Origin: Candidatus Polarisedimenticolia bacterium
Lineage (GTDB): Bacteria; Acidobacteriota; Polarisedimenticolia; Gp22-AA2; AA152
NCBI GenBank assembly: GCA_036004685.1
Contig: DASYRE010000032.1
Location: forward strand, 1-64,000
Length of the DNA: 64,000 bases
Direction of reading: 5' to 3'
Positions 1 through 64,000 of the stretch are shown piece by piece (within the stretch, counting starts at the first letter, position 1; each line of letters opens with the position of its first letter). The position numbers and the translations under genes were made by a program. Below the pieces are notes generated by a model. It searched no databases and was not told the DNA's origin. It worked only from the letters and a program-made list of their open reading frames with translations.

Positions 1-31
1 TCGGCCCCCGATCCATCCCGGCTCGCCGCGT

Positions 32-77
32 TGCGCCTCGCTTGCGTACCGCCTTGGGTACGCGACGCTCTGGCGCG
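32..77. repeat. REP-like imperfect palindrome
   Basis: The core is GCGTACC (44-50), a 6-base loop, and GGTACGC (57-63). It is flanked by a second, looser arm pair (TGCGCC at 32-37 with GGCGCG at 72-77). It lies just beyond the stop of the CitE-like gene (136, minus strand). The form resembles the short G+C-rich intergenic palindromes that repeat in many bacterial genomes, but I saw no second copy in this window, so its repetitive nature is inferred. Confidence 0.45.
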
Positions 78-135
78 CCTTGCGATCCGGGCGCCTCGGC
101 GACCTCGGTGTTAACATGATTTCCGAAACGCAACA

Positions 136-999
136 CTAGGCTTTCCCGGCGTCGCGGGCGCGGGCGAGCAGCCGCTCGGCGGCTCGCACCATCGGCCAGT
201 CGACCATCTTGCCGTCCAGCGCGAACGCTCCCGTCCCGGAAGCCTGATGCCGGGCATGCAGCTCCATCAGGCGCCGCGCCCGGGCGATCTCCTCGTCCGA
301 GGGGGTGAACGCCGCCGCGATGACGGGGACCTGCTTGGGATGGATCGCCAGCTTCCCTGAATAGCCCATCTGGCAGGCGAGCGCCGCGTCCTTCCGGAGC
401 CCCTCCTCGTCGTCGAGATCGATGAAAACGGTGTCGATCGCCTGAAGCGAGAAGGCGGCGGCCACCGTGACGACCGCGCCGCGCGCCCAGAACGATTCCC
501 ATCCTTCACGCGTCCGCACCGCCCCCATGTCGCCCGCCAGATCCTCGGCGCCGAAGATGAGGCCTTGGAGCCGGGGATCGGCTCCGGCGATCTCCTTCAA
601 ATTGACGACGCCGCGCGCCGTCTCGATCAGCGCGAGCAGCGGCACCGGCCCCAGGGAGGTCCGCCGCACCATCTCCCGGATCTGGTCCTGCGACTCCACC
701 TTGGGGATGACGTAGCCGTCCGGCCGCGCCGAGAGGGTCGCCTCCAGATCTCCGGCATCGAGCCCCGAGCCGACCGGGTTGATCCGGACGAGCCGCTCGC
801 TGGCACCGAAATCGAGATTCGCCAGCGAAGCGGCGGCGATCTCGCGGGCGGCGATCTTCCGGTCCGCGGCGACCGCGTCCTCCAGGTCCAGGACGACCGC
901 GTCGGCGCCGGCGGCGGCGGCCTTGGCCGCCTTGCGGGCGTCGTCGCCCGGCACGAACAGCAAGGTCCGGCGAACGCGGGGCGCCGGGGAGCCCGTCAC
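136..999 (-). CDS. CitE-like HpcH/HpaI-family CoA-ester lyase
   Basis: This 287-residue protein has the length and motifs of the citrate lyase beta / malyl-CoA lyase family, which cleaves or forms C-C bonds in acyl-CoA thioesters. An early RRTLLFVPGDD segment is followed by VVLDLEDAV, the catalytic-type glutamate in LALIETARGV, and the Mg-binding GAEDLAGDMG. The start is GTG, overlapping the stop of the upstream MaoC gene by 4 bases (GTGA), with GAGGAGG five bases upstream, so the two are translationally coupled. With a MaoC hydratase, a mesaconyl/methylmalyl-CoA or citramalyl-CoA type reaction is plausible. The family is clear; the substrate cannot be read from sequence. Confidence 0.9.
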   Translation of the reverse strand: MTGSPAPRVRRTLLFVPGDDARKAAKAAAAGADAVVLDLEDAVAADRKIAAREIAAASLANLDFGASERLVRINPVGSGLDAGDLEATLSARPDGYVIPKVESQDQIREMVRRTSLGPVPLLALIETARGVVNLKEIAGADPRLQGLIFGAEDLAGDMGAVRTREGWESFWARGAVVTVAAAFSLQAIDTVFIDLDDEEGLRKDAALACQMGYSGKLAIHPKQVPVIAAAFTPSDEEIARARRLMELHARHQASGTGAFALDGKMVDWPMVRAAERLLARARDAGKA

Positions 1000-1448
1000 G
1001 AAGGCCTCCTCAGGAAGAGCACGGTCCGCTCGACTTCCACGACGACTTCTCCCTTCTGGTTGCTCCCCCGGTGGCGGAGCCGGACGATTCCCTGTTGGGG
1101 CTTCGATTTCGAAGGCCGCTTCTCGAGCACCTCGGTCTCGACCGAGAGGGTGTCTCCGGGGAAGACCGGCCTCGGGTGCGTCACCCGCTCGTAGGAGAGG
1201 TTCGCCACGATCGTCCCCTCCGTCAGCTCGGGGACGGTGAGCCCCACCACGAGCCCGAGCGTGTAGATGCCGTTGACGATCCGCCGCCCGAAGGGAGTCC
1301 GGGAGGCGAACTCCTCGTCGAGGTGGAGAGGCTGGGTGTTGGCCGTCAGCGAGCAGAAGAGGACGTTGTCGGTCTCGGTCACGGTGCGCGCGGCGCCGTG
1401 CCGGAACCGCGCTCCCACTTCGAGGTCTTCGAAGTACTTTCCAGGCAT
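996..1448 (-). CDS. MaoC-family (hot-dog) acyl-CoA hydratase
   Basis: The 150-residue product is one hot-dog domain of the MaoC dehydratase family. It opens with YFEDLEVGARF, typical of the family, and has NTQPLHLDEEFA, which holds the Asp/His hydratase motif region, then the GLVVGLTVPE segment. GGAGGA lies four bases before the ATG. It is the first gene of a two-gene operon with the CitE-like lyase, so both probably act on the same branched dicarboxylic CoA ester (mesaconyl-CoA-like). The pairing is seen; the exact substrate is inference. Confidence 0.88.
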   Translation of the reverse strand: MPGKYFEDLEVGARFRHGAARTVTETDNVLFCSLTANTQPLHLDEEFASRTPFGRRIVNGIYTLGLVVGLTVPELTEGTIVANLSYERVTHPRPVFPGDTLSVETEVLEKRPSKSKPQQGIVRLRHRGSNQKGEVVVEVERTVLFLRRPS

Positions 1449-1491
1449 GCGATCCTCCGCGTCACGGAGGCGGGACGCCGTGCGGACGCAG

Positions 1492-1512
1492 TATAACAGA
1501 GGCTGTTAGAAT
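1492..1512 (+). promoter_or_regulatory. Promoter elements of the ATP-grasp gene
   Basis: There is a TATAAC at 1492-1497 and an extended -10 TGTTAGAAT at 1504-1512. The second overlaps the first in-frame ATG (1511), so initiation from it would start RNA close to the second ATG (1520) and give a leaderless message. Which -10 is used cannot be told by reading. Confidence 0.4.
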
Positions 1513-2761
1513 GCCCGGCATGGGACGCAGAGTGCTGCTGCTGATGCCCGCGACCACCTACCGGGCGGCCGATTTTCTGTCGGCGGCCGCGGCACTGGAG
1601 GTGGACGTCACGGTGGGCACCGATCAGCGCCAGACGCTGGAGGAGGCGGCCCCCGGGAGCTCGATCCAGCTCGACTTCCTGGATCCGGCCGCGGCCACGC
1701 GGCGCATCGTCGAATTCTCCCGCCGCTTCCCGCTGGCGGCAGTGATCGGCGTCGAAGACGAGACCACTCTGGTCGCGGCGACGGCCGCCGAGGCGCTGGG
1801 CCTTCCGCACAATCCGGCGGAAGCGGCGCGCGCCGGCCGGGACAAACACCGGATGCGCTTTCTCCTCAGGGCGGCCGGCCTGCAAGGGCCGGAGTTCTGG
1901 AGATTCTCCCTCGAGGAGGAGCCGCGCGCGGCGGCGCGCCAGGTTTCCTACCCCTGCGTCCTCAAGCCGCTGTTCCTGTCGGCCAGCCGCGGCGTCGTTC
2001 GCGCCGACGATCCGGCCGGCTTCCTCCGCGCCTTTCAACGCGTCCGGGAGATCCTCCTCCGGCCGGAAGTCGCGGGCAAGGGCGGGGACGCCGCCCGCTT
2101 CATCCTGGCGGAGCGTTACATTCCCGGCAAGGAGGTCGCCGTCGAAGGCCTCCTGTCGGGCGGATCGTCGAGAGTGCTTGCGTTGTTCGACAAACCCGAT
2201 CCACTCGAAGGCCCCTATTTCGAGGAAACACTTTACGTAACTCCCTCGCGCCTGCCGCGGGAGACCCAGGAGGAGATCGCGGCCACCGTCGGGCGGGCCG
2301 CGTCGGCCCTCCATCTGAGGGAGGGGCCGTTGCACGCGGAGCTGAGAGTCAACGACGAAGGGGTGTGGCCGCTCGAGCTGGCGCCGCGCTCGATCGGCGG
2401 GCTCTGTTCGCGGGCGCTGCGCTTCGGGGCGGGCCTCTCCCTCGAAGAGCTGATCCTGCGCCACGCCCTCGGCCTGGAAGTCGGAAGCCTCGTGCGGGAG
2501 CGCTCGGCCGCGGGCGTGATGATGATCCCGATTCCAGGCGGCGGAGTGCTGCGGGAGTTCGGCGGCGCGGACGAGGCGCGGCGGGTCCGGGGGATCGAAT
2601 CGGTGACCCAGTCGATTCCGCTCGGCCAGGAAATCTGGCCGCTTCCCGAGGGAGCGCGCTACCTCGGCTTCATCGTCGCCCGCGGCGAGACCCCCGAGGA
2701 AGTCGAAGAAGCTCTCCGGCGCGCCCACCGGCGTCTTTCGATCGTGGTCTCACCCGCCTGA
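1511..2761 (+). CDS. ATP-grasp domain ligase
   Basis: The 416-residue protein has an N-terminal nucleotide-binding-like region, the DKHRMRFLLRAAG segment that begins the ATP-grasp fold, YPCVLKPLFLSASRGV (the ATP-binding lysine and glycine-rich loop), FILAERYIPGKEVAVEG, and LHAELRVNDEGVWPLELAPRSIGG with acidic and Asn-like Mg ligands. The C-terminal part resembles the extra domain of L-amino-acid ligases. The family makes amide, peptide or carboxyphosphate-derived bonds; the substrate here is unknown. Two in-frame starts exist (1511 and 1520); the later one fits a leaderless transcript. It stands alone, converging with the selenoprotein gene. Confidence 0.82.
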   Translation: MPGMGRRVLLLMPATTYRAADFLSAAAALEVDVTVGTDQRQTLEEAAPGSSIQLDFLDPAAATRRIVEFSRRFPLAAVIGVEDETTLVAATAAEALGLPHNPAEAARAGRDKHRMRFLLRAAGLQGPEFWRFSLEEEPRAAARQVSYPCVLKPLFLSASRGVVRADDPAGFLRAFQRVREILLRPEVAGKGGDAARFILAERYIPGKEVAVEGLLSGGSSRVLALFDKPDPLEGPYFEETLYVTPSRLPRETQEEIAATVGRAASALHLREGPLHAELRVNDEGVWPLELAPRSIGGLCSRALRFGAGLSLEELILRHALGLEVGSLVRERSAAGVMMIPIPGGGVLREFGGADEARRVRGIESVTQSIPLGQEIWPLPEGARYLGFIVARGETPEEVEEALRRAHRRLSIVVSPA

Positions 2762-2818
2762 TCAAGCCGCCTCCGGGGTGCGCCCCGCGAGCGCCCGGCG
2801 GCCGGCCGGTCCTTCCTT

Positions 2819-4282
2819 TCAAACGAGGCGATTGACGTGGCGCAGAGGGTCCAACTGACCCTCGGTGGGCTCGGCTCAGCAGAACCACGATTCGGTGAGC
2901 CGCGGAAGATGCCGCCTGGGAAAGGAGTCGGACGGGAGCAGGCCGACGGAATCCTCGGCGGACGGCGCGCCCGCCGCGGCGCGGATGCACCGCCCGATCC
3001 GCCGGAACGTCAGCCGGGGATCCTCCTGATCGTGGGCCGCCCTCTCGATCAGGGCGGTGATCCTGCGGTGCAGGGCGTCCATTCGGGGGTCGGGGTGCGA
3101 CCAGGCATGACTGATCGAGGCGCTTTCGCCCGATTCCTTGAGGTAGGGGAGCATCGCCGGATGCGAGAGAAGCAGCGAGCCCGCCGGGATCAGGAGCCGG
3201 ACGGCGAGCTGCACCGGGTCGACCGCCTCGATGAGATCCTCCTCCTCGATGAAATCGACAAGCTCGCCGTACTCCTCGAGCGTCGACCAGGGAGTGAACG
3301 GGAGGAGGGAAGGGCGCAGCGTGATGCCGGCGTCGCGCACGATCCGGAAAGCCTCCAGCGCGTCGGCGCGCGAGTGCCCCTTGTCGAGAATCCCGAGCAC
3401 CCGGTCGCTCAGCGACTCGACCGCCGAGACGATGAACGAGCAGCCGAGCGACGCCATCTCCGGAAGGAGCCCGCGGTGCTTCAGGAGATGCTCGATCTTG
3501 GCGGTGAAATCGTAGCTCACGAAAGGGAACTCCCGCCGCATCTCCCGCAGGATGGCCAGCGAGTGGGCCGGGCCGTTCAGGAAGTCGGGATCGCCGAAGG
3601 TGACGTGCCGGGCGCCCGCTTCTACTTGCGAGCGGACGTCCGCGAGGACGACGTCTCGCGGAACGACGAAGAAGCGGCCGTCATAGACGGGGGGGATCGG
3701 GCAGTGGCGGCAGCGGTGCAGGCAGCCGCGGCTCGCCTCGGTGTAGCCGGCGAGACGGGTCTCCTCGCCGGTGACCAGCGACGCATAAGAGGCGAGCGGC
3801 GCCAGCAGCCTTCTCTCCGGGGGCGCGAACCGGAGCCGCGCCAGGATCGGAGGCTCGGGACGACCCGGAACTCCCAGCCCCGGCACGCTGCGCGGGTCCG
3901 CGCCGCGTTCCAGCGCCTCCGCCAGGGCGACCAGCGCTTCCTCATATTCGCCGCCGATGACGGAATCGGCGAGGGTCCCGAGCAGGCAGGCGGCGTTCAA
4001 GTGCGCATAGAGACCGTAGAAGCAAACGTGACACGCCGGGTTCAGCCGGCGAATCCTCTCGGCGACGCGCATTCCCAGGCGGAGCGCGGTGTGCATCGGG
4101 ACCGAGATGCCGATCAGGCGCGCCCGGAGGATTCTGGAGGGAAGCAGCGGCCCGCGCGCCACGTCGAGCGCGTCGGGGGCGAAGCCGGCCCGCTGGAGGA
4201 AGCCGAGAGGCGAAGCGATTCCGTGGGGCTGGTGGCCCAGCTCGTAGCAGGAGATTAGGAGGATCGAACCGGGCTGCCTCAT
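2819..4282 (-). CDS. Radical SAM selenoprotein with C-U-A-E-P tail (TGA at 2876-2878 read as Sec)
   Basis: The open frame runs 468 residues to a TGA, but the sequence before it, LTESWFC, and the codons after it (AEPTEGQLDP..., stopping at a second TGA at 2819-2821) make a continuous C-U-A-E-P tail, giving 487 residues with Sec469. A hairpin with the geometry of a bacterial SECIS follows the TGA. The first 120 residues form a B12-binding-like Rossmann region without an evident DxHxxG. The radical SAM cluster is Cys187-x3-Cys191-x2-Cys194, followed by a TIM-barrel region with FGDPDFLNGP and SAVESLSDRVL. I recall radical SAM proteins named for CUAEP/CCAEP tails, which supports the reading; the substrate is unknown. 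It lies 28 bases after the Nfu gene on the same strand, which could supply its Fe-S cluster. The ordinary reading would be a 468-residue protein ending in Cys. Confidence 0.8.
2845..2863 (-). promoter_or_regulatory. SECIS-like hairpin for the radical SAM selenoprotein
   Basis: On the minus strand the sequence reads GAGGGTC-AGTTG-GACCCTC, a perfect 7-bp stem with a 5-base loop. It begins 12 bases after the in-frame TGA, so the loop starts 20 bases after it. Bacterial SECIS elements lie within the coding region just after the Sec codon, with the apical loop roughly 16-37 bases away and a G in its first two positions; both conditions are met. There is no T-tract, so it is a poor terminator. I do not see a clear bulged U. 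Confidence 0.7.
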
Positions 4283-4310
4283 CGGCGAAGCTCGAAAGCG
4301 GCGGCCCGGT

Positions 4311-4598
4311 CTACTTGGAGGGCTGGTAGTAAGGGTTGGTGCCGCCCGCGTGGTCGGTCGTATCGACGATTTGCTGGACTTCCGGGATCTCCTCGCGAAT
4401 CATCCGCTCGATTCCCTGCTTGAGGGTCACGTTGGCCATGCCGCACCCTTGGCAGCCCCCTCCCATCCGCAGGTAGACGACGCCGTCCTTGAAATCGAGA
4501 AGCTCGATGAAGCCCCCGTGTCCCGCGACGGCCGGATTGATCTGGTAATCGATCATTTCCTGGATCTTCGACTTGAGGTCGCCGCCGCTCTCTTCCAT
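4311..4598 (-). CDS. NifU-like (Nfu) iron-sulfur scaffold protein
   Basis: This 95-residue protein is a stand-alone Nfu domain that assembles or carries a [4Fe-4S] cluster between two subunits. It shows INPAVAGHGGFIELLDFKDGVVYLRMGGGCQGCGMANVTLKQGIE, whose CxxC (GCQGCG) ligates the cluster. It is first in an operon with the radical SAM selenoprotein (28 bases apart), which suggests dedicated cluster delivery. GGAGTGG lies upstream of the ATG. Transcription probably starts from the extended -10 at 4677-4685. Confidence 0.92.
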   Translation of the reverse strand: MEESGGDLKSKIQEMIDYQINPAVAGHGGFIELLDFKDGVVYLRMGGGCQGCGMANVTLKQGIERMIREEIPEVQQIVDTTDHAGGTNPYYQPSK

Positions 4599-4676
4599 GT
4601 TCCACTCCGTCTTTGCGCCGTCGTCTTTTGCGCCGTCGTCGCCGACTCGGCCGACTCGCCAAGCGCCGCCACCTGC

Positions 4677-4685
4677 ATTCTAGCA
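4677..4685 (-). promoter_or_regulatory. Extended -10 promoter of the nfu-radical SAM operon
   Basis: On the minus strand this reads TGC-TAGAAT, an extended -10 element about 80 bases before the Nfu ATG. No good -35 is visible. The same TGnTAnnnT shape recurs before many genes in the window. Confidence 0.45.
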
Positions 4686-4702
4686 CTTTTCGGCCGGCGG
4701 GA

Positions 4703-4722
4703 GGCGCGCCCCGGGGCGCGCC
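4703..4722. repeat. 20-bp perfect palindrome in a divergent promoter region
   Basis: The sequence GGCGCGCCCCGGGGCGCGCC equals its own reverse complement. It lies between the divergent Nfu and cystathionine beta-synthase genes, near short tandem repeats (TTTGCGCCGTCGTC at 4612 and 4627, and a doubled GCCGACTCG at 4641-4658). It could be an operator or simple G+C-rich sequence. Confidence 0.4.
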
Positions 4723-4776
4723 CCGGCCTTCGGGCGGCCTTGACTCTTTCCCCCGCTTGGCATCAAGATCCCCGCC

Positions 4777-6141
4777 ATGAACGTCTTCGACAACGTCATC
4801 GACGCGGTGGGGAAGACTCCGCTGGTCCGGATCAACCGGCTGGGCCAGGAGACGGGCGCGACCTTCTACGCCAAGCTGGAGTACCTCAATCCCGGCGCCA
4901 GCGTCAAGGATCGCATCGCCATCCAGATCGTCGACGACGCGGAGAAGACGGGCCGCCTCAAGCCGGGGGGCACGATCGTCGAGTGCACCTCGGGCAACAC
5001 CGGCATGGGCCTCGCCATGGTCTGCGCGGCGCGCGGCTACCACACCATCCTGGTGATGCCCGACAAGGTGAGCGACGAGAAGATCAAGGCGCTGCAGGCG
5101 TTCGGCGCCAAGGTCGTTTCCACCCCGACGGCGGTCTCTCCGGAGGATCCCCGAAGCTACTATCAGGTGGCCCGGCGAATCGCCGAAACCACCCCCAATG
5201 CCTTCTTCGCCAACCAGTACGACAATCCCAGCAACGCTGAGGCCCATTTCCGGACGACCGGCCCCGAAATCTGGGAGCAGCTCGGGGACCGCCTGGACGC
5301 CGTCGTGGTGGCCACCGGAACCGGGGGGACGATCACCGGAATCGCCCGCTACATCAAGCCTCGCAAGCAATCGGTCAGGATGGTCCTCGTCGATCCGGTC
5401 GGCTCGATCTATTACGACTACGTCCGGACGGGGACCGCGCCGAAGGTCCTCAAGACCTACAAGGTGGAGGGATTCGGGGAGGACTTCATCCCCGGCAGCA
5501 TCGATCTCGAGGTGGTGGACGACGTGGTGCAGGTCTCGGACAAGGAATGCTTCCAGATGGCCCGGGAGCTGACGCGCAAGGAAGGGCTGTTCGGGGGCGG
5601 CTCCTGCGGCGGCGCCATGGCCGGCGCGATCAAGTTCGCCCGCGAGCGCCCCGAGGCGAAGACGATCGTCCTGATCCTGCCCGATTCGGGTTCCCGTTAC
5701 CTGAGCAAGGTGTACGACGACCGGTGGCTTCGGCAGAACGATTTCCTCGATGAGGATCTCGAAGGGAAGGTCGCCGATCTCATGGACAAGCGCCGGCAGC
5801 AGGTGATCTCGGCGCAGGCCTCCGATCCGGTCCGCTCCGTCATCGGCCTCATGAAGAAGCACGGCATCTCCCAGCTTCCGGTCCTCGACGGCGAGCAGCT
5901 GACCGGGATGATCTCGGAGGGGGGATTGCTGGGGGCCCTCCTGGGCGATCCGGCCGCCGCGCACCGTCCCGTCGGCGGCCTGGCCGAGCCCAATTACGAG
6001 GTCACTGAGCCGGCCGCGCCGATCTCCCGGCTCTCCGACATCATCTCGCGCGGCAAGGTCGCCCTGGTCGTCGAGAAGGGGCGGCTGCGGGGCGTGATCA
6101 CGAAATTCGATCTCATCGAGTATCTGGCCGCCACCCGCTGA
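4777..6141 (+). CDS. Cystathionine beta-synthase / cysteine synthase with CBS-domain pair
   Basis: The 454-residue protein joins a PLP-dependent fold II beta-synthase domain (about residues 1-320) to two CBS domains (about 335-454). The PLP lysine lies in NPGASVKDRIAI, the phosphate-binding loop is SGNTGMG, and GGSCGGAMAG and LPDSGSRYLSKVY are typical of cystathionine beta-synthases. The enzyme condenses serine (or an activated serine) with homocysteine or sulfide. The CBS pair usually binds an adenosyl ligand such as SAM and regulates activity. It diverges from the Nfu gene and is followed 25 bases later by an aminotransferase. Confidence 0.93.
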   Translation: MNVFDNVIDAVGKTPLVRINRLGQETGATFYAKLEYLNPGASVKDRIAIQIVDDAEKTGRLKPGGTIVECTSGNTGMGLAMVCAARGYHTILVMPDKVSDEKIKALQAFGAKVVSTPTAVSPEDPRSYYQVARRIAETTPNAFFANQYDNPSNAEAHFRTTGPEIWEQLGDRLDAVVVATGTGGTITGIARYIKPRKQSVRMVLVDPVGSIYYDYVRTGTAPKVLKTYKVEGFGEDFIPGSIDLEVVDDVVQVSDKECFQMARELTRKEGLFGGGSCGGAMAGAIKFARERPEAKTIVLILPDSGSRYLSKVYDDRWLRQNDFLDEDLEGKVADLMDKRRQQVISAQASDPVRSVIGLMKKHGISQLPVLDGEQLTGMISEGGLLGALLGDPAAAHRPVGGLAEPNYEVTEPAAPISRLSDIISRGKVALVVEKGRLRGVITKFDLIEYLAATR

Positions 6142-6166
6142 CCGGCCCGCAGCAAGGACCCACCGC

Positions 6167-7339
6167 GTGATGTTCTCCTCCCGAACCGGCTGGGATCGAT
6201 CCTCGAACCGCCTCGCCCGCCTGCTGGAGGAAAGGCGGTCCGGCGCGGAGCCGATTCTCGACTTGACCGAGACCAATCCCACCCGCGCGGGTTTTGCCTA
6301 CCCTGGGCCGGAGATCCTCAGGGCGCTCGCCCGGCCGGCGTCCCTCGCCTACGAGCCGAATCCGCGCGGCCTGCGCCCGGCGCGAGAGGCGATCGCGCGC
6401 GTCTTCGCGGAGCGGGGCGTCGGAGTGAGCGCGGAGGATCTGTTTCTCACGGCGAGCTCGAGCGACTCCTATGCCTGGGTTTTCAAGCTTCTCGCCGATC
6501 CCGGGGACGAGGTGCTGGTGCCGCAGCCGAGCTACCCCCTTTTCGACTTCCTTGCCCGCCTCGATTCCGTCCGCTCCGTTCCCTACCCCCTCTCCCCCGA
6601 AGGGGGTTGGGCCCTCGAGCCGTCCGCGGTGACGTCGCGGCTCGGCCCGAGGACCCGGGCGGTGGTGATCGTCAGCCCCAACAATCCCACGGGGACCTAT
6701 CTGAAGCGCGACGAGCTCGAAGGCCTCGCGCCGGCTTGCCATGAGCGCGGGGCGGCCCTCGTCGGGGACGAAGTCTTCGCCGAATACCCGGAAGGTCCCG
6801 ATCCCCGCCGCGCGGCCAGCGTGCTGGAAGCGGAGTCGGTCCTCTCCTTCAGCCTGGGGGGACTTTCCAAGCTGGCCGGGTTGCCGCAGCTGAAGCTGGG
6901 CTGGATCGCCGTCGGGGGCCCCGCCAACCTGCGCCGGGAGGCCTGCGAGCGCTTGGAGTTGATCGCCGACACCTATCTCCCGGTGAACATTCCCGTCCAA
7001 CAGGCCGCCCCGGACCTGCTGGAGCTTTCCCGGGGGCTCCGCGGGGAGATCCAGCGGCGGGTGCGGCGGAACCGCGCCTTTCTTCAAGAAAAGGCGGCCG
7101 GCTCGGCCTGCCAGGCGCTTCCGGGGGAAGGGGGCTGGTCGGCGGTCCTCAGGATCCCGGCCCTGATGTCCGAGGAGGATTGGGTTCTCTGCCTGCTGGA
7201 ACGGGATCATGTCCTGGTTCATCCCGGCTATTTCTTCGATTTTCCCTCGCCCGCCTACCTCGTCCTGAGCCTCCTCCCGGCGGAGGGGGTCTTTCGGGAA
7301 GGCGTCGAGCGCATCGCGGCGCGCGTGCGAGAGTCCTGA
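6167..7339 (+). CDS. Class I/II pyridoxal phosphate aminotransferase
   Basis: This is a fold-type I aminotransferase of 390 residues. It has LDLTETNPTR near the start (substrate-binding region), the conserved SPNNPTGTY, and the PLP lysine in SLGGLSKLAGLPQLKLGW. GTG (6167) and ATG (6170) are adjacent in-frame starts; AAGGA at 6153-6157 suits the GTG slightly better. It probably shares a transcript with the upstream CBS-type synthase, suggesting amino-acid metabolism, but the amino donor and acceptor cannot be assigned. Confidence 0.88.
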   Translation: MMFSSRTGWDRSSNRLARLLEERRSGAEPILDLTETNPTRAGFAYPGPEILRALARPASLAYEPNPRGLRPAREAIARVFAERGVGVSAEDLFLTASSSDSYAWVFKLLADPGDEVLVPQPSYPLFDFLARLDSVRSVPYPLSPEGGWALEPSAVTSRLGPRTRAVVIVSPNNPTGTYLKRDELEGLAPACHERGAALVGDEVFAEYPEGPDPRRAASVLEAESVLSFSLGGLSKLAGLPQLKLGWIAVGGPANLRREACERLELIADTYLPVNIPVQQAAPDLLELSRGLRGEIQRRVRRNRAFLQEKAAGSACQALPGEGGWSAVLRIPALMSEEDWVLCLLERDHVLVHPGYFFDFPSPAYLVLSLLPAEGVFREGVERIAARVRES

Positions 7340-7355
7340 CTCCGGCGGATGCCGG

Positions 7356-7385
7356 TTGGAATTCGGGGAGGGCAGGCCTTACAAT
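7356..7385 (+). promoter_or_regulatory. Probable sigma-70 promoter
   Basis: TTGGAA (7356-7361) and TACAAT (7380-7385) are separated by 18 bases and lie about 100 bases before the DsbA-like lipoprotein gene. Confidence 0.4.
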
Positions 7386-7484
7386 GGGCTCCGGGAATTT
7401 CGCTCCCCACGTCATCGTTCGATCGGCGAGGCTCCGGGAAGGGCTCCGGGGACGTCGCCGAATTTTCCAACCCAGGAGGTCATG

Positions 7485-8516
7485 ATGTTCCCCCGTTTCC
7501 GATGGTTTCCCCTGATCGCGTTCGTGGCGCTTTGTTTCGTGGTCGCCGCCTGCTCCTCGGCGACCTCCGTCGGGGCCTCCTCCAAGAAAGACACAACGGC
7601 CTTGAATCCCGCCGTCGCGATGATCGACGGGCAGCCGATCACCCAGAGCGAGCTCGACGAGAAGGTCAGCCAACAGCTCTACGAGGTCCGGCAGCAGGCC
7701 CTCGAGCAGATGCTCGCGGAGAGGCTCCTGGACAAGGAAGCCAAGGTGCAGGGAGTCACCCGGGAAGCCCTGCTGGAGAAGGAGATCAATGCGAAGGTGA
7801 CGGAGCCGACGCAGGCCGAGATCGATCAGGTCTGGGAAGCCAACAAGGCGCGGCTGCCGGGGAAGACCAAGGAGCAGGTGCAGCCCGAAATCGTCAAGTT
7901 CCTCAAGGAGCAGAAGAAGCCTCCCATCCAGCAGAGCTTCCTGAAATCGCTGCGCAGCAAGTACAAGGTTCAGGTCTTGATGGAGCCGGCCCGCGTCGCC
8001 GTCGGCGTCGACGACGATCCGTCCCGGGGGCCCGCGGCCGCGAAAGTGACGATCGTCGAGTTTTCCGATTTCCAGTGCCCCTTCTGCAGCCGTGTGGAGG
8101 GGACCGTGAAGCAGGTCCTCGAGAACTACAAGGACAAGGTGCGGTTCGTCTATCGTGATTTCCCGCTCTCCATGCACCCCCTGGCCCCGAAGGCGTCCGA
8201 GGCGGCCCAATGCGCCAACGAGCAGGGGAAGTTTTGGGAGTATCACGACGCCCTCTACGCCGACCAGAGCAAGCTTGCCGTGGCCGATCTTCAGGCCACC
8301 GCGGAACGGCTGGGGCTGAAGGGCGACGCTTTCAAGACCTGTCTCGAATCGGGCAAGTTCGCCGCGGAAGTGAGCAAGGACATGCAAGACGGGACGAAGG
8401 CGGGAGTGAGCAGCACGCCCTCGTTCTTCATCAACGGGATTCCGGTCGTGGGCGCACAGGGCTACGAAGCCTTCTCAGAGGTGATCGATCGGGAGCTGGC
8501 AAAACCCGGAAAGTAG
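7485..8516 (+). CDS. DsbA-like thiol-disulfide lipoprotein with SurA-type N-terminal domain
   Basis: The product has a lipoprotein signal ending in VVAAC (lipobox), a region of about 130 residues resembling the SurA/PpiC N-terminal chaperone domain (AMIDGQPITQSELDEKV, then a charged helical stretch), and a DsbA/thioredoxin-like domain with FSDFQCPFCSRV (CxxC active site) and STPSFFINGIPVVGAQ (cis-Pro loop). It probably works at the cell-envelope membrane in disulfide exchange and folding. Two adjacent ATGs exist (7482, 7485); the AGGAGG at 7474-7479 favours 7485, giving 343 residues. The open frame extends upstream to 7356 but that part is not protein-like. Confidence 0.87.
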   Translation: MFPRFRWFPLIAFVALCFVVAACSSATSVGASSKKDTTALNPAVAMIDGQPITQSELDEKVSQQLYEVRQQALEQMLAERLLDKEAKVQGVTREALLEKEINAKVTEPTQAEIDQVWEANKARLPGKTKEQVQPEIVKFLKEQKKPPIQQSFLKSLRSKYKVQVLMEPARVAVGVDDDPSRGPAAAKVTIVEFSDFQCPFCSRVEGTVKQVLENYKDKVRFVYRDFPLSMHPLAPKASEAAQCANEQGKFWEYHDALYADQSKLAVADLQATAERLGLKGDAFKTCLESGKFAAEVSKDMQDGTKAGVSSTPSFFINGIPVVGAQGYEAFSEVIDRELAKPGK

Positions 8517-8592
8517 AGCCGGCCTTTCGGAATCGCCCCGCTGTCGCGCAGCATCTCAGGAAACGTCGCTTCTCTACTCAACTGGAGGTGTC

Positions 8593-9237
8593 GTGAAGGT
8601 CAACCGAGCTCTTCCCGTCCTGGTGCTGAGCCTGATGCTGCCCGCCGCGTTCGTCTTCGCCGTCACCGAAAGCGCCAAGAACGAAGCCTACAAGATCGAT
8701 CCGGACCACTCCAACGTGGGATTCTCGATTCGCCACTTCTTCAGCAAGGTCCCGGGCCACTTCAAGAACTACGAAGGAACGATTGCCCTCGATCCCAAGG
8801 ATCTCTCGAAGGCGAAGGTCGACGTCTCGATCGACACCGGCAGCATCGACACGGGTGTGGAGGATCGGGATAAGCACCTGAAGAGTCCCGACTTCTTCGA
8901 CGCCGCCAAGTACCCCAAGATGACCTTCGTCTCGACCGAAGTGATCCAGAAAGGGCCGAATCACGCCGCGGTGAAAGGCAACCTCACCTTGCACGGAGTC
9001 ACCAAGCCGGTCACGCTGGAGGCGGACGTCCTCGGCTTCAGCCCGGACCCGTGGGGAGGATACCGCGGCGGCTTTGAAGCGAAGACCACCCTCAAGCGGA
9101 GCGATTTTGGAATCTCCTGGAACAAGGCGGTGGAAGGGGGAGGGTTGCTTCTCGGCGACGACGTCGAAGTCACCCTGAACATCGAGGCCGTTCGGGAAAC
9201 CCCCAAGGCGGCCGAACCGGCCCCGAAGAAGAACTGA
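8593..9237 (+). CDS. YceI-family periplasmic lipid-binding-like protein
   Basis: The 214-residue protein has a Sec signal peptide (to about residue 23) and a full YceI domain: YKIDPDHSNVGFSIRHFFSKVPG, the DTGVEDRDKHLKSPDFFDAAKYP block, and LTLHGVTKPVTLEADVLG. YceI proteins form a lipocalin-like barrel that binds isoprenoids or fatty amides. GGAGGT precedes the first codon (GTG). It follows the DsbA-like lipoprotein by 76 bases and ends at a strong terminator. Confidence 0.93.
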   Translation: MKVNRALPVLVLSLMLPAAFVFAVTESAKNEAYKIDPDHSNVGFSIRHFFSKVPGHFKNYEGTIALDPKDLSKAKVDVSIDTGSIDTGVEDRDKHLKSPDFFDAAKYPKMTFVSTEVIQKGPNHAAVKGNLTLHGVTKPVTLEADVLGFSPDPWGGYRGGFEAKTTLKRSDFGISWNKAVEGGGLLLGDDVEVTLNIEAVRETPKAAEPAPKKN

Positions 9238-9272
9238 CTTTTCGGCCGGTCCGGAAGTCCGGGAAACGGGAA

Positions 9273-9296
9273 GGGGCGCTGCGGCGCCCCTTTTTT
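9273..9296 (+). terminator. Rho-independent terminator after yceI
   Basis: GGGGCGC-TGCG-GCGCCCC followed by six T residues forms a 7-bp G+C stem with a T-tract, 35 bases past the YceI stop codon. It is the clearest intrinsic terminator in the window. Confidence 0.92.
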
Positions 9297-9312
9297 CATG
9301 CTCCGAGCCTCG

Positions 9313-10701
9313 TCAATTCAAGACGGGGGGAACGTAGGGAAGCGTCTGCGCGAACAGCCAGCAGAGGAAGAGGACGATCGGCGCATGGAACGCGAGCTGC
9401 AGGATCGAATAGCCCGCCAAGTCGCGAGCCCGGACGTTGAGGATTCCCATCAAAGGAAGCATCCAGAAAGGATTGATGAGATTCGGGAGCGCCTCCGCGG
9501 CGTTGTAGATCTGCACCGTCCAGCCGAGATGCACCTTCCAGGCGTTGGCCCCCGCCATCACGTAAGGGGCTTCGATCACCCACTTCCCTCCGCCGGAAGG
9601 GACGAACAGCCCCAGGACCGCGGAGTAGACGGCGACCATCAGGGGAAAAGTCGCCTTCGTCGAAAGGCGCACGAACCAGTCGGCGAGGAAGCCGGCAAGA
9701 TGGGTCCGCGAGATCATGCCGAAGATCCCCGCATAGAACGGGAACTGGATCAACACCCCGGCGGTGGCGGGAACCGATTTCGCCACCGCCGAGAGAAACG
9801 ATTTCGGCCGTCCGTGCAGGAGGAGCCCAAGCGCCAGAAAGGCCATGTTGAAGTGGTTCAGATCCAGCGCCGCGACGAGGCCCTTCCGATAGAGCTGGAG
9901 TCCCAGGTAGACGGCCATCAGCCCCGCCACCGCCACCCCCAGCACGACACTGTCCTCGACCTTCTCGGCGGGCGTCCTGGCCGGAGCGCGCTCCACCGTC
10001 AGCGGCTCGAACCGGATCCCCATCTGCCGGGCCGTCCGGGCGTTCTTGGCCGAGGGGCAGGAGAAGTAGGCCACGGCGACCGAGACGGCGACCAGCACCG
10101 CGGCGGAGGCCAGGTTCTGCCAGAGCAGGATCGTATCGCTCAAGGGGATGACTCCGGTGACCGGAAGCAGGGCGGCGGGGATCGCCGAGCGGGTCGCCTG
10201 CATCAGGGCGGCCGAGGAGGAGAAGCCGAGGGCCCAGACGCTGCCCAATCCAAGGTAGGCCGCCGCCCCGATGGCGCGATAGTCGACCCCTTCGACCCGG
10301 GACACCACTTCCCGGACGAGGAGCCCCGTGAAGACCAGTGAAAGGCCCCAGGAGATCATCGAGGTGGCCATGGCGAAGAAGGCCACGAAGGCGACGGCGC
10401 TCCTCGGCTGGACGGGCAGGGAGGCGAGGGCGCGGATGAGCCGCGCCGCGGGCGGTGAGCAGGCGACCACGAAGCCACCCAGGATCACCATCACCATCTG
10501 CATGGTGAAGGGGACCAGGACCCAGAATCCTTCGCCGAACTCGGTCACCAGGCGCTGCGGGCTCTCCCCCAGCAGCAGGCCGGCGCCGAAGGTGAGCAGG
10601 ACGGCGGCCAGGGCGAAAACGAAGGCGTCCGGGAAGTAGCGCTCGCAAGCCTCGGCGAGCCGCTGTCCGGCTCGGGCCAGGGGCGGTGGCTTGGCGCTCA
10701 T
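9313..10701 (-). CDS. Short-chain fatty acid transporter (AtoE/TIGR00366 family)
   Basis: The 462-residue protein is a multi-pass inner-membrane carrier of the AtoE family, which moves short-chain fatty acids or related carboxylates. Family signatures include RYFPDAFVFALAAVLLTF near the N-terminus, FTMQMVMVILGGFVVACSPPA, the SWGLSLVFTGLLVREV segment, QFPFYAGIFGMI and VPSGGGKWVIEAPYVM. The start at 10701 is chosen because GGAGGG lies directly upstream; the open frame continues for 70 non-conserved residues. It faces away from the MacA-like operon. Confidence 0.9.
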   Translation of the reverse strand: MSAKPPPLARAGQRLAEACERYFPDAFVFALAAVLLTFGAGLLLGESPQRLVTEFGEGFWVLVPFTMQMVMVILGGFVVACSPPAARLIRALASLPVQPRSAVAFVAFFAMATSMISWGLSLVFTGLLVREVVSRVEGVDYRAIGAAAYLGLGSVWALGFSSSAALMQATRSAIPAALLPVTGVIPLSDTILLWQNLASAAVLVAVSVAVAYFSCPSAKNARTARQMGIRFEPLTVERAPARTPAEKVEDSVVLGVAVAGLMAVYLGLQLYRKGLVAALDLNHFNMAFLALGLLLHGRPKSFLSAVAKSVPATAGVLIQFPFYAGIFGMISRTHLAGFLADWFVRLSTKATFPLMVAVYSAVLGLFVPSGGGKWVIEAPYVMAGANAWKVHLGWTVQIYNAAEALPNLINPFWMLPLMGILNVRARDLAGYSILQLAFHAPIVLFLCWLFAQTLPYVPPVLN

Positions 10702-10854
10702 CGAGCCCTCCAAGAAACGGCATTCCCCTCGTGGGACGGCATTTCGGATCGCTCGCGCCGGCGGCGGCGAGCCGGGCGCGGGGGGCATTCTAGTCCAGAT
10801 GGGAAATCCCCCCGAAGTCATTTTCGCCCGGCGGCCTTCGCCCGGGGAGCCTCG

Positions 10855-10863
10855 TGCTAAACT
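10855..10863 (+). promoter_or_regulatory. Extended -10 promoter of the macAB-like operon
   Basis: TGC-TAAACT forms an extended -10 element about 126 bases before the MacA-like ATG. It lies in the intergenic region shared with the fatty acid transporter, where no other gene is visible. Confidence 0.45.
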
Positions 10864-10988
10864 TGGCGAACAATCCAGTCCGAACTTTCGTAACAGAGGG
10901 CAGCGGCGCAAAACTCAGCCGGCTCTGCGGGAGGCCGATCCCCCAGGCCCGAAAACATATCTCGAGTCTCGAACAGGGAGGAACTTGC

Positions 10989-12233
10989 ATGGCAGGCATG
11001 TCGAGGAAGGGGAGACGCCGGTGGATCTGGGTCGGACTGATTCTGATCCTCGTGCTTGGGGGTGGGGCCGCCTTCTATGCCAAAGGAAGCTTCGCCCGGA
11101 ACAACCGGGGGGTTTCTCCCGAGGACCTCGACATCCGCCTGGGGAAGTCGGAGATTTCCGAGATTCAGGTCACCGTCAACGAAGTCGGGACGATCGAGCC
11201 GGTCGTGAAGGTGGACGTGAAATCGACCCTTTCCGGAAAGGTCACCGAGCTGCTCGTCCGCGAAGGGGACCGGGTGGTGCGCGGGCAGATCCTGGCCCGC
11301 GTCGAGCCCGACGTCAATCAGGCGCAGACCCTGTCCGAGGTGCGCTCGAACCTCAACATGGCGGAGATCCGGGCCCGGGACGCCCAGAAGGACCTGGAGA
11401 CCAACACCCGGCTGCACGAAGAGGGGCTCCTCTCCGACGTGCAGCTCAAGGATTTCAGCGTGCGCTTCGAGGCGGCCTCCGAGACGCTGGAATCGGCCCG
11501 GACGAAGAACCTCATCGTGAAGGAGAGTGGCATCCCGATCGAGGGGAAGATCTCCACGTCCCAGCGGGTGAACATCGTCTCTCCCATGGACGGCACCGTC
11601 ATCAAGCGGAACGTCGAGGTGGGACAGACGGTCAGCTCGGGCCTCTCCTCGTTCAACGAAGGCACGGCCCTGTACACGGTGGCCGACGTCGGCTCGATGC
11701 TGATCAAGGCCTCGATCAACGAGGTGGACATCGGCCGGGTCCGCGACCGCATGCCGGTCATGATCACGGTCGACGCGTTTCCCTACAAGCGCTTCGACGG
11801 AAGCGTCACGCACATCTCCCCGGCCGCGCGCCTCAAGGAGAAAGTGAAGGTCTTCGACGTCGAGGTGACGCTGAGGGAGCAAATCCCCGACTTCCGCGCC
11901 GGCATGACGGCCAACATCGAGGTTCGCGGCGACAAGGTCTCCAAAGTGCTGGGCGTTCCGGTCGAGGCGATATTCAAGAAGAAGGACCGTGAGCTGGTGT
12001 ACGTGTTGAAGAAGACGTTCGACGAGGCGAAGGCAGGCCAGAAGCAGCCCCGCAAGACGAAGTCGGGGAAGCTCGACGTCTCGGATGTCTGGGAGCGCTT
12101 CTTCGAGGAGAAGGAGGTCAAGGTCGGGCTGGTGAGCCTCGAGCGGGCCCAGATTCTCGAGGGACTCAAGGAAGGAGCCGAGCTGGCGCTGGAGGATCCG
12201 ACCCGGCCGCGCCAGATCGAGGAAGAGAACTGA
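10989..12233 (+). CDS. MacA/HlyD-type periplasmic adaptor protein
   Basis: A single membrane anchor (residues about 12-31) is followed by the HlyD/RND adaptor architecture: a barrel-sandwich half (VDVKSTLSGKVTELLVREGDRVVRGQILARVEPD), a helical hairpin, the second barrel-sandwich half (NIVSPMDGTVIKRNVEVGQTVSS), and a beta-barrel domain. At 414 residues it is slightly longer than usual MacA because of a lysine-rich insertion near the C-terminus. GGAGG precedes the ATG. It links the inner-membrane ABC permeases encoded next to an outer-membrane channel; no TolC is in the window. ABC and two permeases follow without gaps. Confidence 0.9.
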   Translation: MAGMSRKGRRRWIWVGLILILVLGGGAAFYAKGSFARNNRGVSPEDLDIRLGKSEISEIQVTVNEVGTIEPVVKVDVKSTLSGKVTELLVREGDRVVRGQILARVEPDVNQAQTLSEVRSNLNMAEIRARDAQKDLETNTRLHEEGLLSDVQLKDFSVRFEAASETLESARTKNLIVKESGIPIEGKISTSQRVNIVSPMDGTVIKRNVEVGQTVSSGLSSFNEGTALYTVADVGSMLIKASINEVDIGRVRDRMPVMITVDAFPYKRFDGSVTHISPAARLKEKVKVFDVEVTLREQIPDFRAGMTANIEVRGDKVSKVLGVPVEAIFKKKDRELVYVLKKTFDEAKAGQKQPRKTKSGKLDVSDVWERFFEEKEVKVGLVSLERAQILEGLKEGAELALEDPTRPRQIEEEN

Positions 12234-12235
12234 CC

Positions 12236-12969
12236 GTGACGAGCACGACGCCCCTCGCTGAGGATTCCACCGGCCCCATCATCCGTCTCGAAGGGGTTCG
12301 GAAGGTTTACGGGGACGGCGACGACCAGGTCCAGGCCCTGCGCGGCATATCGCTGGAGCTGGCCTCGGGCGACTACGCCGCCATCATGGGGCCTTCCGGA
12401 TCCGGCAAGTCGACCTTGATGCATATCCTCGGATGTCTCGACATCCCGACGGACGGGGAGTACCTCCTGGCGGGGACCCCGGTCTCGAAGATGTCGTCGC
12501 GGCAGCTCGCCCGGATCCGGAACCGGCGGGTCGGGTTCGTCTTCCAGACCTTCAACCTCCTGCCGCGCTCCAGCATCCTGCGGAACGTCGAGCTGCCCAT
12601 GCTCTACGGGGGCACCGGACGGGCCGAGCGCCGCCGGCGGGCGCTGGAGGCGCTCGGGAAAGTCGGTCTCGCCGAGCGCGCCCGCGCGGTTCCCTCCCAG
12701 CTTTCGGGAGGGCAGCGGCAGAGGGTGGCGATTGCCCGGGCGCTGGTGAACGATCCTTCCATCATCCTCGCCGACGAGCCCACCGGGAACCTGGACACGA
12801 AAACGGGCCAGGACATCCTCGAGCTCTTCGGAGATCTCCATCGTCAGGGCCACACCGTCATCCTGGTCACCCACGATCCGAACGTGGCGGCGCGCGCCAG
12901 CCGCGTCGTCCGCATCGTCGATGGTCTCGTCGCCTCTCCCGAGGAAGACGACGCCGGAGGCGCCGGCCA

Positions 12970-12973
<4 letters not shown>
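12236..12973 (+). CDS. ABC transporter ATP-binding protein (MacB/LolD type)
   Basis: The 245-residue ATPase has Walker [10 protein letters not shown], the family motif [15 protein letters not shown], signature [15 protein letters not shown], Walker [13 protein letters not shown] and the switch histidine in VTHD. This set is typical of MacB/LolD/FtsE-like ATPases that drive mechanotransmission rather than substrate passage. It starts with GTG two bases after the adaptor stop, and its stop overlaps the next gene's TTG start. It works with the two permeases downstream. Confidence 0.95.
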
Positions 12974-14198
<1,225 letters not shown>

Positions 14199-14202
<4 letters not shown>

Positions 14203-15437
14203 AGCTCTGGGAGATCCTGCGGACCGTTCTCGGCGAGATCCGCCACCACAAGATGCGCTCCATGCTCACGCTTCTCGGGATCATCCTGGGGACGCTCTCG
14301 ATCACGGTGATGACCTCCTTGCTCGAGGGGATCATCACCACGGTCTGGGCCGGCTTCGCCGACATCGGCTACGACGGGGTGGTCCTGGTCCTGAATCGAG
14401 GGGCGAGGGACCTGCGGGAGTCCGCCGTGTTCGCCCGCTCCGAAGGCCTGCGCCCCCGCGACGCGGAAATCGTCCTGGCGCGCCGCAAGCTGGTCACCGC
14501 GGTCGCGCCGGTCACCTTCTGGGAGGAGATCGTCCGGAACGGGAGCGTCCAGCGCAAGGCCAGGATCAGCGGCGTGACCCCCTCCTACGCCACGGTGCGC
14601 AACCGGGAGGTGGAATCGGGACGCTTCTTCAACGAGGTGGACGAGAACTCCTTCACCCGGGTCTGCGTCCTCGGGTACCGCCTGAAGAACCGCTTGTTCG
14701 GCAGCGAGGACCCGCTCGGCAAGACGGTGAAGGTCGGCGAGCGGGTCTTCACCGTGGTGGGCGTCGGCAAGAAGCTGGGCAACCAGTTCGTGAACGACGA
14801 CGACTTCATCGAGGAGATGGAGGGACTCTACGTGCCGCTCGGCACGCTGAGGAAGTTCTACAAAGGGGAGGCCGAGCCCCTGGACGCCCTGGCGATCAAG
14901 ACCGGCGAGGTGGAGCGGCTGGGAGACGTGAAGGCGGAGGTCCAGGCCTCCTTGAAGATCGCCCATCGCGGGGCCGAAGACTTCCGGGTCCAGAACATCG
15001 CCGAGGAGCTGCTGCGCGCCCGCCAGGAGGTCACCGAGGAGATCCGGTCGTGGACGGTCGTCCTGAGCGCCATCGCGGGAGTCTCGCTGGTCGTGGGGGG
15101 GATTGGCCTTCTCTCGGTGATGCTCATCTCCATCGGGGAGCGCCTCTACGAGATCGGGCTGCGGAAAGCGATCGGCGCCACCGACTTCGAGATCTTTCTC
15201 CAGTTCCTCTCCGAGTCGGTGATCCTCTCCTCGCTCGGGGGGCTGCTCGGGATCGGCGGCGGCATCGCGATCACGAAATGGGCGGGAAGCTTCTTCCGCT
15301 CGGGATTGCCGATCCATCTCGACGGGCTGGCGATCGCCCTGGGGACCGCCCTGGTCCTCGGGGTCCTCTCCGGGATCTACCCCGCTCTGAAAGCGTCACG
15401 GCTCGAGCCGGTGGAGGCCCTCCGATCCTCGGCGTGA
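14199..15437 (+). CDS. MacB-type ABC transporter permease (second copy)
   Basis: The 412-residue protein has the same layout as its neighbour: MRSMLTLLGIILGTLSI, a periplasmic MacB_PCD domain, YEIGLRKAIGATDFEIF and the terminal IYPALKASRLEPVEALR. The ATG overlaps the previous stop (ATGA). Two different permeases with one ATPase and one adaptor point to a heterodimeric MacB-like exporter. Compared with the first copy, the periplasmic domain has diverged strongly while the membrane ends are conserved. Confidence 0.92.
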
Positions 15438-15544
15438 TGCGATGAACCAAACTCTCAAGCGGCCGGTCCTCGGCGTGCTCGCGGCGGAGTCCTCGGGCTG
15501 GTCCTGAACGTCGTGTTCGCGGCCGCGCTGCGGCGCTGGGCGGC

Positions 15545-17101
15545 TCAGGGAGAGGGCTCGGCGGCGGCGGCGCGCCCGGTGCCCGGATCCCTGCCGTAGA
15601 CGGGGTCCTTTCCCGGGGTAAGGATCTCCGGATACGACGGCGACTTCAGCCCTTCCGGAAGTTCCAGCGGGACGCTCGGCTCGAACCGGTGGCGGGATAG
15701 GAACATCCGTCCCGCGTAGCCGGTGAACACGAACTTGACGTTGTTCCAGAGCATCCAGAAGGTCTGGTCGGGGCAGGCTTTCCACAGACCGTTCTGGAGG
15801 ATGTAGAACGGATCCCAGTAGAGGCCGATTCCGGCGCTCGTCATGATCCGGGCCAGATCCTTGTCGCTGAGATGCTCGGTCCGGACGTTCGGGATGAAGC
15901 CGTTGTAGCGATCCAGGTCGTCCGGGTTGGTGACGAGATCCCGCTCCAGGAGCTGCCGGCGCAGCTCCGTCTTGGGATAAGGCGTGAGGCATTGCACGAT
16001 GCCGTGGTCGACGCCGATGTCGCGCACGTAGCGGTAGGTGGCGCGGACGTCCTCCTCCCGATCGTCGGGATTCCCGACGATGAAACCGCCGATGACGATG
16101 ATCCCGGCCTCCCGGAGGGCCTTCACCACCTTGCCGGTGCGGCTCGATTGCTTGCTCTTCCCGAGCACCTTCAGATTCCTCTCGTCGCCGCTTTCGATCC
16201 CCAGGAAGACCATCTTCACGCCGCCTCGGGCCAGCATCTCGGCGAGCGAGAGATCCGCCGCGATCGGGAAGACGCTGGCCTGCATCACCAGGAACAGGTC
16301 GTTGAGCCTCTCCCGTTCGAACCGCAGGCAAAGCTCCTTGAGGCGCGGCCCGTCGAGCGTGACGTTGTCGTCCACGAAAAGGACCCCGCGGGCGCCGCGG
16401 CTCCGCGCGTCGTGCAGGTCGGCGACAATCCAGTCCTCCGGGTAGAGACGGAAGGTCTTGCCGTACATTCGCCGGATGCTGCAGAACCCGCACGGCATCG
16501 TGCAGCCCCGGCTCGTCTCGGCCACGTCGAAAGGCCGTCCCATCCACAGGAAATCGCCGCTGACCCGGCGGCTGCGATCGGGCCGGCGGATGTCGTCCAG
16601 CTCCAGCAGCGGCGCCGGCGGGTTGTGGTGGTACTCGCCGCTCTTCCGGTACGAAAGACCGGCGATGGCGTCGAGATCGCCCCGGGAGTCCAGCGTCTCG
16701 ACCAGCGCGTTGAAGATCGCCTCGCCCTCCCCGCGGACGACGAAATCGAACAGGTCGCGATCGGGTCCGTCGCCGATCTCCTTCCACATGATGGTCGCAT
16801 GGTAGCCGCCCAGGACGGTGGCGACGCCCGGCCTCAGCGCCTTGCTGAGGGCGGCCGTCTTGCGCGCCGACCCGATTTGGAAGGACATGGCCGATATCCC
16901 GACGAGGTCGGGCGAGAACTCCCGCAATTGGCGCTCCAGGGCCTGCGCGGCGCGGCGGCGGTGCTTCACCAGATCGAGGATTCGCACCTCGTGACGCTCC
17001 TCCAGGTTTCCGGCCAGGCAGCAGAGGCCGAGATTGGGAAGCTCCATCATGTGATCGAAGCAGGAGGCGGAATCGGGCATGGCGACGAGGAGGATTTTCA
17101 T
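15545..17101 (-). CDS. B12-binding-type radical SAM protein
   Basis: The 518-residue protein begins with a Rossmann-like cobalamin-binding-type domain (MKILLVAMPDS, LVGISAMSFQIGSARKTA, VLGGYHATIMW, VVRGEGE), followed by the radical SAM core with TSRGCTMPCGFCSI (Cys-x3-Cys-x2-Cys) and FVDDNVTLDGPRLKEL. The usual DxHxxG of cobalamin ligation is not seen, as in many members of this superfamily. The C-terminal 150 residues contain hydrophobic FWMLWNNVKFVF and aromatic stretches. The ATG overlaps the stop of the upstream RND gene (ATGA), so the two are co-translated. A modified lipid or polyketide-like substrate is a guess from that linkage only. Confidence 0.88.
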   Translation of the reverse strand: MKILLVAMPDSASCFDHMMELPNLGLCCLAGNLEERHEVRILDLVKHRRRAAQALERQLREFSPDLVGISAMSFQIGSARKTAALSKALRPGVATVLGGYHATIMWKEIGDGPDRDLFDFVVRGEGEAIFNALVETLDSRGDLDAIAGLSYRKSGEYHHNPPAPLLELDDIRRPDRSRRVSGDFLWMGRPFDVAETSRGCTMPCGFCSIRRMYGKTFRLYPEDWIVADLHDARSRGARGVLFVDDNVTLDGPRLKELCLRFERERLNDLFLVMQASVFPIAADLSLAEMLARGGVKMVFLGIESGDERNLKVLGKSKQSSRTGKVVKALREAGIIVIGGFIVGNPDDREEDVRATYRYVRDIGVDHGIVQCLTPYPKTELRRQLLERDLVTNPDDLDRYNGFIPNVRTEHLSDKDLARIMTSAGIGLYWDPFYILQNGLWKACPDQTFWMLWNNVKFVFTGYAGRMFLSRHRFEPSVPLELPEGLKSPSYPEILTPGKDPVYGRDPGTGRAAAAEPSP

Positions 17102-19887
17102 GGGCACGTTCCTTTCTTCCGGATTCGTGACAGGAGGCCGAGGACCCGGCGGACGCCCTCGTCGGTGACCGGGCCGCGCTCCGTTCCGCAGGCCTTTCCT
17201 CGGACATCCAGGAGGACGACGGCGGCGCCCGGCCCGGAGAGCGAATAGTCTCGGGCGAGGCGGCCCTCCCAATCGACGAGGAGGGAGATCTCCTTCGGGA
17301 CGCTCTTCTGCAGGCGCTCGTTCACTTCGGTTTCCGTCTTCCGGCCGCGGACGTTGCGGGCGTCCACGGCCCGGAGGATTCGCAGAGGCCCGATGTTCTC
17401 TTTGACGATCTTCGTCTCCCAGCTCTTCATCCGCCGCATCTCGGGCGCCCGGCCGTAGAGAAGCAGGACCGGCTCGCCTCGATGCAGGCCCGGGCCGTCG
17501 GCGCGACCGAATTGATCCTTCAGGACGACTCCGGCCGGAGCGGCCTGCGAGATGCCGGCGCCCGCGAGCATCAGCGCAGCCGCCATCACGGCGCGCGGTC
17601 CGCCGAGTCCTTGCCTGGGTCTTGAAGGCGCGGGGCGGCCGAGCGGCCGGAACAGGATCAGGCAGAGAGGGAGGAGGACCAGCTCGCACGCCAGGCCGAC
17701 GAGCAAGGTCAAGCCGGTGAGGAAGGCGAAATGCACCGATGGGAGGAAGGAGCTCAAGGTGCCCACCCAGAAGCCGACGGCCAGGATCAGCGTCGAAAAA
17801 ACCACGGCGCGCCCGCAGCGATCCATCATAACCTCCAAAGCCGTTTCGTGGTCGCCGCTGCGCGCCATCTCCTCCCGGAACCCGGAGAGCAGGTGGATGG
17901 TGTTGTCATCGGTCATTCCGATCGTGATGCTGGCGATGACGGCGGTGGCTACCGAGAGTGGAATGCCGATCCACCCCATCAGCCCGTAGACGATCAAGAC
18001 GGGCGCGCCGGTCGGAACGGCGCTCAGCAGTCCCAGCCGCAACGACCGGAACTGGATCGCCATGCAGGAGAGGATCACCAGGACCGCGGGCACCAAGCCG
18101 CGCACTTGATTGGCCACCAGCGACGTCGACATGTTGGAGAGGACGGCGAAGTTTCCGGTCAGGATCACCTCTCCCAGACCTTGCCGCTTGGCGGCGCGGC
18201 GGATCCGATCGAACAGCTTCTGGGAGGCCCCGGTATCCAGCGCCTGAGCCCGGGCGGAGAGCCGCAGGACCGGCGCCCGCTCGGACAGGAAGCGTGACAG
18301 CTCGGAAGGCGCCTGCTCTTTCAGGAAATCATGGATGTCGGCCAGGTCCTCCCGCGCCGTGGGGCCCTCCGGAAGGCGCGCGTAGGCGTCCTTCCCTTCA
18401 TGGAAGGCGCGCCACACGCGTCGCGCCAGATCGGGATAGCCGGTGACCTGGCGGATCCCGGCAAAGCCGCGAATCTCCGATTCAAAACGGGAGACCTTCT
18501 CGAGCCCCGCGGCGTCCCCGGCGGTGATGCCGTGGATCAGGATCTCCAGCGAATTGACGCCGGTGAGCCGCTCGTCGATGAACCGGGTCGCGCGAGCCAG
18601 GGGGCTGGCCGGCCGCAGCGAGCCGATGAGATCGGTTTCCACTTTGATCCGGCCGACTCCGACCGACGAGGCGCCCAGGACCAGCAGACTGACGACAGCG
18701 AAGGGAAGCGGGTGGCGCGCGACCCCGGTGGCGATCCTCGCCAGGGCTCGTTCAAGCCTCCGGCGGCGCAGCGCCGGGACCAGCCTCGGCGAGAAGTCGG
18801 GGAGGATCGCAAGAAGAAGCGGGGCCAGCGTCATCGTCAGAAAATAGGAAATCATCACGCCGGCGGCGGTGAACACGCCGAACTCGCGCAGCGCCGGGAC
18901 CGGAAAGAAGGCGAGGGAGCCGAAGCCGGCGGCGGTCGTGAAGGCGGCGTTGAAACAAGGAACCTTCGACAGTCCGAAAGCCCGGGCCAGGGACGCCTCC
19001 TGGGAAAGCCCCGCGGCCCTCGCCTTGAGGTGGTGATTGATCAGATGGATGGCCCCTTCCACGGAGACGACCAGGACGACCGGAGTGATCAGCGAGGTGA
19101 CGGGGTTCAGAGGAAGGCCTACAGCGGAGTAGAGTCCCAGCGTCCAGAGAAGCGAAACCGCCACGACGCCGAGCGGAACGAGGACGCCCACGGGGTGGCG
19201 GTACAGCGCGAAGGTCGCCGCGGCCAGGATTCCGAGGATCAGAGGAGCGAAGACTCTCTGATCGTGCCGTATCGACTCGGCCACGTCGGCCTTCTCGACG
19301 GGAATTCCGGCCACGTGGACGGTCATCCGGCGCGGCGCGCTGGAAGCCAGCGCGCGGACCTGGCCGACGAGCCGGCTGCGGTAGTCGGAATCGGCTTCAC
19401 TTCTCTCCACCTCGAGCAGGAGGGCGGCGGTGCGGGCGTCGTGGGAGACGAGCAGATTGCCGTAGAGGGGATGGGAGCCGAGATTCTTTCCCATTTCTTC
19501 CGCGGACATCGCCCCTGAAAGCACGCGGGCGTAGGGCGCGAACGCGACGGGCCCCAGCTCATCTCCGTCCAGGTCCTGGACGTTGGTGGGGGAGACCACG
19601 CGGCGGACGTGCGGGAGCTTGGACGCCTCCCGGGTGAGGCGATCGACGATCTGCAGCCCCTCCTGGGTGAAAAGCCCGGGAGAGTGAAGGGCCAGAACGA
19701 TGACCTCGTCCGCTCCGAACGCGGCATTGAAATCGCGGAGATTCCGGAGGTCGTCCCCCTTGGAGGGAAGGATCGACTCGGCCCCCGGGTCGACGCGCAA
19801 CGAAACGGCGCCGAAGGACAGCAGGACGGTGGCGAGCAGCAGGGTGAGGCCGGCGGCGGTGCGGTGGGCGACGAGGGTGGCGATCAT
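17098..19887 (-). CDS. RND/MMPL exporter fused to a thioredoxin-like C-terminal domain
   Basis: This 929-residue protein has the two-fold RND/MMPL layout: N-terminal helix (LTLLLATVLLSFGAVSL), a large periplasmic loop, a six-helix bundle, a second loop and bundle (GLVPAVLVILSCMAIQFRSLRLG, SITIGMTDDNTIHLL). It resembles HpnN-type lipid exporters. From about residue 770 a further hydrophobic, signal-like helix leads into about 140 residues resembling YtfJ/thioredoxin-like proteins (VLKDQFGRADG, VLLLYGRAPEMRRMKSW, ISLLVDWEGRLARDYSL) with no CxxC. No other gene separates it from the coupled radical SAM gene. Normal RND proteins of this type end near 780 residues. Confidence 0.88.
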   Translation of the reverse strand: MIATLVAHRTAAGLTLLLATVLLSFGAVSLRVDPGAESILPSKGDDLRNLRDFNAAFGADEVIVLALHSPGLFTQEGLQIVDRLTREASKLPHVRRVVSPTNVQDLDGDELGPVAFAPYARVLSGAMSAEEMGKNLGSHPLYGNLLVSHDARTAALLLEVERSEADSDYRSRLVGQVRALASSAPRRMTVHVAGIPVEKADVAESIRHDQRVFAPLILGILAAATFALYRHPVGVLVPLGVVAVSLLWTLGLYSAVGLPLNPVTSLITPVVLVVSVEGAIHLINHHLKARAAGLSQEASLARAFGLSKVPCFNAAFTTAAGFGSLAFFPVPALREFGVFTAAGVMISYFLTMTLAPLLLAILPDFSPRLVPALRRRRLERALARIATGVARHPLPFAVVSLLVLGASSVGVGRIKVETDLIGSLRPASPLARATRFIDERLTGVNSLEILIHGITAGDAAGLEKVSRFESEIRGFAGIRQVTGYPDLARRVWRAFHEGKDAYARLPEGPTAREDLADIHDFLKEQAPSELSRFLSERAPVLRLSARAQALDTGASQKLFDRIRRAAKRQGLGEVILTGNFAVLSNMSTSLVANQVRGLVPAVLVILSCMAIQFRSLRLGLLSAVPTGAPVLIVYGLMGWIGIPLSVATAVIASITIGMTDDNTIHLLSGFREEMARSGDHETALEVMMDRCGRAVVFSTLILAVGFWVGTLSSFLPSVHFAFLTGLTLLVGLACELVLLPLCLILFRPLGRPAPSRPRQGLGGPRAVMAAALMLAGAGISQAAPAGVVLKDQFGRADGPGLHRGEPVLLLYGRAPEMRRMKSWETKIVKENIGPLRILRAVDARNVRGRKTETEVNERLQKSVPKEISLLVDWEGRLARDYSLSGPGAAVVLLDVRGKACGTERGPVTDEGVRRVLGLLSRIRKKGTCP

Positions 19888-19969
19888 GATCCGGGCTCCG
19901 GCAGCGTCTCGAACGCCCCGGAACGCGTGGCGGTGGAAAGATTCGCGGTGGAGAAGGATCGATCCCGGT

Positions 19970-20893
19970 CTACGGGATCTCTCCCGCGTAGATCCGAATC
20001 ACCGTATCGAGGAACTTCAAGGCGTCGGCGCGGCCGCGCTGGAAGGAATTCCTGCCGATGATCGATCCGAACCCTCCGCCGTCGCGGACGGCGCGGACCT
20101 CTTCGAAGACGCGCTCGTCGTCGGCCCGCGCGCCGCCGGAAAAGATCACGATCCGCCGCCCGTCGAACGCGCTCTGGACGACGTGCCGGACGCGCTCGGC
20201 GAGCGATCCGATGGGGACCCGGTGTTTTTCATACACCTTCTTGGCCTCCGCCTGCTCGAGGTGCTCGGAGGGCAGCTTGACCTTGATGACGTGGGCCCCG
20301 AGCTGGGCCGCGATCTGGGCGGCGTAAGCCACCACGTCGATCCCGGTTTCCCCCTCCTTGCTGAGCTCCGAGCCCCGCGGGTAGGACCAGACGACGACCG
20401 CCAGGCCGGACTCCTTCGCCTCCTCGGCGAGCGACCTCAGCTGCTCGTACATCGTGCGGCTCTGTGACGAGCCGGGATAAATGGTGAAGCCGATCGCCGC
20501 GCATCCCAGGCGCAGGGCCTGCCTCACGCTGCCCGTGACGGCGGAGAGAGGATCCTTGTCGCTGTGGAGGACGTCGTGGTTGTTGGCCTTGAGAATGAGC
20601 GGAATCTCGCCGGCGTAGCGGGCGGCGCCCGCTTCCAGCGCCCCGAGCGGCGCGGCGTAGGCGTTGCAGCCCGCCTCCAGCGCCAGCTGGAAGTGATAGA
20701 GAGGGTTGTAGCCGGGGGGATTCGGGGCGAAGCTGCGCGCCGGACCGTGCTCGAAGCCCTGGTCGACCGGCAGGATCACGAGCCGGCCGGTGCCGCCCAG
20801 GCGTCCGTGATTGAGGATGCGGGCCAGGTTGGCCCGGGTGCCCGGATTGTCGCTCTCGTAAAAGCTCAGGATCTGGGAGATGCGGTCGGTCAT
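19970..20893 (-). CDS. Class I fructose-bisphosphate aldolase (DhnA/archaeal type)
   Basis: The product matches the archaeal-type class I aldolases, which interconvert fructose 1,6-bisphosphate with two triose phosphates through a lysine Schiff base. Motifs include LVILPVDQGFEHGPARSF, YAAPLGALE, VVVWSYPRGSEL, the probable Schiff-base lysine in HVIKVKLPSEH, and VIFSGGARADDERVF for phosphate binding. The start at 20893 is supported by GGAGG a few bases upstream, giving 307 residues; the open frame extends 14 residues further. It stands alone. Confidence 0.92.
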   Translation of the reverse strand: MTDRISQILSFYESDNPGTRANLARILNHGRLGGTGRLVILPVDQGFEHGPARSFAPNPPGYNPLYHFQLALEAGCNAYAAPLGALEAGAARYAGEIPLILKANNHDVLHSDKDPLSAVTGSVRQALRLGCAAIGFTIYPGSSQSRTMYEQLRSLAEEAKESGLAVVVWSYPRGSELSKEGETGIDVVAYAAQIAAQLGAHVIKVKLPSEHLEQAEAKKVYEKHRVPIGSLAERVRHVVQSAFDGRRIVIFSGGARADDERVFEEVRAVRDGGGFGSIIGRNSFQRGRADALKFLDTVIRIYAGEIP

Positions 20894-21077
20894 CGGTGCC
20901 TCCGGGATGCCTCCGGACGGAATGCCCGTCATCATAACGGGAGGGGACTTTCAGGTCAACGCCGGGTCGAAACGGGAACCTGGCGCCCTCCGGGTCCGTA
21001 TCTAGAGGACGGAGAGGCTGCGCGCGCCCGTGCGCGCGTGGGATGGACAAAACCACGCCACGTCAAAGAGGTTCGCC

Positions 21078-22298
21078 ATGAAAAGGTTCGGGCTTCTGGC
21101 GCTGTCGATCCTTCTCCTCGGCTCGAGCCGGCTCACGGCCGGCGGGGAGATCTTCGGAAAGGTCACGACCACGGCAGGCCGCACCTACCGGGGCCCCATC
21201 CGCTGGGACCGCAACGAAGTTTCCTGGCAGAACGCCCTGGACGCGCAAAAAGAGAAGAAGGTCAGATCCCCGTCGCGCCACCATGATCTTCCTCCCATCG
21301 GCCGGGAGATCGCCGAGCTGATCCGCGTCGGCTCCTGGACGCACAGCCGCTTCTCCATCCCCTTCGGCCATCTCCGCGCCATCGAGCCGCTGGGCTCCGG
21401 GCGTGCGCTGCTCCGCCTCAAGAACGGCGAGGAATTCAAGGTTCGGGAGAGCGGCAGCGATCTGGGCGACGAGATGCGGGGCATCGAGATCCGGGACGGG
21501 AAGGCGGGCAGCGTGAAGCTGAAATGGGACCAGGTCGATCGGGTCGAATTCGAGCCGGACCCGCGGTCGGGCGGCGACGCCGACATGCTCTACGGGACCG
21601 TGGAGACGCGTCGCGGAGAGTACACCGGATTCATCGTCTGGGATCGTGACGAGGCACTGCGCTCGGACCTTCTCGACGGGGATGCCGGCGGCGATCGGCG
21701 CTCCATACCCTTCCGGGAGATTCGCGAGATACGGCGCCGCAGCTCGCGAAGCTGCGACGTCGTCCTGACGCGCGGAGAGACCGTCACGCTGAGCGGCACC
21801 AACGACGTCAACTCCGAAAACCGCGGGATCGAGATCGCGGTCGCCGGCCTGGGCACTGTCGAAGTGGGCTGGGGCCAGCTCAAGCGGGTCCTTTTCGCCG
21901 AGGCTCCGGCCGCGCCGCGCTACGAGAGCTTCAGCGGGGGGCAACCGATCCAGGGAACGGTCGTCACGCTGGGAGGGGAGTCGCACCGGGGGGACATCGT
22001 CTGGGACGACGACGAGGAGCGCAGCTGGGAAACCCTGGACGGGGAGGAAGACGGCGTGGAGTATTCGATTCCGTTCGAGAACATCCGATCGATCCAGAAG
22101 GTCTCGGAGCGCTCCGCCGAAGTGACCCTGTTCGGCGGCGAGGTTCTCGTTCTCGAGGGATCCAACGACGTCAGCTGGGAGAACAAGGGGATCCACGTGA
22201 CGGAGCGCGGGCGCAAGATCACCGTCGGGTGGGACGATTTCGATCGAATCGAGCTCGGCAGGCCGGGGCCGGCGCCGGGCCGGCGCTCGGACCGCTGA
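21078..22298 (+). CDS. Secreted protein of three tandem about 110-residue repeats
   Basis: A signal peptide (residues 1-22) precedes three diverged copies of one module starting near residues 25, 180 and 292. Each begins G-x-V-x-T-x-x-G-x-x-x-x-G-x-I-x-W-D (for example GEYTGFIVWDRDE and ESHRGDIVWDDDE). It continues with SIPF-x-x-(I/L)-R-x-I, then a beta-rich part with (E/S)x-x-x-x-D-(V/L)-x-x-E-x-(R/K)-G-I and ends (V/L)-x-W-x-x-(V/L/F)-x-R-(V/I). No catalytic motif is visible; function unknown. The start is ATG 21078, within a longer open frame. Confidence 0.8.
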   Translation: MKRFGLLALSILLLGSSRLTAGGEIFGKVTTTAGRTYRGPIRWDRNEVSWQNALDAQKEKKVRSPSRHHDLPPIGREIAELIRVGSWTHSRFSIPFGHLRAIEPLGSGRALLRLKNGEEFKVRESGSDLGDEMRGIEIRDGKAGSVKLKWDQVDRVEFEPDPRSGGDADMLYGTVETRRGEYTGFIVWDRDEALRSDLLDGDAGGDRRSIPFREIREIRRRSSRSCDVVLTRGETVTLSGTNDVNSENRGIEIAVAGLGTVEVGWGQLKRVLFAEAPAAPRYESFSGGQPIQGTVVTLGGESHRGDIVWDDDEERSWETLDGEEDGVEYSIPFENIRSIQKVSERSAEVTLFGGEVLVLEGSNDVSWENKGIHVTERGRKITVGWDDFDRIELGRPGPAPGRRSDR

Positions 22299-22300
22299 TC

Positions 22301-23371
22301 TCAGATCCAGCCTCTCCTGCGAAACAGCAGGAGCATGACGGCCACGACGGCGATCATGACCAGCAGGACGGCGGGATAGCCCCAGTACCAGTTCAGCTCC
22401 GGCATGTTCCAGGGGCTCACCGCGGTGTTGAAGTTCATGCCGTAGACGCCGACGATGAACGTGAGGGGGATGAAGATCGAGGCCAGCATCGTCAGGATCT
22501 TCATGATCTCGTTCAGCCGGTTGCTGACGCTGGAGAGGTAGACTTCCAGCATCCCTCCCGCGAGATCCCGGTAGGTCTCGAGCATGTCCATGATCTGGAT
22601 GGTGTGGTCGTAACAGTCCCGCAGGTAGATCCGCGTCTCGCGCCGCACGAGCGGCGAGTCCTCCCGCATCAGCGCGTTGATCACCTCACGCTGCGGCCAC
22701 ACCGAGCGCCGCAAGTAGAGAAGATCGCGCTTGACGCGGTGGATTTCCTGCAGCGTCCGCCGGTTGGGATTCGACACCAGTTCCAGCTCCAGCTCCTCGA
22801 CCCGCTCTCCGAGCATCTCGAGGACCGGAAACGCCCCGTCCACCAGGGCGTCGACCAGGGCATAGGCGAGGTAATCGGCCCCCATCTTCCGGATCCGCCC
22901 TTTCCCTTTGCGAATCCTCTCCCGGACCGGCTCGAAAGGATCGCCGGGCCACTCCTGAAGCGTCAGGACCCATCCTTTCCCTAAGAAGAGCGTGACTTGC
23001 TCCGACCGGAGGCCTTCCTTCAGGCTCACGTCCTTCATGACGATGAAACAATGGTCCTCGAACTCCTCGAGCTTCGGGCGCTGCCCCGTATTCAGGACGT
23101 CCTCCAAGGCGAGCGGGTGCAATCCGAAGCGGGTGCCCAATCGCTGGAGGAGATCCACGTCGTGGAGGCCGGTGACGTTGATCCAGGCGACCGCTCCGCT
23201 TTCCGGCGCCGGGAGCGGCCCCTCCACCGACTCGAGGCTGCGTTCCTTCACCTCGTCGGGGGTGTATTCGATCACGGTGATCTGCGGTTTTTCCGCCGGG
23301 GCCACGTCGGGAGGCCGAAGCGTTCCCGGAGAAGTCCCGGGCTTTTGGTAGCGCTTGTGGGGTCGGGTCAT
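22301..23371 (-). CDS. corA: CorA-family magnesium/cobalt transport protein
   Basis: The 356-residue protein has the CorA layout: a soluble alpha/beta N-terminal domain (WINVTGLHDVDLLQRLGTRFGLHPLALEDVLNTGQRPKLEEFEDHCFIVMK), long helices, and two C-terminal membrane helices with the pore-mouth motif YGMNF between them. The ending is a basic FRRRGWI. The start at 23371 is the first ATG before the conserved domain; the open frame runs 37 residues further without similarity. It forms a pentameric Mg2+ channel in the inner membrane. It converges with the three-repeat gene with only two bases between the stops. Confidence 0.94.
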   Translation of the reverse strand: MTRPHKRYQKPGTSPGTLRPPDVAPAEKPQITVIEYTPDEVKERSLESVEGPLPAPESGAVAWINVTGLHDVDLLQRLGTRFGLHPLALEDVLNTGQRPKLEEFEDHCFIVMKDVSLKEGLRSEQVTLFLGKGWVLTLQEWPGDPFEPVRERIRKGKGRIRKMGADYLAYALVDALVDGAFPVLEMLGERVEELELELVSNPNRRTLQEIHRVKRDLLYLRRSVWPQREVINALMREDSPLVRRETRIYLRDCYDHTIQIMDMLETYRDLAGGMLEVYLSSVSNRLNEIMKILTMLASIFIPLTFIVGVYGMNFNTAVSPWNMPELNWYWGYPAVLLVMIAVVAVMLLLFRRRGWI

Positions 23372-23525
23372 GGCGACAATCCCGGGCGCCGGCGCGATGC
23401 AGGGTCGGCCTTGCCGATTCCGGGATGAAGCAGACCACAAAGCGCCGGGGTTTTCAAATCGCTCCGCGCCGAAGGCCCTCATGGGGGCGCGCGGGAGCGG
23501 GCGGAGCGCCGCCGACCGCGTCGAT

Positions 23526-24614
23526 CTACCGCATCGGCCCGATGGTCAAATCGCCGCTCCCCGTGCTGACGTCGATCCGGATGCGCGAGTCGCCTCGGCG
23601 GTAGCCGACGACCTGCTTGCGCTCGACGATCGCTTCCGCGTCGCGGTATTCCATCCGGATGTCGCCGCTGCCCTGGTCGGCGCGGGCCTCGAACGTCGCG
23701 TCCGCGGCAAGCCGGAGCGTCACGTCGCCGCTTCCGGTGTCGGCCGTCACCTTGGCCAGGCGCCCGCCTTCGCCCTCCAGGACGACATCGCCGGAGCCGG
23801 TGTCGGCCGCGAAGCTCTCGAGGTCGCTCGCTGAAATCCGGATGTCGCCCGATCCGGTGTCGGCCGAAATCTGCCGCACCTGCGACGAGCCGACCCGGAC
23901 GTCGCCGGAGCCGACGTCGAACTTGAGCCGATCGCCCTGGAAGCTCGTGAGGGTGCAATTTCCGCTGCCGGTGTCACAGGAGAAGGAGCCGGAGAGATCG
24001 GCCGCCTTCACGTCGCCCGATCCGGTGTCGGCCGAGATCTCGCCTTTCAGATGATCCAGGTCGATGTCGCCCCCCGAGCTGTCGAAGCGGATCTTCCCCG
24101 CGATGCCGCTCGCGTGGAGGCGTCCCACGTCGTTGCGAAAGACGGCCTCCAGGGAGGGTGCCGAGGGAACTCGGATTTCAACGTCCGCGTACATCACGAC
24201 CCCTTCGCTCCCCGAGATGCGGACTTTCCGCCCGTCGTATTTCGTGGTCGTGCTTCCGCCGCCGAACAGGCCGAGGAAGGAGCGGTCCGTCTTCTTGGGG
24301 TCGTAGCGGAGGGTGCCGTGCTCGTCGAGCGGATAGATCACTCGGAGCGTGGGGGTTCCGGCCTCGGAGACCCGCTCGAAACGGATCATGGCCGCGAGCG
24401 TGTCGCTTTCAGCGTGGACGGAGGCGACCGCCGTCACCTGGTCGCCTGCCCCGGGGACGATCCGCATCGCGCCGGCGAGGTTCTCGACCCGGAAACGGCC
24501 GGTGACGGACGCCGGAAGCTCCGCCTTGAGGATCCGCGTGGCCTCGGCCGCCCGAGCGGGCGAGGCGAGGGCCAGAACCGACAAGAAAGCAAGGGCGAGG
24601 GACGGGCTGCGCAT
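23526..24614 (-). CDS. Secreted DUF4097-type beta-solenoid protein
   Basis: The 362-residue product has a Sec signal peptide (to about residue 22). The C-terminal half contains at least eight repeats of the form D-(T/V/Q)-G-S-G-(D/N), about 20 residues apart, which would build a beta-solenoid. This is the DUF4097 (putative adhesin) pattern. AGGAGG lies just before the ATG at 24614. Periplasmic or surface location is expected; the role is unknown. It lies upstream of CorA on the same strand but 150 bases away. Confidence 0.85.
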
Positions 24615-24718
24615 GGGCTCCTCCTTGGATGAATGCCGCACTCATGAGTACGTGAGCCGGGCGTCGAAGGTTCCCGGAGGGTCGCCGGGTCGGGGAGAAA
24701 AGGGAGGCGGATTCGATG

Positions 24719-24727
24719 TGCTAACAT
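24719..24727 (+). promoter_or_regulatory. Extended -10 promoter of the transketolase gene
   Basis: TGC-TAACAT forms an extended -10, about 40 bases before the GTG start of transketolase. Confidence 0.5.
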
Positions 24728-24765
24728 GGGCAGCGAGCCGAGACCTGAACGCAACGGAGGCCGCC

Positions 24766-26793
24766 GTGGAATCCGCTCGAGAACTCGATCTTCTCTGCAT
24801 CAACACGATTCGGACTCTGAGCATGGACGCCGTCGAGAAGGCCAAGTCGGGGCATCCCGGCCTTCCCATGGGCGCGGCGGCCATGGCCTACGTCCTCTGG
24901 ACGCGCCACCTGCGCTACAACCCGGTGAATCCCTCCTGGCCCGGACGCGACCGCTTCGTCCTGTCCGCCGGGCATGGCTCGATGCTCCTTTATTCGCTGC
25001 TGCACCTGACCGGGTTCGACCTCCCGATGACGGAGATAATGCGTTTCCGGCAGTGGGAGAGTCGAACGCCGGGCCATCCCGAGTACGGAATGACTCCCGG
25101 AGTGGAGACCACGACCGGTCCCTTGGGGCAGGGATTCGGAGTCGGCGTGGGAATGGCGCTGGCGCAGCGCTACCTCGCGGCCCGCTTCAATCGCCCGGGA
25201 CACCCGGTGGTCGATTACCGGATCTACGCGCTGGTCAGCGACGGAGACTTGATGGAGGGAGTCGCCTCCGAAGCGGCCTCGCTGGCGGGACATCTCAAGC
25301 TCGGGAACATGATCTATCTCTACGACCAGAACCACATCTCCCTGGACGGTCCGACCTCCAAGTCGTTCACCGAAGACGCCCAGAAGCGCTTCGAGGCCTA
25401 CGGCTGGCAGACTCGCTCGATGGACGGCGACGATCTGGCGGCGGTCGACGCGGCGCTGGCGGAGGCGGCGGCGGAGAAAACGCGCCCCTCGCTGATCCTC
25501 GCCCGCACCCACATCGGCCATGGCAGCCCGCACAAGCAGGACACGGCGGAGGCCCACGGGTCGCCCCTGGGCGAGGAGGAGGTCCGCCTGACGAAAAAAG
25601 CGCTGGGCTGGCCCGAGGACGCCAGCTTCCTCGTCCCCCCGCCGGCCCTTGCCAAGTTTCGCGAGGCGGTGGCGCGCGGCGCCGCTCTCGAAGAGGAATG
25701 GGAGGCGGCGCGCCGCGGATACGAGAAGGCCTTCCCGGCCGAAGCGGCGGAGCTGGCGAGGATTCGTTCCGGGGAGCTTCCCCCGGGCTGGGACTCCGAC
25801 CTTCCCCGGTTCGCCGCGGGGTCGAAACCGATGGCCACGCGGGAAGCTTCGGGACAGGTGATTACGGCGCTCTCCGGGAGGATCCCCGAGCTCCTGGGAG
25901 GATCGGCCGATCTGGGGGGATCGACCCTCACCTATTTGAAGGGAAGCCCCGAATTCTCCGCAACCGATTATTCGGGCCGCAGCCTCTGGTTCGGAGTCCG
26001 CGAGCATGCCATGGGCACCCTCCTGAACGGCATGGCGCTCTCGGGGCTCATCCCCTACGGGGGCACCTTCCTCATCTTCTCCGATTACATGAGGCCGTCG
26101 ATCCGGCTGGCCGCGCTGATGGGAATCCGCACGATCTACGTGCTCACCCACGACAGCATCGGTCTCGGAGAGGATGGCCCCACGCATCAGCCGGTGGAGG
26201 TCCTGCCGGCGCTTCGCGCCATCCCGAACCTGGTCGTCATCCGCCCCGCCGACGCGACGGAGTCGGTGGCGGCCTGGAGAGTAGCCGTGACACGCAAGAA
26301 CGGCCCCGTGGCGCTGCTTTTTTCCCGGCAGAAGCTTCCCGTCCTCGACCGCCCGGCCGTCTCACCGGGCACGGTGGAGCGGGGAGCCTACGTCCTCTCC
26401 GAAGCGCAAGGCGGGGACCCCCGGCTGATCCTGATGGCCTCGGGCTCGGAAGTTCCGCTGATCCTCGAATCCCAGAAGATCCTCCAGGCCGAGCCGCATT
26501 CGATTCCCACCCGGGTGGTGAGCTTTCCGAGCTGGCAGCTCTTCGAGGAGCAACCGCGAGCTTACCGGGAAAGCGTCCTTCCCCCCTTGCTCAAAGCGAG
26601 GCTCGCGGTGGAGGCCGCCGTGGGAATGGGCTGGGAGCGCTACGTGGGCCTGGACGGAGGCTTTCTCGGGATGACCGGGTTCGGAGCCTCGGCGCCGGCG
26701 GAGGAGCTGATGAAACAGTTCGGGTTCACGCCGGAAAACGTCGCGCGGCGCGCCCGGGAGATCGTCTTCAAGAAGGCGCCCGAAAGGGGATGA
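24766..26793 (+). CDS. tkt: Transketolase
   Basis: The 675-residue enzyme transfers two-carbon ketol units in the pentose phosphate pathway using thiamine diphosphate. Motifs include [27 protein letters not shown], the thiamine-binding SDGDLMEG...YDQN, the substrate histidine in [16 protein letters not shown], the catalytic Glu region [10 protein letters not shown] and [11 protein letters not shown]. The start is GTG 24766, with GGAGG at 24756-24760; the open frame extends upstream across non-coding sequence. Length and all three domains are complete. Confidence 0.96.
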
Positions 26794-26849
26794 ATCCGGA
26801 ACCTTTGGCGCCCAACCTCCGTTCTTGAAGGGAAAGGGGGGCGACTGAA

Positions 26850-27161
26850 ATGACGGTTTTGATTGGATTGCTGATCCTGGGGCTCCTGGCGCTTTTGGCC
26901 TTCCCGCTGCTTCTCGCCACGGCGGCGATTGTCCTGGCGGTGCATCTCCTGCTGCTGCCGTTCAAGATCCTCGGTCTGGGAGTGAAGGCGGGCCTGGGGC
27001 TGGCCGGCGCTCTCGTGAAGGGATGCTTTCTGATCGCCGGGATCCTCCTGGCGATCCTCGTCGCCATCGGACTGATCCCCTTGGTTCCCTTGCTTCTGCT
27101 CGGAATCGGGATCTACCTGCTTCTCAGGCCGTCGCGGGCGCCTCTTCATCCGGCGCGTTGA
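26850..27161 (+). CDS. Small hydrophobic membrane protein, unknown function
   Basis: The 103-residue product is almost entirely hydrophobic, with three likely membrane helices (residues about 3-35, 40-62, 63-95) and a short basic tail. A purine-rich GAAAGGGG lies before the ATG. It follows transketolase by 56 bases on the same strand. I recognise no family beyond general membrane-protein character. Confidence 0.6.
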   Translation: MTVLIGLLILGLLALLAFPLLLATAAIVLAVHLLLLPFKILGLGVKAGLGLAGALVKGCFLIAGILLAILVAIGLIPLVPLLLLGIGIYLLLRPSRAPLHPAR

Positions 27162-27219
27162 GCTCCTTGCGCTCCCGGCGCTTCGATTCCGCGCGCGCCC
27201 GGGGCGCCCCGGGGCCGTT

Positions 27220-27540
27220 TCAGAGCATCTTCCAAAGAAGATAAAGCGCCAGGACGACGAACAGCGGGGGAAGGAGAAGGATCCCGAGCAAGGATCCCAC
27301 CGCCCCGAACCGGAGCCACCTCCCTTCCGAGCGCATTTTCAGAGCCGCCGACCTGTCCGAGGCGTCCGGGCTCACCCGCGCGCCGCACTCGGTGCAGAAG
27401 AAAGAGGCCCTGACGGGATTGCCGAGGAATTCGATCTTGCTCAGGACGTAGCCCCGCTCGTCGCCGCACCGCAGGCACCAAGCCTTTCCTTCCAAAGCCG
27501 GTTCGTTCGATTCGGGATCATCCAATCCGGAGTGTGACAT
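27220..27540 (-). CDS. Zinc-ribbon membrane protein, unknown function
   Basis: The 106-residue product has two Cys pairs, CLRCGDE and CTECGARV, spaced about 28 residues apart as in a zinc ribbon, followed by one C-terminal membrane helix (LLGILLLPPLFVVLALYLLW). It is therefore a cytoplasmic zinc ribbon on a membrane tail. It reads against its neighbours. Confidence 0.65.
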   Translation of the reverse strand: MSHSGLDDPESNEPALEGKAWCLRCGDERGYVLSKIEFLGNPVRASFFCTECGARVSPDASDRSAALKMRSEGRWLRFGAVGSLLGILLLPPLFVVLALYLLWKML

Positions 27541-27560
27541 CCATCCCTCGCCGTGCGGGC

Positions 27561-27569
27561 ATCATAGCA
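27561..27569 (-). promoter_or_regulatory. Extended -10 promoter of the zinc-ribbon gene
   Basis: The minus strand reads TGC-TATGAT, an extended -10 about 20 bases before the ATG of the zinc-ribbon gene. Confidence 0.5.
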
Positions 27570-27614
27570 TGGGCCCGGAATCCACGACTCCGGGTTGGCC
27601 GCCTCACGGGGTCA

Positions 27615-27623
27615 TGTTAGAGT
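27615..27623 (+). promoter_or_regulatory. Extended -10 promoter of the sortase operon
   Basis: TGT-TAGAGT resembles the other extended -10 elements of this window and lies about 100 bases before the sortase-substrate gene. Confidence 0.4.
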
Positions 27624-27721
27624 GAGGCGAAAATGGTGCAGGCGCTCTTTCGAGCCGAAGCATGGCCGCGGCGCGAAGGAGTCTTTCGAAGAGGTCGGTC
27701 ATCTCTCACAGAGGAGGAATC

Positions 27722-28294
27722 ATGAGATCCTGGAAGTCCGTTTCCCTGGCCCTCGGCGTCGCGATCGCGATGGCCGTGACGTTCGCCGCGATTCCCGCGA
27801 GCGCCGAAGACACCGGCGTGTTCAAGAACTCCCGGGACATCAGCCGGGCGCAGCGGATCCTCGTGACCGAGGGTCTTCTGGCGCCCGACAGCTACACCGT
27901 CGGGGAGCTTGACGACGAGACCCGTCAAGCCCTTTCCAACTACCAGAGCGAGCATGCCTTGAACATGACGAGGACCCTCGACGACGAGACCTTCCAGACG
28001 CTGCTCGCCCACGAAGAGGAATTGAATCCGGATACCGTCGCGGTGCCTCTGGAGCCGGCGGAGACCGCCTACCAGCCGGAGCCCGAGCCGCCGGTTCAAT
28101 ACGCCAAGGCCCCGCCGGAGCCCGAGCCGACTCCCTCGACCGCCGAAGAGCGGGAGGCCCCCGCGGAACCCGAGCCCTCGTACGATGCGGATCGGACGAT
28201 GCCGGCCACGGCAAGCCCTCTCCCGTTGCTGCTCCTGGGAGGCGCGGGGCTCGTCGGAAGCGGTCTCCTGATCCTTCGCCGCCGCAGCGCGTGA
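27722..28294 (+). CDS. Peptidoglycan-binding-like protein with C-terminal sortase sorting signal
   Basis: The 190-residue protein has a Sec signal peptide (to about residue 27), a peptidoglycan-binding type 1-like helical region (RAQRILVTEGLL...DDETRQALSNYQ...DDETFQTLL), a Pro/Glu-rich linker, and a C-terminus MPATA (160-164) followed by a hydrophobic helix and RRRSA. This matches an LPxTG-type sorting signal of the LPxTA kind used by class D sortases, with Met in place of Leu. A class D sortase gene starts four bases downstream, so this is its probable substrate. GAGGAGG precedes the ATG at 27722. Confidence 0.82.
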   Translation: MRSWKSVSLALGVAIAMAVTFAAIPASAEDTGVFKNSRDISRAQRILVTEGLLAPDSYTVGELDDETRQALSNYQSEHALNMTRTLDDETFQTLLAHEEELNPDTVAVPLEPAETAYQPEPEPPVQYAKAPPEPEPTPSTAEEREAPAEPEPSYDADRTMPATASPLPLLLLGGAGLVGSGLLILRRRSA

Positions 28295-28298
28295 TGGC

Positions 28299-28883
28299 GT
28301 GACGGCTCGACACGATGCCCGCCGTTGGACGGGCGTGATCCTGGTGCTTGCGGGTGCCGCCGCTTTCGCGGCGGCACTCGCGGGCTATGGAACCGAAAGA
28401 GCCTGGCAGCTTTCCCAGGACTCGCAGGATCCCCTCCTGCCGTCCGAAGCGGCGGGCCGGGCCGCGCCCCATGCGGGCGACGCTTTCGCCCGGCTGTCCA
28501 TCCCGCGCATCGGCCTGAACGTGACGGTGATCGAGGGAACGCGGAAAAGGGACCTGCTCCGCGCCCCTGGGCATCTGGTCGGTTCGGCCGCCCCCGGCGA
28601 TCCCGACAATTGCATCATCGCCGGCCACCGGGACATCCATTTTCGGCGGCTGGGACGCGTCGTGGTCGGAGATCTCATCGAGCTGGAGGCGGGGAACAAG
28701 AAGGTGAAGTACCGCGTCCAGACGGTGCGTGTCGTTCGATCCGGCGACACCAGCGTCCTGGCCGCCACGAAGGAGCCGATCCTGACCTTGATCACCTGCT
28801 ACCCATTCCGCTACGTCGGCTCCGCTCCCCGGCGGTACGTCGTCCGCGCCGTGAGGACCGACGCTCCGGTGGCGGCGCTCTGA
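28299..28883 (+). CDS. Class D sortase
   Basis: The 194-residue protein has an N-terminal membrane anchor and a sortase beta-barrel with the catalytic His110 (IIAGHRD), Cys167 (LTLITCYPF) and Arg179 (PRRYVV). TLxTCYPF is characteristic of class D. Sortases cut at LPxT-like motifs and attach the protein to an amino group. The start is GTG four bases after its probable substrate; an HprK-like gene follows after 19 bases. Where the substrate is attached in a diderm cell is unknown. Confidence 0.9.
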   Translation: MTARHDARRWTGVILVLAGAAAFAAALAGYGTERAWQLSQDSQDPLLPSEAAGRAAPHAGDAFARLSIPRIGLNVTVIEGTRKRDLLRAPGHLVGSAAPGDPDNCIIAGHRDIHFRRLGRVVVGDLIELEAGNKKVKYRVQTVRVVRSGDTSVLAATKEPILTLITCYPFRYVGSAPRRYVVRAVRTDAPVAAL

Positions 28884-28902
28884 TTTCCTCAGGGTCGCCC
28901 CG

Positions 28903-29802
28903 GTGAGCCTGAACCGCTTTCCCCCCCCTTCTCGTGATTCCCATCGAAGCCTGGCCGAGCGCGGCGACGCCGCCCCGTTGATCCTGGATCTCGGCGGCTG
29001 GAGCTATCGGTTTCGCGGGATGGACGCGATCTTGCGCCGGGATCTCGAAACCCGGTACGAGGCGTTCCTGGCTCCGGACCAGCCCGAAGCGTTCGAGGTG
29101 GACGTGCTCGACGGAAAAGCCGAGCAGTTCATTCCGGTCCCGGAGTCCGCCGCGCGCACCGCACACCCCCTGAGCCTGTTCTGGGAGGGCCCGGACTTGC
29201 TGCTGAGGTCCTACGGCTTCACCGGATGGATTTCGCCGGGTGAGGGCCGGGGCCAGATCGCCCTGGCCCGGGGCGGGTTCGAGAAGCCCGTCTGGTGCGT
29301 CGAGAATTTCCTTCGCGCCGGCCTCGCGTGGCGCGCGCTCGAGGAAGGCGGGATGCTCTTTCACGCGGCTTCCCTGATCCGCCGGGACCTCGCATTTCTG
29401 TTTTTGGGCGCTTCGGGCAGCGGCAAGTCGACCCTGGCGTCGATCGCCAGGGAAGGCCGGGTGGTCAGCGACGATCTGACTTTGGTAAGGAAGATGCCGG
29501 AGGGTTATCGGGTCGCCGGCACGCCGTTCCGCGGCACCTACGCGGGCGGCTTGCCGGTCAAGGGACTCTTTCCCATCGCGGGCGTCTACCGTATTCTCAA
29601 GGCGGAGCGCGAGCGGGTCGATGAGTGCCCGGCAAGGGAAGCGCTGGCGATTCTCCTGGCGAGTTGCCCGTTCGTCGTCGATCATCTCGCCACCCGCCCG
29701 GAGATCCTCGACCGGCTCGGCGCGTTCCAGGCTTCCCACCCCCTCGCGTACCTTCACTTCACGCTTCAGGGAGATTTCTGGAGCGTGCTGCCCCCGGGTT
29801 GA
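28903..29802 (+). CDS. HPr kinase-like P-loop protein
   Basis: The 299-residue product has a weakly conserved N-terminal half and a C-terminal domain like HPr kinase/phosphorylase: GMLFHAASLI, P-loop GASGSGKST (169-177) and VVSDDLTLV (Asp pair typical of HprK). No HPr gene is seen. Stand-alone HprK-like proteins often occur with peptide-modification or surface systems. It is third in the operon with the sortase (GTG start, 19-base gap). The target of phosphorylation is unknown. Confidence 0.78.
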   Translation: MSLNRFPPPSRDSHRSLAERGDAAPLILDLGGWSYRFRGMDAILRRDLETRYEAFLAPDQPEAFEVDVLDGKAEQFIPVPESAARTAHPLSLFWEGPDLLLRSYGFTGWISPGEGRGQIALARGGFEKPVWCVENFLRAGLAWRALEEGGMLFHAASLIRRDLAFLFLGASGSGKSTLASIAREGRVVSDDLTLVRKMPEGYRVAGTPFRGTYAGGLPVKGLFPIAGVYRILKAERERVDECPAREALAILLASCPFVVDHLATRPEILDRLGAFQASHPLAYLHFTLQGDFWSVLPPG

Positions 29803-29846
29803 CCTCTCTCCGGCGACGGGGTTTCCGCAGCCCCGGCCGGGGTCCG

Positions 29847-29855
29847 TGCTAAGAT
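29847..29855 (+). promoter_or_regulatory. Extended -10 promoter of fdhD
   Basis: TGC-TAAGAT lies about 57 bases before the FdhD start. Confidence 0.45.
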
Positions 29856-29911
29856 TCCCGCGTTTCCTCCACCGGCAGGAGGCCCGCGGTTGATTCAATC
29901 GTCAATGCCTC

Positions 29912-30721
29912 ATGGATGCGATCCGTAGAATCCCCGCCGATCGATGGCAAGGCTCCGCCCGCCGGAGCGCTCCGGACACCATCGTGGTGGAGGAGCCGAT
30001 GGAAGTCCGCCTCGGCGGATCGCCGGTGGCGGTGACGATGCGCACCCCGGGCCACGACTTCGAGCTGGCGGCCGGGTTCCTCTTCACGGAAGGCATCCTC
30101 TCCGGACCGGAGCAGATCGGCTCGATCGCCTATTGCTCGGACCGCCGCCAGCCGGAGCGGAACATCGTCGACGTCCTTCCGGCCGAGGGAGCGAAGCTGC
30201 CGGAGCAGGGATGGCAACGATCCTTCCCCGCGACCTCCTCCTGCGGGCTCTGCGGAAAGTCGAGCATCGAGGCGGTGCGACGCGTCGCCGGCCCACTGGA
30301 CGATCCCGCCACGTTTCTCGCCGAAGCGATCCAGGATCTCCCCGAGCGGCTCCGGGCGGACCAGACCTTGTTCGCGGAGACCGGGGCGCTGCACGCCGCG
30401 GCGCTGTGCTCGCCCGACGGGTCGCCGGTGCTCCTGCGGGAAGACATCGGCAGGCACAACGCCGTGGACAAGGTGATCGGCTCACTGTTCCTCGCGGGAA
30501 AGCTTCCGCTGCGAGGACAGATCCTCTTCGTGAGCGGCCGGGCCTCGTTTGAAATCGTCCAGAAAGCGCTCATGGCGCGCATCCCCGCGGTCGCGGCGGT
30601 TTCGGGGGTCTCGAGCCTGGCCGCCGAGCTGGCTGCCGATTCCGGGATGGCCTTGATCGGTTTTCTGCGCGGCCGGTCCATGCAGGTCTACGCGGGGGGA
30701 GATCGGATTCGGGAGTCTTGA
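29912..30721 (+). CDS. fdhD: Formate dehydrogenase accessory sulfurtransferase FdhD
   Basis: The 269-residue protein matches FdhD, which passes sulfur from a cysteine desulfurase to the molybdenum/tungsten cofactor of formate dehydrogenase. Motifs include VEEPMEVRLGGSPVAVTMRTPGHDFELAAGFLFTEGI, the catalytic CxxC in SSCGLCGKSSIEA, LREDIGRHNAVDKVIG and VSGRASFEIVQKAL. No formate dehydrogenase is in the window; such enzymes are often selenoproteins, which fits the selenocysteine reading of the radical SAM gene. Its stop overlaps the MFS start by one base. Confidence 0.95.
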   Translation: MDAIRRIPADRWQGSARRSAPDTIVVEEPMEVRLGGSPVAVTMRTPGHDFELAAGFLFTEGILSGPEQIGSIAYCSDRRQPERNIVDVLPAEGAKLPEQGWQRSFPATSSCGLCGKSSIEAVRRVAGPLDDPATFLAEAIQDLPERLRADQTLFAETGALHAAALCSPDGSPVLLREDIGRHNAVDKVIGSLFLAGKLPLRGQILFVSGRASFEIVQKALMARIPAVAAVSGVSSLAAELAADSGMALIGFLRGRSMQVYAGGDRIRES

Positions 30722-31905
30722 TGGCGAACCGGAGCGCGGCGTTGCTCGGCCTTTATTACTTTTCGTTCTTCGCCGCAGCGGGGATCTACGTTCCTTACCT
30801 GGGACTGTACACTCGCGGGCTGGGATTCGCTTCGCTGCAGATCGGATTCATCGCCGCGCTGACTCCGCTCAGCAAGATCCTCTTTCCTCCGGTCTGGGGA
30901 GCGATCGCCGACCGCACGGGTAGCCGGAAAAGCTTGATCCTGCTGACCACCGCGCTGTCGGTGGCGGCGTTCTCGCTCCTCTTCGTCGCCCACGGGTTCG
31001 CGGCCGTCTCCCTGGCCTTCCTGGCCTACGCTTTCTTCCATGCCCCCATCCTCGCGTTGAGCGAAACGCTGGTCCTCGAGGAGTCGGCTCGAAGCGGCTT
31101 CCTGTACGGGCGGATTCGGGTCTGGGGCTCGCTGGGGTACCTCCTGGCGGCTCTGATACTCGGCAAGGTGCTCGATCTCACTTCCCTCGAGACCTTCGTG
31201 ACGGCCTTCGTGGCGGTCAGCTTGCTCCAGCTCGGCGCGGCGCTGGGTCTCCCGGCGGCTGCGGCGCCCCGGGCGCAGCGGACGGCGCGCGGGATTCTGG
31301 AGCAGCTGCGGCGAAAGGATGTCGTGGCATTCCTTGTCGCGTGCACCCTGATGGAAGTCAGCCACAGCGGGTACAACGGCTTTTTTTCGATTCACCTCTC
31401 GGAGAACGGCTACAGCAAGAGCGCCATCGGCCCCCTGGTGGCGCTTCCCGTCTTCTGCGAGATCGCGGCCATGATGGTGGCCGACGGGTGGATGCGGCGG
31501 TGGGGCAGCCGCTGGATGATGAGCTTGGCCTTCGGCGCGGCGGTCATCCGGTGGAGCGTGCTCGCCCTGACCACCGCCTGGGTTCCGATCGCGCTCTCCC
31601 AGACTTTGCACGCCCTGACGTATGGCTTCTTTCACGTGACGGCCGTGCACGCGGCCCGCGGCTTCTTTCCGGCTCATCTTCAAGCCAGCGCCCAGAGCCT
31701 TTACATCGGCCTGACCTACGGAGTCGGAGGAGCCGTCGGCTTGCTGGCGGCGGGACATCTCTACGATGCGTGGGGAGGCAGGGTCCTTTTCCTGATTTGC
31801 GCGGGTGTGGCGCTCCTGGGTCTTCCTCTGGTCTTGCGGCGCAACCGGCCGGAGGAGCGGCCGAGCTGCCCGACCGGAGCCTTGACGGACGCCAGACTCG
31901 GCTGA
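30721..31905 (+). CDS. MFS transporter (LacY/HcaT-like)
   Basis: The 394-residue protein has twelve predicted membrane helices of the major facilitator superfamily. The first half shows YYFSFFAAAGIYVPYLGLYTRGLGFASLQIG and the loop WGAIADRTGSRKSLI typical of the MFS_1-like/HcaT group. ATG 30721 overlaps the FdhD stop (TGATG). Substrate unknown; such proteins carry sugars or aromatic acids. A strong hairpin follows. Confidence 0.88.
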   Translation: MANRSAALLGLYYFSFFAAAGIYVPYLGLYTRGLGFASLQIGFIAALTPLSKILFPPVWGAIADRTGSRKSLILLTTALSVAAFSLLFVAHGFAAVSLAFLAYAFFHAPILALSETLVLEESARSGFLYGRIRVWGSLGYLLAALILGKVLDLTSLETFVTAFVAVSLLQLGAALGLPAAAAPRAQRTARGILEQLRRKDVVAFLVACTLMEVSHSGYNGFFSIHLSENGYSKSAIGPLVALPVFCEIAAMMVADGWMRRWGSRWMMSLAFGAAVIRWSVLALTTAWVPIALSQTLHALTYGFFHVTAVHAARGFFPAHLQASAQSLYIGLTYGVGGAVGLLAAGHLYDAWGGRVLFLICAGVALLGLPLVLRRNRPEERPSCPTGALTDARLG

Positions 31906-31909
31906 AACG

Positions 31910-31950
31910 GCGAAGCCCCTTCAACCGCCGGAGCGGGGAAGGGGCTTCGC
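31910..31950. terminator. Bidirectional hairpin between MFS and hsp20 genes
   Basis: GCGAAGCCCCTTC (31910-31922) and GAAGGGGCTTCGC (31938-31950) form a perfect 13-bp stem with a 15-base loop, between two convergent genes. There is no T-tract on either side, so termination is inferred from position and strength. Confidence 0.75.
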
Positions 31951-31979
31951 GTCACAAGAGCCGGAGCCGGCCGGAGGAA

Positions 31980-32426
31980 TTAGCTCGTCAGCACCTTGAT
32001 CTTCCGCGGTTTCGCCTCCTCGACTTTGGGTAGCGTGATCTGGAGCACGCCGTCAAGGTACTCCGCCTTGATGCGCCCGGTGTCCACCGACATGGGGAGG
32101 GTGAAGGACCTCGAGAACGTGCCGTAGTAGCGCTCGGAGCGGTAGGAATTGTCCGACTTCATCTCCTTCTCGCGCTTTCTCTCCCCTCGCAGGCTGAGAA
32201 CATTGTTCTCGACCTGGATGTCGATGTCGTTGCGATCGATGCCCGGCAGCTCCGCCTTCACCACGATGTTGTCCCCCTCCTCGTAGATGTCGCACAGGGG
32301 AGCCCATGCTTGCATCGTCTCCTCGCCTCCGAAGCGAGAGTGGGTGGTGTCGGTGAAGATTCGGTTGATTCTTTCCTGGAGCGCTTGAAAATCGTCGGCG
32401 AAGGGCTGGAACCTCACAAGAGTCAT
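31980..32426 (-). CDS. Hsp20-family small heat shock protein
   Basis: The 148-residue protein contains an alpha-crystallin domain: WAPLCDIYEEGDNIVVKAELPGIDRNDIDIQVENNVLSLRGER, FTLPMSVDTGRIKAEYLDGVLQITLPK. It is an ATP-independent holdase that forms oligomers. AGGAGG lies six bases before the ATG. A consensus-like promoter in an A+T-rich island lies upstream. Confidence 0.95.
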   Translation of the reverse strand: MTLVRFQPFADDFQALQERINRIFTDTTHSRFGGEETMQAWAPLCDIYEEGDNIVVKAELPGIDRNDIDIQVENNVLSLRGERKREKEMKSDNSYRSERYYGTFSRSFTLPMSVDTGRIKAEYLDGVLQITLPKVEEAKPRKIKVLTS

Positions 32427-32753
32427 CGTCGGCCTCCTAAGTTGTCTGTTGATACCCCAATTTCGTCGCCTAATATAGTATATGAGCGTACTATTGTCAA
32501 GTATTATGCATGATTTTATTAAATATATATAACTTGCTTATTTTACATTCGTTAGGCCATAGATCGGAATCGTACAGAGCGAGTTTTTAGCCGCATCGAA
32601 TGGGTTTGGATGGCCGTTTCTGCGCCTTTAAATCGACCAGGAGTCTCATACAGTCCGGGGTGAACCAGGGAAGAAGGAGCGGAAGCCTTGGGCTGCTCGA
32701 GGGGTCGAAGGCCGTATAATCAGGGCTGAACAGCGCCCCAGAAAGGAAATGCC
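32427..32753. other. Intergenic region between divergent hsp20 and queF
   Basis: This 327-base gap has no gene. Its left part (about 32450-32570) is strikingly A+T-rich and holds the hsp20 promoter. The right part has a TATAAT at 32715-32720, about 33 bases before the queF start, without a good -35. I see no preQ1 riboswitch. Confidence 0.7.
32472..32500 (-). promoter_or_regulatory. Sigma-70 promoter of hsp20 with inverted repeat in the spacer
   Basis: On the minus strand TTGACA (32500-32495), 17 bases, then TATATT (32477-32472) form a near-consensus promoter about 40 bases before the hsp20 ATG. ATAGTA (32475-32480) and TACTAT (32489-32494) make a 6-bp inverted repeat between the two boxes, a possible operator. 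No CIRCE or HspR-type box is seen. Confidence 0.8.
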
Positions 32754-33110
32754 GTGTCCGTTCCCGCAAATCGATCGATCGAGATCTTCCCGAATCCCCG
32801 GGCCGGAAGGGAGTACGAGATCAGCTTTGACTGCCCGGAGTTCACCTGTCTGTGTCCTCGGACGGGCCAGCCCGATTTCGCCACCATCCGCATCCTCTAC
32901 GTTCCTGAAATGCATTGCATCGAGCTCAAGTCCCTCAAGCTCTACCTTTGGTCCTACCGCGGCGAGGGCGCTTTCCACGAGGACGTCGTGAACCGCATCC
33001 TCGACGATCTGGTCGCGGCGTGCCGCCCGCGCCGAATGAAGGTGGTCGGCGACTTCCTCGTGAGGGGCGGGATCCACACCATCGTCGCCGCTTCCTATCC
33101 CGATCGGTGA
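32754..33110 (+). CDS. queF: NADPH-dependent preQ0 reductase QueF
   Basis: The 118-residue enzyme reduces 7-cyano-7-deazaguanine to preQ1 in queuosine synthesis. The short form carries [18 protein letters not shown] with the nucleophilic Cys, [35 protein letters not shown] (the QueF signature ELKSxK...E), and [11 protein letters not shown]. The start is GTG 32754; the ATG at 32749 is out of frame. Its stop overlaps the GTG of the amidohydrolase gene. Confidence 0.95.
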
Positions 33111-34606
33111 GCTCCACGCCACCGCCGATCCGTCACGCGCGCCGGCCCGGCGATCGATGGAGGCGCCTCGCTCTGGGTCTCCTCCTCTGCCTTCCCTGCG
33201 CCGCGCCGGCGATGCCGGCGTCCCCGACGGAAGAGCCTCTCCTCGTCAAGGCGGGGGCCGTGATCGATGGGACGGATCGGCCTCCCCTGCGAAACGCCTG
33301 GGTGCTGATTCAAGGCGGCTCGATCGTGTCCGTCGGCAAGCCGGGAAGCTTCCCCGTTCCCTCTCAAGTTGCCGTGCTTCGAGCTCCTGGATGCACCCTG
33401 CTCCCGGGCTTGATCGACGCCCACGTCCACCTGGTCGCGAGCGGGATCGTCGGGTACACCTTCCTCCGACCCCAGCCCCGCGGCCATGAAGTCTTCCTCC
33501 GCAACCTGAGAGCCGAGCTTCTGGGCGGGGTCACGCTGGTCCGGGACCTTCACATGAGCGTGTCGATCGCCCATCGGCTGGAGGACGCGCTCCGTGAGGA
33601 TCCAGCGTCTGGAGCGAGGTTCATCTACGCCGGGCCTGTCCTGACGGTCCCGGGAGGGTATCGAACCAGCTTCGATGCCCCGATCGCCAGCGCCGAGGAA
33701 GGACGTCAATGGGTCGAGCAGCTGGCGCGCGAGGGGGCGGGGGTCATCAAGGTGGCGGTGACCAGCCGGGGGTTGGGAAGGGTGGGGGTTTCGTTCGTTC
33801 CGATCGATGCCGACATCCTTCAGGCGATCGTCGACGAAGCGCACCGGAGGGGCCTTCCGGTGGCGGCCCACGTCGCCGGAGCCACGGCCGCCGACCTTCG
33901 CGAAGCAGTGGAAGCCGGAGTGGACAGCCTCGAGCACATGCCCGGCGAGTCCGGCCCGCTCGACCCGCCCGATCTTTTCTATAGCACCTCAGGCCTCCTG
34001 CCGGACATCCTTCGAAAGGGGATCACCATCGTGCCCACCCTGTCCGTGGTGGCCGGGGAGGACTTCGGCCCGACACTTCCCGATTTGCTGGACGATCCGG
34101 CGCTGCTCCTGAAGCTGAGTCCGGACCAGCGCGAGATCCTGCGGGAGAATCGCGGCGATTTCGCGCGGAGTCCCGATCGCCAGGCGATCGCCTCCGCCGG
34201 CAAGCAGAGGATGGCCCTCTACCTCGAGGAGGTCCGCCGGTTGCACCAAGCCGGCGTCCGGCTGGGGGCGGGCTCGGACGCCGGGAGCGGAATGACCTTC
34301 CACGGGAACCTTTTCACGGAGATTCAGTACTTGCATGAGGGGGGGCTGACGCCGCTGGAGGCGATCCAGGCGGCGACCCGGGGCAACGCCGACCTGCTCC
34401 GCGTGTCGAGACTTCAGGGAACGGTGGAGCCCGGCAAGCGCGCCGACCTTCTGCTCGTCCGCGGTGATCCGCTCCGGGATCTCGCCGCGCTGCGCCGCGT
34501 CGAGAAGGTGATCATCGCCGGCCGGATCGTGGACGTCCGCGGCCTTTTGAAGGGCGCGGTCAGGAATGAGCGAAAGAAAAAGCGGGCAGCGCCGTCACCG
34601 CCTTGA
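33107..34606 (+). CDS. Secreted imidazolonepropionase-like amidohydrolase
   Basis: The product has an N-terminal signal peptide (hydrophobic [15 protein letters not shown]) and an amidohydrolase domain: [12 protein letters not shown] (HxH metal ligands), [35 protein letters not shown] (metal Asp) and [16 protein letters not shown]. It belongs to the imidazolonepropionase-like group, which includes exported peptidases and dipeptidases. The start is taken as GTG 33107 (499 residues), overlapping the queF stop. The substrate is unknown. Confidence 0.88.
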
Positions 34607-34673
34607 GCCGTCGCGCCCGGTCCTCGCGGATCGGCGGATGACTCGGGCCGGCGCGGAAGCGGCCGATCGCGGC

Positions 34674-35078
34674 TTACTCCACCACGATCTTGCCGTTCTC
34701 CGACCAGTGCTTGATCCCCCAGAACTTGGTGCACCGGATCTCGTACTCCCCTTCGCTGGTGGCGGCGAATTCCACGTAGACGGGACGCTCCGGGGTGGCT
34801 TTCCCTTTCACGTTGAGCGCCGGGATTTTCACCCCGTACGTCCCGTCCTTCACCTTGAACGTCAGGCGGACGAGATCGCCGCGCCGGACGCGGATGACGT
34901 CGGGCGAGAGCTTCCCCTCGATGGCCACGATGGTGATGTTCTTGACCTTGCTCGCGGGGCGCGTCACGGAGGCGGGCTTCGCCTGGGGACTCCTGCCGGG
35001 GCTGGGAGTTGCCGCGGCCCCGCCGAGGCCGAAGCTGACGCAAAGGAGGGCGAGCACGGAACGAAGAGTGGGCTTCAT
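34674..35078 (-). CDS. Secreted cupredoxin-like protein with degenerate copper site
   Basis: The 134-residue protein has a signal peptide (to about residue 22) and a cupredoxin fold like COX2/nitrous oxide reductase domains (VIRVRRGDLVRLTFKVKDG). The copper-loop region reads CTKFWGIKHWSENG; in CuA domains the pattern is C-x3-C-x3-H-x2-M, so only the first Cys and the His remain. The usual early His (HSF/HGF) is replaced by Tyr-Gly. Copper binding is therefore doubtful. Confidence 0.8.
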   Translation of the reverse strand: MKPTLRSVLALLCVSFGLGGAAATPSPGRSPQAKPASVTRPASKVKNITIVAIEGKLSPDVIRVRRGDLVRLTFKVKDGTYGVKIPALNVKGKATPERPVYVEFAATSEGEYEIRCTKFWGIKHWSENGKIVVE

Positions 35079-35231
35079 GCGGTCTCCTTCCGGCGGACTT
35101 GCGCCGGGCAGTCTCGGGCGAATATGAGGCCGGGACCCGGGTATGCAAGGAGTTTACGAAATCGATATTCCGGAGGGAGGAACGCCCCGGGCGGGCCGGT
35201 TCGCCCGTCCGCGGGCTGGACGTCCGGCGAG

Positions 35232-35237
35232 TATAAT
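35232..35237 (+). promoter_or_regulatory. -10 element of the PBP1 gene
   Basis: A perfect TATAAT lies 35 bases before the PBP1 ATG. No convincing -35 lies 16-18 bases upstream. Confidence 0.45.
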
Positions 35238-35271
35238 CCCACGTTGCCTTGACGCGTCCTCGCGGAGCGAT

Positions 35272-37641
35272 ATGACCGCGGCTTCCAAATCGGCGCAGCG
35301 ATCGAACGGGAAGGGGGCTCCTTCGCCCAGACCACGGCGGGGGGCGGGGAAGAGGCTTCTGCTGAGGCTTCTCTTCGTGATGCTCGGGACCGCCGGCGTT
35401 ACCCTGGCGCTGATCTTCCTGGACGTGACGCGACGATTCGAGGCGCGACAGGCCCAGTTCCCCTCCCGCCTCTATTCGGACAGTCTCAAGCTGACGGTCG
35501 ACTCGGAGGTGCCCGCGTACTCGCTGCTCTCCCGCCTGACCCGTCTCGGATACAGAAAAGTGGCCGGCCAGCCGTCGAAACCCGGCGAATTCCTCTGGGC
35601 CGACAAGGAGCTGCGCATCTTCCTGCGGGAGTTCGAGTATCCGGAGGGTAGATTCGCGGGCGATCGGGTGCGGATTCAATTTCGCGGGAACCGGATCCGG
35701 AGAGTCACCAGTCTCAACACCGGGCGGCGCCTGGACACGGCCCGCATCGAGCCGGAGCTGATCGCCACCTTCTACAGCGACGTTCAGGAGGAGAGGACCT
35801 GGTACTCCTTGAATCAGTTTCCGGACGAGCTGCGGCGAGCCGTCCTGTCGGTCGAAGACCGGAACTTCTACCACCATCCCGGCATCGATCCGCGGGGGAC
35901 GGCGCGCGCGCTGTGGATCGACCTCGGGCGCCGCGCCGCCGTGCAAGGGGGGAGCACCGTCACGCAGCAGCTCGCGAAGAACCTGTACGCGAACCGGAAG
36001 CGGGATCTGACGCGCAAGCTGCTGGAGAGCGTGGCCGCGGTGATGCTGGAGGCGCGCTACACGAAGAATCAGATCCTGGAAGCCTATTTGAACGAGGTCT
36101 ACATGGGACAGCGAGGGCCGGTCGCAATCAGCGGGATGGGGGAGGCCTCCCGGTTCTATTTCCGGAAGAGGCCGTCGGAGCTCGTCCTGCATGAGTCGGC
36201 CCTGCTCGCCGGGATCATCAGCAGTCCCGGTCTTTACAATCCGTATCGCCATCCTCAGGCGGCGCTTTCCCGGAGAAACCGGGTTCTCAATTCCATGGTG
36301 GAGACGGGGGACCTCTCCCGGAAGGTCGCCGCCGTCGTCAAGACGACGGATCTTGGCGTGACGCGCCAGCGGCCGGGGAACTATCGCGCGCCTTATCTCG
36401 TCGATTTCCTCGAAGAGGAAGCTCGGAAGGGATTTCCCGATTCCCCGCCTTCCGGGGCCGGCCTGCGGATCTTCTCGACCGTCGATCCCGACCTCCAGGA
36501 GCGGGCGGAGGAGACGCTGGGCGCGGGGCTGGACCGTCTGGAGCGCGGCTACCCCGTCCTGCAAAAGAACCCCAAGGGGACCTTGCAAGGCTCACTCGTC
36601 GCCCTTCGTCCTTCGGACGGCTCGATTCTCGCCCTGGTCGGAGGACGCGACTACCGGAAGAGTCAGTTCAATCGAACCTATCAGGCCCGGCGGCAGCCGG
36701 GATCGCTGTTCAAGCCGTTCGTGTATCTCGCTGGCTTCGACCGCGCGCAATACGATCCGGGGTTCAGCTTCACCGCCGCGACGCCGCTCGAAGACACTCC
36801 GCTTACCCTCGTCTCGGGCGGAAAGCCGTACTCGCCGCAGAATTACGACCGCGAATTTCGGGGCGTGGTCACCGTCCGGCAGGCTCTCGAGAACTCGCTC
36901 AACGTGGCCACGATTCGCGCGGCGACCTTCGTCGGCCTGGAGCACGTGATCACGGTCGCGCGCCGCTGCGGGATCGAAAGCCCCCTTCCCAAGGTCCCTT
37001 CCCTGGCGCTGGGGGCCGCCGAAGTCACTCCTCTCGAGATTGCCGCCGCTTATGCCACCATCGCCTCCGGAGGGATACGGAATTCCGTGCGCGCCATCCG
37101 CAGCGTCACCGATCGCCGGGGCCGAGCGGTCGAGCCCGAGACCCCTCCGGCGACGCGGATCCTGTCGCCTCAAGCCGCGTACCTGCTGACGGACATTCTC
37201 CGGGGAGTCGTGCTGCGCGGAACCGCCGCCTCCGCCGCGGACCTGGGGCTGTCGGGAGTCGCCGCCGGCAAGACCGGCACCACCGACGATCTTCGCGACG
37301 CGTGGTTCGTCGGTTTCAGCGACGATCTGCTCGTGCTGGTGTGGGTGGGGTACGACGACAATCGGGCGCTTGGGCTCACGGGAGCCCAGGCGGCGCTCCC
37401 GATCTGGGTCGATTTCATGATGGGAACCGGACGCGTCGCCACCCAGGAGTTTCCGGAGCCCGAAGGGATGATCCGCGAGAAGGTCGATCCGACCACCGGC
37501 CAGCTGGCCACCTGGCGGTGTCCGGAAAAGATCGAGGAATTGTTCATCGCGGGAACGGAGCCGACCACGCGGTGCGAGACGCACAGCCATTGGCGATGGT
37601 GGTGGAGCTCGGAGCCTGAGAAACCGGACGACGGCGAGTAA
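35272..37641 (+). CDS. Class A penicillin-binding protein (PBP1B-like)
   Basis: The 789-residue protein has one N-terminal membrane helix (residues about 26-47), a UB2H-like region (about 60-160), a GT51 transglycosylase domain (VEDRNFYHHPGID with the catalytic Glu, QGGSTVTQQLAKN, EAYLNEVYMG), and a transpeptidase domain with RQPGSLFKP (SxxK), NSLN (SxN) and AGKTGTTDD (KTG). It polymerises and crosslinks peptidoglycan. The start is ATG 35272; the open frame extends upstream. It stands alone, converging with a ChbG-like gene. Confidence 0.94.
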   Translation: MTAASKSAQRSNGKGAPSPRPRRGAGKRLLLRLLFVMLGTAGVTLALIFLDVTRRFEARQAQFPSRLYSDSLKLTVDSEVPAYSLLSRLTRLGYRKVAGQPSKPGEFLWADKELRIFLREFEYPEGRFAGDRVRIQFRGNRIRRVTSLNTGRRLDTARIEPELIATFYSDVQEERTWYSLNQFPDELRRAVLSVEDRNFYHHPGIDPRGTARALWIDLGRRAAVQGGSTVTQQLAKNLYANRKRDLTRKLLESVAAVMLEARYTKNQILEAYLNEVYMGQRGPVAISGMGEASRFYFRKRPSELVLHESALLAGIISSPGLYNPYRHPQAALSRRNRVLNSMVETGDLSRKVAAVVKTTDLGVTRQRPGNYRAPYLVDFLEEEARKGFPDSPPSGAGLRIFSTVDPDLQERAEETLGAGLDRLERGYPVLQKNPKGTLQGSLVALRPSDGSILALVGGRDYRKSQFNRTYQARRQPGSLFKPFVYLAGFDRAQYDPGFSFTAATPLEDTPLTLVSGGKPYSPQNYDREFRGVVTVRQALENSLNVATIRAATFVGLEHVITVARRCGIESPLPKVPSLALGAAEVTPLEIAAAYATIASGGIRNSVRAIRSVTDRRGRAVEPETPPATRILSPQAAYLLTDILRGVVLRGTAASAADLGLSGVAAGKTGTTDDLRDAWFVGFSDDLLVLVWVGYDDNRALGLTGAQAALPIWVDFMMGTGRVATQEFPEPEGMIREKVDPTTGQLATWRCPEKIEELFIAGTEPTTRCETHSHWRWWWSSEPEKPDDGE

Positions 37642-37657
37642 GGGATCCGGCGCAGTT

Positions 37658-38485
37658 TCAGAGATCGCGGAAGGTGATCAGCTCGATGCCGTAGCTTTCG
37701 ACGGCTTTCCGGGTTTCGGGATCGGTGAGAAGATTGAGCTCCCGCTGGCGGTCCTCGCCGGCGAACCCCTTGCTGCCGGCCCCCCGCAGCCCCGGCTGCA
37801 CCATGACCTCCGTGGCGCCCTCGGGCAGTTTCGCCAGCATGTCCGCGAACCGATCGAAGTGGATCCCCCCCGTCAGGGAAGTTCCCCGGAAGTGCTCCGT
37901 CGTGGAATACCCTTCGGCCGCGAGGATCTCGGCGGCCCGAGGCACCAGGCCCTGACATCGGACCATCTCCCAGTAGACCTGGGAAGAGAGCACCCCGGGG
38001 GCGGGGACCGGCTCCCGCGGGAGCCTGACCCGGGTGAGGCCGTGACGGCGCCCCGCCCAGCAAAGCGCGGCCATGACGCGAGGATAGAGATGGACATGAT
38101 CGTGCGAGTCGAGATGGGTGGGCTCGATTCCGGCGTCGCGCACCCGGCGGATTTGCAGGTCGAACTCGGTCTGGATCTCCTCCGGATCGATTCTCCCCTC
38201 CATCAGGCGGCGGCGGGCTTCCTCCTTACCGAAGAATTGTCCGTGGCGGGCAGACAGCGTCCTGGGGTGCGAGAGGATGGCGGAGCCTTCGGTGAGATTC
38301 AGGTGGACGCCCATCCCGAGGCGCGGCGACTCCCGCGCCCAGGCGGCGATCGTCTCGAGCAGCAGACTGTTGGCGAGAACCGACGTGCTGGTGACGATCC
38401 CCTTGCGGTGGGCCTCGAGAATCCCGCGGCTCCGCGGCTCGTCGATGCCCATCGCATCAGCGTTGATGATGACCCGTCGTTTCAT
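37658..38485 (-). CDS. ChbG/YdjC (HpnK-like) carbohydrate deacetylase
   Basis: The 275-residue protein belongs to the YdjC/ChbG superfamily, which removes acetyl groups from oligosaccharides or sugar lipids. It shows MGVHLNLTEG and HLDSHDHVHLYP, two of the metal-binding motifs. The first motif, normally NADDFG, here reads NADAMG, so one Asp is replaced by Ala. HpnK-like members occur in hopanoid clusters, but no such genes are nearby. A TATAAT lies on its strand at 38534-38529. Confidence 0.85.
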   Translation of the reverse strand: MKRRVIINADAMGIDEPRSRGILEAHRKGIVTSTSVLANSLLLETIAAWARESPRLGMGVHLNLTEGSAILSHPRTLSARHGQFFGKEEARRRLMEGRIDPEEIQTEFDLQIRRVRDAGIEPTHLDSHDHVHLYPRVMAALCWAGRRHGLTRVRLPREPVPAPGVLSSQVYWEMVRCQGLVPRAAEILAAEGYSTTEHFRGTSLTGGIHFDRFADMLAKLPEGATEVMVQPGLRGAGSKGFAGEDRQRELNLLTDPETRKAVESYGIELITFRDL

Positions 38486-38569
38486 CCGCTCGCGGTTCTC
38501 CGTCGCGAATCGGTCGATTTCTTGCCGGATTATACCCGCACGCCCATCCCTCGCAAGCGCCCGGGCGCG

Positions 38570-39544
38570 CTAGCGCCCCCGAAAGAAGAGAGCCCAGGTG
38601 GAATCCACCAGGGTGTGCGCGAGGGCGGGAGCCATCAGGGTTCCTCCGAGGCGGTAGACCGTGCCATAGACGGTCCCCGCCGCCGTGGCCAGCAGCAGAT
38701 AGCGCCAGTCCGGAGAGCCGCCGTTATTCAGATGGGCTCCGCCGAAGAGGATCGCCGCGAGCCCGACGGAGAGCCAGGGCCTTCCGGTCCATCGCCCCAG
38801 GAGGTTCTGCAGAAGGCCCCGGAACAGAAGCTCCTCGGGAACCCCCGTGGCCAGGAATATCGCGAGCACTTTCCCCGCGCAAGGGAGGGCGGCGGGAAGC
38901 CGGTGGATCGGATGCAGAAATCCCGTCGCGAGGCCGAACGCGAGGGCGATCGGCGCGAAGATCAGGAAGGCGAGGGTCGCCAGCGCCGCGTCCCGGCGCC
39001 GGACGACGAACGTGTATCCGACGTCCCCCATGCCGCGCTGGACGACGAACAGGAACACCGCCAGGGAAACGCCCAGGATCCCGAACAGGAAGTAGCCGGG
39101 CTGTCCCGGAGGCCACGGCCATAGGGGGCCGAGCCACCGGAGCTCGAGGGGAAGCCAGATCAGCAGCAGCGCCGCTCCCTCCCGCCAGGAGACCTGACCC
39201 CGCGCCCCGGCTCCGATCAGGACGAGAAGGGGAAGGTTGACGTAGAGGGCCAGCTTCAGGAAGCCGGCGAGCGAGAAGCAACCCAGCGGAAAGGCATAGA
39301 CAAGGTAGGGGAGCAGGAAGGCTTGCGCGGTCAGGAGCAGGCGTGTGCGGGAGTCGGCGACGAAGCCCGAAACCAGGCGGACGAAATCGGCGCGCGCGAA
39401 CGCGAAGTAGGCGCCGAGAAGGAGGAAGATTGCGGGAAGTCCCAGGGCCATCTCCCGAGCGCCCAGGCTCCGGAGGTGACCGGCATAGGCCGTCGCGAGG
39501 AGGATCAGGAGCGACGGCACAAGGACGGCGGCGAGACTTTTCAT
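38570..39544 (-). CDS. CPBP-family intramembrane metalloprotease
   Basis: The 324-residue protein has about eight membrane helices and the three CPBP (Abi/Rce1-like) motifs: EELLFRGLLQNLLGR (EExxxR), FGGAHLNN (FxxxH) and HTLVDSTW (HxxxD). These proteins cleave prenylated or signal-like peptides in membranes. The start at 39544 follows a GGGAG seven bases upstream; the open frame extends 126 residues further into non-coding sequence. The gene diverges from the DUF2203 gene. Confidence 0.87.
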   Translation of the reverse strand: MKSLAAVLVPSLLILLATAYAGHLRSLGAREMALGLPAIFLLLGAYFAFARADFVRLVSGFVADSRTRLLLTAQAFLLPYLVYAFPLGCFSLAGFLKLALYVNLPLLVLIGAGARGQVSWREGAALLLIWLPLELRWLGPLWPWPPGQPGYFLFGILGVSLAVFLFVVQRGMGDVGYTFVVRRRDAALATLAFLIFAPIALAFGLATGFLHPIHRLPAALPCAGKVLAIFLATGVPEELLFRGLLQNLLGRWTGRPWLSVGLAAILFGGAHLNNGGSPDWRYLLLATAAGTVYGTVYRLGGTLMAPALAHTLVDSTWALFFRGR

Positions 39545-39698
39545 GGCGGGTCTCCCGAGCGTAAAAGGCGGAGCTTTCATACGCGAGACGGATCGGCGGG
39601 TCAACGCCGGCACCCGGAGGATAATGTTTTCGTCAGGGTCTTGCGCGGCTTGAACGGAGCGGGACGCATCGGTTAGACTTTTTCTCGGGAGATTCTTC

Positions 39699-40145
39699 AT
39701 GAGTCCTGAAACGGCCGAACCCAAGCTCTTCACGGTCCAGGAGGCGCAGCATGCCCTCGACGAAGTCCGCCCGCTGGTGGGGAGGATGCTCCGCGCCTTC
39801 GCCGAGATCCGCGAGGAGATCGAGACGGCCTCCCGCTCGGTCGGACTCAAGCCCGGCGATCCGGAGCTGGCCCGCCACCTGGAGATTCGGGGAATTGCTC
39901 CGCGCCTCCTCAAGGAGATCAACCGGATGATTCAGGACATCCAGGCCCACGGCTGCGTGGTCAACGGCCCCGAGGCCGGCCTGATCGATTTCCCGTGCCT
40001 GATGGGAAGCGAGATCGTCTTCCTCTGCTGGAAATATGGAGAGCCGAGGATCGCCCACTGGCATCGCATTCCGGACGGTTTCGCGGGACGCCGGTCCTTG
40101 CTGGACGACGAGACCCGTCCGGACGGCAACGCCCCGGTTCACTGA
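39699..40145 (+). CDS. DUF2203 family protein
   Basis: The 148-residue protein matches the DUF2203 pattern: KLFTVQEAQHALDEVRPLVGRML at the start, a helical middle, and GLIDFPCLMGSEIVFLCWKYGEPRIAHWHRIPDGFAGRR at the end. Function unknown; the family is soluble and widespread. GGGAGA lies six bases before the ATG. Confidence 0.9.
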   Translation: MSPETAEPKLFTVQEAQHALDEVRPLVGRMLRAFAEIREEIETASRSVGLKPGDPELARHLEIRGIAPRLLKEINRMIQDIQAHGCVVNGPEAGLIDFPCLMGSEIVFLCWKYGEPRIAHWHRIPDGFAGRRSLLDDETRPDGNAPVH

Positions 40146-40209
40146 GCCGCCCGTAGCCTTCGCGCCCGCCACGGATCGTTGAGCTCTCAGGCCGAACCTG
40201 GAGGAACCC

Positions 40210-40881
40210 ATCGACATTTCCGGTCTCGCCGGCGACGGGATTGGGCTCGGACTCGCCATCGCCGCTCCGATAGGACCGGTCAATCTGGAGATCATCCGGA
40301 GGGGCCTTCGCGGCGGGTCGTTGCCGGCCTTCCTGGTCGGCCTCGGATCGACCGCCGCCGATCTCTTCTACGTGCTCCTCGTCTACGTGGGCGTGGCCCC
40401 TCTCATCCAGCACCCTCTCTTCCGGATTCCGCTGGACGGCGCCGCCGCCGTCGTGCTCGGGATGCTGGCGTGGGGCGGCCTGCAGGAAGCGCGCCGGCCG
40501 GCCTCCGGCCTGTCGGGCGGTGGCGCGCCGCCGGTCTCGGCGCGCCGCGGAGCCCTGGCATCGGGTTTCTTGATCACTCTTTCCAATCCGATGACTATCG
40601 TCTTCTATTTCTCGCTTTTCGGGGGAGCGGTGGCGAGGCTCCACGAGGCCCCGCGCAGCGTCCATTTCTTGTACGTGATCTTCGTGATGACGGGGTGCGT
40701 GCTCTGGTCCGCTTTCCTCGCGATCGCGCTGGGATGGGGGAAGGGAAGGCTCAGTCCGCGAGCCGTCAGGGCCGTGGGCGTTGTCTCGACGCTGGCGCTC
40801 GTCTACTTCGCGGCGCATTTCCTGTTCGACGGACTCCTCGAGATCCGCGCTCTTCTGAGCGGAGCTGGCCGCGCCGCTTAA
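40210..40881 (+). CDS. LysE-family exporter (no canonical start codon)
   Basis: The conserved LysE N-terminal helix (GLGLAIAAPIGPVNLEIIRRGLRGGSLPAFLVGLGSTAADL) is fully present, but between the in-frame stop at 40180-40182 and this helix there is no ATG, GTG or TTG. Candidates are CTG 40198, ATC 40210 and ATT 40216. GGAGGA at 40200-40205 fits ATC 40210, used here (223 residues). The first canonical start, TTG 40321, would remove the first helix. Six helices and LITLSNPMTIVFYFSLFGG are typical. The family exports amino acids. Confidence 0.75.
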   Translation: MDISGLAGDGIGLGLAIAAPIGPVNLEIIRRGLRGGSLPAFLVGLGSTAADLFYVLLVYVGVAPLIQHPLFRIPLDGAAAVVLGMLAWGGLQEARRPASGLSGGGAPPVSARRGALASGFLITLSNPMTIVFYFSLFGGAVARLHEAPRSVHFLYVIFVMTGCVLWSAFLAIALGWGKGRLSPRAVRAVGVVSTLALVYFAAHFLFDGLLEIRALLSGAGRAA

Positions 40882-42344
40882 CGGCGGGCTCGGCTCCGAT
40901 GCCGGCGGCGCCGGGGCTGGCGTTCGCGCCCGGGCCCGGCCGGGGCTTCGGAAGGCGTTTCCCGATGCTTTGCAGCTCCCGGACCTTCGGGAAGAGAGTC
41001 CAAGTCGACCGGCGGGCGGTCCAGGTGCGCCTGGAGAAGAACCGCCATCATGGTGCGGGCGTCTTCGCGATTGAGAATCTGGGCGGCGACTGGCTCGTAT
41101 TCCAGCAGCTCCTCGGGGGGGACTCGGGAAGATTCCTCCTTCAGCCGCGCGAGCAGGTGCTCAACCTTCTTCATGGTGACCTCCGCGTCGGACGGAAAAT
41201 CGCGCTCGATGGCATCGAGGTCGTTCACCTTCACGAGCTTGTTGAAGTTGACGAGATCGTGGGCCGAAACGAGGGAGATGGCCTTGCCCGATTTCCCGAT
41301 CCGTCCCGTCCGCCCGGCCCGATGCACGTACTGGTCGGGCGAGCTGGGGGACGAAAAGATGAAGACGTGGGAGAGATTCTCGATGTCGATGCCTCGCGCG
41401 GCGACATCCGTCGCCACGAGGTGGCGAAGCTCGCCGCGCCGGAAGCCGGCCATCACCTTCTCCCGGCGGCTCTGGGAAAGGTCGCTGGAGAGCATCGCGA
41501 CGGGCAGTCCCTTGTGGCCCAGGAAATTCGCCACGACCCGAGTTTCCTCCCGCGTATTGCAGAAAATCATGGAAGAGGCGGGGTCCTCGTATTCGATCAG
41601 CTTGTAGAGGTTCCGCTCCTTGTTCATCCGGTTGGTGATGTAGTACTCGTGCGAGACCTCGCGCACGTAGACATAGTCCTCGCTCAGAAGCACCTTCTCC
41701 GGTTCGACGAGATAGCGGTAGGCAATCACTTCGATGCTGCGGGGAATGGTCGCTGAAAACAGGAGGGTCTGGCGTTTCGGCGGAAGGTGATCCAAGATCT
41801 GCCTCATCTCCTTCTCGAACCCCATGTCGAGCATGAGATCGGCCTCGTCGAGCACCAGAACTCTCAGGCGATCGAAGTTCAGCGTTCCCCGCCGGAGATG
41901 ATCGAGAATGCGTCCCGGGGTGCCGACCACGGCGTGCACGCCCCGCCGCATCTCCTCGAGTTGCTGCTCGATCGGCTTGCCGCCGTAGATTCGGACGCAG
42001 CGAATCCCCCGCCCGGCGCCAATGCGTCCTACTTCATCGGCAACCTGGAGCGTGAGCTCCCGGGCCGGCGTCAAAATCAGCGCTTGAACCGAGACGTCCG
42101 TGGGGTCCACCACCTCGGCGATGCGGATTCCGAAGGCGGCGGTCTTGCCGGTTCCCGTCCTGGACTGAACGATGAGGTCCTTTCCCGCCATGGCGCGAGG
42201 GATCGTCAAGGACTGGACCTCCGTGGGCTCCGTGTAGCCTATCTCCGCCAGCGCGGCGAGCACCTCGGGACGCAGACCGAAATTCTTGAAGCCGGAGGAG
42301 GGACCGACTTCCTGGGCGGGTGATCGGGTGGGCGTGCTATCCAT
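40878..42344 (-). CDS. DEAD-box ATP-dependent RNA helicase
   Basis: The protein has all the DEAD-box motifs: Q motif region (GFKNFGLRPEVLAALAEIGYTEPTEVQ), Walker A SRTGTGKTAA, PARELTLQ, TPGRILDHL, VLDEADLMLDMGF, FSATIP, and ARGIDIE, HRAGRTGRIGKSG of the second domain. A basic Arg-rich C-terminus could bind RNA. ATG 42344 (488 residues) is preceded closely by AAGGA; ATG 42356 is the alternative. Its stop overlaps that of the convergent LysE gene by four bases. Confidence 0.93.
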   Translation of the reverse strand: MDSTPTRSPAQEVGPSSGFKNFGLRPEVLAALAEIGYTEPTEVQSLTIPRAMAGKDLIVQSRTGTGKTAAFGIRIAEVVDPTDVSVQALILTPARELTLQVADEVGRIGAGRGIRCVRIYGGKPIEQQLEEMRRGVHAVVGTPGRILDHLRRGTLNFDRLRVLVLDEADLMLDMGFEKEMRQILDHLPPKRQTLLFSATIPRSIEVIAYRYLVEPEKVLLSEDYVYVREVSHEYYITNRMNKERNLYKLIEYEDPASSMIFCNTREETRVVANFLGHKGLPVAMLSSDLSQSRREKVMAGFRRGELRHLVATDVAARGIDIENLSHVFIFSSPSSPDQYVHRAGRTGRIGKSGKAISLVSAHDLVNFNKLVKVNDLDAIERDFPSDAEVTMKKVEHLLARLKEESSRVPPEELLEYEPVAAQILNREDARTMMAVLLQAHLDRPPVDLDSLPEGPGAAKHRETPSEAPAGPGRERQPRRRRHRSRARR

Positions 42345-42413
42345 CGATCCTTCCATGAACTGCGTTCACGCTTTTCCGGCAGGGCGGGGCCGGAACCAGC
42401 AAGCCAAGGATAT

Positions 42414-42422
42414 ATGATAGCA
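42414..42422 (-). promoter_or_regulatory. Extended -10 promoter of the DEAD-box gene
   Basis: The minus strand reads TGC-TATCAT, an extended -10 about 70 bases before the helicase start. Confidence 0.5.
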
Positions 42423-42622
42423 AAATAGAGAGTTGACGTAGCGGAGGCGAAGCCATCAGGCTCGCATGCGGCTGCTGCATTCAAGAAGCAGCAAAGATTT
42501 TGCCTTGTTGACCCGACGGCGTATGCGTCGAATACTTGACACAGGAGGGGGGAAGGAAATCCCTCTCCACCGCCCCCCCTAAAAGACGGATGGGAGGGGA
42601 GGCGGGCGATCCCCCCCTAAGG

Positions 42623-42644
42623 CCGCGCGGGATTTCCCGCGCGG
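42623..42644 (-). terminator. Perfect 9-bp hairpin after the BtuF-like gene
   Basis: CCGCGCGGG-ATTT-CCCGCGCGG lies five bases past the stop of the minus-strand binding-protein gene. There is no T-tract. A terminator or mRNA-end stabiliser is likely from its position. Confidence 0.65.
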
Positions 42645-42648
42645 TCGC

Positions 42649-43593
42649 TTATTGGGCCCCTTTTTCGAGCAAGTCCGTCAATTCCTCCATCGCCTCCACG
42701 ACACGCGGAGCGGGGCGCTCCATGGCCTCGCTCACCGTCGCGACTCTTCCGTAGCGGACCGCCTCCATCTCGCGCCAGCCCGGTTTTTCCCTCAAGCTTT
42801 GAAGGAACGCTGCGTTTTGCGAAGAGGCGAGAATCCAGCGGGGATTGCGAATCATCAGCGTCTCGAGATCGAAGGTGGGCCATTCCGTCGGAGCGTCGGA
42901 AGTGATCGAATCGCATCCGCACCGTCGCAGAGCGTCGTCGAGAAAGGTCCCGTGACCGGGCACGACGATGGGATCGTTCCAAACCAAGAAGAGCACTCTG
43001 GTTCTCGGCCTTTGGCGGGCGCGCGCCTCAAGGCGGGCGAGGCGGCGAACGAGCTCGGCGTGCAGGGTTCGCGCCCGGTCGGGCGCATCGAGGATCCACC
43101 CCAGGGGAATCAGCGAGGCGAGCATGCTGTCGAGGTCCGGCGTGTCCAGGAAATAGACCGGAAGGTGAAGAGAGTCGGCCCGGGCAATCGTCGAGGCGTC
43201 GTTTCCCGACGTGGTGGCGATTAGGAGATCGGGATCGAGGCTCATGATCGTCTCCCAGCTCGGGTTTACCATCCCCCCGATGCGGGCCTTACGGAGGGCC
43301 GCGGGAGGCTGATTGCAGAAGTCGGTGACGCCGACGACCCGATCGCCGCGGCCCAGCGCGAACAAAGTCTCGGTCACGCTGGGAGCCATCGAGACGATCC
43401 GAGATACGGGAGAGGGAATCCTGACCGGGCGGCCGATTCCGTCGCGCACCAGCTTCTCCGGGCGTGGGGCCGGAAGATCGCCGGCCTGGCCGGAAGCGGG
43501 GGCCAGAAAGAGCATCAGGGAGAGGGCGAAAAGCGGCAACCGGGCGGAGCGCGGATGGGGCCGGGCGCAGCGCGGTGGAAGGACCCTCAACAA
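42649..43593 (-). CDS. BtuF-like cobalamin/iron-siderophore periplasmic binding protein
   Basis: The 314-residue protein has a signal peptide (LPLFALSLMLFLAPASGQA) and the type III periplasmic binding fold: VSRIVSMAPSVTETLFALGRGDRVVGVTDFCNQP, IGGMVNPSWETIMSLDPDLLIAT, NPRWILASS. This is the BtuF/FecB group, which delivers cobalamin or ferric chelates to an ABC importer; none is adjacent. Cobalamin would suit the B12-type radical SAM genes, but that is inference. The start is taken as TTG 43593, overlapping the upstream transaminase by 7 bases, without a clear ribosome site. Confidence 0.83.
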   Translation of the reverse strand: MLRVLPPRCARPHPRSARLPLFALSLMLFLAPASGQAGDLPAPRPEKLVRDGIGRPVRIPSPVSRIVSMAPSVTETLFALGRGDRVVGVTDFCNQPPAALRKARIGGMVNPSWETIMSLDPDLLIATTSGNDASTIARADSLHLPVYFLDTPDLDSMLASLIPLGWILDAPDRARTLHAELVRRLARLEARARQRPRTRVLFLVWNDPIVVPGHGTFLDDALRRCGCDSITSDAPTEWPTFDLETLMIRNPRWILASSQNAAFLQSLREKPGWREMEAVRYGRVATVSEAMERPAPRVVEAMEELTDLLEKGAQ

Positions 43594-44711
43594 CGGAGGT
43601 AGCGCCGGATATCGGGGAGCTCGGCGTCGAGCGGAAGCCCGCGAATCGGGTCGGCCATCGCCGCTTCGATTCCGCCGAGAAGAACCCGGGTGATCTCGCC
43701 GGGCTTGCCGTCGCCGACGCGGTGTCCGGCCACGCTGATGATGGGCATCACGAACGCGCCGGTGCCGGTCATGAAGACTTCCCGATCCTCGCCGATCAGA
43801 TCCAGTGGCAGGATCGTGCCCGATTCCTCAACCGTGTATCCCTTCGCCCGCGCGATTTCCAGGGTGACCAGCCGCGTGATCCCGTTCAAGCAGAAATCGC
43901 TCTTCGGCGTCAGCACGTTCACGCGGGAGGGATCCGACTTCCAGCCCTCGCTCTTAACGACAAGGAAGAGGTTGTCCACGGTCGCTTCGGCCACGAATCC
44001 ATCCTGAGTCAGCATGATGCATTCGGGATCGCCGCTTGCCGCGCAGCCTTCGCGCAAGGCCAGCACGTTGTTCAGGTAGTTGTTGCTCTTGATTCGCGGA
44101 TCCAGAATCGTCGAGTCCGGTCTGCGGATGACGCGGGAGATGCCGAGGGAGATGCCTTTTTCGTAAGCGTCTCGCGGATAAAGGCGAATCGTGCTGACCA
44201 GGGCGAAAAGCGTCGGCGCGACGCATTTTCTCGGGTTGATTCCGAGATCACCCAGTCCGCGCGTGACGACCAGCCGAATGTAGGAGTTGTCGGTCGGCTG
44301 AAAGGCGACTTCGCGAGCCGTCTGCAGGAGATGCGTCGCGAGCTCGGTCCGATCGTAGGGGACGTGAATGCCGAGCTCTCCGGCGGAGCGCCAGAAGCGG
44401 TCAAAATGCTCCCGCAGAAGGAATACCTGCCGGTTCCTGATCAGGATTCCCTCGAAGCACGCGTCTCCATACAGCACCGCGTGATCCAGCAGCGGCAGGC
44501 CAATCTCGTCCAGGCTGAAGATACCGTGCCGGCGCTCCCATGCGCCTCGAGTCTCCTTCGGGTGGGAGCGCGCCGGATCGAGAAGGACTCTCGGCGTTAT
44601 CCCCTTGACGACGGGCATCGAGACAAAGGCCCGCGCTTTGCGGCCGACCTCCAAAAGAGCGGCCAGAGCTCTCTCGATATCGTCGACCGGCATCGGAGCC
44701 TCCGCGGGCAT
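43587..44711 (-). CDS. Class IV aminotransferase (branched-chain/D-amino-acid type)
   Basis: The 374-residue enzyme is a fold-type IV PLP aminotransferase. It shows LDHAVLYGDACFEGILIRNRQVFLLREHFDRFWRSA, the PLP lysine in DPRIKSNNYLNNVLA and ECIMLTQDGFVAEATVDNLFLV. The IlvE-like pattern suggests branched-chain amino acid transamination. It is about 60-70 residues longer at the N-terminus than usual. ATG 44711 and ATG 44693 are both possible. It overlaps the BtuF-like gene, so they are probably cotranscribed. Confidence 0.88.
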   Translation of the reverse strand: MPAEAPMPVDDIERALAALLEVGRKARAFVSMPVVKGITPRVLLDPARSHPKETRGAWERRHGIFSLDEIGLPLLDHAVLYGDACFEGILIRNRQVFLLREHFDRFWRSAGELGIHVPYDRTELATHLLQTAREVAFQPTDNSYIRLVVTRGLGDLGINPRKCVAPTLFALVSTIRLYPRDAYEKGISLGISRVIRRPDSTILDPRIKSNNYLNNVLALREGCAASGDPECIMLTQDGFVAEATVDNLFLVVKSEGWKSDPSRVNVLTPKSDFCLNGITRLVTLEIARAKGYTVEESGTILPLDLIGEDREVFMTGTGAFVMPIISVAGHRVGDGKPGEITRVLLGGIEAAMADPIRGLPLDAELPDIRRYLRC

Positions 44712-45064
44712 GCATGGAATGGAGTTTCACCGCCTTTATAGACGATTCGAGACGGAAGGGTCAAGAAGAGGGGGCGCGTCAAAAATGGTCAGCCGGCCGG
44801 TGTCAAAAAATGGCCGGGGAGCTCCTCCCGTGGGGAGATTCGGCGAGCGGCAAGGGCGGCCCTCGTCTCTCCAGCAAGCGAAGTCTCTGCGAAGTCATTC
44901 AGTTGGGGGGGAATAGCGATTCACTCTCGTCGAGGGAAAGCGCCGCGAGAGGTCGAGGGCTCGACCCGGTGTCGTGGCCCGGTTCTTGCTCGATGGGTGT
45001 CGGAGTCCTGGACGCTGCCGGCGTCGGGCCCGCGCCCGGCCGGAACACCATTCAGGCGGGGACG
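44712..45064. other. Intergenic region before the GGDEF gene
   Basis: This 353-base gap separates the divergent transaminase and GGDEF genes. It holds two similar segments, GTCAAAAATGG (44778-44788) and GTCAAAAAATGG (44802-44813), on either side of a CCGGCCGG, resembling a tandem protein-binding site. An open frame runs through it in phase with the GGDEF gene, but its composition is not protein-like. I see no -10/-35 pair. Confidence 0.5.
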
Positions 45065-46354
45065 ATGTCGGACGTGCTCTCCATCTTGCAGGAAGTCTCC
45101 GTGTGGCCGCTCGCGCTGCTGGGCGGCGTCGCCTTTTTTCTCGGACTCCTCGTCGGAAGGATCGGCAAGACGAGTCCGGCGAACCGGCGGTCGATCACCA
45201 CGGAAGCCGGCACTTTCGTGGATCTTGACGTCTATCGGGAATCGCAAAAGACGAACGCGAGACTGGAGCAGGAGAATCAGGTCTTCTCGGAGTTCTTCCA
45301 GATCCTGACCGATTTCACCAAGGAGATGGACGGGCGCCTCGACCGTTCCCTGCTGCCGCGCCGGCTTCTGGAGATTGTCGACAAGATTTTCCTGCCGAAC
45401 CAGATCCTGATCTTTCTCACCGATCGCAAGAACCCGGGCAGCCTGATCCTCAAGGAGACGAAGGGCATCACGAAGAGCCCGAATCAATCGAGGGAGATTC
45501 GCGTCGGCGAGGGAAAGGTCGGCTGGGTCGCCCAGCAACGCATGGTGATGGATCAGGAGGACTTCGTCCGGGAGATGAGGACGGGAGGAGGGGCCGTCCT
45601 GGACGCCCCGGCCCATTTCCGGTTCAAGGTGGATCTCTGCGCGCCGATGCTGGCCTACAACGGGGCGGTCCAGGGAGTGATCTCGGTCGGCGGGATCACG
45701 CGCCATCCTAAATTCGAGAAACGCCTCCTGGTCACGATCGGCGATCTCGGCGGCATCGCGCTCCTGAACCATGCCCTGATGGAGGATCAGAAGAAAAAGG
45801 CCAATTCCGACGGGCTCACGGGGTTGATCAACAAGCGCTATCTCAAGGAGCTCCTCGGCGGGGAGATTCACAAGGCGGAGACGCAGCATCGTCCCGTGTC
45901 GCTCTTCATCTTCGATCTCGATCACTTCAAGAAGCTCAACGACAACTACGGTCATCTGACCGGCGATCGGGTCCTCCAAGGGACCGCCGACGTACTCCGC
46001 AAGACCGTCCGGGACACCGATTTCGCCGCCCGGTGGGGTGGAGAGGAGTTTCTCGTCATCCTCCCCGACACGCCGAAGGATGGCGCGCTGAAAGCCGCCG
46101 AGAAAGTGCGCGAAGCTCTCGAGAGCCAGGTCTTTCAGGATGACGAAGGAAACCCGATCCGGAAGGTCACTCTGAGCGGGGGAATCGCCACCTTTCCGGA
46201 AGATGGCCGGCAGCAGATGGAGCTGGTGGGGGCGGCCGATGAAGCGCTTTACCGGGCCAAGGAGATGGGCCGGAACCGGGTGGTCCGCTCGGAGCCAAAG
46301 TTCCTATCTGATCACAGCGACGAGCCGGAGATCGGAGGAGGCGCCGTGGCGTGA
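45065..46354 (+). CDS. GAF-GGDEF diguanylate cyclase
   Basis: The 429-residue protein has one N-terminal membrane helix (about residues 13-31), a short coiled coil, a GAF domain (about 75-230) and a C-terminal GGDEF domain. The active site reads ARWGGEEFLVILP and the inhibitory I-site RDTD sits five residues before it, so it should make cyclic di-GMP and be product-inhibited. SDGLTGLINKRYL and DLDHFKKLNDNYGHLTGD are also intact. Chosen start ATG 45065 precedes the membrane helix. Confidence 0.93.
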   Translation: MSDVLSILQEVSVWPLALLGGVAFFLGLLVGRIGKTSPANRRSITTEAGTFVDLDVYRESQKTNARLEQENQVFSEFFQILTDFTKEMDGRLDRSLLPRRLLEIVDKIFLPNQILIFLTDRKNPGSLILKETKGITKSPNQSREIRVGEGKVGWVAQQRMVMDQEDFVREMRTGGGAVLDAPAHFRFKVDLCAPMLAYNGAVQGVISVGGITRHPKFEKRLLVTIGDLGGIALLNHALMEDQKKKANSDGLTGLINKRYLKELLGGEIHKAETQHRPVSLFIFDLDHFKKLNDNYGHLTGDRVLQGTADVLRKTVRDTDFAARWGGEEFLVILPDTPKDGALKAAEKVREALESQVFQDDEGNPIRKVTLSGGIATFPEDGRQQMELVGAADEALYRAKEMGRNRVVRSEPKFLSDHSDEPEIGGGAVA

Positions 46355-46413
46355 AGCGGATCGCTTCACAGGAAGAAGCGCCGCCTCGCTCGAACGTAGG
46401 CATCTCGACGCCG

Positions 46414-46484
46414 ACCGGTTCCGGCCGCGACGGAGATGGCCGCTCGGGGAACAGCCCGGAGGCTGACAGGCAAGCGGAACCGGT
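46414..46484. repeat. Widely spaced 10-bp inverted repeat
   Basis: ACCGGTTCCG (46414-46423) and CGGAACCGGT (46475-46484) are exact reverse complements, 51 bases apart, between the GGDEF gene and a small convergent gene. They could pair in RNA downstream of the GGDEF gene; no T-tract follows. Confidence 0.5.
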
Positions 46485-46488
46485 TCTG

Positions 46489-46677
46489 TTAGATCGCCTT
46501 CTTCGCGTTTTGCGACGACCAAGCGCTCATGATTAGGTAAGTCCTCGCGCTTTCGACCTCGACCCAGCGCCGATAGACCTTCCGCCTCAGCGTGTCGATC
46601 TGATAATCGGTGTTGTCGTACGCGAATTCAACGACGGACGGCGTTCCCGCGCTGCGCTTCGAGCCTCTCTTTTTCAT
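46489..46677 (-). CDS. Small protein of unknown function
   Basis: The 62-residue product starts MKKRGSKRSAG and has a YDNTDYQIDTLRRKVYRRWVEVESARTYL core. I recognise no family. An AGGGAGGTG ribosome site four to five bases before the ATG supports translation. It converges with the GGDEF gene and diverges from the sigma-54 activator. Confidence 0.65.
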   Translation of the reverse strand: MKKRGSKRSAGTPSVVEFAYDNTDYQIDTLRRKVYRRWVEVESARTYLIMSAWSSQNAKKAI

Positions 46678-46856
46678 CGCACCTCCCTGCGGTCATTAAG
46701 ATATCTTGCAGCAATTCACCTGCCACCCCGCGGCCGGCGTCATCCGGCCCGCGAAGAGCGTCCGTTTTATGGTTGTAAGCGATTGTTTCAAAAGAGAATA
46801 AACGTTCAGCCGGGCGGAGATGCCCCCCGGAAGCCTCACCTTGGAAAAAGCGTCAC

Positions 46857-46907
46857 TCGGTCAGAATGGCCGACTTGCCTGTCGGGCGAGTCGGCCAAAA
46901 TAGCCGA
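46857..46907 (+). promoter_or_regulatory. Two tandem 17-bp near-identical sites upstream of the sigma-54 activator gene
   Basis: TCGGTCAGAATGGCCGA (46857-46873) and TCGGCCAAAATAGCCGA (46891-46907) differ at three positions and start 34 bases apart. The second has a TCGGC/GCCGA inverted repeat. They lie just before the promoter, as expected for a dimeric regulator's tandem operator. Confidence 0.65.
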
Positions 46908-46913
46908 GTCGGA

Positions 46914-46943
46914 TTGCGCCGGAAAGGTCCGGAAAGCTATAAT
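46914..46943 (+). promoter_or_regulatory. Sigma-70-type promoter, TTGCGC-N18-TATAAT
   Basis: TTGCGC (46914-46919) and TATAAT (46938-46943) are separated by 18 bases. The -10 lies only nine bases before the ATG of the activator, giving a very short or absent leader. The layout is almost the same as that of the EF-P promoter. Confidence 0.7.
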
Positions 46944-46952
46944 CGAGTCCGC

Positions 46953-48314
46953 ATGAACACCGAGAATCTGCGCATCCTCGTGATGGATCCGGATGAAGAA
47001 TCCGGCGCTTCGATTTCGCGCAGCCTCGGGAAAGCGGGGTATCAAGTCACGGCGGTGCTGACGCTCGGGCGAGCTCTCGCTTTGATGGCCCGGCGAGACT
47101 TCGACATGGTCATCGCCGCGCTGGGAACCGCCGGCCGCGCAGCGAAGGACAGCCTCGTTCGGATGCGCGCCGCCAATCCCACGGCCGCCGTCCTCGTCCT
47201 GGCGCCCCTCTCTCAAGTCGACTCCGCGGTCAAAGCTCTCAAAGACGGGGCGGAAGACTATTTGACGAAGCCCCTCGATCCCTACGAGCTCCGGAGTCGC
47301 GTCGGGCGGATCCTGGAGCGTCGGGAGCTGGACGATCGACTGGCCCAACTCCAAAAGGCGCTGACTCAGAGATACGGACTCCAAAGCTTCGTCGCCGAGT
47401 CGCCGGCCATGAAGGCGCTGGTGCAGAGAATCGCGCAGGTCGCTCCCGCCGCGAGCAACGTCCTGATCCTGGGCGAGAGCGGAGTCGGCAAGGAGCTGGT
47501 GGCCAAGGCGATCCACTTCAACAGCCCGAGACGCTCGCGCCCTTTCCTGGCCATCAACTGCGCCGCCATTCCGGAGGAGCTGATCGAAAGCGAGCTGTTC
47601 GGACACGAGCGGGGCGCCTTCACCGGCGCCGTCGGCCGGGCGAAGGGGAAATTCGAGATCGCGGACGGCGGGACCATTCTCCTGGACGAGATCGGCGAAA
47701 TGAACCTCAAGACCCAGGTCAAGCTTCTCCGCATTCTGGAAGAGCGCGAGTTCATGCGGTTGGGCGGGGGACGCAACATCCGGGTCGATGTCCGGGTGCT
47801 GGCCGCGACGAACGCCGATCTTCAAGAGAAGCTGGAGAGGGGATTGTTCCGCGAGGATCTTTATTTCCGGCTGAAGGTCATCACGCTGAGCGTGCCGCCC
47901 TTGAGGGATCGGCGCATGGACATACCGGACTTGGCGCGGATGTTCATGGAATCGCTCTGCCGATCCAACGACGTCGCCACCAAGGCGCTTTCTCCGGAGG
48001 TGATCCTCGCCTTGCAGGATCATTCCTGGCCGGGAAACGTGCGTGAGCTCAAGAACTTTCTGGAGAGCCTCGTCGTCACGGTGCCCGGATCCCGCATCGA
48101 CGCGGAGGATCTGTCCTCGGCCTTCCGGACCGATCGGGGAGCGGAGGAAACGGTTCCCCGGATCGAGGCGGGGGTGACCTTGCGGCAAATGGAGAAGGAG
48201 CTGATCCGGAAGACGCTCGGACGAATGGACGGCAACCGCACCCGGACGGCGAGAACGCTGCAGATCGGAGTTCGGACCCTGCAGCGCAAGATCAAGGAGT
48301 ATGGTCTGAGCTGA
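46953..48314 (+). CDS. Sigma-54 dependent activator (NtrC-type) with atypical receiver
   Basis: The 453-residue protein has a receiver-like domain (1-125), an AAA+ domain with GESGVGKE (Walker A), ELFGHERGAFTGA (contact with sigma-54) and GGTILLDEIGEM (Walker B), and a Fis-type helix-turn-helix at the end (NRTRTARTLQIGVRTLQRKIKEYGL). The receiver keeps acidic residues (MDPDEE) and the conserved Lys (YLTKP), but the phospho-acceptor position is Ala56 and the switch Thr is Ala. It is probably regulated without classic phosphorylation. No partner kinase is adjacent. Confidence 0.93.
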   Translation: MNTENLRILVMDPDEESGASISRSLGKAGYQVTAVLTLGRALALMARRDFDMVIAALGTAGRAAKDSLVRMRAANPTAAVLVLAPLSQVDSAVKALKDGAEDYLTKPLDPYELRSRVGRILERRELDDRLAQLQKALTQRYGLQSFVAESPAMKALVQRIAQVAPAASNVLILGESGVGKELVAKAIHFNSPRRSRPFLAINCAAIPEELIESELFGHERGAFTGAVGRAKGKFEIADGGTILLDEIGEMNLKTQVKLLRILEEREFMRLGGGRNIRVDVRVLAATNADLQEKLERGLFREDLYFRLKVITLSVPPLRDRRMDIPDLARMFMESLCRSNDVATKALSPEVILALQDHSWPGNVRELKNFLESLVVTVPGSRIDAEDLSSAFRTDRGAEETVPRIEAGVTLRQMEKELIRKTLGRMDGNRTRTARTLQIGVRTLQRKIKEYGLS

Positions 48315-48404
48315 CGCTTCCCTCCGCCCGGGCCGGCCTCCCCCTCGGCGCGGCTCGAAATCAGCAGCCTTCTGCGAATCCCGCTCGATCGTCTCCGGCC
48401 CCGT

Positions 48405-48413
48405 GCTAGCATC
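48405..48413 (+). promoter_or_regulatory. Extended -10 promoter of the secreted protein/TPR operon
   Basis: TGC-TAGCAT lies 45 bases before the ATG of the next gene. Confidence 0.45.
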
Positions 48414-48458
48414 CTCTCAGGTTCAGGCGTTCGCCCGTCACTTCGACCGGACAGGCAT

Positions 48459-49340
48459 ATGGGCATCTTCCCACCGTTCCCCGGCGCCCGGCGAGCCCAC
48501 CGCCGCACCCTCTTTTTCGCGCTGATCCTCCTTCTTCCTCCGGCCGGCTCCGTCCCCCGGGCTCAGGAGCGGCTCGAAGGAAGCGACTTCATCTTCGTCG
48601 AGGAGCAGTCTTGGAGAATCGGAGAGGTCCGCTCCTACACGCTTCTCTTCGACCGCGTCCCTTTCGGGCGGGAGACCATCCGCCTACTGGAGCTGCAGGG
48701 GGATCGAGCCGGCCGGAGGCTGAAGTTCAGCCAGACCCTCGCTCTGGACCTGCGAGCGCTGGGGCAGCGAGGCTTCCTCACTTTTTTCTCGACCATTCGG
48801 TATGCCAAGGGGAACGTTCCGGAAAGCTATCGAGTCGAGGGGGTGCTCCAGGACCGGGCCGGCTATTCGACCTATTCGCGGACTGCGGATCCGGCGCGAA
48901 GGACGGTCTTGAATCTCGAGCTCGCGGGAACGCGACGGCGCATGACCTGGGATGCCGGCGGGGAGAGCCGGGAAATCCCCCTGCCGCCGACGGCGGGGGT
49001 GATGCTGGTCGATCCGCTCTCCATGGTCCATTGGGAGCGGCTGTTCGTGGGCAACACCTGGAGAGTAGGCGATACGCGAAGCATCGACGTTCTGCTCCCG
49101 GCCGGCTCCCCCCGCTTCGACTATCACCTGGAACCGTTCCGGCCGTCCCCACCCGTCCCACGGCGGGTCGCCGCCAGCCTGACGGTCGAGGCCCGGGAGA
49201 CGATTGAGGTGTTCTCCGTTCCCATCTCCTCCTTCCGCTGCTCGATCCCGGATCTCGGACTCCGGCTCTGGGTGAGCTCCAATGGCGGGGTTCTCAAGGT
49301 CGAGGATGGCCGGGGGCTGGTCATTCTCCTGGAGCGGTGA
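48459..49340 (+). CDS. Secreted protein resembling DUF3108
   Basis: The 293-residue product has a signal peptide (to about residue 36, preceded by a basic region) and a beta-rich body. Blocks such as IGEVRSYTLLFDRVPFGRETIRL, MLVDPLSMVHWERLFVGNTW and the spacing resemble DUF3108-like periplasmic proteins, but the match is loose. It is followed one base later by a TPR gene. Function unknown. Confidence 0.6.
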   Translation: MGIFPPFPGARRAHRRTLFFALILLLPPAGSVPRAQERLEGSDFIFVEEQSWRIGEVRSYTLLFDRVPFGRETIRLLELQGDRAGRRLKFSQTLALDLRALGQRGFLTFFSTIRYAKGNVPESYRVEGVLQDRAGYSTYSRTADPARRTVLNLELAGTRRRMTWDAGGESREIPLPPTAGVMLVDPLSMVHWERLFVGNTWRVGDTRSIDVLLPAGSPRFDYHLEPFRPSPPVPRRVAASLTVEARETIEVFSVPISSFRCSIPDLGLRLWVSSNGGVLKVEDGRGLVILLER

Positions 49341-49341
49341 C

Positions 49342-51828
49342 GTGAGAATCACCGTCGTCGTGCTCGCTCTTCTGGCCGCCGCCCCGGCGGCGGCTCGCGC
49401 GCGAGGGGGCGAGCCGGCCGCTTGCGATCTGACCGGGCCGGCGGGCGATTTCTGGCCGAAGGTGGTCCGGGATTGGTCGCGCCGCCTTCCGAGTCTGAAC
49501 GCCGGTCCGAGCCAGACTCCCGCCTGGGTCTCCCTGATCTACGGCGATGCCCAGCAGGGTTCCGCCGACTTCGAGAAGTTCATCCGCCGGTGGGCGGGGG
49601 TTCAGGAATGGAATTGGGTGCGATCCGAAATCTGGAAAAGGCCCTACTCCCGTCTCGCGGGGGCGGTCGGGGGCCGCCTCGCCCTCAAGCAGAACCTGAT
49701 CCTGGTCGGAACTCCTTCCTCGAATCCCCTCATCGGGGAAGTCCTTCGCCGGGTCAAGATCAGGGTCGAGCCCGAATCGGTCGGAATCGGCGATCGCCTG
49801 TACACCGGATCCGATCTCCTGCTGATCGCGATCCTTCCCAGCCCCTACTTCCCCGGGAAATACGTTCTGTGCGTGCTGGGGTTCAGCGAGGAGTCTCTTC
49901 GGCGGGTTACCCATCTGCCCTTCGGCGAGTCGGATTACGCGCTCTTCCGAGGTCGCAAGCCGCTGGAGAGCGGCTTTTTCGAAAAGCCCCGATGTGATTC
50001 CTGGGCTCCGGGGCGGCGGCCCACCGTGACCGCCGAGTATCGCGGCTGGGAGGATTTTGAGATCGGCACGCTGAGGTATCGCTACGATCCGTCGCGAACG
50101 CCACGATCGGAAGTCGAGGCTCTCGCATTGCGGGAGAGCCGTCAAGTGGAAGAAATGAGCCGGACCCTTCGCCTGCCTCGCGGCACCCGCAGAATCGAGA
50201 TCTATCTCTACGCGTCCGCCGACGACAAGGCGCGGGAAACGGGGCTCGGAAGCCCCGTGCATCTCAATGAGGAGACGGGGTCGGTCCATCGGGTGTTCGT
50301 GAAGGAAGAGACCGCCCCCTATCAAATCGTGACCCTCAAGCTCCGGCAGGACCTCGGCGGCCGGGGCTCCCCGGGGTTGCGGCTGGCGCTCGCCCTGGCG
50401 GCGTCTCCGGAATTCGAGGGTCGACCGCTCGAGGAATACGGCGCGCGGCTCGCCTCGACCGGACGATTCCCCGATTTGGACCGGCTCGCGGCGATGGACG
50501 GGAACTCACTCGACCCTGATTCTCAGCAGACTCTTCCGGCGGCATCCTTCCTGCATTTCCTGATTTCGGAAGGAAGAATCGGAGATCTCAAACAGCTCTA
50601 TCTCAATTCCTCCGCCCGGGACCCGGTGGGCCAGTTTCATTCTCTTCTCGGCGAGTCCCTTGAAAAAGCGCAGAGGAGGTGGGCGCGTTCGTGGAACGCC
50701 TCGCCGGGGGAGCCGGCGCCGGGGAGCGGCGTCGCAAGGTCGCCGCGATCGCCCGGGGAATTTCCCTCGGAGGCGGGAAAGCTCCTGGAACTCGGCACGG
50801 TGCTGTTCCGGGACCGGCGGGACCGCGAGGCGCAGGCCGAGCTCGAGAGCGCCCTGCGCATCGCTCCCCATCTGAGCGCGGCGCGGCTCCTCCTGGCGCG
50901 CATCGCGTTCCGCGCGGGCGATACCGAGACCGCCATCCGGGAGGCGAAGGCCGCGCTCGAGTCCAGCCGGGATCCGGAAATCCTCGCATGGGCCCACGTG
51001 ACCTTGGGCCGCGCCGAAGCGCTGCGCGGCCGGCGCTCGGCGGCGGCTCTCGAGCTGCGCGATCCCGCGGTCGCGGGCGGGCCGGAGGCACCGAGGCTGG
51101 TGGCCGATCTCTGGCTCGAGAATCTCAGTCTCTCTCCGAACCGGAAGGCGGTGGAGGAACAGCTGCGCTTCGAAGCGAAGGCCGATCTCCAGAATTTCGA
51201 CTGGGATGCGGCCGAGAAGAAGCTGAAGGCCGTCCTGGCGGCCAATCCGGACGACGCCGCGGCCCATTTCGCCCTGTCGGACGTCTATCTCAAGCACCAC
51301 GATTACTGGGTCGAAAGGGCCAACCTGTCCAACGAGCTCCATCCCGCGACGACGCCGCTCGATCCCGCGCTCTACAAGACGCTCGCCGATCGCGCGGAGC
51401 GCGAGCTCGAGAAAGGGGTCGTGCTGTCGACGCCGGGGATGTTCCGTCCGGGAGGAGAGCGGCCGCCCGGGGAAAGGGGCCGAGGCGGTCCGCTGGACGA
51501 TCTCGACCTATACGATCCCTCGCTGAAGGCGCGCTCCGATTCGCCGGAGGAGCGGCATTCCCGCTTCTTCCTCGGCCGCACCTACTTCCTCGCGGGAGAC
51601 CTCCCGCGGGCCCGGCAGGAGATCGGCCGATCCCTCGGGCAGGATGCCTATGACCCGCGGTTCGCGGGCTGGAGCTACGTCTATCTAGGGTTCATCGAGC
51701 TTCTCGAAGGACGAAGGAGCACGGCGAAGGCCTATTTCGAGGCGGCCCGGCGGATGAGACTAGGAGGACGCGTGACCGCCGCCGCGAAGAAGGGGTTGGC
51801 GCTGGCGGACGCGCCGGGACGGCCCTGA
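49342..51828 (+). CDS. Large secreted TPR protein with a degenerate peptidase-like region
   Basis: The 828-residue protein has a signal peptide (MRITVVVLALLAAAPAAARA), an N-terminal part with NLILVGTPSSNPLIGEVLRRVKI and PSPYFPGKYVLCVLG that looks like accessory domains of secreted peptidases, a central part resembling peptidase MA-type gluzincins but without HExxH, and a C-terminal region of TPR-like helices (about 485-820; for example SAARLLLARIAFRAGDTETAIREAKAAL). The start is GTG 49342, one base after the previous stop. A scaffold or assembly role in the envelope is possible. Confidence 0.7.
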   Translation: MRITVVVLALLAAAPAAARARGGEPAACDLTGPAGDFWPKVVRDWSRRLPSLNAGPSQTPAWVSLIYGDAQQGSADFEKFIRRWAGVQEWNWVRSEIWKRPYSRLAGAVGGRLALKQNLILVGTPSSNPLIGEVLRRVKIRVEPESVGIGDRLYTGSDLLLIAILPSPYFPGKYVLCVLGFSEESLRRVTHLPFGESDYALFRGRKPLESGFFEKPRCDSWAPGRRPTVTAEYRGWEDFEIGTLRYRYDPSRTPRSEVEALALRESRQVEEMSRTLRLPRGTRRIEIYLYASADDKARETGLGSPVHLNEETGSVHRVFVKEETAPYQIVTLKLRQDLGGRGSPGLRLALALAASPEFEGRPLEEYGARLASTGRFPDLDRLAAMDGNSLDPDSQQTLPAASFLHFLISEGRIGDLKQLYLNSSARDPVGQFHSLLGESLEKAQRRWARSWNASPGEPAPGSGVARSPRSPGEFPSEAGKLLELGTVLFRDRRDREAQAELESALRIAPHLSAARLLLARIAFRAGDTETAIREAKAALESSRDPEILAWAHVTLGRAEALRGRRSAAALELRDPAVAGGPEAPRLVADLWLENLSLSPNRKAVEEQLRFEAKADLQNFDWDAAEKKLKAVLAANPDDAAAHFALSDVYLKHHDYWVERANLSNELHPATTPLDPALYKTLADRAERELEKGVVLSTPGMFRPGGERPPGERGRGGPLDDLDLYDPSLKARSDSPEERHSRFFLGRTYFLAGDLPRARQEIGRSLGQDAYDPRFAGWSYVYLGFIELLEGRRSTAKAYFEAARRMRLGGRVTAAAKKGLALADAPGRP

Positions 51829-51853
51829 GGCCTTGGAGGGGGGCGGAGCGGTG

Positions 51854-51862
51854 TGATATTCT
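51854..51862 (+). promoter_or_regulatory. Extended -10 promoter before the conserved unknown/thiSG operon
   Basis: TGA-TATTCT forms an extended -10, about 25 bases before the ATG at 51887. Confidence 0.4.
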
Positions 51863-51886
51863 ATCGCGCCCCGGGAAGCTCGCGCC

Positions 51887-52543
51887 ATGATTACCGGCTT
51901 CAACACCGACGTCGAATACAACGGCCGGATCTACCACATCCAGACCGAGGACAAGGGTGCGTCGAATCCCGTCATCGAATCCTTGATCTATGTGGGGGGT
52001 GAAATCCTCGCCTCGCACAGGACTCCTTATTCGGACCTCCTGCGGGACGGAACGGACGCGAGCCGCATCGCGGAGAAACTCGAGTCCCAGCATCACCGGA
52101 TGATCATGAACGTGCGGCAGGGGAGGCTGGATCCCGAAGGTGTGAAGCCGTTCGGCGCCGGCATCATCTCGGATCGAGGATTCGAGGAGGTGGTCCTGGA
52201 GTATCTGGGCTCGGAGCTGGCCACCGAAGCCTTGCAGGTAGTCCTGGAATCTCCCGCCGATTTCACCGAGGGGAAGGCGCACGAAGTGGTGGTGAGGGCG
52301 CGGGGCGAGCTCTCGTCGATGCCCGTGAAGGGGACGCGGGTGGTCCTCCGGATGATCACCACCCTGGACAAGCCCTCCGTCCTGGCGGAAGGGGCGACGG
52401 ACGAGAAGGGAATTCTGCGCATGGACGTGACCGTCCCGAGGATGGAGGAGGGAAACGCGGCGCTGGTGCTTCAGGCTTTGCGCGACGGCGAGCTGGTGGA
52501 GTTGAAGTTCCTCGTGCGCAAGCCGGGTTCCGATTCGCGATGA
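51887..52543 (+). CDS. Conserved protein of unknown function
   Basis: The 218-residue protein starts MITGFNTDVEYNGRIYHIQTEDKG, a pattern I recall from conserved hypothetical proteins of Acidobacteria and related groups, and continues with NPVIESLIYVGGEILASHRTPYSDLL. The second half is beta-rich, resembling an Ig-like domain. No signal peptide or catalytic motif is seen. Its stop overlaps the thiS start (ATGA). Confidence 0.7.
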   Translation: MITGFNTDVEYNGRIYHIQTEDKGASNPVIESLIYVGGEILASHRTPYSDLLRDGTDASRIAEKLESQHHRMIMNVRQGRLDPEGVKPFGAGIISDRGFEEVVLEYLGSELATEALQVVLESPADFTEGKAHEVVVRARGELSSMPVKGTRVVLRMITTLDKPSVLAEGATDEKGILRMDVTVPRMEEGNAALVLQALRDGELVELKFLVRKPGSDSR

Positions 52544-52740
52544 AGATCGTCCTGAACGGCCGCGAGACCGCGGTGTCCGAAGGGGCGACGATCGCGGCGC
52601 TTCTGGGCAGCCTCGAGCTGCCCCCGTTACGGGTTGCCGTCGAGCGCAACCGGGAAGTTGTGCCTCGCCATCGCTACCCGCAGGTCAAGCTCGAGGAGGG
52701 GGACCGGGTGGAGATCGTGCGTTTCGTGGGCGGAGGTTGA
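52540..52740 (+). CDS. thiS: Thiamine sulfur carrier protein ThiS
   Basis: The 66-residue ubiquitin-fold protein starts MKIVLNGRETAVSEGATIAALL and ends VRFVGGG; the terminal Gly-Gly is thiocarboxylated to deliver sulfur to ThiG. ATG overlaps the upstream stop and its stop abuts the thiG ATG. No TPP riboswitch is visible upstream. Confidence 0.92.
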   Translation: MKIVLNGRETAVSEGATIAALLGSLELPPLRVAVERNREVVPRHRYPQVKLEEGDRVEIVRFVGGG

Positions 52741-53547
52741 ATGACGGCACCCGAGGGGGCGGACCCTCATCGGCCCGGTCCGCTGACCATCGCGGGAGTT
52801 TCCTACCGATCGCGGCTGATCATCGGGACGGGCAAGTACGCGAGCCCCGCGGTGATGCGTGACGCGCTGGAAGCCTCCGGCGCCCAAATCGTCACCGTGG
52901 CCGTCCGGCGCGTCGACCTCCAGGGGCGCGGGAAAGGCTCGCTCCTGGATTTCATCGATCCCGACCGCCACACGCTGCTCCCCAACACCGCGGGTTGCCG
53001 GACCGCCCTGGAGGCGGTGCGGACGGCGCGACTCGCCCGGGAGGCGGGGATGTCGTCCCTCGTGAAGCTGGAGGTCATCGGAGACCCGAAGACGCTGTTT
53101 CCGGACCTCGAAGAGCTTCTCGACGCCACGCGAACCCTGGTGAACGAGGGATTCACCGTTCTTCCCTACACCACGGACGATCTGGTGACGGCGCGGAAGC
53201 TGCGCGACGCGGGCGCCTCGGCCATCATGCCGCTCGGCGCTCCCATCGGCTCGGGCCTCGGGATTCAAAACCCGAACAACTTGCGCCTTCTGCGGGAGGA
53301 GATTCGCGACATCCCGGTGATCGTGGACGCGGGCGTCGGCACCGCATCGGACGCGGCCGTGGCGATGGAGCTCGGATGCGACGGAGTGCTGATGAACACG
53401 GGGATTGCGGGAGCCCGGGATCCGGTCAAGATGGCCGCCGCGATGCGCCGGGCGGTGGAGGCGGGCCGTCTCGCGTTCGAGGCCGGGCGGATCCCCCGCA
53501 AGCTCCACGCCTCGGCCAGCAGCCCTGCCGAGTTCGCCATCGAGTAG
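52741..53547 (+). CDS. thiG: Thiazole synthase ThiG
   Basis: The 268-residue TIM-barrel enzyme makes the thiazole phosphate of thiamine from deoxyxylulose 5-phosphate, dehydroglycine and ThiS thiocarboxylate. Motifs include [65 protein letters not shown] and [33 protein letters not shown] follows the thiS stop with no gap. Other thiamine genes are not in the window. Confidence 0.96.
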
Positions 53548-53563
53548 CTTTTGAAGGTCCGCG

Positions 53564-56224
53564 CTAGAAGCGGACTTCCACTCCAGCCTGGAAGATCCTC
53601 CCAAAATCGACGTCCACGGGCCGGCCCGCCGACGAGCCGAAAGTGTCCACGGTGGTGACGTTGAGGTTGTTCAGGAGGTTGAAGACCTGGCCGGTGATCC
53701 GGATTTGGCCGCGACCGGCCGTGAAGCTCCGGCTCAACGAGAGGTCGAGGCTTCTCAGCGGAGGCTGCCGGCGGGAGTTCTTGCCCTGCGCGGAATCGAT
53801 GACGATGCCGGTGCCGGAAACGAAGACCGTGGGGCTGAAGAGAGCCCCGGATTGATAGCGGTTGATGACCGTCAGATCGAGGCTGGCGGGAAGCCGCCAG
53901 AAGGCGGAGAGATTCAAGATGTCGGGGCGATCGTAGCGCAGCCGGGTGAAGTCCAGCGAGCGGGCGTCCTGGCGCTTCTCGAACCCGAAGTCTTCGGCGG
54001 TGTCCCCCTCCACCCGCGAGCGGGTGTAGGAAGCGAGCATCTCGAAGTTGTGACTGAAGGCTTTCCGGACGACCAGCTCGGTCCCCCGGTAACGCGAGGA
54101 CCCTTTGCTGTCGAACACCACGGCCCCGGTCGCGGCGGGGTCGACGTTCAGGCCGGTGAGGTCGGTCGTGAGCGTCGTGCGCAGCTGATCCTTGCCGCGC
54201 CAGCGCGTGTGGGACAGCCCGATCGAAAGATCCCACGGCAAGGCCTGTTCCACTCCCAGGGTGTAGGAGTCGCGGTGCGGGGACTTCAGGGGGCCGTCGA
54301 TGACGTAGTCGTAGACGTAAACCGGCGCCGACTGGTAGTAGTAGCCGGGATTGTTGACGTCGTCGGCGATCACGTACGTCGTCTGGTAGCCATCCGAGCG
54401 GGCGAAGTCCACGAAATCGGTGAAGACGTTATCGTAGAACCTGCCCCAGTTGCCGTAGATCTTGGTCCGCCCCTTGCCCTTCGGATCCCAGGAAACGCCG
54501 ACTCGGGGCGCCAGGTTCTTGTCTCCCACGAAGGACTGGTAGTCCATGCGCAGGCCCGTGTCCACCGTCCAGCGGCCGTCGGGTGTCCAGGTGTCCTGGG
54601 CGAAGACGGCGGCCTCACGATCCTTCCGGTTGGTCTTTTCCGGCGCCAGGTAGTCGTATTTGATGAATTCCCGGTACCCGTAGTACGGGCCGCCCGTCTC
54701 GAAGTTCGGGTCGTAATCGGTGATGTCCAGGTAGGTCGGACGGCTGCGGTTGATTCCCGTGAAATCCAGGAAGCTGTAGTCGAGGCCCGTCTTGATCGTG
54801 TGGCTCTTCGCCGCCTTGAAGGTCACCGCCTCGCTCACACGGCTGCGCAGCGTGCTCCGGTCCTGGTCGTTGGGATAGGCCCCGGAGAAAGACTGAGCCG
54901 TGCTCGTCCCGCCGATGCCGTCGGAAGCGTCGCCGTCCGACAGACCGATGACGAACGCCCCCAGGGAAGGATCGACGGGGCGGGCCGTTAGGTACTGGTG
55001 ATGGAAGTAAAGCTGGCTCTCGAGGAAGGCCTTGGCGCTGAAGATGTGGGTGTCGCGCGCCTGGAAGAAAAATCCCCCCTGGGTCTGATTGTAGTTCGTG
55101 CCGTCCGCATACCGCGCATCGGTGATCGAGTTCTTGAACCGCGCGGGATCGGTGGCCAGGTTGAAGATCAGCGTGTTGTCGGGATTGATCTGCCAGGTCG
55201 TCTTGAATTGGAAATTGAACCGATCCCCCTGACGGACGCTGTCGTTGAAGATCGATCCGATGTCCTCCTGCCAGTACTGGAACGAAGTGAAGTACCAGGC
55301 CTTGTCCTTGACGATCGGCCCCCCCGCTGAAAACTCCTGCCATTGCTGGGTCTCGGGCCGCGGATTGTTGTTGTTGGACGTGATGCCGTCCGAATCCCCG
55401 GCGGCCACCACCTGGTCGTAGTTGGGAATGTCGCTCCCGAAGTCGTCCATCCGAACGAAGCCCGAATAGAAGAACTGGAAGTCGTTGGTGCCCGACTTCG
55501 TGATGATGTTGGCGATGCCCCCGGTCTGTTCGCCATACTCCGCCTGGAAGCCGCCTCGATCCAGCTCGAAGCGCTCGATCGAATTCTGGTTGACGTTGAG
55601 GCCGAACGTTCCGGTGACCTGATCGTTGATGCTGGCGCCGTCCAGCCGGAAGCCGTTCTGGGTGACGCGGCTGCCGCGGATGTGATACTGGGCGAGGGTG
55701 AAGCCCTCGTCGTTCCCCACGCCCGGAAAGAGCGTCAGGATCTGTTGGTATCGCCGCGCGATGAGCGGAAGATTGTTGATGTAGCCGGCGTCCAGCACGT
55801 TCTTGTCCGAAGTCACGGCGGTGTCGAGGAGGCTCTTCTCCGCGACCACGATCACCTTCTCCTGGAGACCGTGCTGCAGGGTCACGTCGAAGACGCGATT
55901 CTCCGCCGGGTTCAGCTTGATCTCCTGCATCTCGTACGGGGGGTAGCCGATGATGTGGACCCGGAGCGTGTAGGTCCCCACCGGAAGCGCGGCAAACAGG
56001 AAGCGTCCCTCGCTGCTGCTGATCATCTCCCGGCGCGTGTTCAGGGCGGGACTCAGGAGGATGATGCTTGCCCCCGGGATGAAGTTCCCCGAATCGTCGA
56101 GAACGTAGCCCCCGATCGAGGCCGTGACGTTGGCCTGGGATCTGAGCAGGGATTCGCCCGACCAGAGTCCCCCAAGGAGAAAGGCGATCAGGAGGATTCG
56201 CGCTGTTCGGCCGTTTGGAATCAT
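53564..56224 (-). CDS. TonB-dependent receptor with carboxypeptidase regulatory-like domain
   Basis: The 886-residue outer-membrane protein has a signal peptide, an N-terminal beta-sandwich (SIGGYVLDDSGNFIPGASIIL...VGTYTLRVHIIGYPPYEMQEI), a plug domain (GYINNLPLIARRYQQILTLFPGVG; IRGSRVTQNGFRLDGASINDQVTG) and a long beta-barrel ending in an aromatic residue (GVEVRF). This Oar-like layout is common in Acidobacteria and Bacteroidetes. No nearby TonB/ExbBD. It diverges from a binding protein-kinase operon. The start at 56224 follows a GGAAG site. Confidence 0.9.
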   Translation of the reverse strand: MIPNGRTARILLIAFLLGGLWSGESLLRSQANVTASIGGYVLDDSGNFIPGASIILLSPALNTRREMISSSEGRFLFAALPVGTYTLRVHIIGYPPYEMQEIKLNPAENRVFDVTLQHGLQEKVIVVAEKSLLDTAVTSDKNVLDAGYINNLPLIARRYQQILTLFPGVGNDEGFTLAQYHIRGSRVTQNGFRLDGASINDQVTGTFGLNVNQNSIERFELDRGGFQAEYGEQTGGIANIITKSGTNDFQFFYSGFVRMDDFGSDIPNYDQVVAAGDSDGITSNNNNPRPETQQWQEFSAGGPIVKDKAWYFTSFQYWQEDIGSIFNDSVRQGDRFNFQFKTTWQINPDNTLIFNLATDPARFKNSITDARYADGTNYNQTQGGFFFQARDTHIFSAKAFLESQLYFHHQYLTARPVDPSLGAFVIGLSDGDASDGIGGTSTAQSFSGAYPNDQDRSTLRSRVSEAVTFKAAKSHTIKTGLDYSFLDFTGINRSRPTYLDITDYDPNFETGGPYYGYREFIKYDYLAPEKTNRKDREAAVFAQDTWTPDGRWTVDTGLRMDYQSFVGDKNLAPRVGVSWDPKGKGRTKIYGNWGRFYDNVFTDFVDFARSDGYQTTYVIADDVNNPGYYYQSAPVYVYDYVIDGPLKSPHRDSYTLGVEQALPWDLSIGLSHTRWRGKDQLRTTLTTDLTGLNVDPAATGAVVFDSKGSSRYRGTELVVRKAFSHNFEMLASYTRSRVEGDTAEDFGFEKRQDARSLDFTRLRYDRPDILNLSAFWRLPASLDLTVINRYQSGALFSPTVFVSGTGIVIDSAQGKNSRRQPPLRSLDLSLSRSFTAGRGQIRITGQVFNLLNNLNVTTVDTFGSSAGRPVDVDFGRIFQAGVEVRF

Positions 56225-56295
56225 CGCTTCTTCCACCCCTAAGAAACTGTTCTGCTCGGCAACCTCTTTGCCGCTCCCGCAACAATACGCATATA

Positions 56296-56323
56296 TACAT
56301 AGTCCTGAATAAAGTAGCGTCAA
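56296..56323 (-). promoter_or_regulatory. Probable promoter of the TonB-dependent receptor gene
   Basis: On the minus strand TTGACG (56323-56318) and TATGTA (56301-56296) are 16 bases apart within an A+T-rich island, about 70 bases before the start codon. Confidence 0.45.
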
Positions 56324-56414
56324 GACAAATATGAATATTTAATAATTCGATTCGTCCAAGCTTGGTCATTTCTCCAAGGCTGGCGGGGGGCCGAATAAGA
56401 CGGCAGATCCTAGG

Positions 56415-56442
56415 TTGAACAAGCCAAAATCATGCATATATT
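56415..56442 (+). promoter_or_regulatory. Probable promoter of the binding protein-kinase operon
   Basis: TTGAAC (56415-56420) and TATATT (56437-56442) are 16 bases apart, 28 bases before the ATG at 56470, in the A+T-rich divergent region. Confidence 0.6.
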
Positions 56443-56469
56443 TAGTCTGGGAATTTGTATAGGTAAAAT

Positions 56470-57438
56470 ATGAATGGCAGCTTGCATCGAAGAGTCTTGA
56501 CAGGCCTGCTGGCGACGCTTCTGCTCGCCCCCCTGCTCCAGCCCCCGATGGCGGTCGGCCAGACATATCGCGTCGCGATCATCAAGAGCCGGGATCTCGC
56601 TCCGTACAACCAAGCCCTGTCGGGACTCCGGAAAGCTCTCCTCGCCTGGAATCCAAGCATCAGCCTCCAGGAAATCGATTTCCCGCAGGATGAGCCGGGC
56701 GAGACGGCCTTCCTCCAGGCGCTCCAGAAATCTCCGCCCGACCTCATCGTGACGATCGGAACCCAGGCGACCCGGTCGGTCAGCCGGCGGATCGCGAACA
56801 TTCCCGTCGTCTTCTCCCTCGTTTTGATGACCGGCGACTCCGAGATCCTGTTCCGGCAGCGTCCGTCGAACGTCACCGGAGCCGCCATGGACGTTCCGAT
56901 CGGAACGCAATTCGCGAGGATGAAGCAGGTCATCCCGGAGCTGAGACGGGTCGGCGTGATTTACAACCCGAGGGTCACCGGCGCAACGATCCAGGCCGCC
57001 AGGAGCGCGGCGTCCGCGGGAGGGTTGACCCTCGTCGAGATCCCGGTCACTTCCGAGGCCCAGGTCGTGAGGGAAGTCGAGGGGCTCAAAGGACGGGTCG
57101 ACGCGCTCTGGTCGGTGGCCGACAGCACGGTCTTCACCCCCCGCAGCGTCGACGCCATCCTGCTGCTCACCATCCGGGACGGGATTCCGTTCGTCGGGCT
57201 CTCGCCTTCCTTCGTGAAGGCGGGGGCGCTGATCTCATTTTCCTGCGATTACACCGACGTGGGGACGCAGTCGGGAGAGGTCGCGATCGAGGTCCTGAAA
57301 GGAAAATCTCCGGCCGAGATTCCGGTGGTGTATCCGCGCCACGTATCGCTGTACCTGAACCTCAACACGGCACGCGCCATCCATCTGGACATCTCTTCGC
57401 AAGTCCGCTCGGAATCCGAAGTCACGTTCACGGAGTAA
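56470..57438 (+). CDS. ABC-type substrate-binding protein (COG2984/TrpX-like)
   Basis: The 322-residue protein has a signal peptide (to about residue 30) and a periplasmic binding fold like COG2984: YRVAIIKSRDLAPYNQALSGLRKAL, PPDLIVTIGTQATRSVSRRIANIPVVFSLV, VGVIYNPRVTGATIQ, FVGLSPSFVKAGALISFSCDYTDVGTQSG. No permease or ATPase follows; instead a hybrid histidine kinase starts 11 bases later, so it probably acts as an extracytoplasmic sensor subunit. Confidence 0.85.
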   Translation: MNGSLHRRVLTGLLATLLLAPLLQPPMAVGQTYRVAIIKSRDLAPYNQALSGLRKALLAWNPSISLQEIDFPQDEPGETAFLQALQKSPPDLIVTIGTQATRSVSRRIANIPVVFSLVLMTGDSEILFRQRPSNVTGAAMDVPIGTQFARMKQVIPELRRVGVIYNPRVTGATIQAARSAASAGGLTLVEIPVTSEAQVVREVEGLKGRVDALWSVADSTVFTPRSVDAILLLTIRDGIPFVGLSPSFVKAGALISFSCDYTDVGTQSGEVAIEVLKGKSPAEIPVVYPRHVSLYLNLNTARAIHLDISSQVRSESEVTFTE

Positions 57439-57449
57439 GGGGTCGAGCC

Positions 57450-59567
57450 TTGTCGATGCCGGCGCTCGAGAATCTGATGAAGTTCAACCGGGGATTGAAG
57501 GGAAAGTTCATCTTCCTCGTCTCGGCCCTCCTGATCACCACCTCGATGGCGCTCGGTTGGATCTTCCTCGTCCGCGAGGTGCGGGACAGCCAGGAGAAGC
57601 TCTCTCAGAAGGGAATCATCCTGGCGCGCAATCTGGCGGCCAACGTGGAGCTCGGCGTCTACACCCGGAATCACGAGACTCTCGCGAACCTCGCCGCGGC
57701 GGTGCTTCAGGAGAGCGACGTGGCGTTCGTGGTGATCCTGGACGAGTCGGACAAGCCTCTGTATGCGGACGCGGCGGAAGGTTTTCGGGCTCCCGATCTT
57801 CCGAGCCTGCTGGAGGAAATGCCCTCCGAGGCTCCGGCGACCCCGAAAGAGGCGACCCTGGAAGTCCACCGCTTCCGTGACCCACTGCACGACGACGAAG
57901 AGGTGTACCTTGCTTCGTTCCCCGTGCTGACCCGCAAGGGCGGCTCCGTCGGGGAGGAGATCGGATTCCTGCCCGAAACGGCCTCCGGCCCCGGGAAACG
58001 CCGCGAGAAGATCGGACGGGTGCTCGTCGGCCTGAGCACGCGGCTGAGAAGCTATGAGATCGGCAAGCTGGAGAAGGCTCTGGGCCTCGCCACGCTGGTG
58101 GTCATCGCCATCGGGATCACCCTCACCGTCCTGCTCGTGAGGATCATCGTGGAGCCGGTGAAGCAGCTGGTCGCGGCGACGCGTCGCATCGCTCAGGGAG
58201 ACCTCGACACGATGCTTCATGTGAACTCCCACGACGAGATCGGGGAGCTGGCGAGGAGCTTCAACCAGATGACGTTGAAGCTCCAGAACTCACGCCAGGA
58301 ACTCGAGCGGACGAACCAGATGCTCGAGGAAAAGGTAAGAGAGAGGACTCAGGAGCTGGAGGAGGCGCAGGGCCAGCTGGTGCAGGCCGAGAAGATGTCG
58401 GTGGTGGGGCAGCTGGTCTCGGGCGTCGCCCACGAGCTCAACAACCCGCTCGCCGGGGTCCTCGGCTATTCCCAGCTGCTTCTTCGCATGGAGGTCCCGG
58501 ACGACGTGAAGAGGGGTCTCGAGAAGATCGAGTCCGAAGCGGATCGCTGCAAGCGCATCGTCCAGAACCTCCTCATCTTCGCCCGGAAGAACAAGCCGCA
58601 GAAGCGGCTCATCGATCTCAACGGGATCGTCGAGAGCGTCCTGGAGCTCAAGGACTACCAGTTCCGCGTCGACAACGTCCGCGTCGTGAGAGAGCTGAAC
58701 GCCCGGCTCCCCATGACGATGGCCGACTCGGGCCAGCTTCAGCAGGTGATCATGAACATCGTTCACAACGCCCAGCAAGCCATGAACGAGACCGAGCGCG
58801 AAGCCGTCCTCACGGTCCGGACCTGGGCGGATCCCGCCTCCATCCATCTGGAGATCGCGGACACCGGCCTGGGCATCCCCCCCCATCATCTCAACCGGAT
58901 CTTCGATCCCTTCTTCACCACGAAGGAGGTCGGGCAGGGGACCGGGCTGGGTCTTTCGATCTGCTACGGGGTCATCCAGGAGCACCGGGGCCGGATCTGG
59001 GCGGAGAGCCGCACGGGATCCGGAACGATCTTCCACATCGTGCTCCCCGTGCAAGGCGACGGAGCCCCGATCCGGCCTCTCGAGCCGTCGGCCCCGGCCC
59101 CCCCCGGAAACGCGGCGACGAGTTCCGGCGCGACGGCCCGGATCCTGGTCGTGGACGACGAGGCGTCCATCGTCGATATCCTCTATGACGTGCTCCGGCT
59201 CGACGGTCACCAGATCGAAACCGCCCTGAACGGCCGGTTGGCGTTGAGAAAGCTCCAGCAACAGCCGTTCGACGTGATCATCTCGGACTTGAGGATGCCG
59301 GGAATGAGCGGACAGGAGCTGTTCGAGCAGATGAAAGAGATGAATTCGGCGCTCCTGAGCCGCATCATCTTCACGACGGGAGACGTAGCGAGCCAGGACA
59401 CGCAGGGCTTCCTGGAGAAATCCGGCAGCCCCTACCTCCAGAAGCCTTTCGATCTCAACGAGGTCCGCCGGCTCGTGCAGGAGATGCTGGTCTCGATCCG
59501 CGGGAGCCGGCCCGACCTTCCGTCCCTCACTCCCGTCGACTCTCGCGATCCAGATCCCTCCGCTTGA
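57450..59567 (+). CDS. Hybrid sensor histidine kinase with C-terminal receiver
   Basis: The 705-residue protein has two membrane helices (about 20-40 and 205-230) flanking a periplasmic sensor region, a HAMP domain, HisKA with the phospho-His in SGVAHELNNPLAG, an HATPase domain (IVHNAQQAMNE, ADTGLGIP, GTGLGLSI), and a receiver with VVDDEASIVD, the phospho-Asp in ISDLRMPGMSG and LQKPF. The start is TTG 57450 (AAGGGG seven bases away) or ATG 57456. It forms an operon with the binding protein. Its end overlaps the convergent smpB by 41 bases. Confidence 0.93.
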   Translation: MSMPALENLMKFNRGLKGKFIFLVSALLITTSMALGWIFLVREVRDSQEKLSQKGIILARNLAANVELGVYTRNHETLANLAAAVLQESDVAFVVILDESDKPLYADAAEGFRAPDLPSLLEEMPSEAPATPKEATLEVHRFRDPLHDDEEVYLASFPVLTRKGGSVGEEIGFLPETASGPGKRREKIGRVLVGLSTRLRSYEIGKLEKALGLATLVVIAIGITLTVLLVRIIVEPVKQLVAATRRIAQGDLDTMLHVNSHDEIGELARSFNQMTLKLQNSRQELERTNQMLEEKVRERTQELEEAQGQLVQAEKMSVVGQLVSGVAHELNNPLAGVLGYSQLLLRMEVPDDVKRGLEKIESEADRCKRIVQNLLIFARKNKPQKRLIDLNGIVESVLELKDYQFRVDNVRVVRELNARLPMTMADSGQLQQVIMNIVHNAQQAMNETEREAVLTVRTWADPASIHLEIADTGLGIPPHHLNRIFDPFFTTKEVGQGTGLGLSICYGVIQEHRGRIWAESRTGSGTIFHIVLPVQGDGAPIRPLEPSAPAPPGNAATSSGATARILVVDDEASIVDILYDVLRLDGHQIETALNGRLALRKLQQQPFDVIISDLRMPGMSGQELFEQMKEMNSALLSRIIFTTGDVASQDTQGFLEKSGSPYLQKPFDLNEVRRLVQEMLVSIRGSRPDLPSLTPVDSRDPDPSA

Positions 59568-59976
59568 TCGCCTCGCGCTTGTCGTAGAGCTTCTTGCCGC
59601 GCGCCAGGGCCAGCTCCACCTTGACCTTTCCTTTCCTGAGGTAAAGGCGAAGCGGCACGAGCGTCAGCGTGGCGTGCTTTCGCCGGCGGTCCAGCCTCCG
59701 GATCTCTTCCCGGTGCAGAAGCAGCTTGCGCTCCCGAAGCGGGTCGTGATTGTTCAGGTTCCCGTGGCTGTAGGGGGAGATGTGGCAGTTCAGGAGCCAG
59801 ATCTCGTTGTGACGAACCAGCGCGTAGCTTTCCTTGAGGTTGGCGCGTCCCTGGCGAAGCGACTTGACCTCCGTTCCGACCAGAACGATCCCGGCCTCCA
59901 CTTTGTCCTCGATGAAATATTCGTGGAAGGCTTGGCGGTTGGTGGACAGAACCTTCACGTCTTCCTTGTCGGCCAT
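59527..59976 (-). CDS. smpB: SsrA-binding protein SmpB
   Basis: The 149-residue protein binds tmRNA and enables rescue of stalled ribosomes. Motifs: NRQAFHEYFIEDKVEAGIVLVGTEVKSLRQGRANLKESY, LLNCHISPYSHGN, DPLRERKLLLHREEI and a basic tail KKLYDKREAIKRRDLDRE. The start at 59976 is the conventional N-terminus; the open frame extends 39 residues upstream. No tmRNA gene is seen in the window. Confidence 0.96.
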   Translation of the reverse strand: MADKEDVKVLSTNRQAFHEYFIEDKVEAGIVLVGTEVKSLRQGRANLKESYALVRHNEIWLLNCHISPYSHGNLNNHDPLRERKLLLHREEIRRLDRRRKHATLTLVPLRLYLRKGKVKVELALARGKKLYDKREAIKRRDLDRESRRE

Positions 59977-60176
59977 GACGTCCTTTCCGGCCCGTCTGCG
60001 TCGCTCGCGGAAGCGCCGTGTCGGGGAATCTAGCCTAGCCCAAAAGGATTCCGCCCGCCACGCCTGCCTTGACACCCCCGGTGCGGTGGACAAGAATGAA
60101 AGCCGTCGGGCGGGCCACCGAACGGGCGGAGACGGCCGCGGGGGCGCAATCCCCGGTCCACCAGGAGGCAGCGGCG

Positions 60177-60887
60177 ATGCAAAATGATCACGAGACGGCC
60201 GGTGGGTGCGGCGGATGCACGGTCGGCCAGGCGCGCGAAGTCAGCGTCGCCGGCGTGAAATTCCATAATCTTGGCAAGGTCGAGCATTTCAATTCCGACG
60301 GATTCGAGCTGGAGCTCGACGAGGCCGTGGTGGTCGAGAGCGACGACGGCGAGAAATACGGCACGGTGGCGGAGGCCACGAGCCGAATCCGCGGCGGCTG
60401 CGGGGTGGGATGCATGAAGCGCGTGCGCCGCCGGGCGACCACGCAGGATGCCGACTTGTTCCGGAGGAACTCGCTGCGCGAAAAAGAAGCGCTGGCTTAT
60501 TGCCGGGAGCGCGTGGCGGAACGGAGCCTCGCCATGAAGCTGGTGGTCGCGGATCAGAGCCTCGACGGGCGCAAGGTCACTTTCCATTTCACCGCCGAGG
60601 GACGCGTCGATTTCCGAGAGCTCGTGAAGGATCTCGCGCAGCGCTTCCACACGCGCATCGAGATGCGGCAGATCGGCGTGCGCGACGAAGCCGGAGTGAA
60701 GGGCGGCTACGGTCCCTGCGGGCGGAACCTGTGCTGCTCGAGCTTTCTCAAGGAGTTCGCGCCCGTCTCGATCCGGATGGCCAAGGATCAGAACCTGAGC
60801 CTGAATCCTTCGAAGATCTCGGGGATGTGCGGGCGACTGATGTGCTGCCTCCGGTACGAGCACACCGCGAAGGAAGCCGCGGGATAG
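60177..60887 (+). CDS. ricT: PSP1-domain protein (RicT/YaaT-like)
   Basis: The 236-residue protein matches RicT, a Fe-S protein known in Bacillus as part of the Ric complex that helps RNase Y. It has many conserved cysteines: GGCGGC near the N-terminus, GGCGVGC, GPCGRNLCCSSF and GMCGRLMCCLRYE, with VKFHNLGKVEHF and AERSLAMKLVVADQSLDGRKVTFHFTAEGRVDFRELVKDLAQRFHTRIEMRQIGVRDEA between. AGGAGG eight bases before ATG 60177 fixes the start. The C-rich motif may bind a [4Fe-4S] cluster. Confidence 0.92.
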   Translation: MQNDHETAGGCGGCTVGQAREVSVAGVKFHNLGKVEHFNSDGFELELDEAVVVESDDGEKYGTVAEATSRIRGGCGVGCMKRVRRRATTQDADLFRRNSLREKEALAYCRERVAERSLAMKLVVADQSLDGRKVTFHFTAEGRVDFRELVKDLAQRFHTRIEMRQIGVRDEAGVKGGYGPCGRNLCCSSFLKEFAPVSIRMAKDQNLSLNPSKISGMCGRLMCCLRYEHTAKEAAG

Positions 60888-60909
60888 ATTTCCCCTATCC
60901 TTCGCCCCC

Positions 60910-61767
60910 CTACTCCGATTCGTCGTCCTGACAGGCCCCTTCCCGAAACGCCCGGTAGACCTCGCGCCGGGGAACGCCGAGCCGCAGGGCCACCGCTCGG
61001 ATCGCATCACGCCGGCTGGAGCCTTCCTTCTTCATTTCCCGGGAGACCTCGCCGCGGAGGACCTCGACCGGCGCGTGACGCGGCCGCGGGGAGGGAGCGC
61101 CTCCAACCACGACGGTGACTTCCCCGCGGACGGCGGATTGCCTTAGCCGCTCCGCCAGATCGCCCAGGCTCCCCGCGAGGAACTCCTCGTGGATCTTGGT
61201 CATCTCCCGGCCGATCGACGCCGGGCGATCTCCGAAGATCTCGGTCATCTCCTTCAAGCTCGACCCCACCCGGCGCGGCGAATCGAAGAAGATCAGGGTC
61301 TCTTGGCGACCCCGGAGAGACTCCAGCAGGCGCCGTCGCTCGCCGCTTCGATGCGGCAGGAATCCGAAGAAGGAAAAGCGCTCCGCCGGCAGCCCCGACG
61401 CCACGAGAGCGGCGAGGGGGGCCGAAGGACCCGGAACCGGAACGACACGTATCCCGGCTTCACGGGCGGCGCGCGCCAGGCTGACGCCGGGATCCGACAC
61501 CGACGGGGTGCCGCCGTCGGTGACCAGGGCCACGTCCTGTCCCGATCGCAGTTTCTGGAGCAACGCGGGAACCGTCCGGGCCTCGTTGAACCGATGGAAG
61601 GGGACGGTGCGGGTGCGGAGGGAATGATGGTTCAGCAGCTTCCGCGTCTGGCGCGTGTCCTCGCAGGCGATCAGGGGCACGTCCCGGAGGATTCTCAGGG
61701 CGCGCAGCGTGATGTCCTCGAGATTCCCGATCGGGGTGGCGACGAGGTAGAGCGTTCCTAAAGGCAC
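60910..61767 (-). CDS. rsmI: 16S rRNA (cytidine-1402-2'-O)-methyltransferase RsmI
   Basis: The 285-residue tetrapyrrole-methylase-fold enzyme 2'-O-methylates C1402 of 16S rRNA. Motifs: GTLYLVATPIGNLEDITLRALRIL, ACEDTRQTRKLLNHH, VALVTDGGTPSVSDPG, VVPVPGPSAPLAALVASGLP and FGFLP. The start is GTG with GGAGG six bases upstream. It lies 16 bases after nadE on the same strand and converges with ricT. Confidence 0.95.
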   Translation of the reverse strand: MPLGTLYLVATPIGNLEDITLRALRILRDVPLIACEDTRQTRKLLNHHSLRTRTVPFHRFNEARTVPALLQKLRSGQDVALVTDGGTPSVSDPGVSLARAAREAGIRVVPVPGPSAPLAALVASGLPAERFSFFGFLPHRSGERRRLLESLRGRQETLIFFDSPRRVGSSLKEMTEIFGDRPASIGREMTKIHEEFLAGSLGDLAERLRQSAVRGEVTVVVGGAPSPRPRHAPVEVLRGEVSREMKKEGSSRRDAIRAVALRLGVPRREVYRAFREGACQDDESE

Positions 61768-61783
61768 CGGGATCCTCCAAGGC

Positions 61784-62632
61784 TCAGATTCCCCAGTCTC
61801 TGGGATAGCGGAAATCGACTCCGACGGTGCGATCCGAGACCTTGGCGATCAACGGCATGACCCGCTTGTATTGCGAAGTCCGGATTCGGCGCAGGACGTC
61901 GTCCACCATCGGGCGAGGAAAACCGCATCGCACGGCTTCCTCACGGCCGCCTCGGAGGTCGACGAGGAGATAGAGGAGCCGGTCCAGGCGCGCGTAGGTG
62001 AACCCGAGCTCCTTTTCGTCGGTCTGGCCTGGGTACAGGTCGGCGCTGGGGTGCTTGGACAGGATGCGGGAAGGGATTCGCAGGTGCCGGGCCAGCTGGC
62101 GCAGCTGTGTCTTGTAGAGGTCGCCCACCGGGTTGAGGGCGCTGGCGAGGTCGCCATGGATGGTGCCGTATCCGAGAAGAAGCTCCGTCTTGTTGCTGGT
62201 TCCCAGGACCAGGGCGCGCCGATCGGCCGAAAGATCGTATAGGACGGCCATTCGCTGGCGGGCCATCATGTTCCCTCGGCGGAGACGGCCGGCGTCCGGG
62301 CGGGAATCGAAGTAGGCGTCGACCAGCGGCGTGATCGCCGATTCCACCGAGGGGCAGCGGAGCCGGCGGATGAAGGCGCGAGCGTCCCTCAGGCTGGACG
62401 GAGAGCTGGTCCGATAAGGGAGAAGAGCCGCCAGGACCGATCGCGGGCCGAGAGCCCTCACCGCCAGGGCGAGCACGACGGCGGAATCGATCCCGCCGGA
62501 GGCGCCCACTACGGCGCGGCGGAGCCCCGTCCGAAGCGTCTCGCGGCGGATGAAGTCCACGAGGAGCGCCTCCGTGAGCTCCGGGTTGATCGAAAGACGG
62601 AGCGGTTTTCTGAGGATCGACGGGCGGCTCAC
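61784..62632 (-). CDS. nadE: NAD synthase (ammonia-dependent type)
   Basis: The 282-residue enzyme turns nicotinic acid adenine dinucleotide into NAD. It has the PP-loop VVGASGGIDSAVVLALA, MMARQRMAVLYDLSA, VLGTSNKTELLLGYGTIHGDLASALNPVGDLYKTQLRQLAR and the SADLYPGQTDEKELGFTYARLD region. No glutaminase domain is present, so ammonia is the expected nitrogen source. The start is GTG 62632. First gene of an operon with rsmI. Confidence 0.94.
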   Translation of the reverse strand: MSRPSILRKPLRLSINPELTEALLVDFIRRETLRTGLRRAVVGASGGIDSAVVLALAVRALGPRSVLAALLPYRTSSPSSLRDARAFIRRLRCPSVESAITPLVDAYFDSRPDAGRLRRGNMMARQRMAVLYDLSADRRALVLGTSNKTELLLGYGTIHGDLASALNPVGDLYKTQLRQLARHLRIPSRILSKHPSADLYPGQTDEKELGFTYARLDRLLYLLVDLRGGREEAVRCGFPRPMVDDVLRRIRTSQYKRVMPLIAKVSDRTVGVDFRYPRDWGI

Positions 62633-62678
62633 GGGTGAAGAGTCTAGGCGTCGGCCCGGCGCACTGTCAACAAACCCA

Positions 62679-62708
62679 TTGCGCCGGAAAACCCGTCATT
62701 GCTATAAT
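62679..62708 (+). promoter_or_regulatory. Promoter of the EF-P gene, TTGCGC-N18-TATAAT
   Basis: TTGCGC (62679-62684) and TATAAT (62703-62708) lie 18 bases apart and 43 bases before the ATG. TTGCGCCGGAAA-N10-GCTATAAT is identical in layout and in all fixed bases to the promoter of the sigma-54 activator. Confidence 0.75.
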
Positions 62709-62751
62709 TGCGGCTCCTCAAACGTTCACCGAACATGGGAGGTGGGACCGG

Positions 62752-63312
62752 ATGATCCCCGCAACACAGCTGCGCACCGGCATGGCCATCATGCACGAGG
62801 GGAACCTCTGCCGGGTCATGAAGGTGCAGCACATCACCCCGGGGAACTGGCGGGGGATGGTGCAGGTCAAGCTCCGAAACCTCAAGACCGGGAACAGTCT
62901 CGAGTATCGCTTCCGCTCTGAGGATCGGGTGGAAAGAGCGAGTCTCGAGCAGCACGAGGTCGAGTTCCTCTACAAGGAGGGACGTGACTACCATTTCATG
63001 AATACCGAATCGTACGAGCAGTTCACGCTCAGTGACGAGGCCTTGGGCGACAACGTCTATTACCTGATTCCAAACATCAAGCTGAAGATGGAGTTCTACG
63101 ACGGGAATCCCGTCGGGACCGAGATGCCCCTCACGGTCGACCTGCGCGTCGTCACGACCGAGCCCGGCCTGAAGAGCGCCACCGCAACGAATTCGGGCAA
63201 GCCGGCGACGCTTGAGACGGGCCTCGTCGTTCAGGTGCCCCAGTTCATCGCCGAAGGAGAAGTCATCCGGGTGGACACCACCGAGGGGAAGTATCTCGAA
63301 CGAGCCAAGTAA
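62752..63312 (+). CDS. efp: Elongation factor P with Asn at the modification site
   Basis: The 186-residue protein relieves ribosome stalling at proline stretches. It has the three EF-P domains: N-terminal KOW (MIPATQLRTGMAIMHEG...), central OB (EYRFRSEDRVERASLEQHEVEFLYKEGRDYHFMNTESYEQFTLSDEALGDN) and C-terminal OB with the signature GLKSATATNSGKPATLETGLVVQVPQFI. The tip loop reads TPGNWRGM; Asn32 aligns with the modified Lys34 of E. coli EF-P. GGAGGTG lies seven bases before ATG 62752. Confidence 0.95.
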   Translation: MIPATQLRTGMAIMHEGNLCRVMKVQHITPGNWRGMVQVKLRNLKTGNSLEYRFRSEDRVERASLEQHEVEFLYKEGRDYHFMNTESYEQFTLSDEALGDNVYYLIPNIKLKMEFYDGNPVGTEMPLTVDLRVVTTEPGLKSATATNSGKPATLETGLVVQVPQFIAEGEVIRVDTTEGKYLERAK

Positions 63313-63525
63313 TTAATAATAAAGAGTCGGCGCCTCGGTTCCCACTGCGGCGTCAGCTCCTGCACCCGCCGTGAAATCTCGAAGCCTTCGGAAGACCTTG
63401 TCCTCCTCCAGCGCTCCCGCTGTTTTCGCCCGCCCCATCGAGTCCATGCCACTTCGTCCTGCGCCCGGAGGCCGGCAACCGCCGTGCACCAGCCCCGCCG
63501 CTCCGCCGATCGCCCGCGCCCCTCG

Positions 63526-63560
63526 TTGACAACCCCTCGGCGGGGCCTATATTGGCCCCG
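63526..63560 (+). promoter_or_regulatory. Sigma-70 promoter with -10 box inside a palindrome
   Basis: TTGACA (63526-63531), 16 bases, TATATT (63548-63553). The -10 is the centre of CGGGGCC-TATATT-GGCCCCG (63541-63560), an inverted repeat with 7-bp arms. Such a position suits a repressor operator or a hairpin at the RNA start. It serves the DUF4388 gene, 45 bases downstream. Confidence 0.75.
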
Positions 63561-63598
63561 TCGATCCGACGGCGGCCGCCCGCGCGAGCCGGAGACCC

Positions 63599-64000
63599 AT
63601 GACGACACCTCTCCAGCCTCAAGGAAGTCTTGTAGATACAAACTGTTGTGAGGTTCTGGCGTCTCTTTGCGGCGGCGCGCAGACGGGAGTTCTGACCGCC
63701 CAGGGGCCGGGCGGAGAGAAATCGGTATATCTCGAGAAGGGGAGGATCGTCTTCGCCGCCTCGAAGGATCCGGACGATCGCCTGGGAGAGCTTCTCCTCA
63801 CCCGCGGAGCCGTGACGCGGGAGCAGCTGGATGAGGCTTCGGCCAAAGTCCGTCCCGGAAAGAGACTCGGGACGATCCTGGTGGAGCTCGGGTTCCTGCC
63901 CGCCGCGGAGCTTCCCCGCTGGGTGCTCGAGCAAGTCAAGGAGATCATCTACTCCCTCTTCTCCTGGGGGGACGGAAAGTACCGTTTCGAGGCAGGCCCT
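63599..64000 (+). CDS. DUF4388 (PatA-like N-terminal) protein, cut by the window edge
   Basis: The first 134 codons are in the window and the frame is open to the edge. The domain follows the DUF4388 pattern: QGSLVDTNCCEVLASLCGGAQTGVLTAQGP, SVYLEKGRIVFAASKDPDDRLGELLLTRGAVTREQLDEA, KRLGTILVELGFL and YSLFSWGDGKYRFEAGP. These domains occur in signalling proteins of Acidobacteria and myxobacteria, often with receivers or other output domains. ATG 63599 is preceded by GGAG at 63591-63594. Confidence 0.85.
   Translation, partial: MTTPLQPQGSLVDTNCCEVLASLCGGAQTGVLTAQGPGGEKSVYLEKGRIVFAASKDPDDRLGELLLTRGAVTREQLDEASAKVRPGKRLGTILVELGFLPAAELPRWVLEQVKEIIYSLFSWGDGKYRFEAGP

Follow-up and report, generated by a model that had tools for sequence, protein, structure and literature searches.

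ArsL of Burkholderia gladioli is required for the conversion of arsenite to hydroxyarsinothricin and is sufficient for this conversion in Escherichia coli (PMC8552651). For the reaction, a transfer of the 3-amino-3-carboxypropyl (ACP) group of SAM has been proposed (PMC8552651). In NCBIfam, ArsL and its relatives with an RCCLKC tail are covered by model NF040542. A separate model, NF040546 (rSAM_CUAEP), comprises 'CUAEP/CCAEP-tail radical SAM (seleno)proteins' that carry selenocysteine (Sec) or cysteine at the second position of the tail. A Cys-Sec pair close to the C-terminus is also a feature of thioredoxin reductase, whose tail is Gly-Cys-Sec-Gly (GCUG), although that enzyme is unrelated to the CUAEP radical SAM proteins and a redox role of the pair is only putative in the latter.

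Here, we describe a member of NF040546 encoded in a stretch of 64,000 nucleotides, the whole of which is called the window. Its product matches the model with 661.6 bits (cut-off 500) over profile positions 1-467 of 468, that is, at full length and with the tail included, and nothing was found that separates it from the family. An earlier note on this DNA had pointed to radical SAM families named for CUAEP/CCAEP tails, and such a family does exist. Since it has already been named by NCBI curators, the selenoprotein itself is not new. The literature searched contains no mention of CUAEP, RCCLKC or NF040546 (one-word matches to CCAEP were unrelated), but an earlier description is possible; the accession root NF04054 is absent from a 2026 review of prokaryotic selenoproteomes (PMC13188914). 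The function of the CUAEP family and its near-constant peptide-ligase partner thus seem to be without description in the literature searched. The features of the gene are:

2822..4282, minus strand: predicted radical SAM selenoprotein with a CUAEP tail, 487 aa with Sec469 counted
4282 and 2821-2819, minus strand: start ATG (at 4282) and stop TGA of this gene, from translation with read-through
3701..3724, minus strand: radical SAM [4Fe-4S] motif CX3CX2C with Cys187/191/194, which does not vary across the aligned family (positions calculated codon by codon from the start ATG at 4282)
2876..2878, minus strand: in-frame TGA read as Sec469, from the codon pattern in 108 homologues
2822..2881, minus strand: C-U-A-E-P-T-E-G-Q-L-D-P... 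tail, obtained by read-through and omitted by a standard ORF caller
2845..2863, minus strand: SECIS-like hairpin of the bacterial type with a 7-bp stem and the loop AGTTG; in TGA genes it is maintained through compensatory changes

Decoding of the in-frame UGA

On the minus strand, the codon for Cys468 (TGC, 2881-2879) is followed by TGA (2878-2876). Beyond it are 18 sense codons, AEPTEGQLDPLRHVNRLV, up to a second TGA (2821-2819). We treat the latter as the true stop, since the tails of homologues lose their similarity and terminate close to this point. The gene at 2822-4282 matches PF04055 (Radical_SAM), but the ORF caller lists it as 2876-4282 with 468 aa and without the tail. This is what the earlier note had read from the letters: an apparent stop directly after ...WFC, a CUAEP tail of 18 residues up to 2819-2821 and a protein cut at Cys468 by standard gene calling. 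Sequence, translation and ORF list agree with it exactly.

Homologues from many phyla were compared at this site. Their tails were picked from 111 sequences, scanned on both strands, by the pattern W-[FY]-C-[C or stop]-x-[ED]-P, a scan that other residues at the site would escape; only three sequences were without such a tail, and at least some of these are cut by a contig end. In the remaining 108 homologues the invariant Cys is followed by TGA (73), TGC (25) or TGT (10) and nothing else, which also answers the question, raised earlier, of whether Cys codons occur at the TGA position. The preceding residue is Cys in 108 of 108 homologues with a readable tail, and C468, Sec/Cys469, E471 and P472 are invariant in the family alignment. 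Within the reach of this tail-motif scan Sec is replaced only by Cys, and a tree built without the tail requires at least ten changes between the two.

The hairpin begins 12 nt past the TGA. Its 5' arm GAGGGTC (2863-2857) and 3' arm GACCCTC (2851-2845) enclose the loop AGTTG (2856-2852), 5 nt with G as the second base, exactly as had been noticed before. The apical loop starts 19 nt past the TGA, and this distance is 19-20 nt in 70 of the 73 TGA homologues. The suspected SECIS geometry holds across the family: a stem of at least 6 bp is found in 65/73 TGA genes versus 4/35 Cys genes, and in 5-8% of shuffled sequences. Stems vary on both arms along with the encoded amino acids while pairing is kept, as in GAGGGTC/GACCCTC (TEGQLDP), GGGATC/GATCCC (TRDQLDP), AGCGGCC/GGCCGCT (TSGQLAA) and CAGAGCA/TGCTCTG (NSEQVAL). 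When folding was compared with that of synonymous recodings, the mean z was -1.33 in the TGA group and -0.23 in the Cys group (Mann-Whitney p = 2e-8). For the window gene alone this test gave no significant stability (fraction 0.27), and the support for the hairpin therefore comes from the family.

The Sec machinery, for which the earlier note had suggested a search elsewhere in the genome, is present with all of selA, selB, selC and selD. SelA scores 564 bits, SelB and SelD were found, and the tRNA-Sec has the anticodon TCA. Among genomes with a full-length TGA form (the window's included) or a full-length stop-free form, SelA is above cut-off in 45/45 of the former and 5/10 of the latter, Cys-form genomes (Fisher p = 7e-5). 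SelD of the source genome (L018, G000:C8:40973-41899) is itself a selenoprotein with an in-frame TGA at SSGGUAAKL.

That the TGA is an ordinary stop and the tail untranslated would be in line with a window hairpin that is by itself not unusual among synonymous recodings. This reading is, however, hardly credible in view of a tail that is kept across many phyla, a TGA that is swapped only with Cys codons, a SECIS-like hairpin found mainly in TGA genes, a SelA that tracks the TGA form and a complete Sec machinery in the genome. With several independent lines backing Sec, we regard it as near certain from the sequences that the UGA at 2876-2878 is decoded as Sec to give a C-terminal Cys468-Sec469-Ala-Glu-Pro tail. 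SelB, tRNA-Sec and the hairpin would let the ribosomes insert Sec at the UGA.

Like many other genes, the window gene is cut short by ordinary gene calling, in its case just before a catalytically suggestive residue. The protein of Thermomicrobium roseum (NC_011961, L143:7953-9389) is annotated as CUAEP/CCAEP-tail, yet ends at the TGA and has no tail. CCAEP proteins of Thermogemmatispora (L092, L094, L099, L108) run on beyond the usual C-terminus and contain a further Cys-Cys pair there (...DCCGVGH or the like).

Kinship to ArsL

The second-best NCBIfam model for the window protein is NF040542 (ArsL) with 290.2 bits, which is below its cut-off of 450; by curated sequence criteria the enzyme is not ArsL. 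It is 38% identical over 408 aa to an RCCLKC-tail protein of Priestia, and the CUAEP and RCCLKC families have conserved residues in common through both halves, CX3CX2C included. The only fully invariant Cys positions in the CUAEP family are the three of this motif and the tail pair. In the alignment, the tail pair coincides with the CC of RCCLKC; a vicinal Cys-Cys or Cys-Sec stands at the C-terminus in both families. Because the linker in front of the tail is longer by about 50 residues in CUAEP proteins, this alignment is suggestive of homologous tails but no proof, for which the tails are too short. The window protein thus differs from the RCCLKC proteins in having CUAEP on a longer linker; moreover, the ArsL-type proteins examined carry Cys and not Sec. 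The earlier note mentions neither ArsL nor the ATP-grasp neighbour described below.

Arsenic genes are mostly absent near CUAEP genes, and this is a further difference. None of arsM, arsN1 and arsQ is near the window gene, and relatives of ArsN1, ArsQ, ArsH and ArsC were found near none of the 81 CUAEP loci. A true ArsM together with ArsR is near the CUAEP gene in one of the 81 loci: at a Chloroflexi locus (L053:5333-6513), arsM (above cut-off) and an arsR-family regulator are at a distance of two to three genes. An ArsB-like permease is encoded near the CUAEP gene at five loci of Ktedonobacteria, but the ArsB-like proteins are below their cut-offs.

Together with the homology to ArsL, the Chloroflexi arsR and arsM genes and the permeases of the Ktedonobacteria would fit an organoarsenical synthase proper that converts arsenite to hydroxyarsinothricin or a close analogue. 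We consider this quite improbable. Apart from the gap between 290 and 450 bits in the ArsL score, the sub-threshold ArsB-like proteins and the sparse arsenic genes at the 81 loci, the CUAEP gene occurs mostly in phylum-wise clades, unlike a mobile resistance trait. The CUAEP enzyme probably makes no arsinothricin in most hosts.

Ligase and Fe-S genes as neighbours

Two genes flank the radical SAM gene in the window:

1511..2761, plus strand: ATP-grasp protein resembling L-amino-acid ligases; its gene and the radical SAM gene converge
4311..4598, minus strand: Nfu/NifU C-terminal-type Fe-S scaffold (NifU PF01106), directly upstream on the same strand

L-amino-acid ligases make dipeptides. The protein encoded at 1511-2761 has the domains ATP-grasp_4 (PF13535) and LAL_C2 (PF18603), both above cut-off, and ATPgrasp_N. 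Its best match among solved structures is 3vot, the dipeptide ligase BL00235 (E = 3.7e-41), from which it differs in belonging to a distinct, CUAEP-tied subfamily with a median identity of 55% within.

A profile of this subfamily (A2) was run over 396 Acidobacteriota genomes and found the ligase in 66. Of the 64 genomes that carry a CUAEP gene, complete or in part, 62 have it, versus 4 of the 332 without (p = 6e-65, uncorrected for relatedness). Within families, f18 and f4 for example, the CUAEP gene has a patchy distribution that is mirrored by the ligase. The two genes are adjacent in 43 of the 60 Acidobacteriota genomes with comparable positions, and the other 17 keep the ligase unlinked. 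Over all 81 loci, ligase relatives are close to the CUAEP gene in 39, in either orientation; in the wider set, 34 of 41 genomes that have no ligase near the CUAEP gene hold one elsewhere. A functional link between CUAEP radical SAM protein and ATP-grasp ligase is thus strongly supported. An exception is a clade of Planctomycetota/Verrucomicrobiota (L034, L040, L043, L051) that has the Sec form and in whose genomes no ATP-grasp partner was found.

A MerT-like gene (by sequence) is nearby in three of these four loci. The MerT-like and ArsB-like neighbours, suggestive at first sight, follow lineage synteny.

An ATP-grasp neighbour is also a point of likeness to the RCCLKC proteins, whose clusters in Priestia, Alicyclobacillus, Pantoea and on Klebsiella plasmids carry such a gene. 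The one from Priestia, too, best matches 3vot. Between the CUAEP-type and RCCLKC-type ATP-grasp proteins, identity is only about 22-30%, and the two groups need not be orthologous.

The Nfu-type neighbour recurs at 25/81 CUAEP loci, and iron or Fe-S genes (Nfu, YggX, SUF) are near the CUAEP gene at 33/81; at GC-rich loci the neighbour genes were called with a codon model. At four loci (L031, L044, L063, L064), Fe-S assembly genes are found upstream of the CUAEP gene, which is followed downstream by Nfu and the ATP-grasp ligase; the upstream genes that were checked are SufS and FeS_assembly_P (L044) and a NifU_N scaffold (L064). NfuA rebuilds the sacrificed Fe-S cluster of lipoyl synthase, and the Fe-S neighbours of the CUAEP genes may point to repair of a cluster or to one that is sacrificed. 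By analogy, the tail could ligate or feed an additional Fe-S cluster, which would give up atoms for sulfur or selenium insertion and be rebuilt by Nfu. The Nfu-type and other Fe-S genes, with SufS, NifU_N scaffold and FeS_assembly_P upstream in some loci, would be in line with such a role. We nevertheless think it unlikely, as a second cluster could draw only on the two tail Cys/Sec residues and on Cys281, which is 94% conserved, and as the linkage to Nfu is lineage-specific, unlike that to the ligase.

Other neighbours include a DUF169 gene near the CUAEP gene at 16/81 loci. At one locus (L070:8001 onwards) the CCAEP tail continues in frame into a DUF169 protein, and in related Nitrospirota loci DUF169 is a separate adjoining gene. 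Beside the Nfu gene of the window there are, by sequence, cysteine synthase/CBS-domain-like and PLP aminotransferase-like genes (4777-7339, plus strand); relatives of the PLP aminotransferase are near CUAEP genes at eight loci from several phyla.

A possible role of the Cys-Sec tail

Sequence searches found no solved structure of ArsL or of a CUAEP protein. An AlphaFold2 model built from an alignment of 56 sequences has a pLDDT of 92.1 and a pTM of 0.91. The nearest solved folds are the radical SAM enzymes of the B12-domain type AprD4, TsrM, OxsB and MgmA (Foldseek E 1e-19 to 1e-16), which are only 15-20% identical, catalyse other reactions and have no Sec tail; the match of the window protein to the B12-binding PF02310 (21.4 bits) is below the cut-off of 32.1. 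In the model, pLDDT drops to about 55 in residues 441-450 and is 76-80 in residues 451-470, which hold the Cys-Sec pair. The latter scores are consistent with a tail that is docked back on the core.

The adjacent C-terminal Cys and Sec behind a linker of low confidence, and a Sec that is exchanged only for Cys in at least ten changes on the tree, bring to mind the tail of thioredoxin reductase. The enzyme could carry out some other radical SAM chemistry, and a mobile Cys-Sec tail would form a selenenylsulfide and shuttle electrons to the substrate or the cluster. This 'redox Cys-Sec pair', as the earlier note had called it, is a lesser possibility that we take seriously. However, a docked tail accounts better than a free arm for the scores of residues 451-470 and for the strong conservation of PRLTEPWFC. 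In addition, a soft metalloid is the substrate of the related ArsL, and among the gene families identified as neighbours none that is conserved is a reductase.

Our preferred reading is instead that the tail is a ligand. Judging from the kinship to ArsL, the position of the vicinal pair and the partnership with the ligase, we infer that the CUAEP enzyme would cleave SAM to an ACP radical and transfer the ACP moiety to an acceptor, a soft atom or group that the Cys-Sec tail would hold. A parallel may be seen in the RCCLKC proteins, whose C-terminal cysteines may hold arsenite. The resulting non-standard amino acid would then be joined to another molecule by the ATP-grasp ligase. ACP transfer by CUAEP proteins is proposed by analogy, since 38% identity to an ArsL-type protein leaves the reaction unfixed. 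Points against our reading are the missing arsenic genes near most CUAEP genes, the fold neighbours, which are B12-type radical SAM enzymes with other reactions, and the clade of L034, L040, L043 and L051, in which no ligase was found. The combined picture of a Sec enzyme, ACP transfer to an acceptor held by the tail and ligation of the product seems to us evenly poised between right and wrong. More tentative, and on balance rather doubtful, is the full proposal of an undescribed two-gene pathway of CUAEP protein and ligase in about 14 phyla, in which Sec would serve as ligand or nucleophile for the soft acceptor during ACP transfer and an as yet unknown ACP-derived amino acid would be built by the ligase into a small metabolite of peptide-like nature or into a metal ligand.

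Through its ties to ArsL and to a specific ligase, a selenoprotein that so far had a name but no explanation can be placed in a pathway of two enzymes that is open to testing and for which a reaction is proposed. We know of no earlier case of Sec as acceptor ligand in a radical SAM enzyme, and carbon-heteroatom transfer with such a ligand would, if shown, be a new role of Sec in radical SAM chemistry. The CUAEP pathway would concern many uncultured lineages of soil and groundwater.
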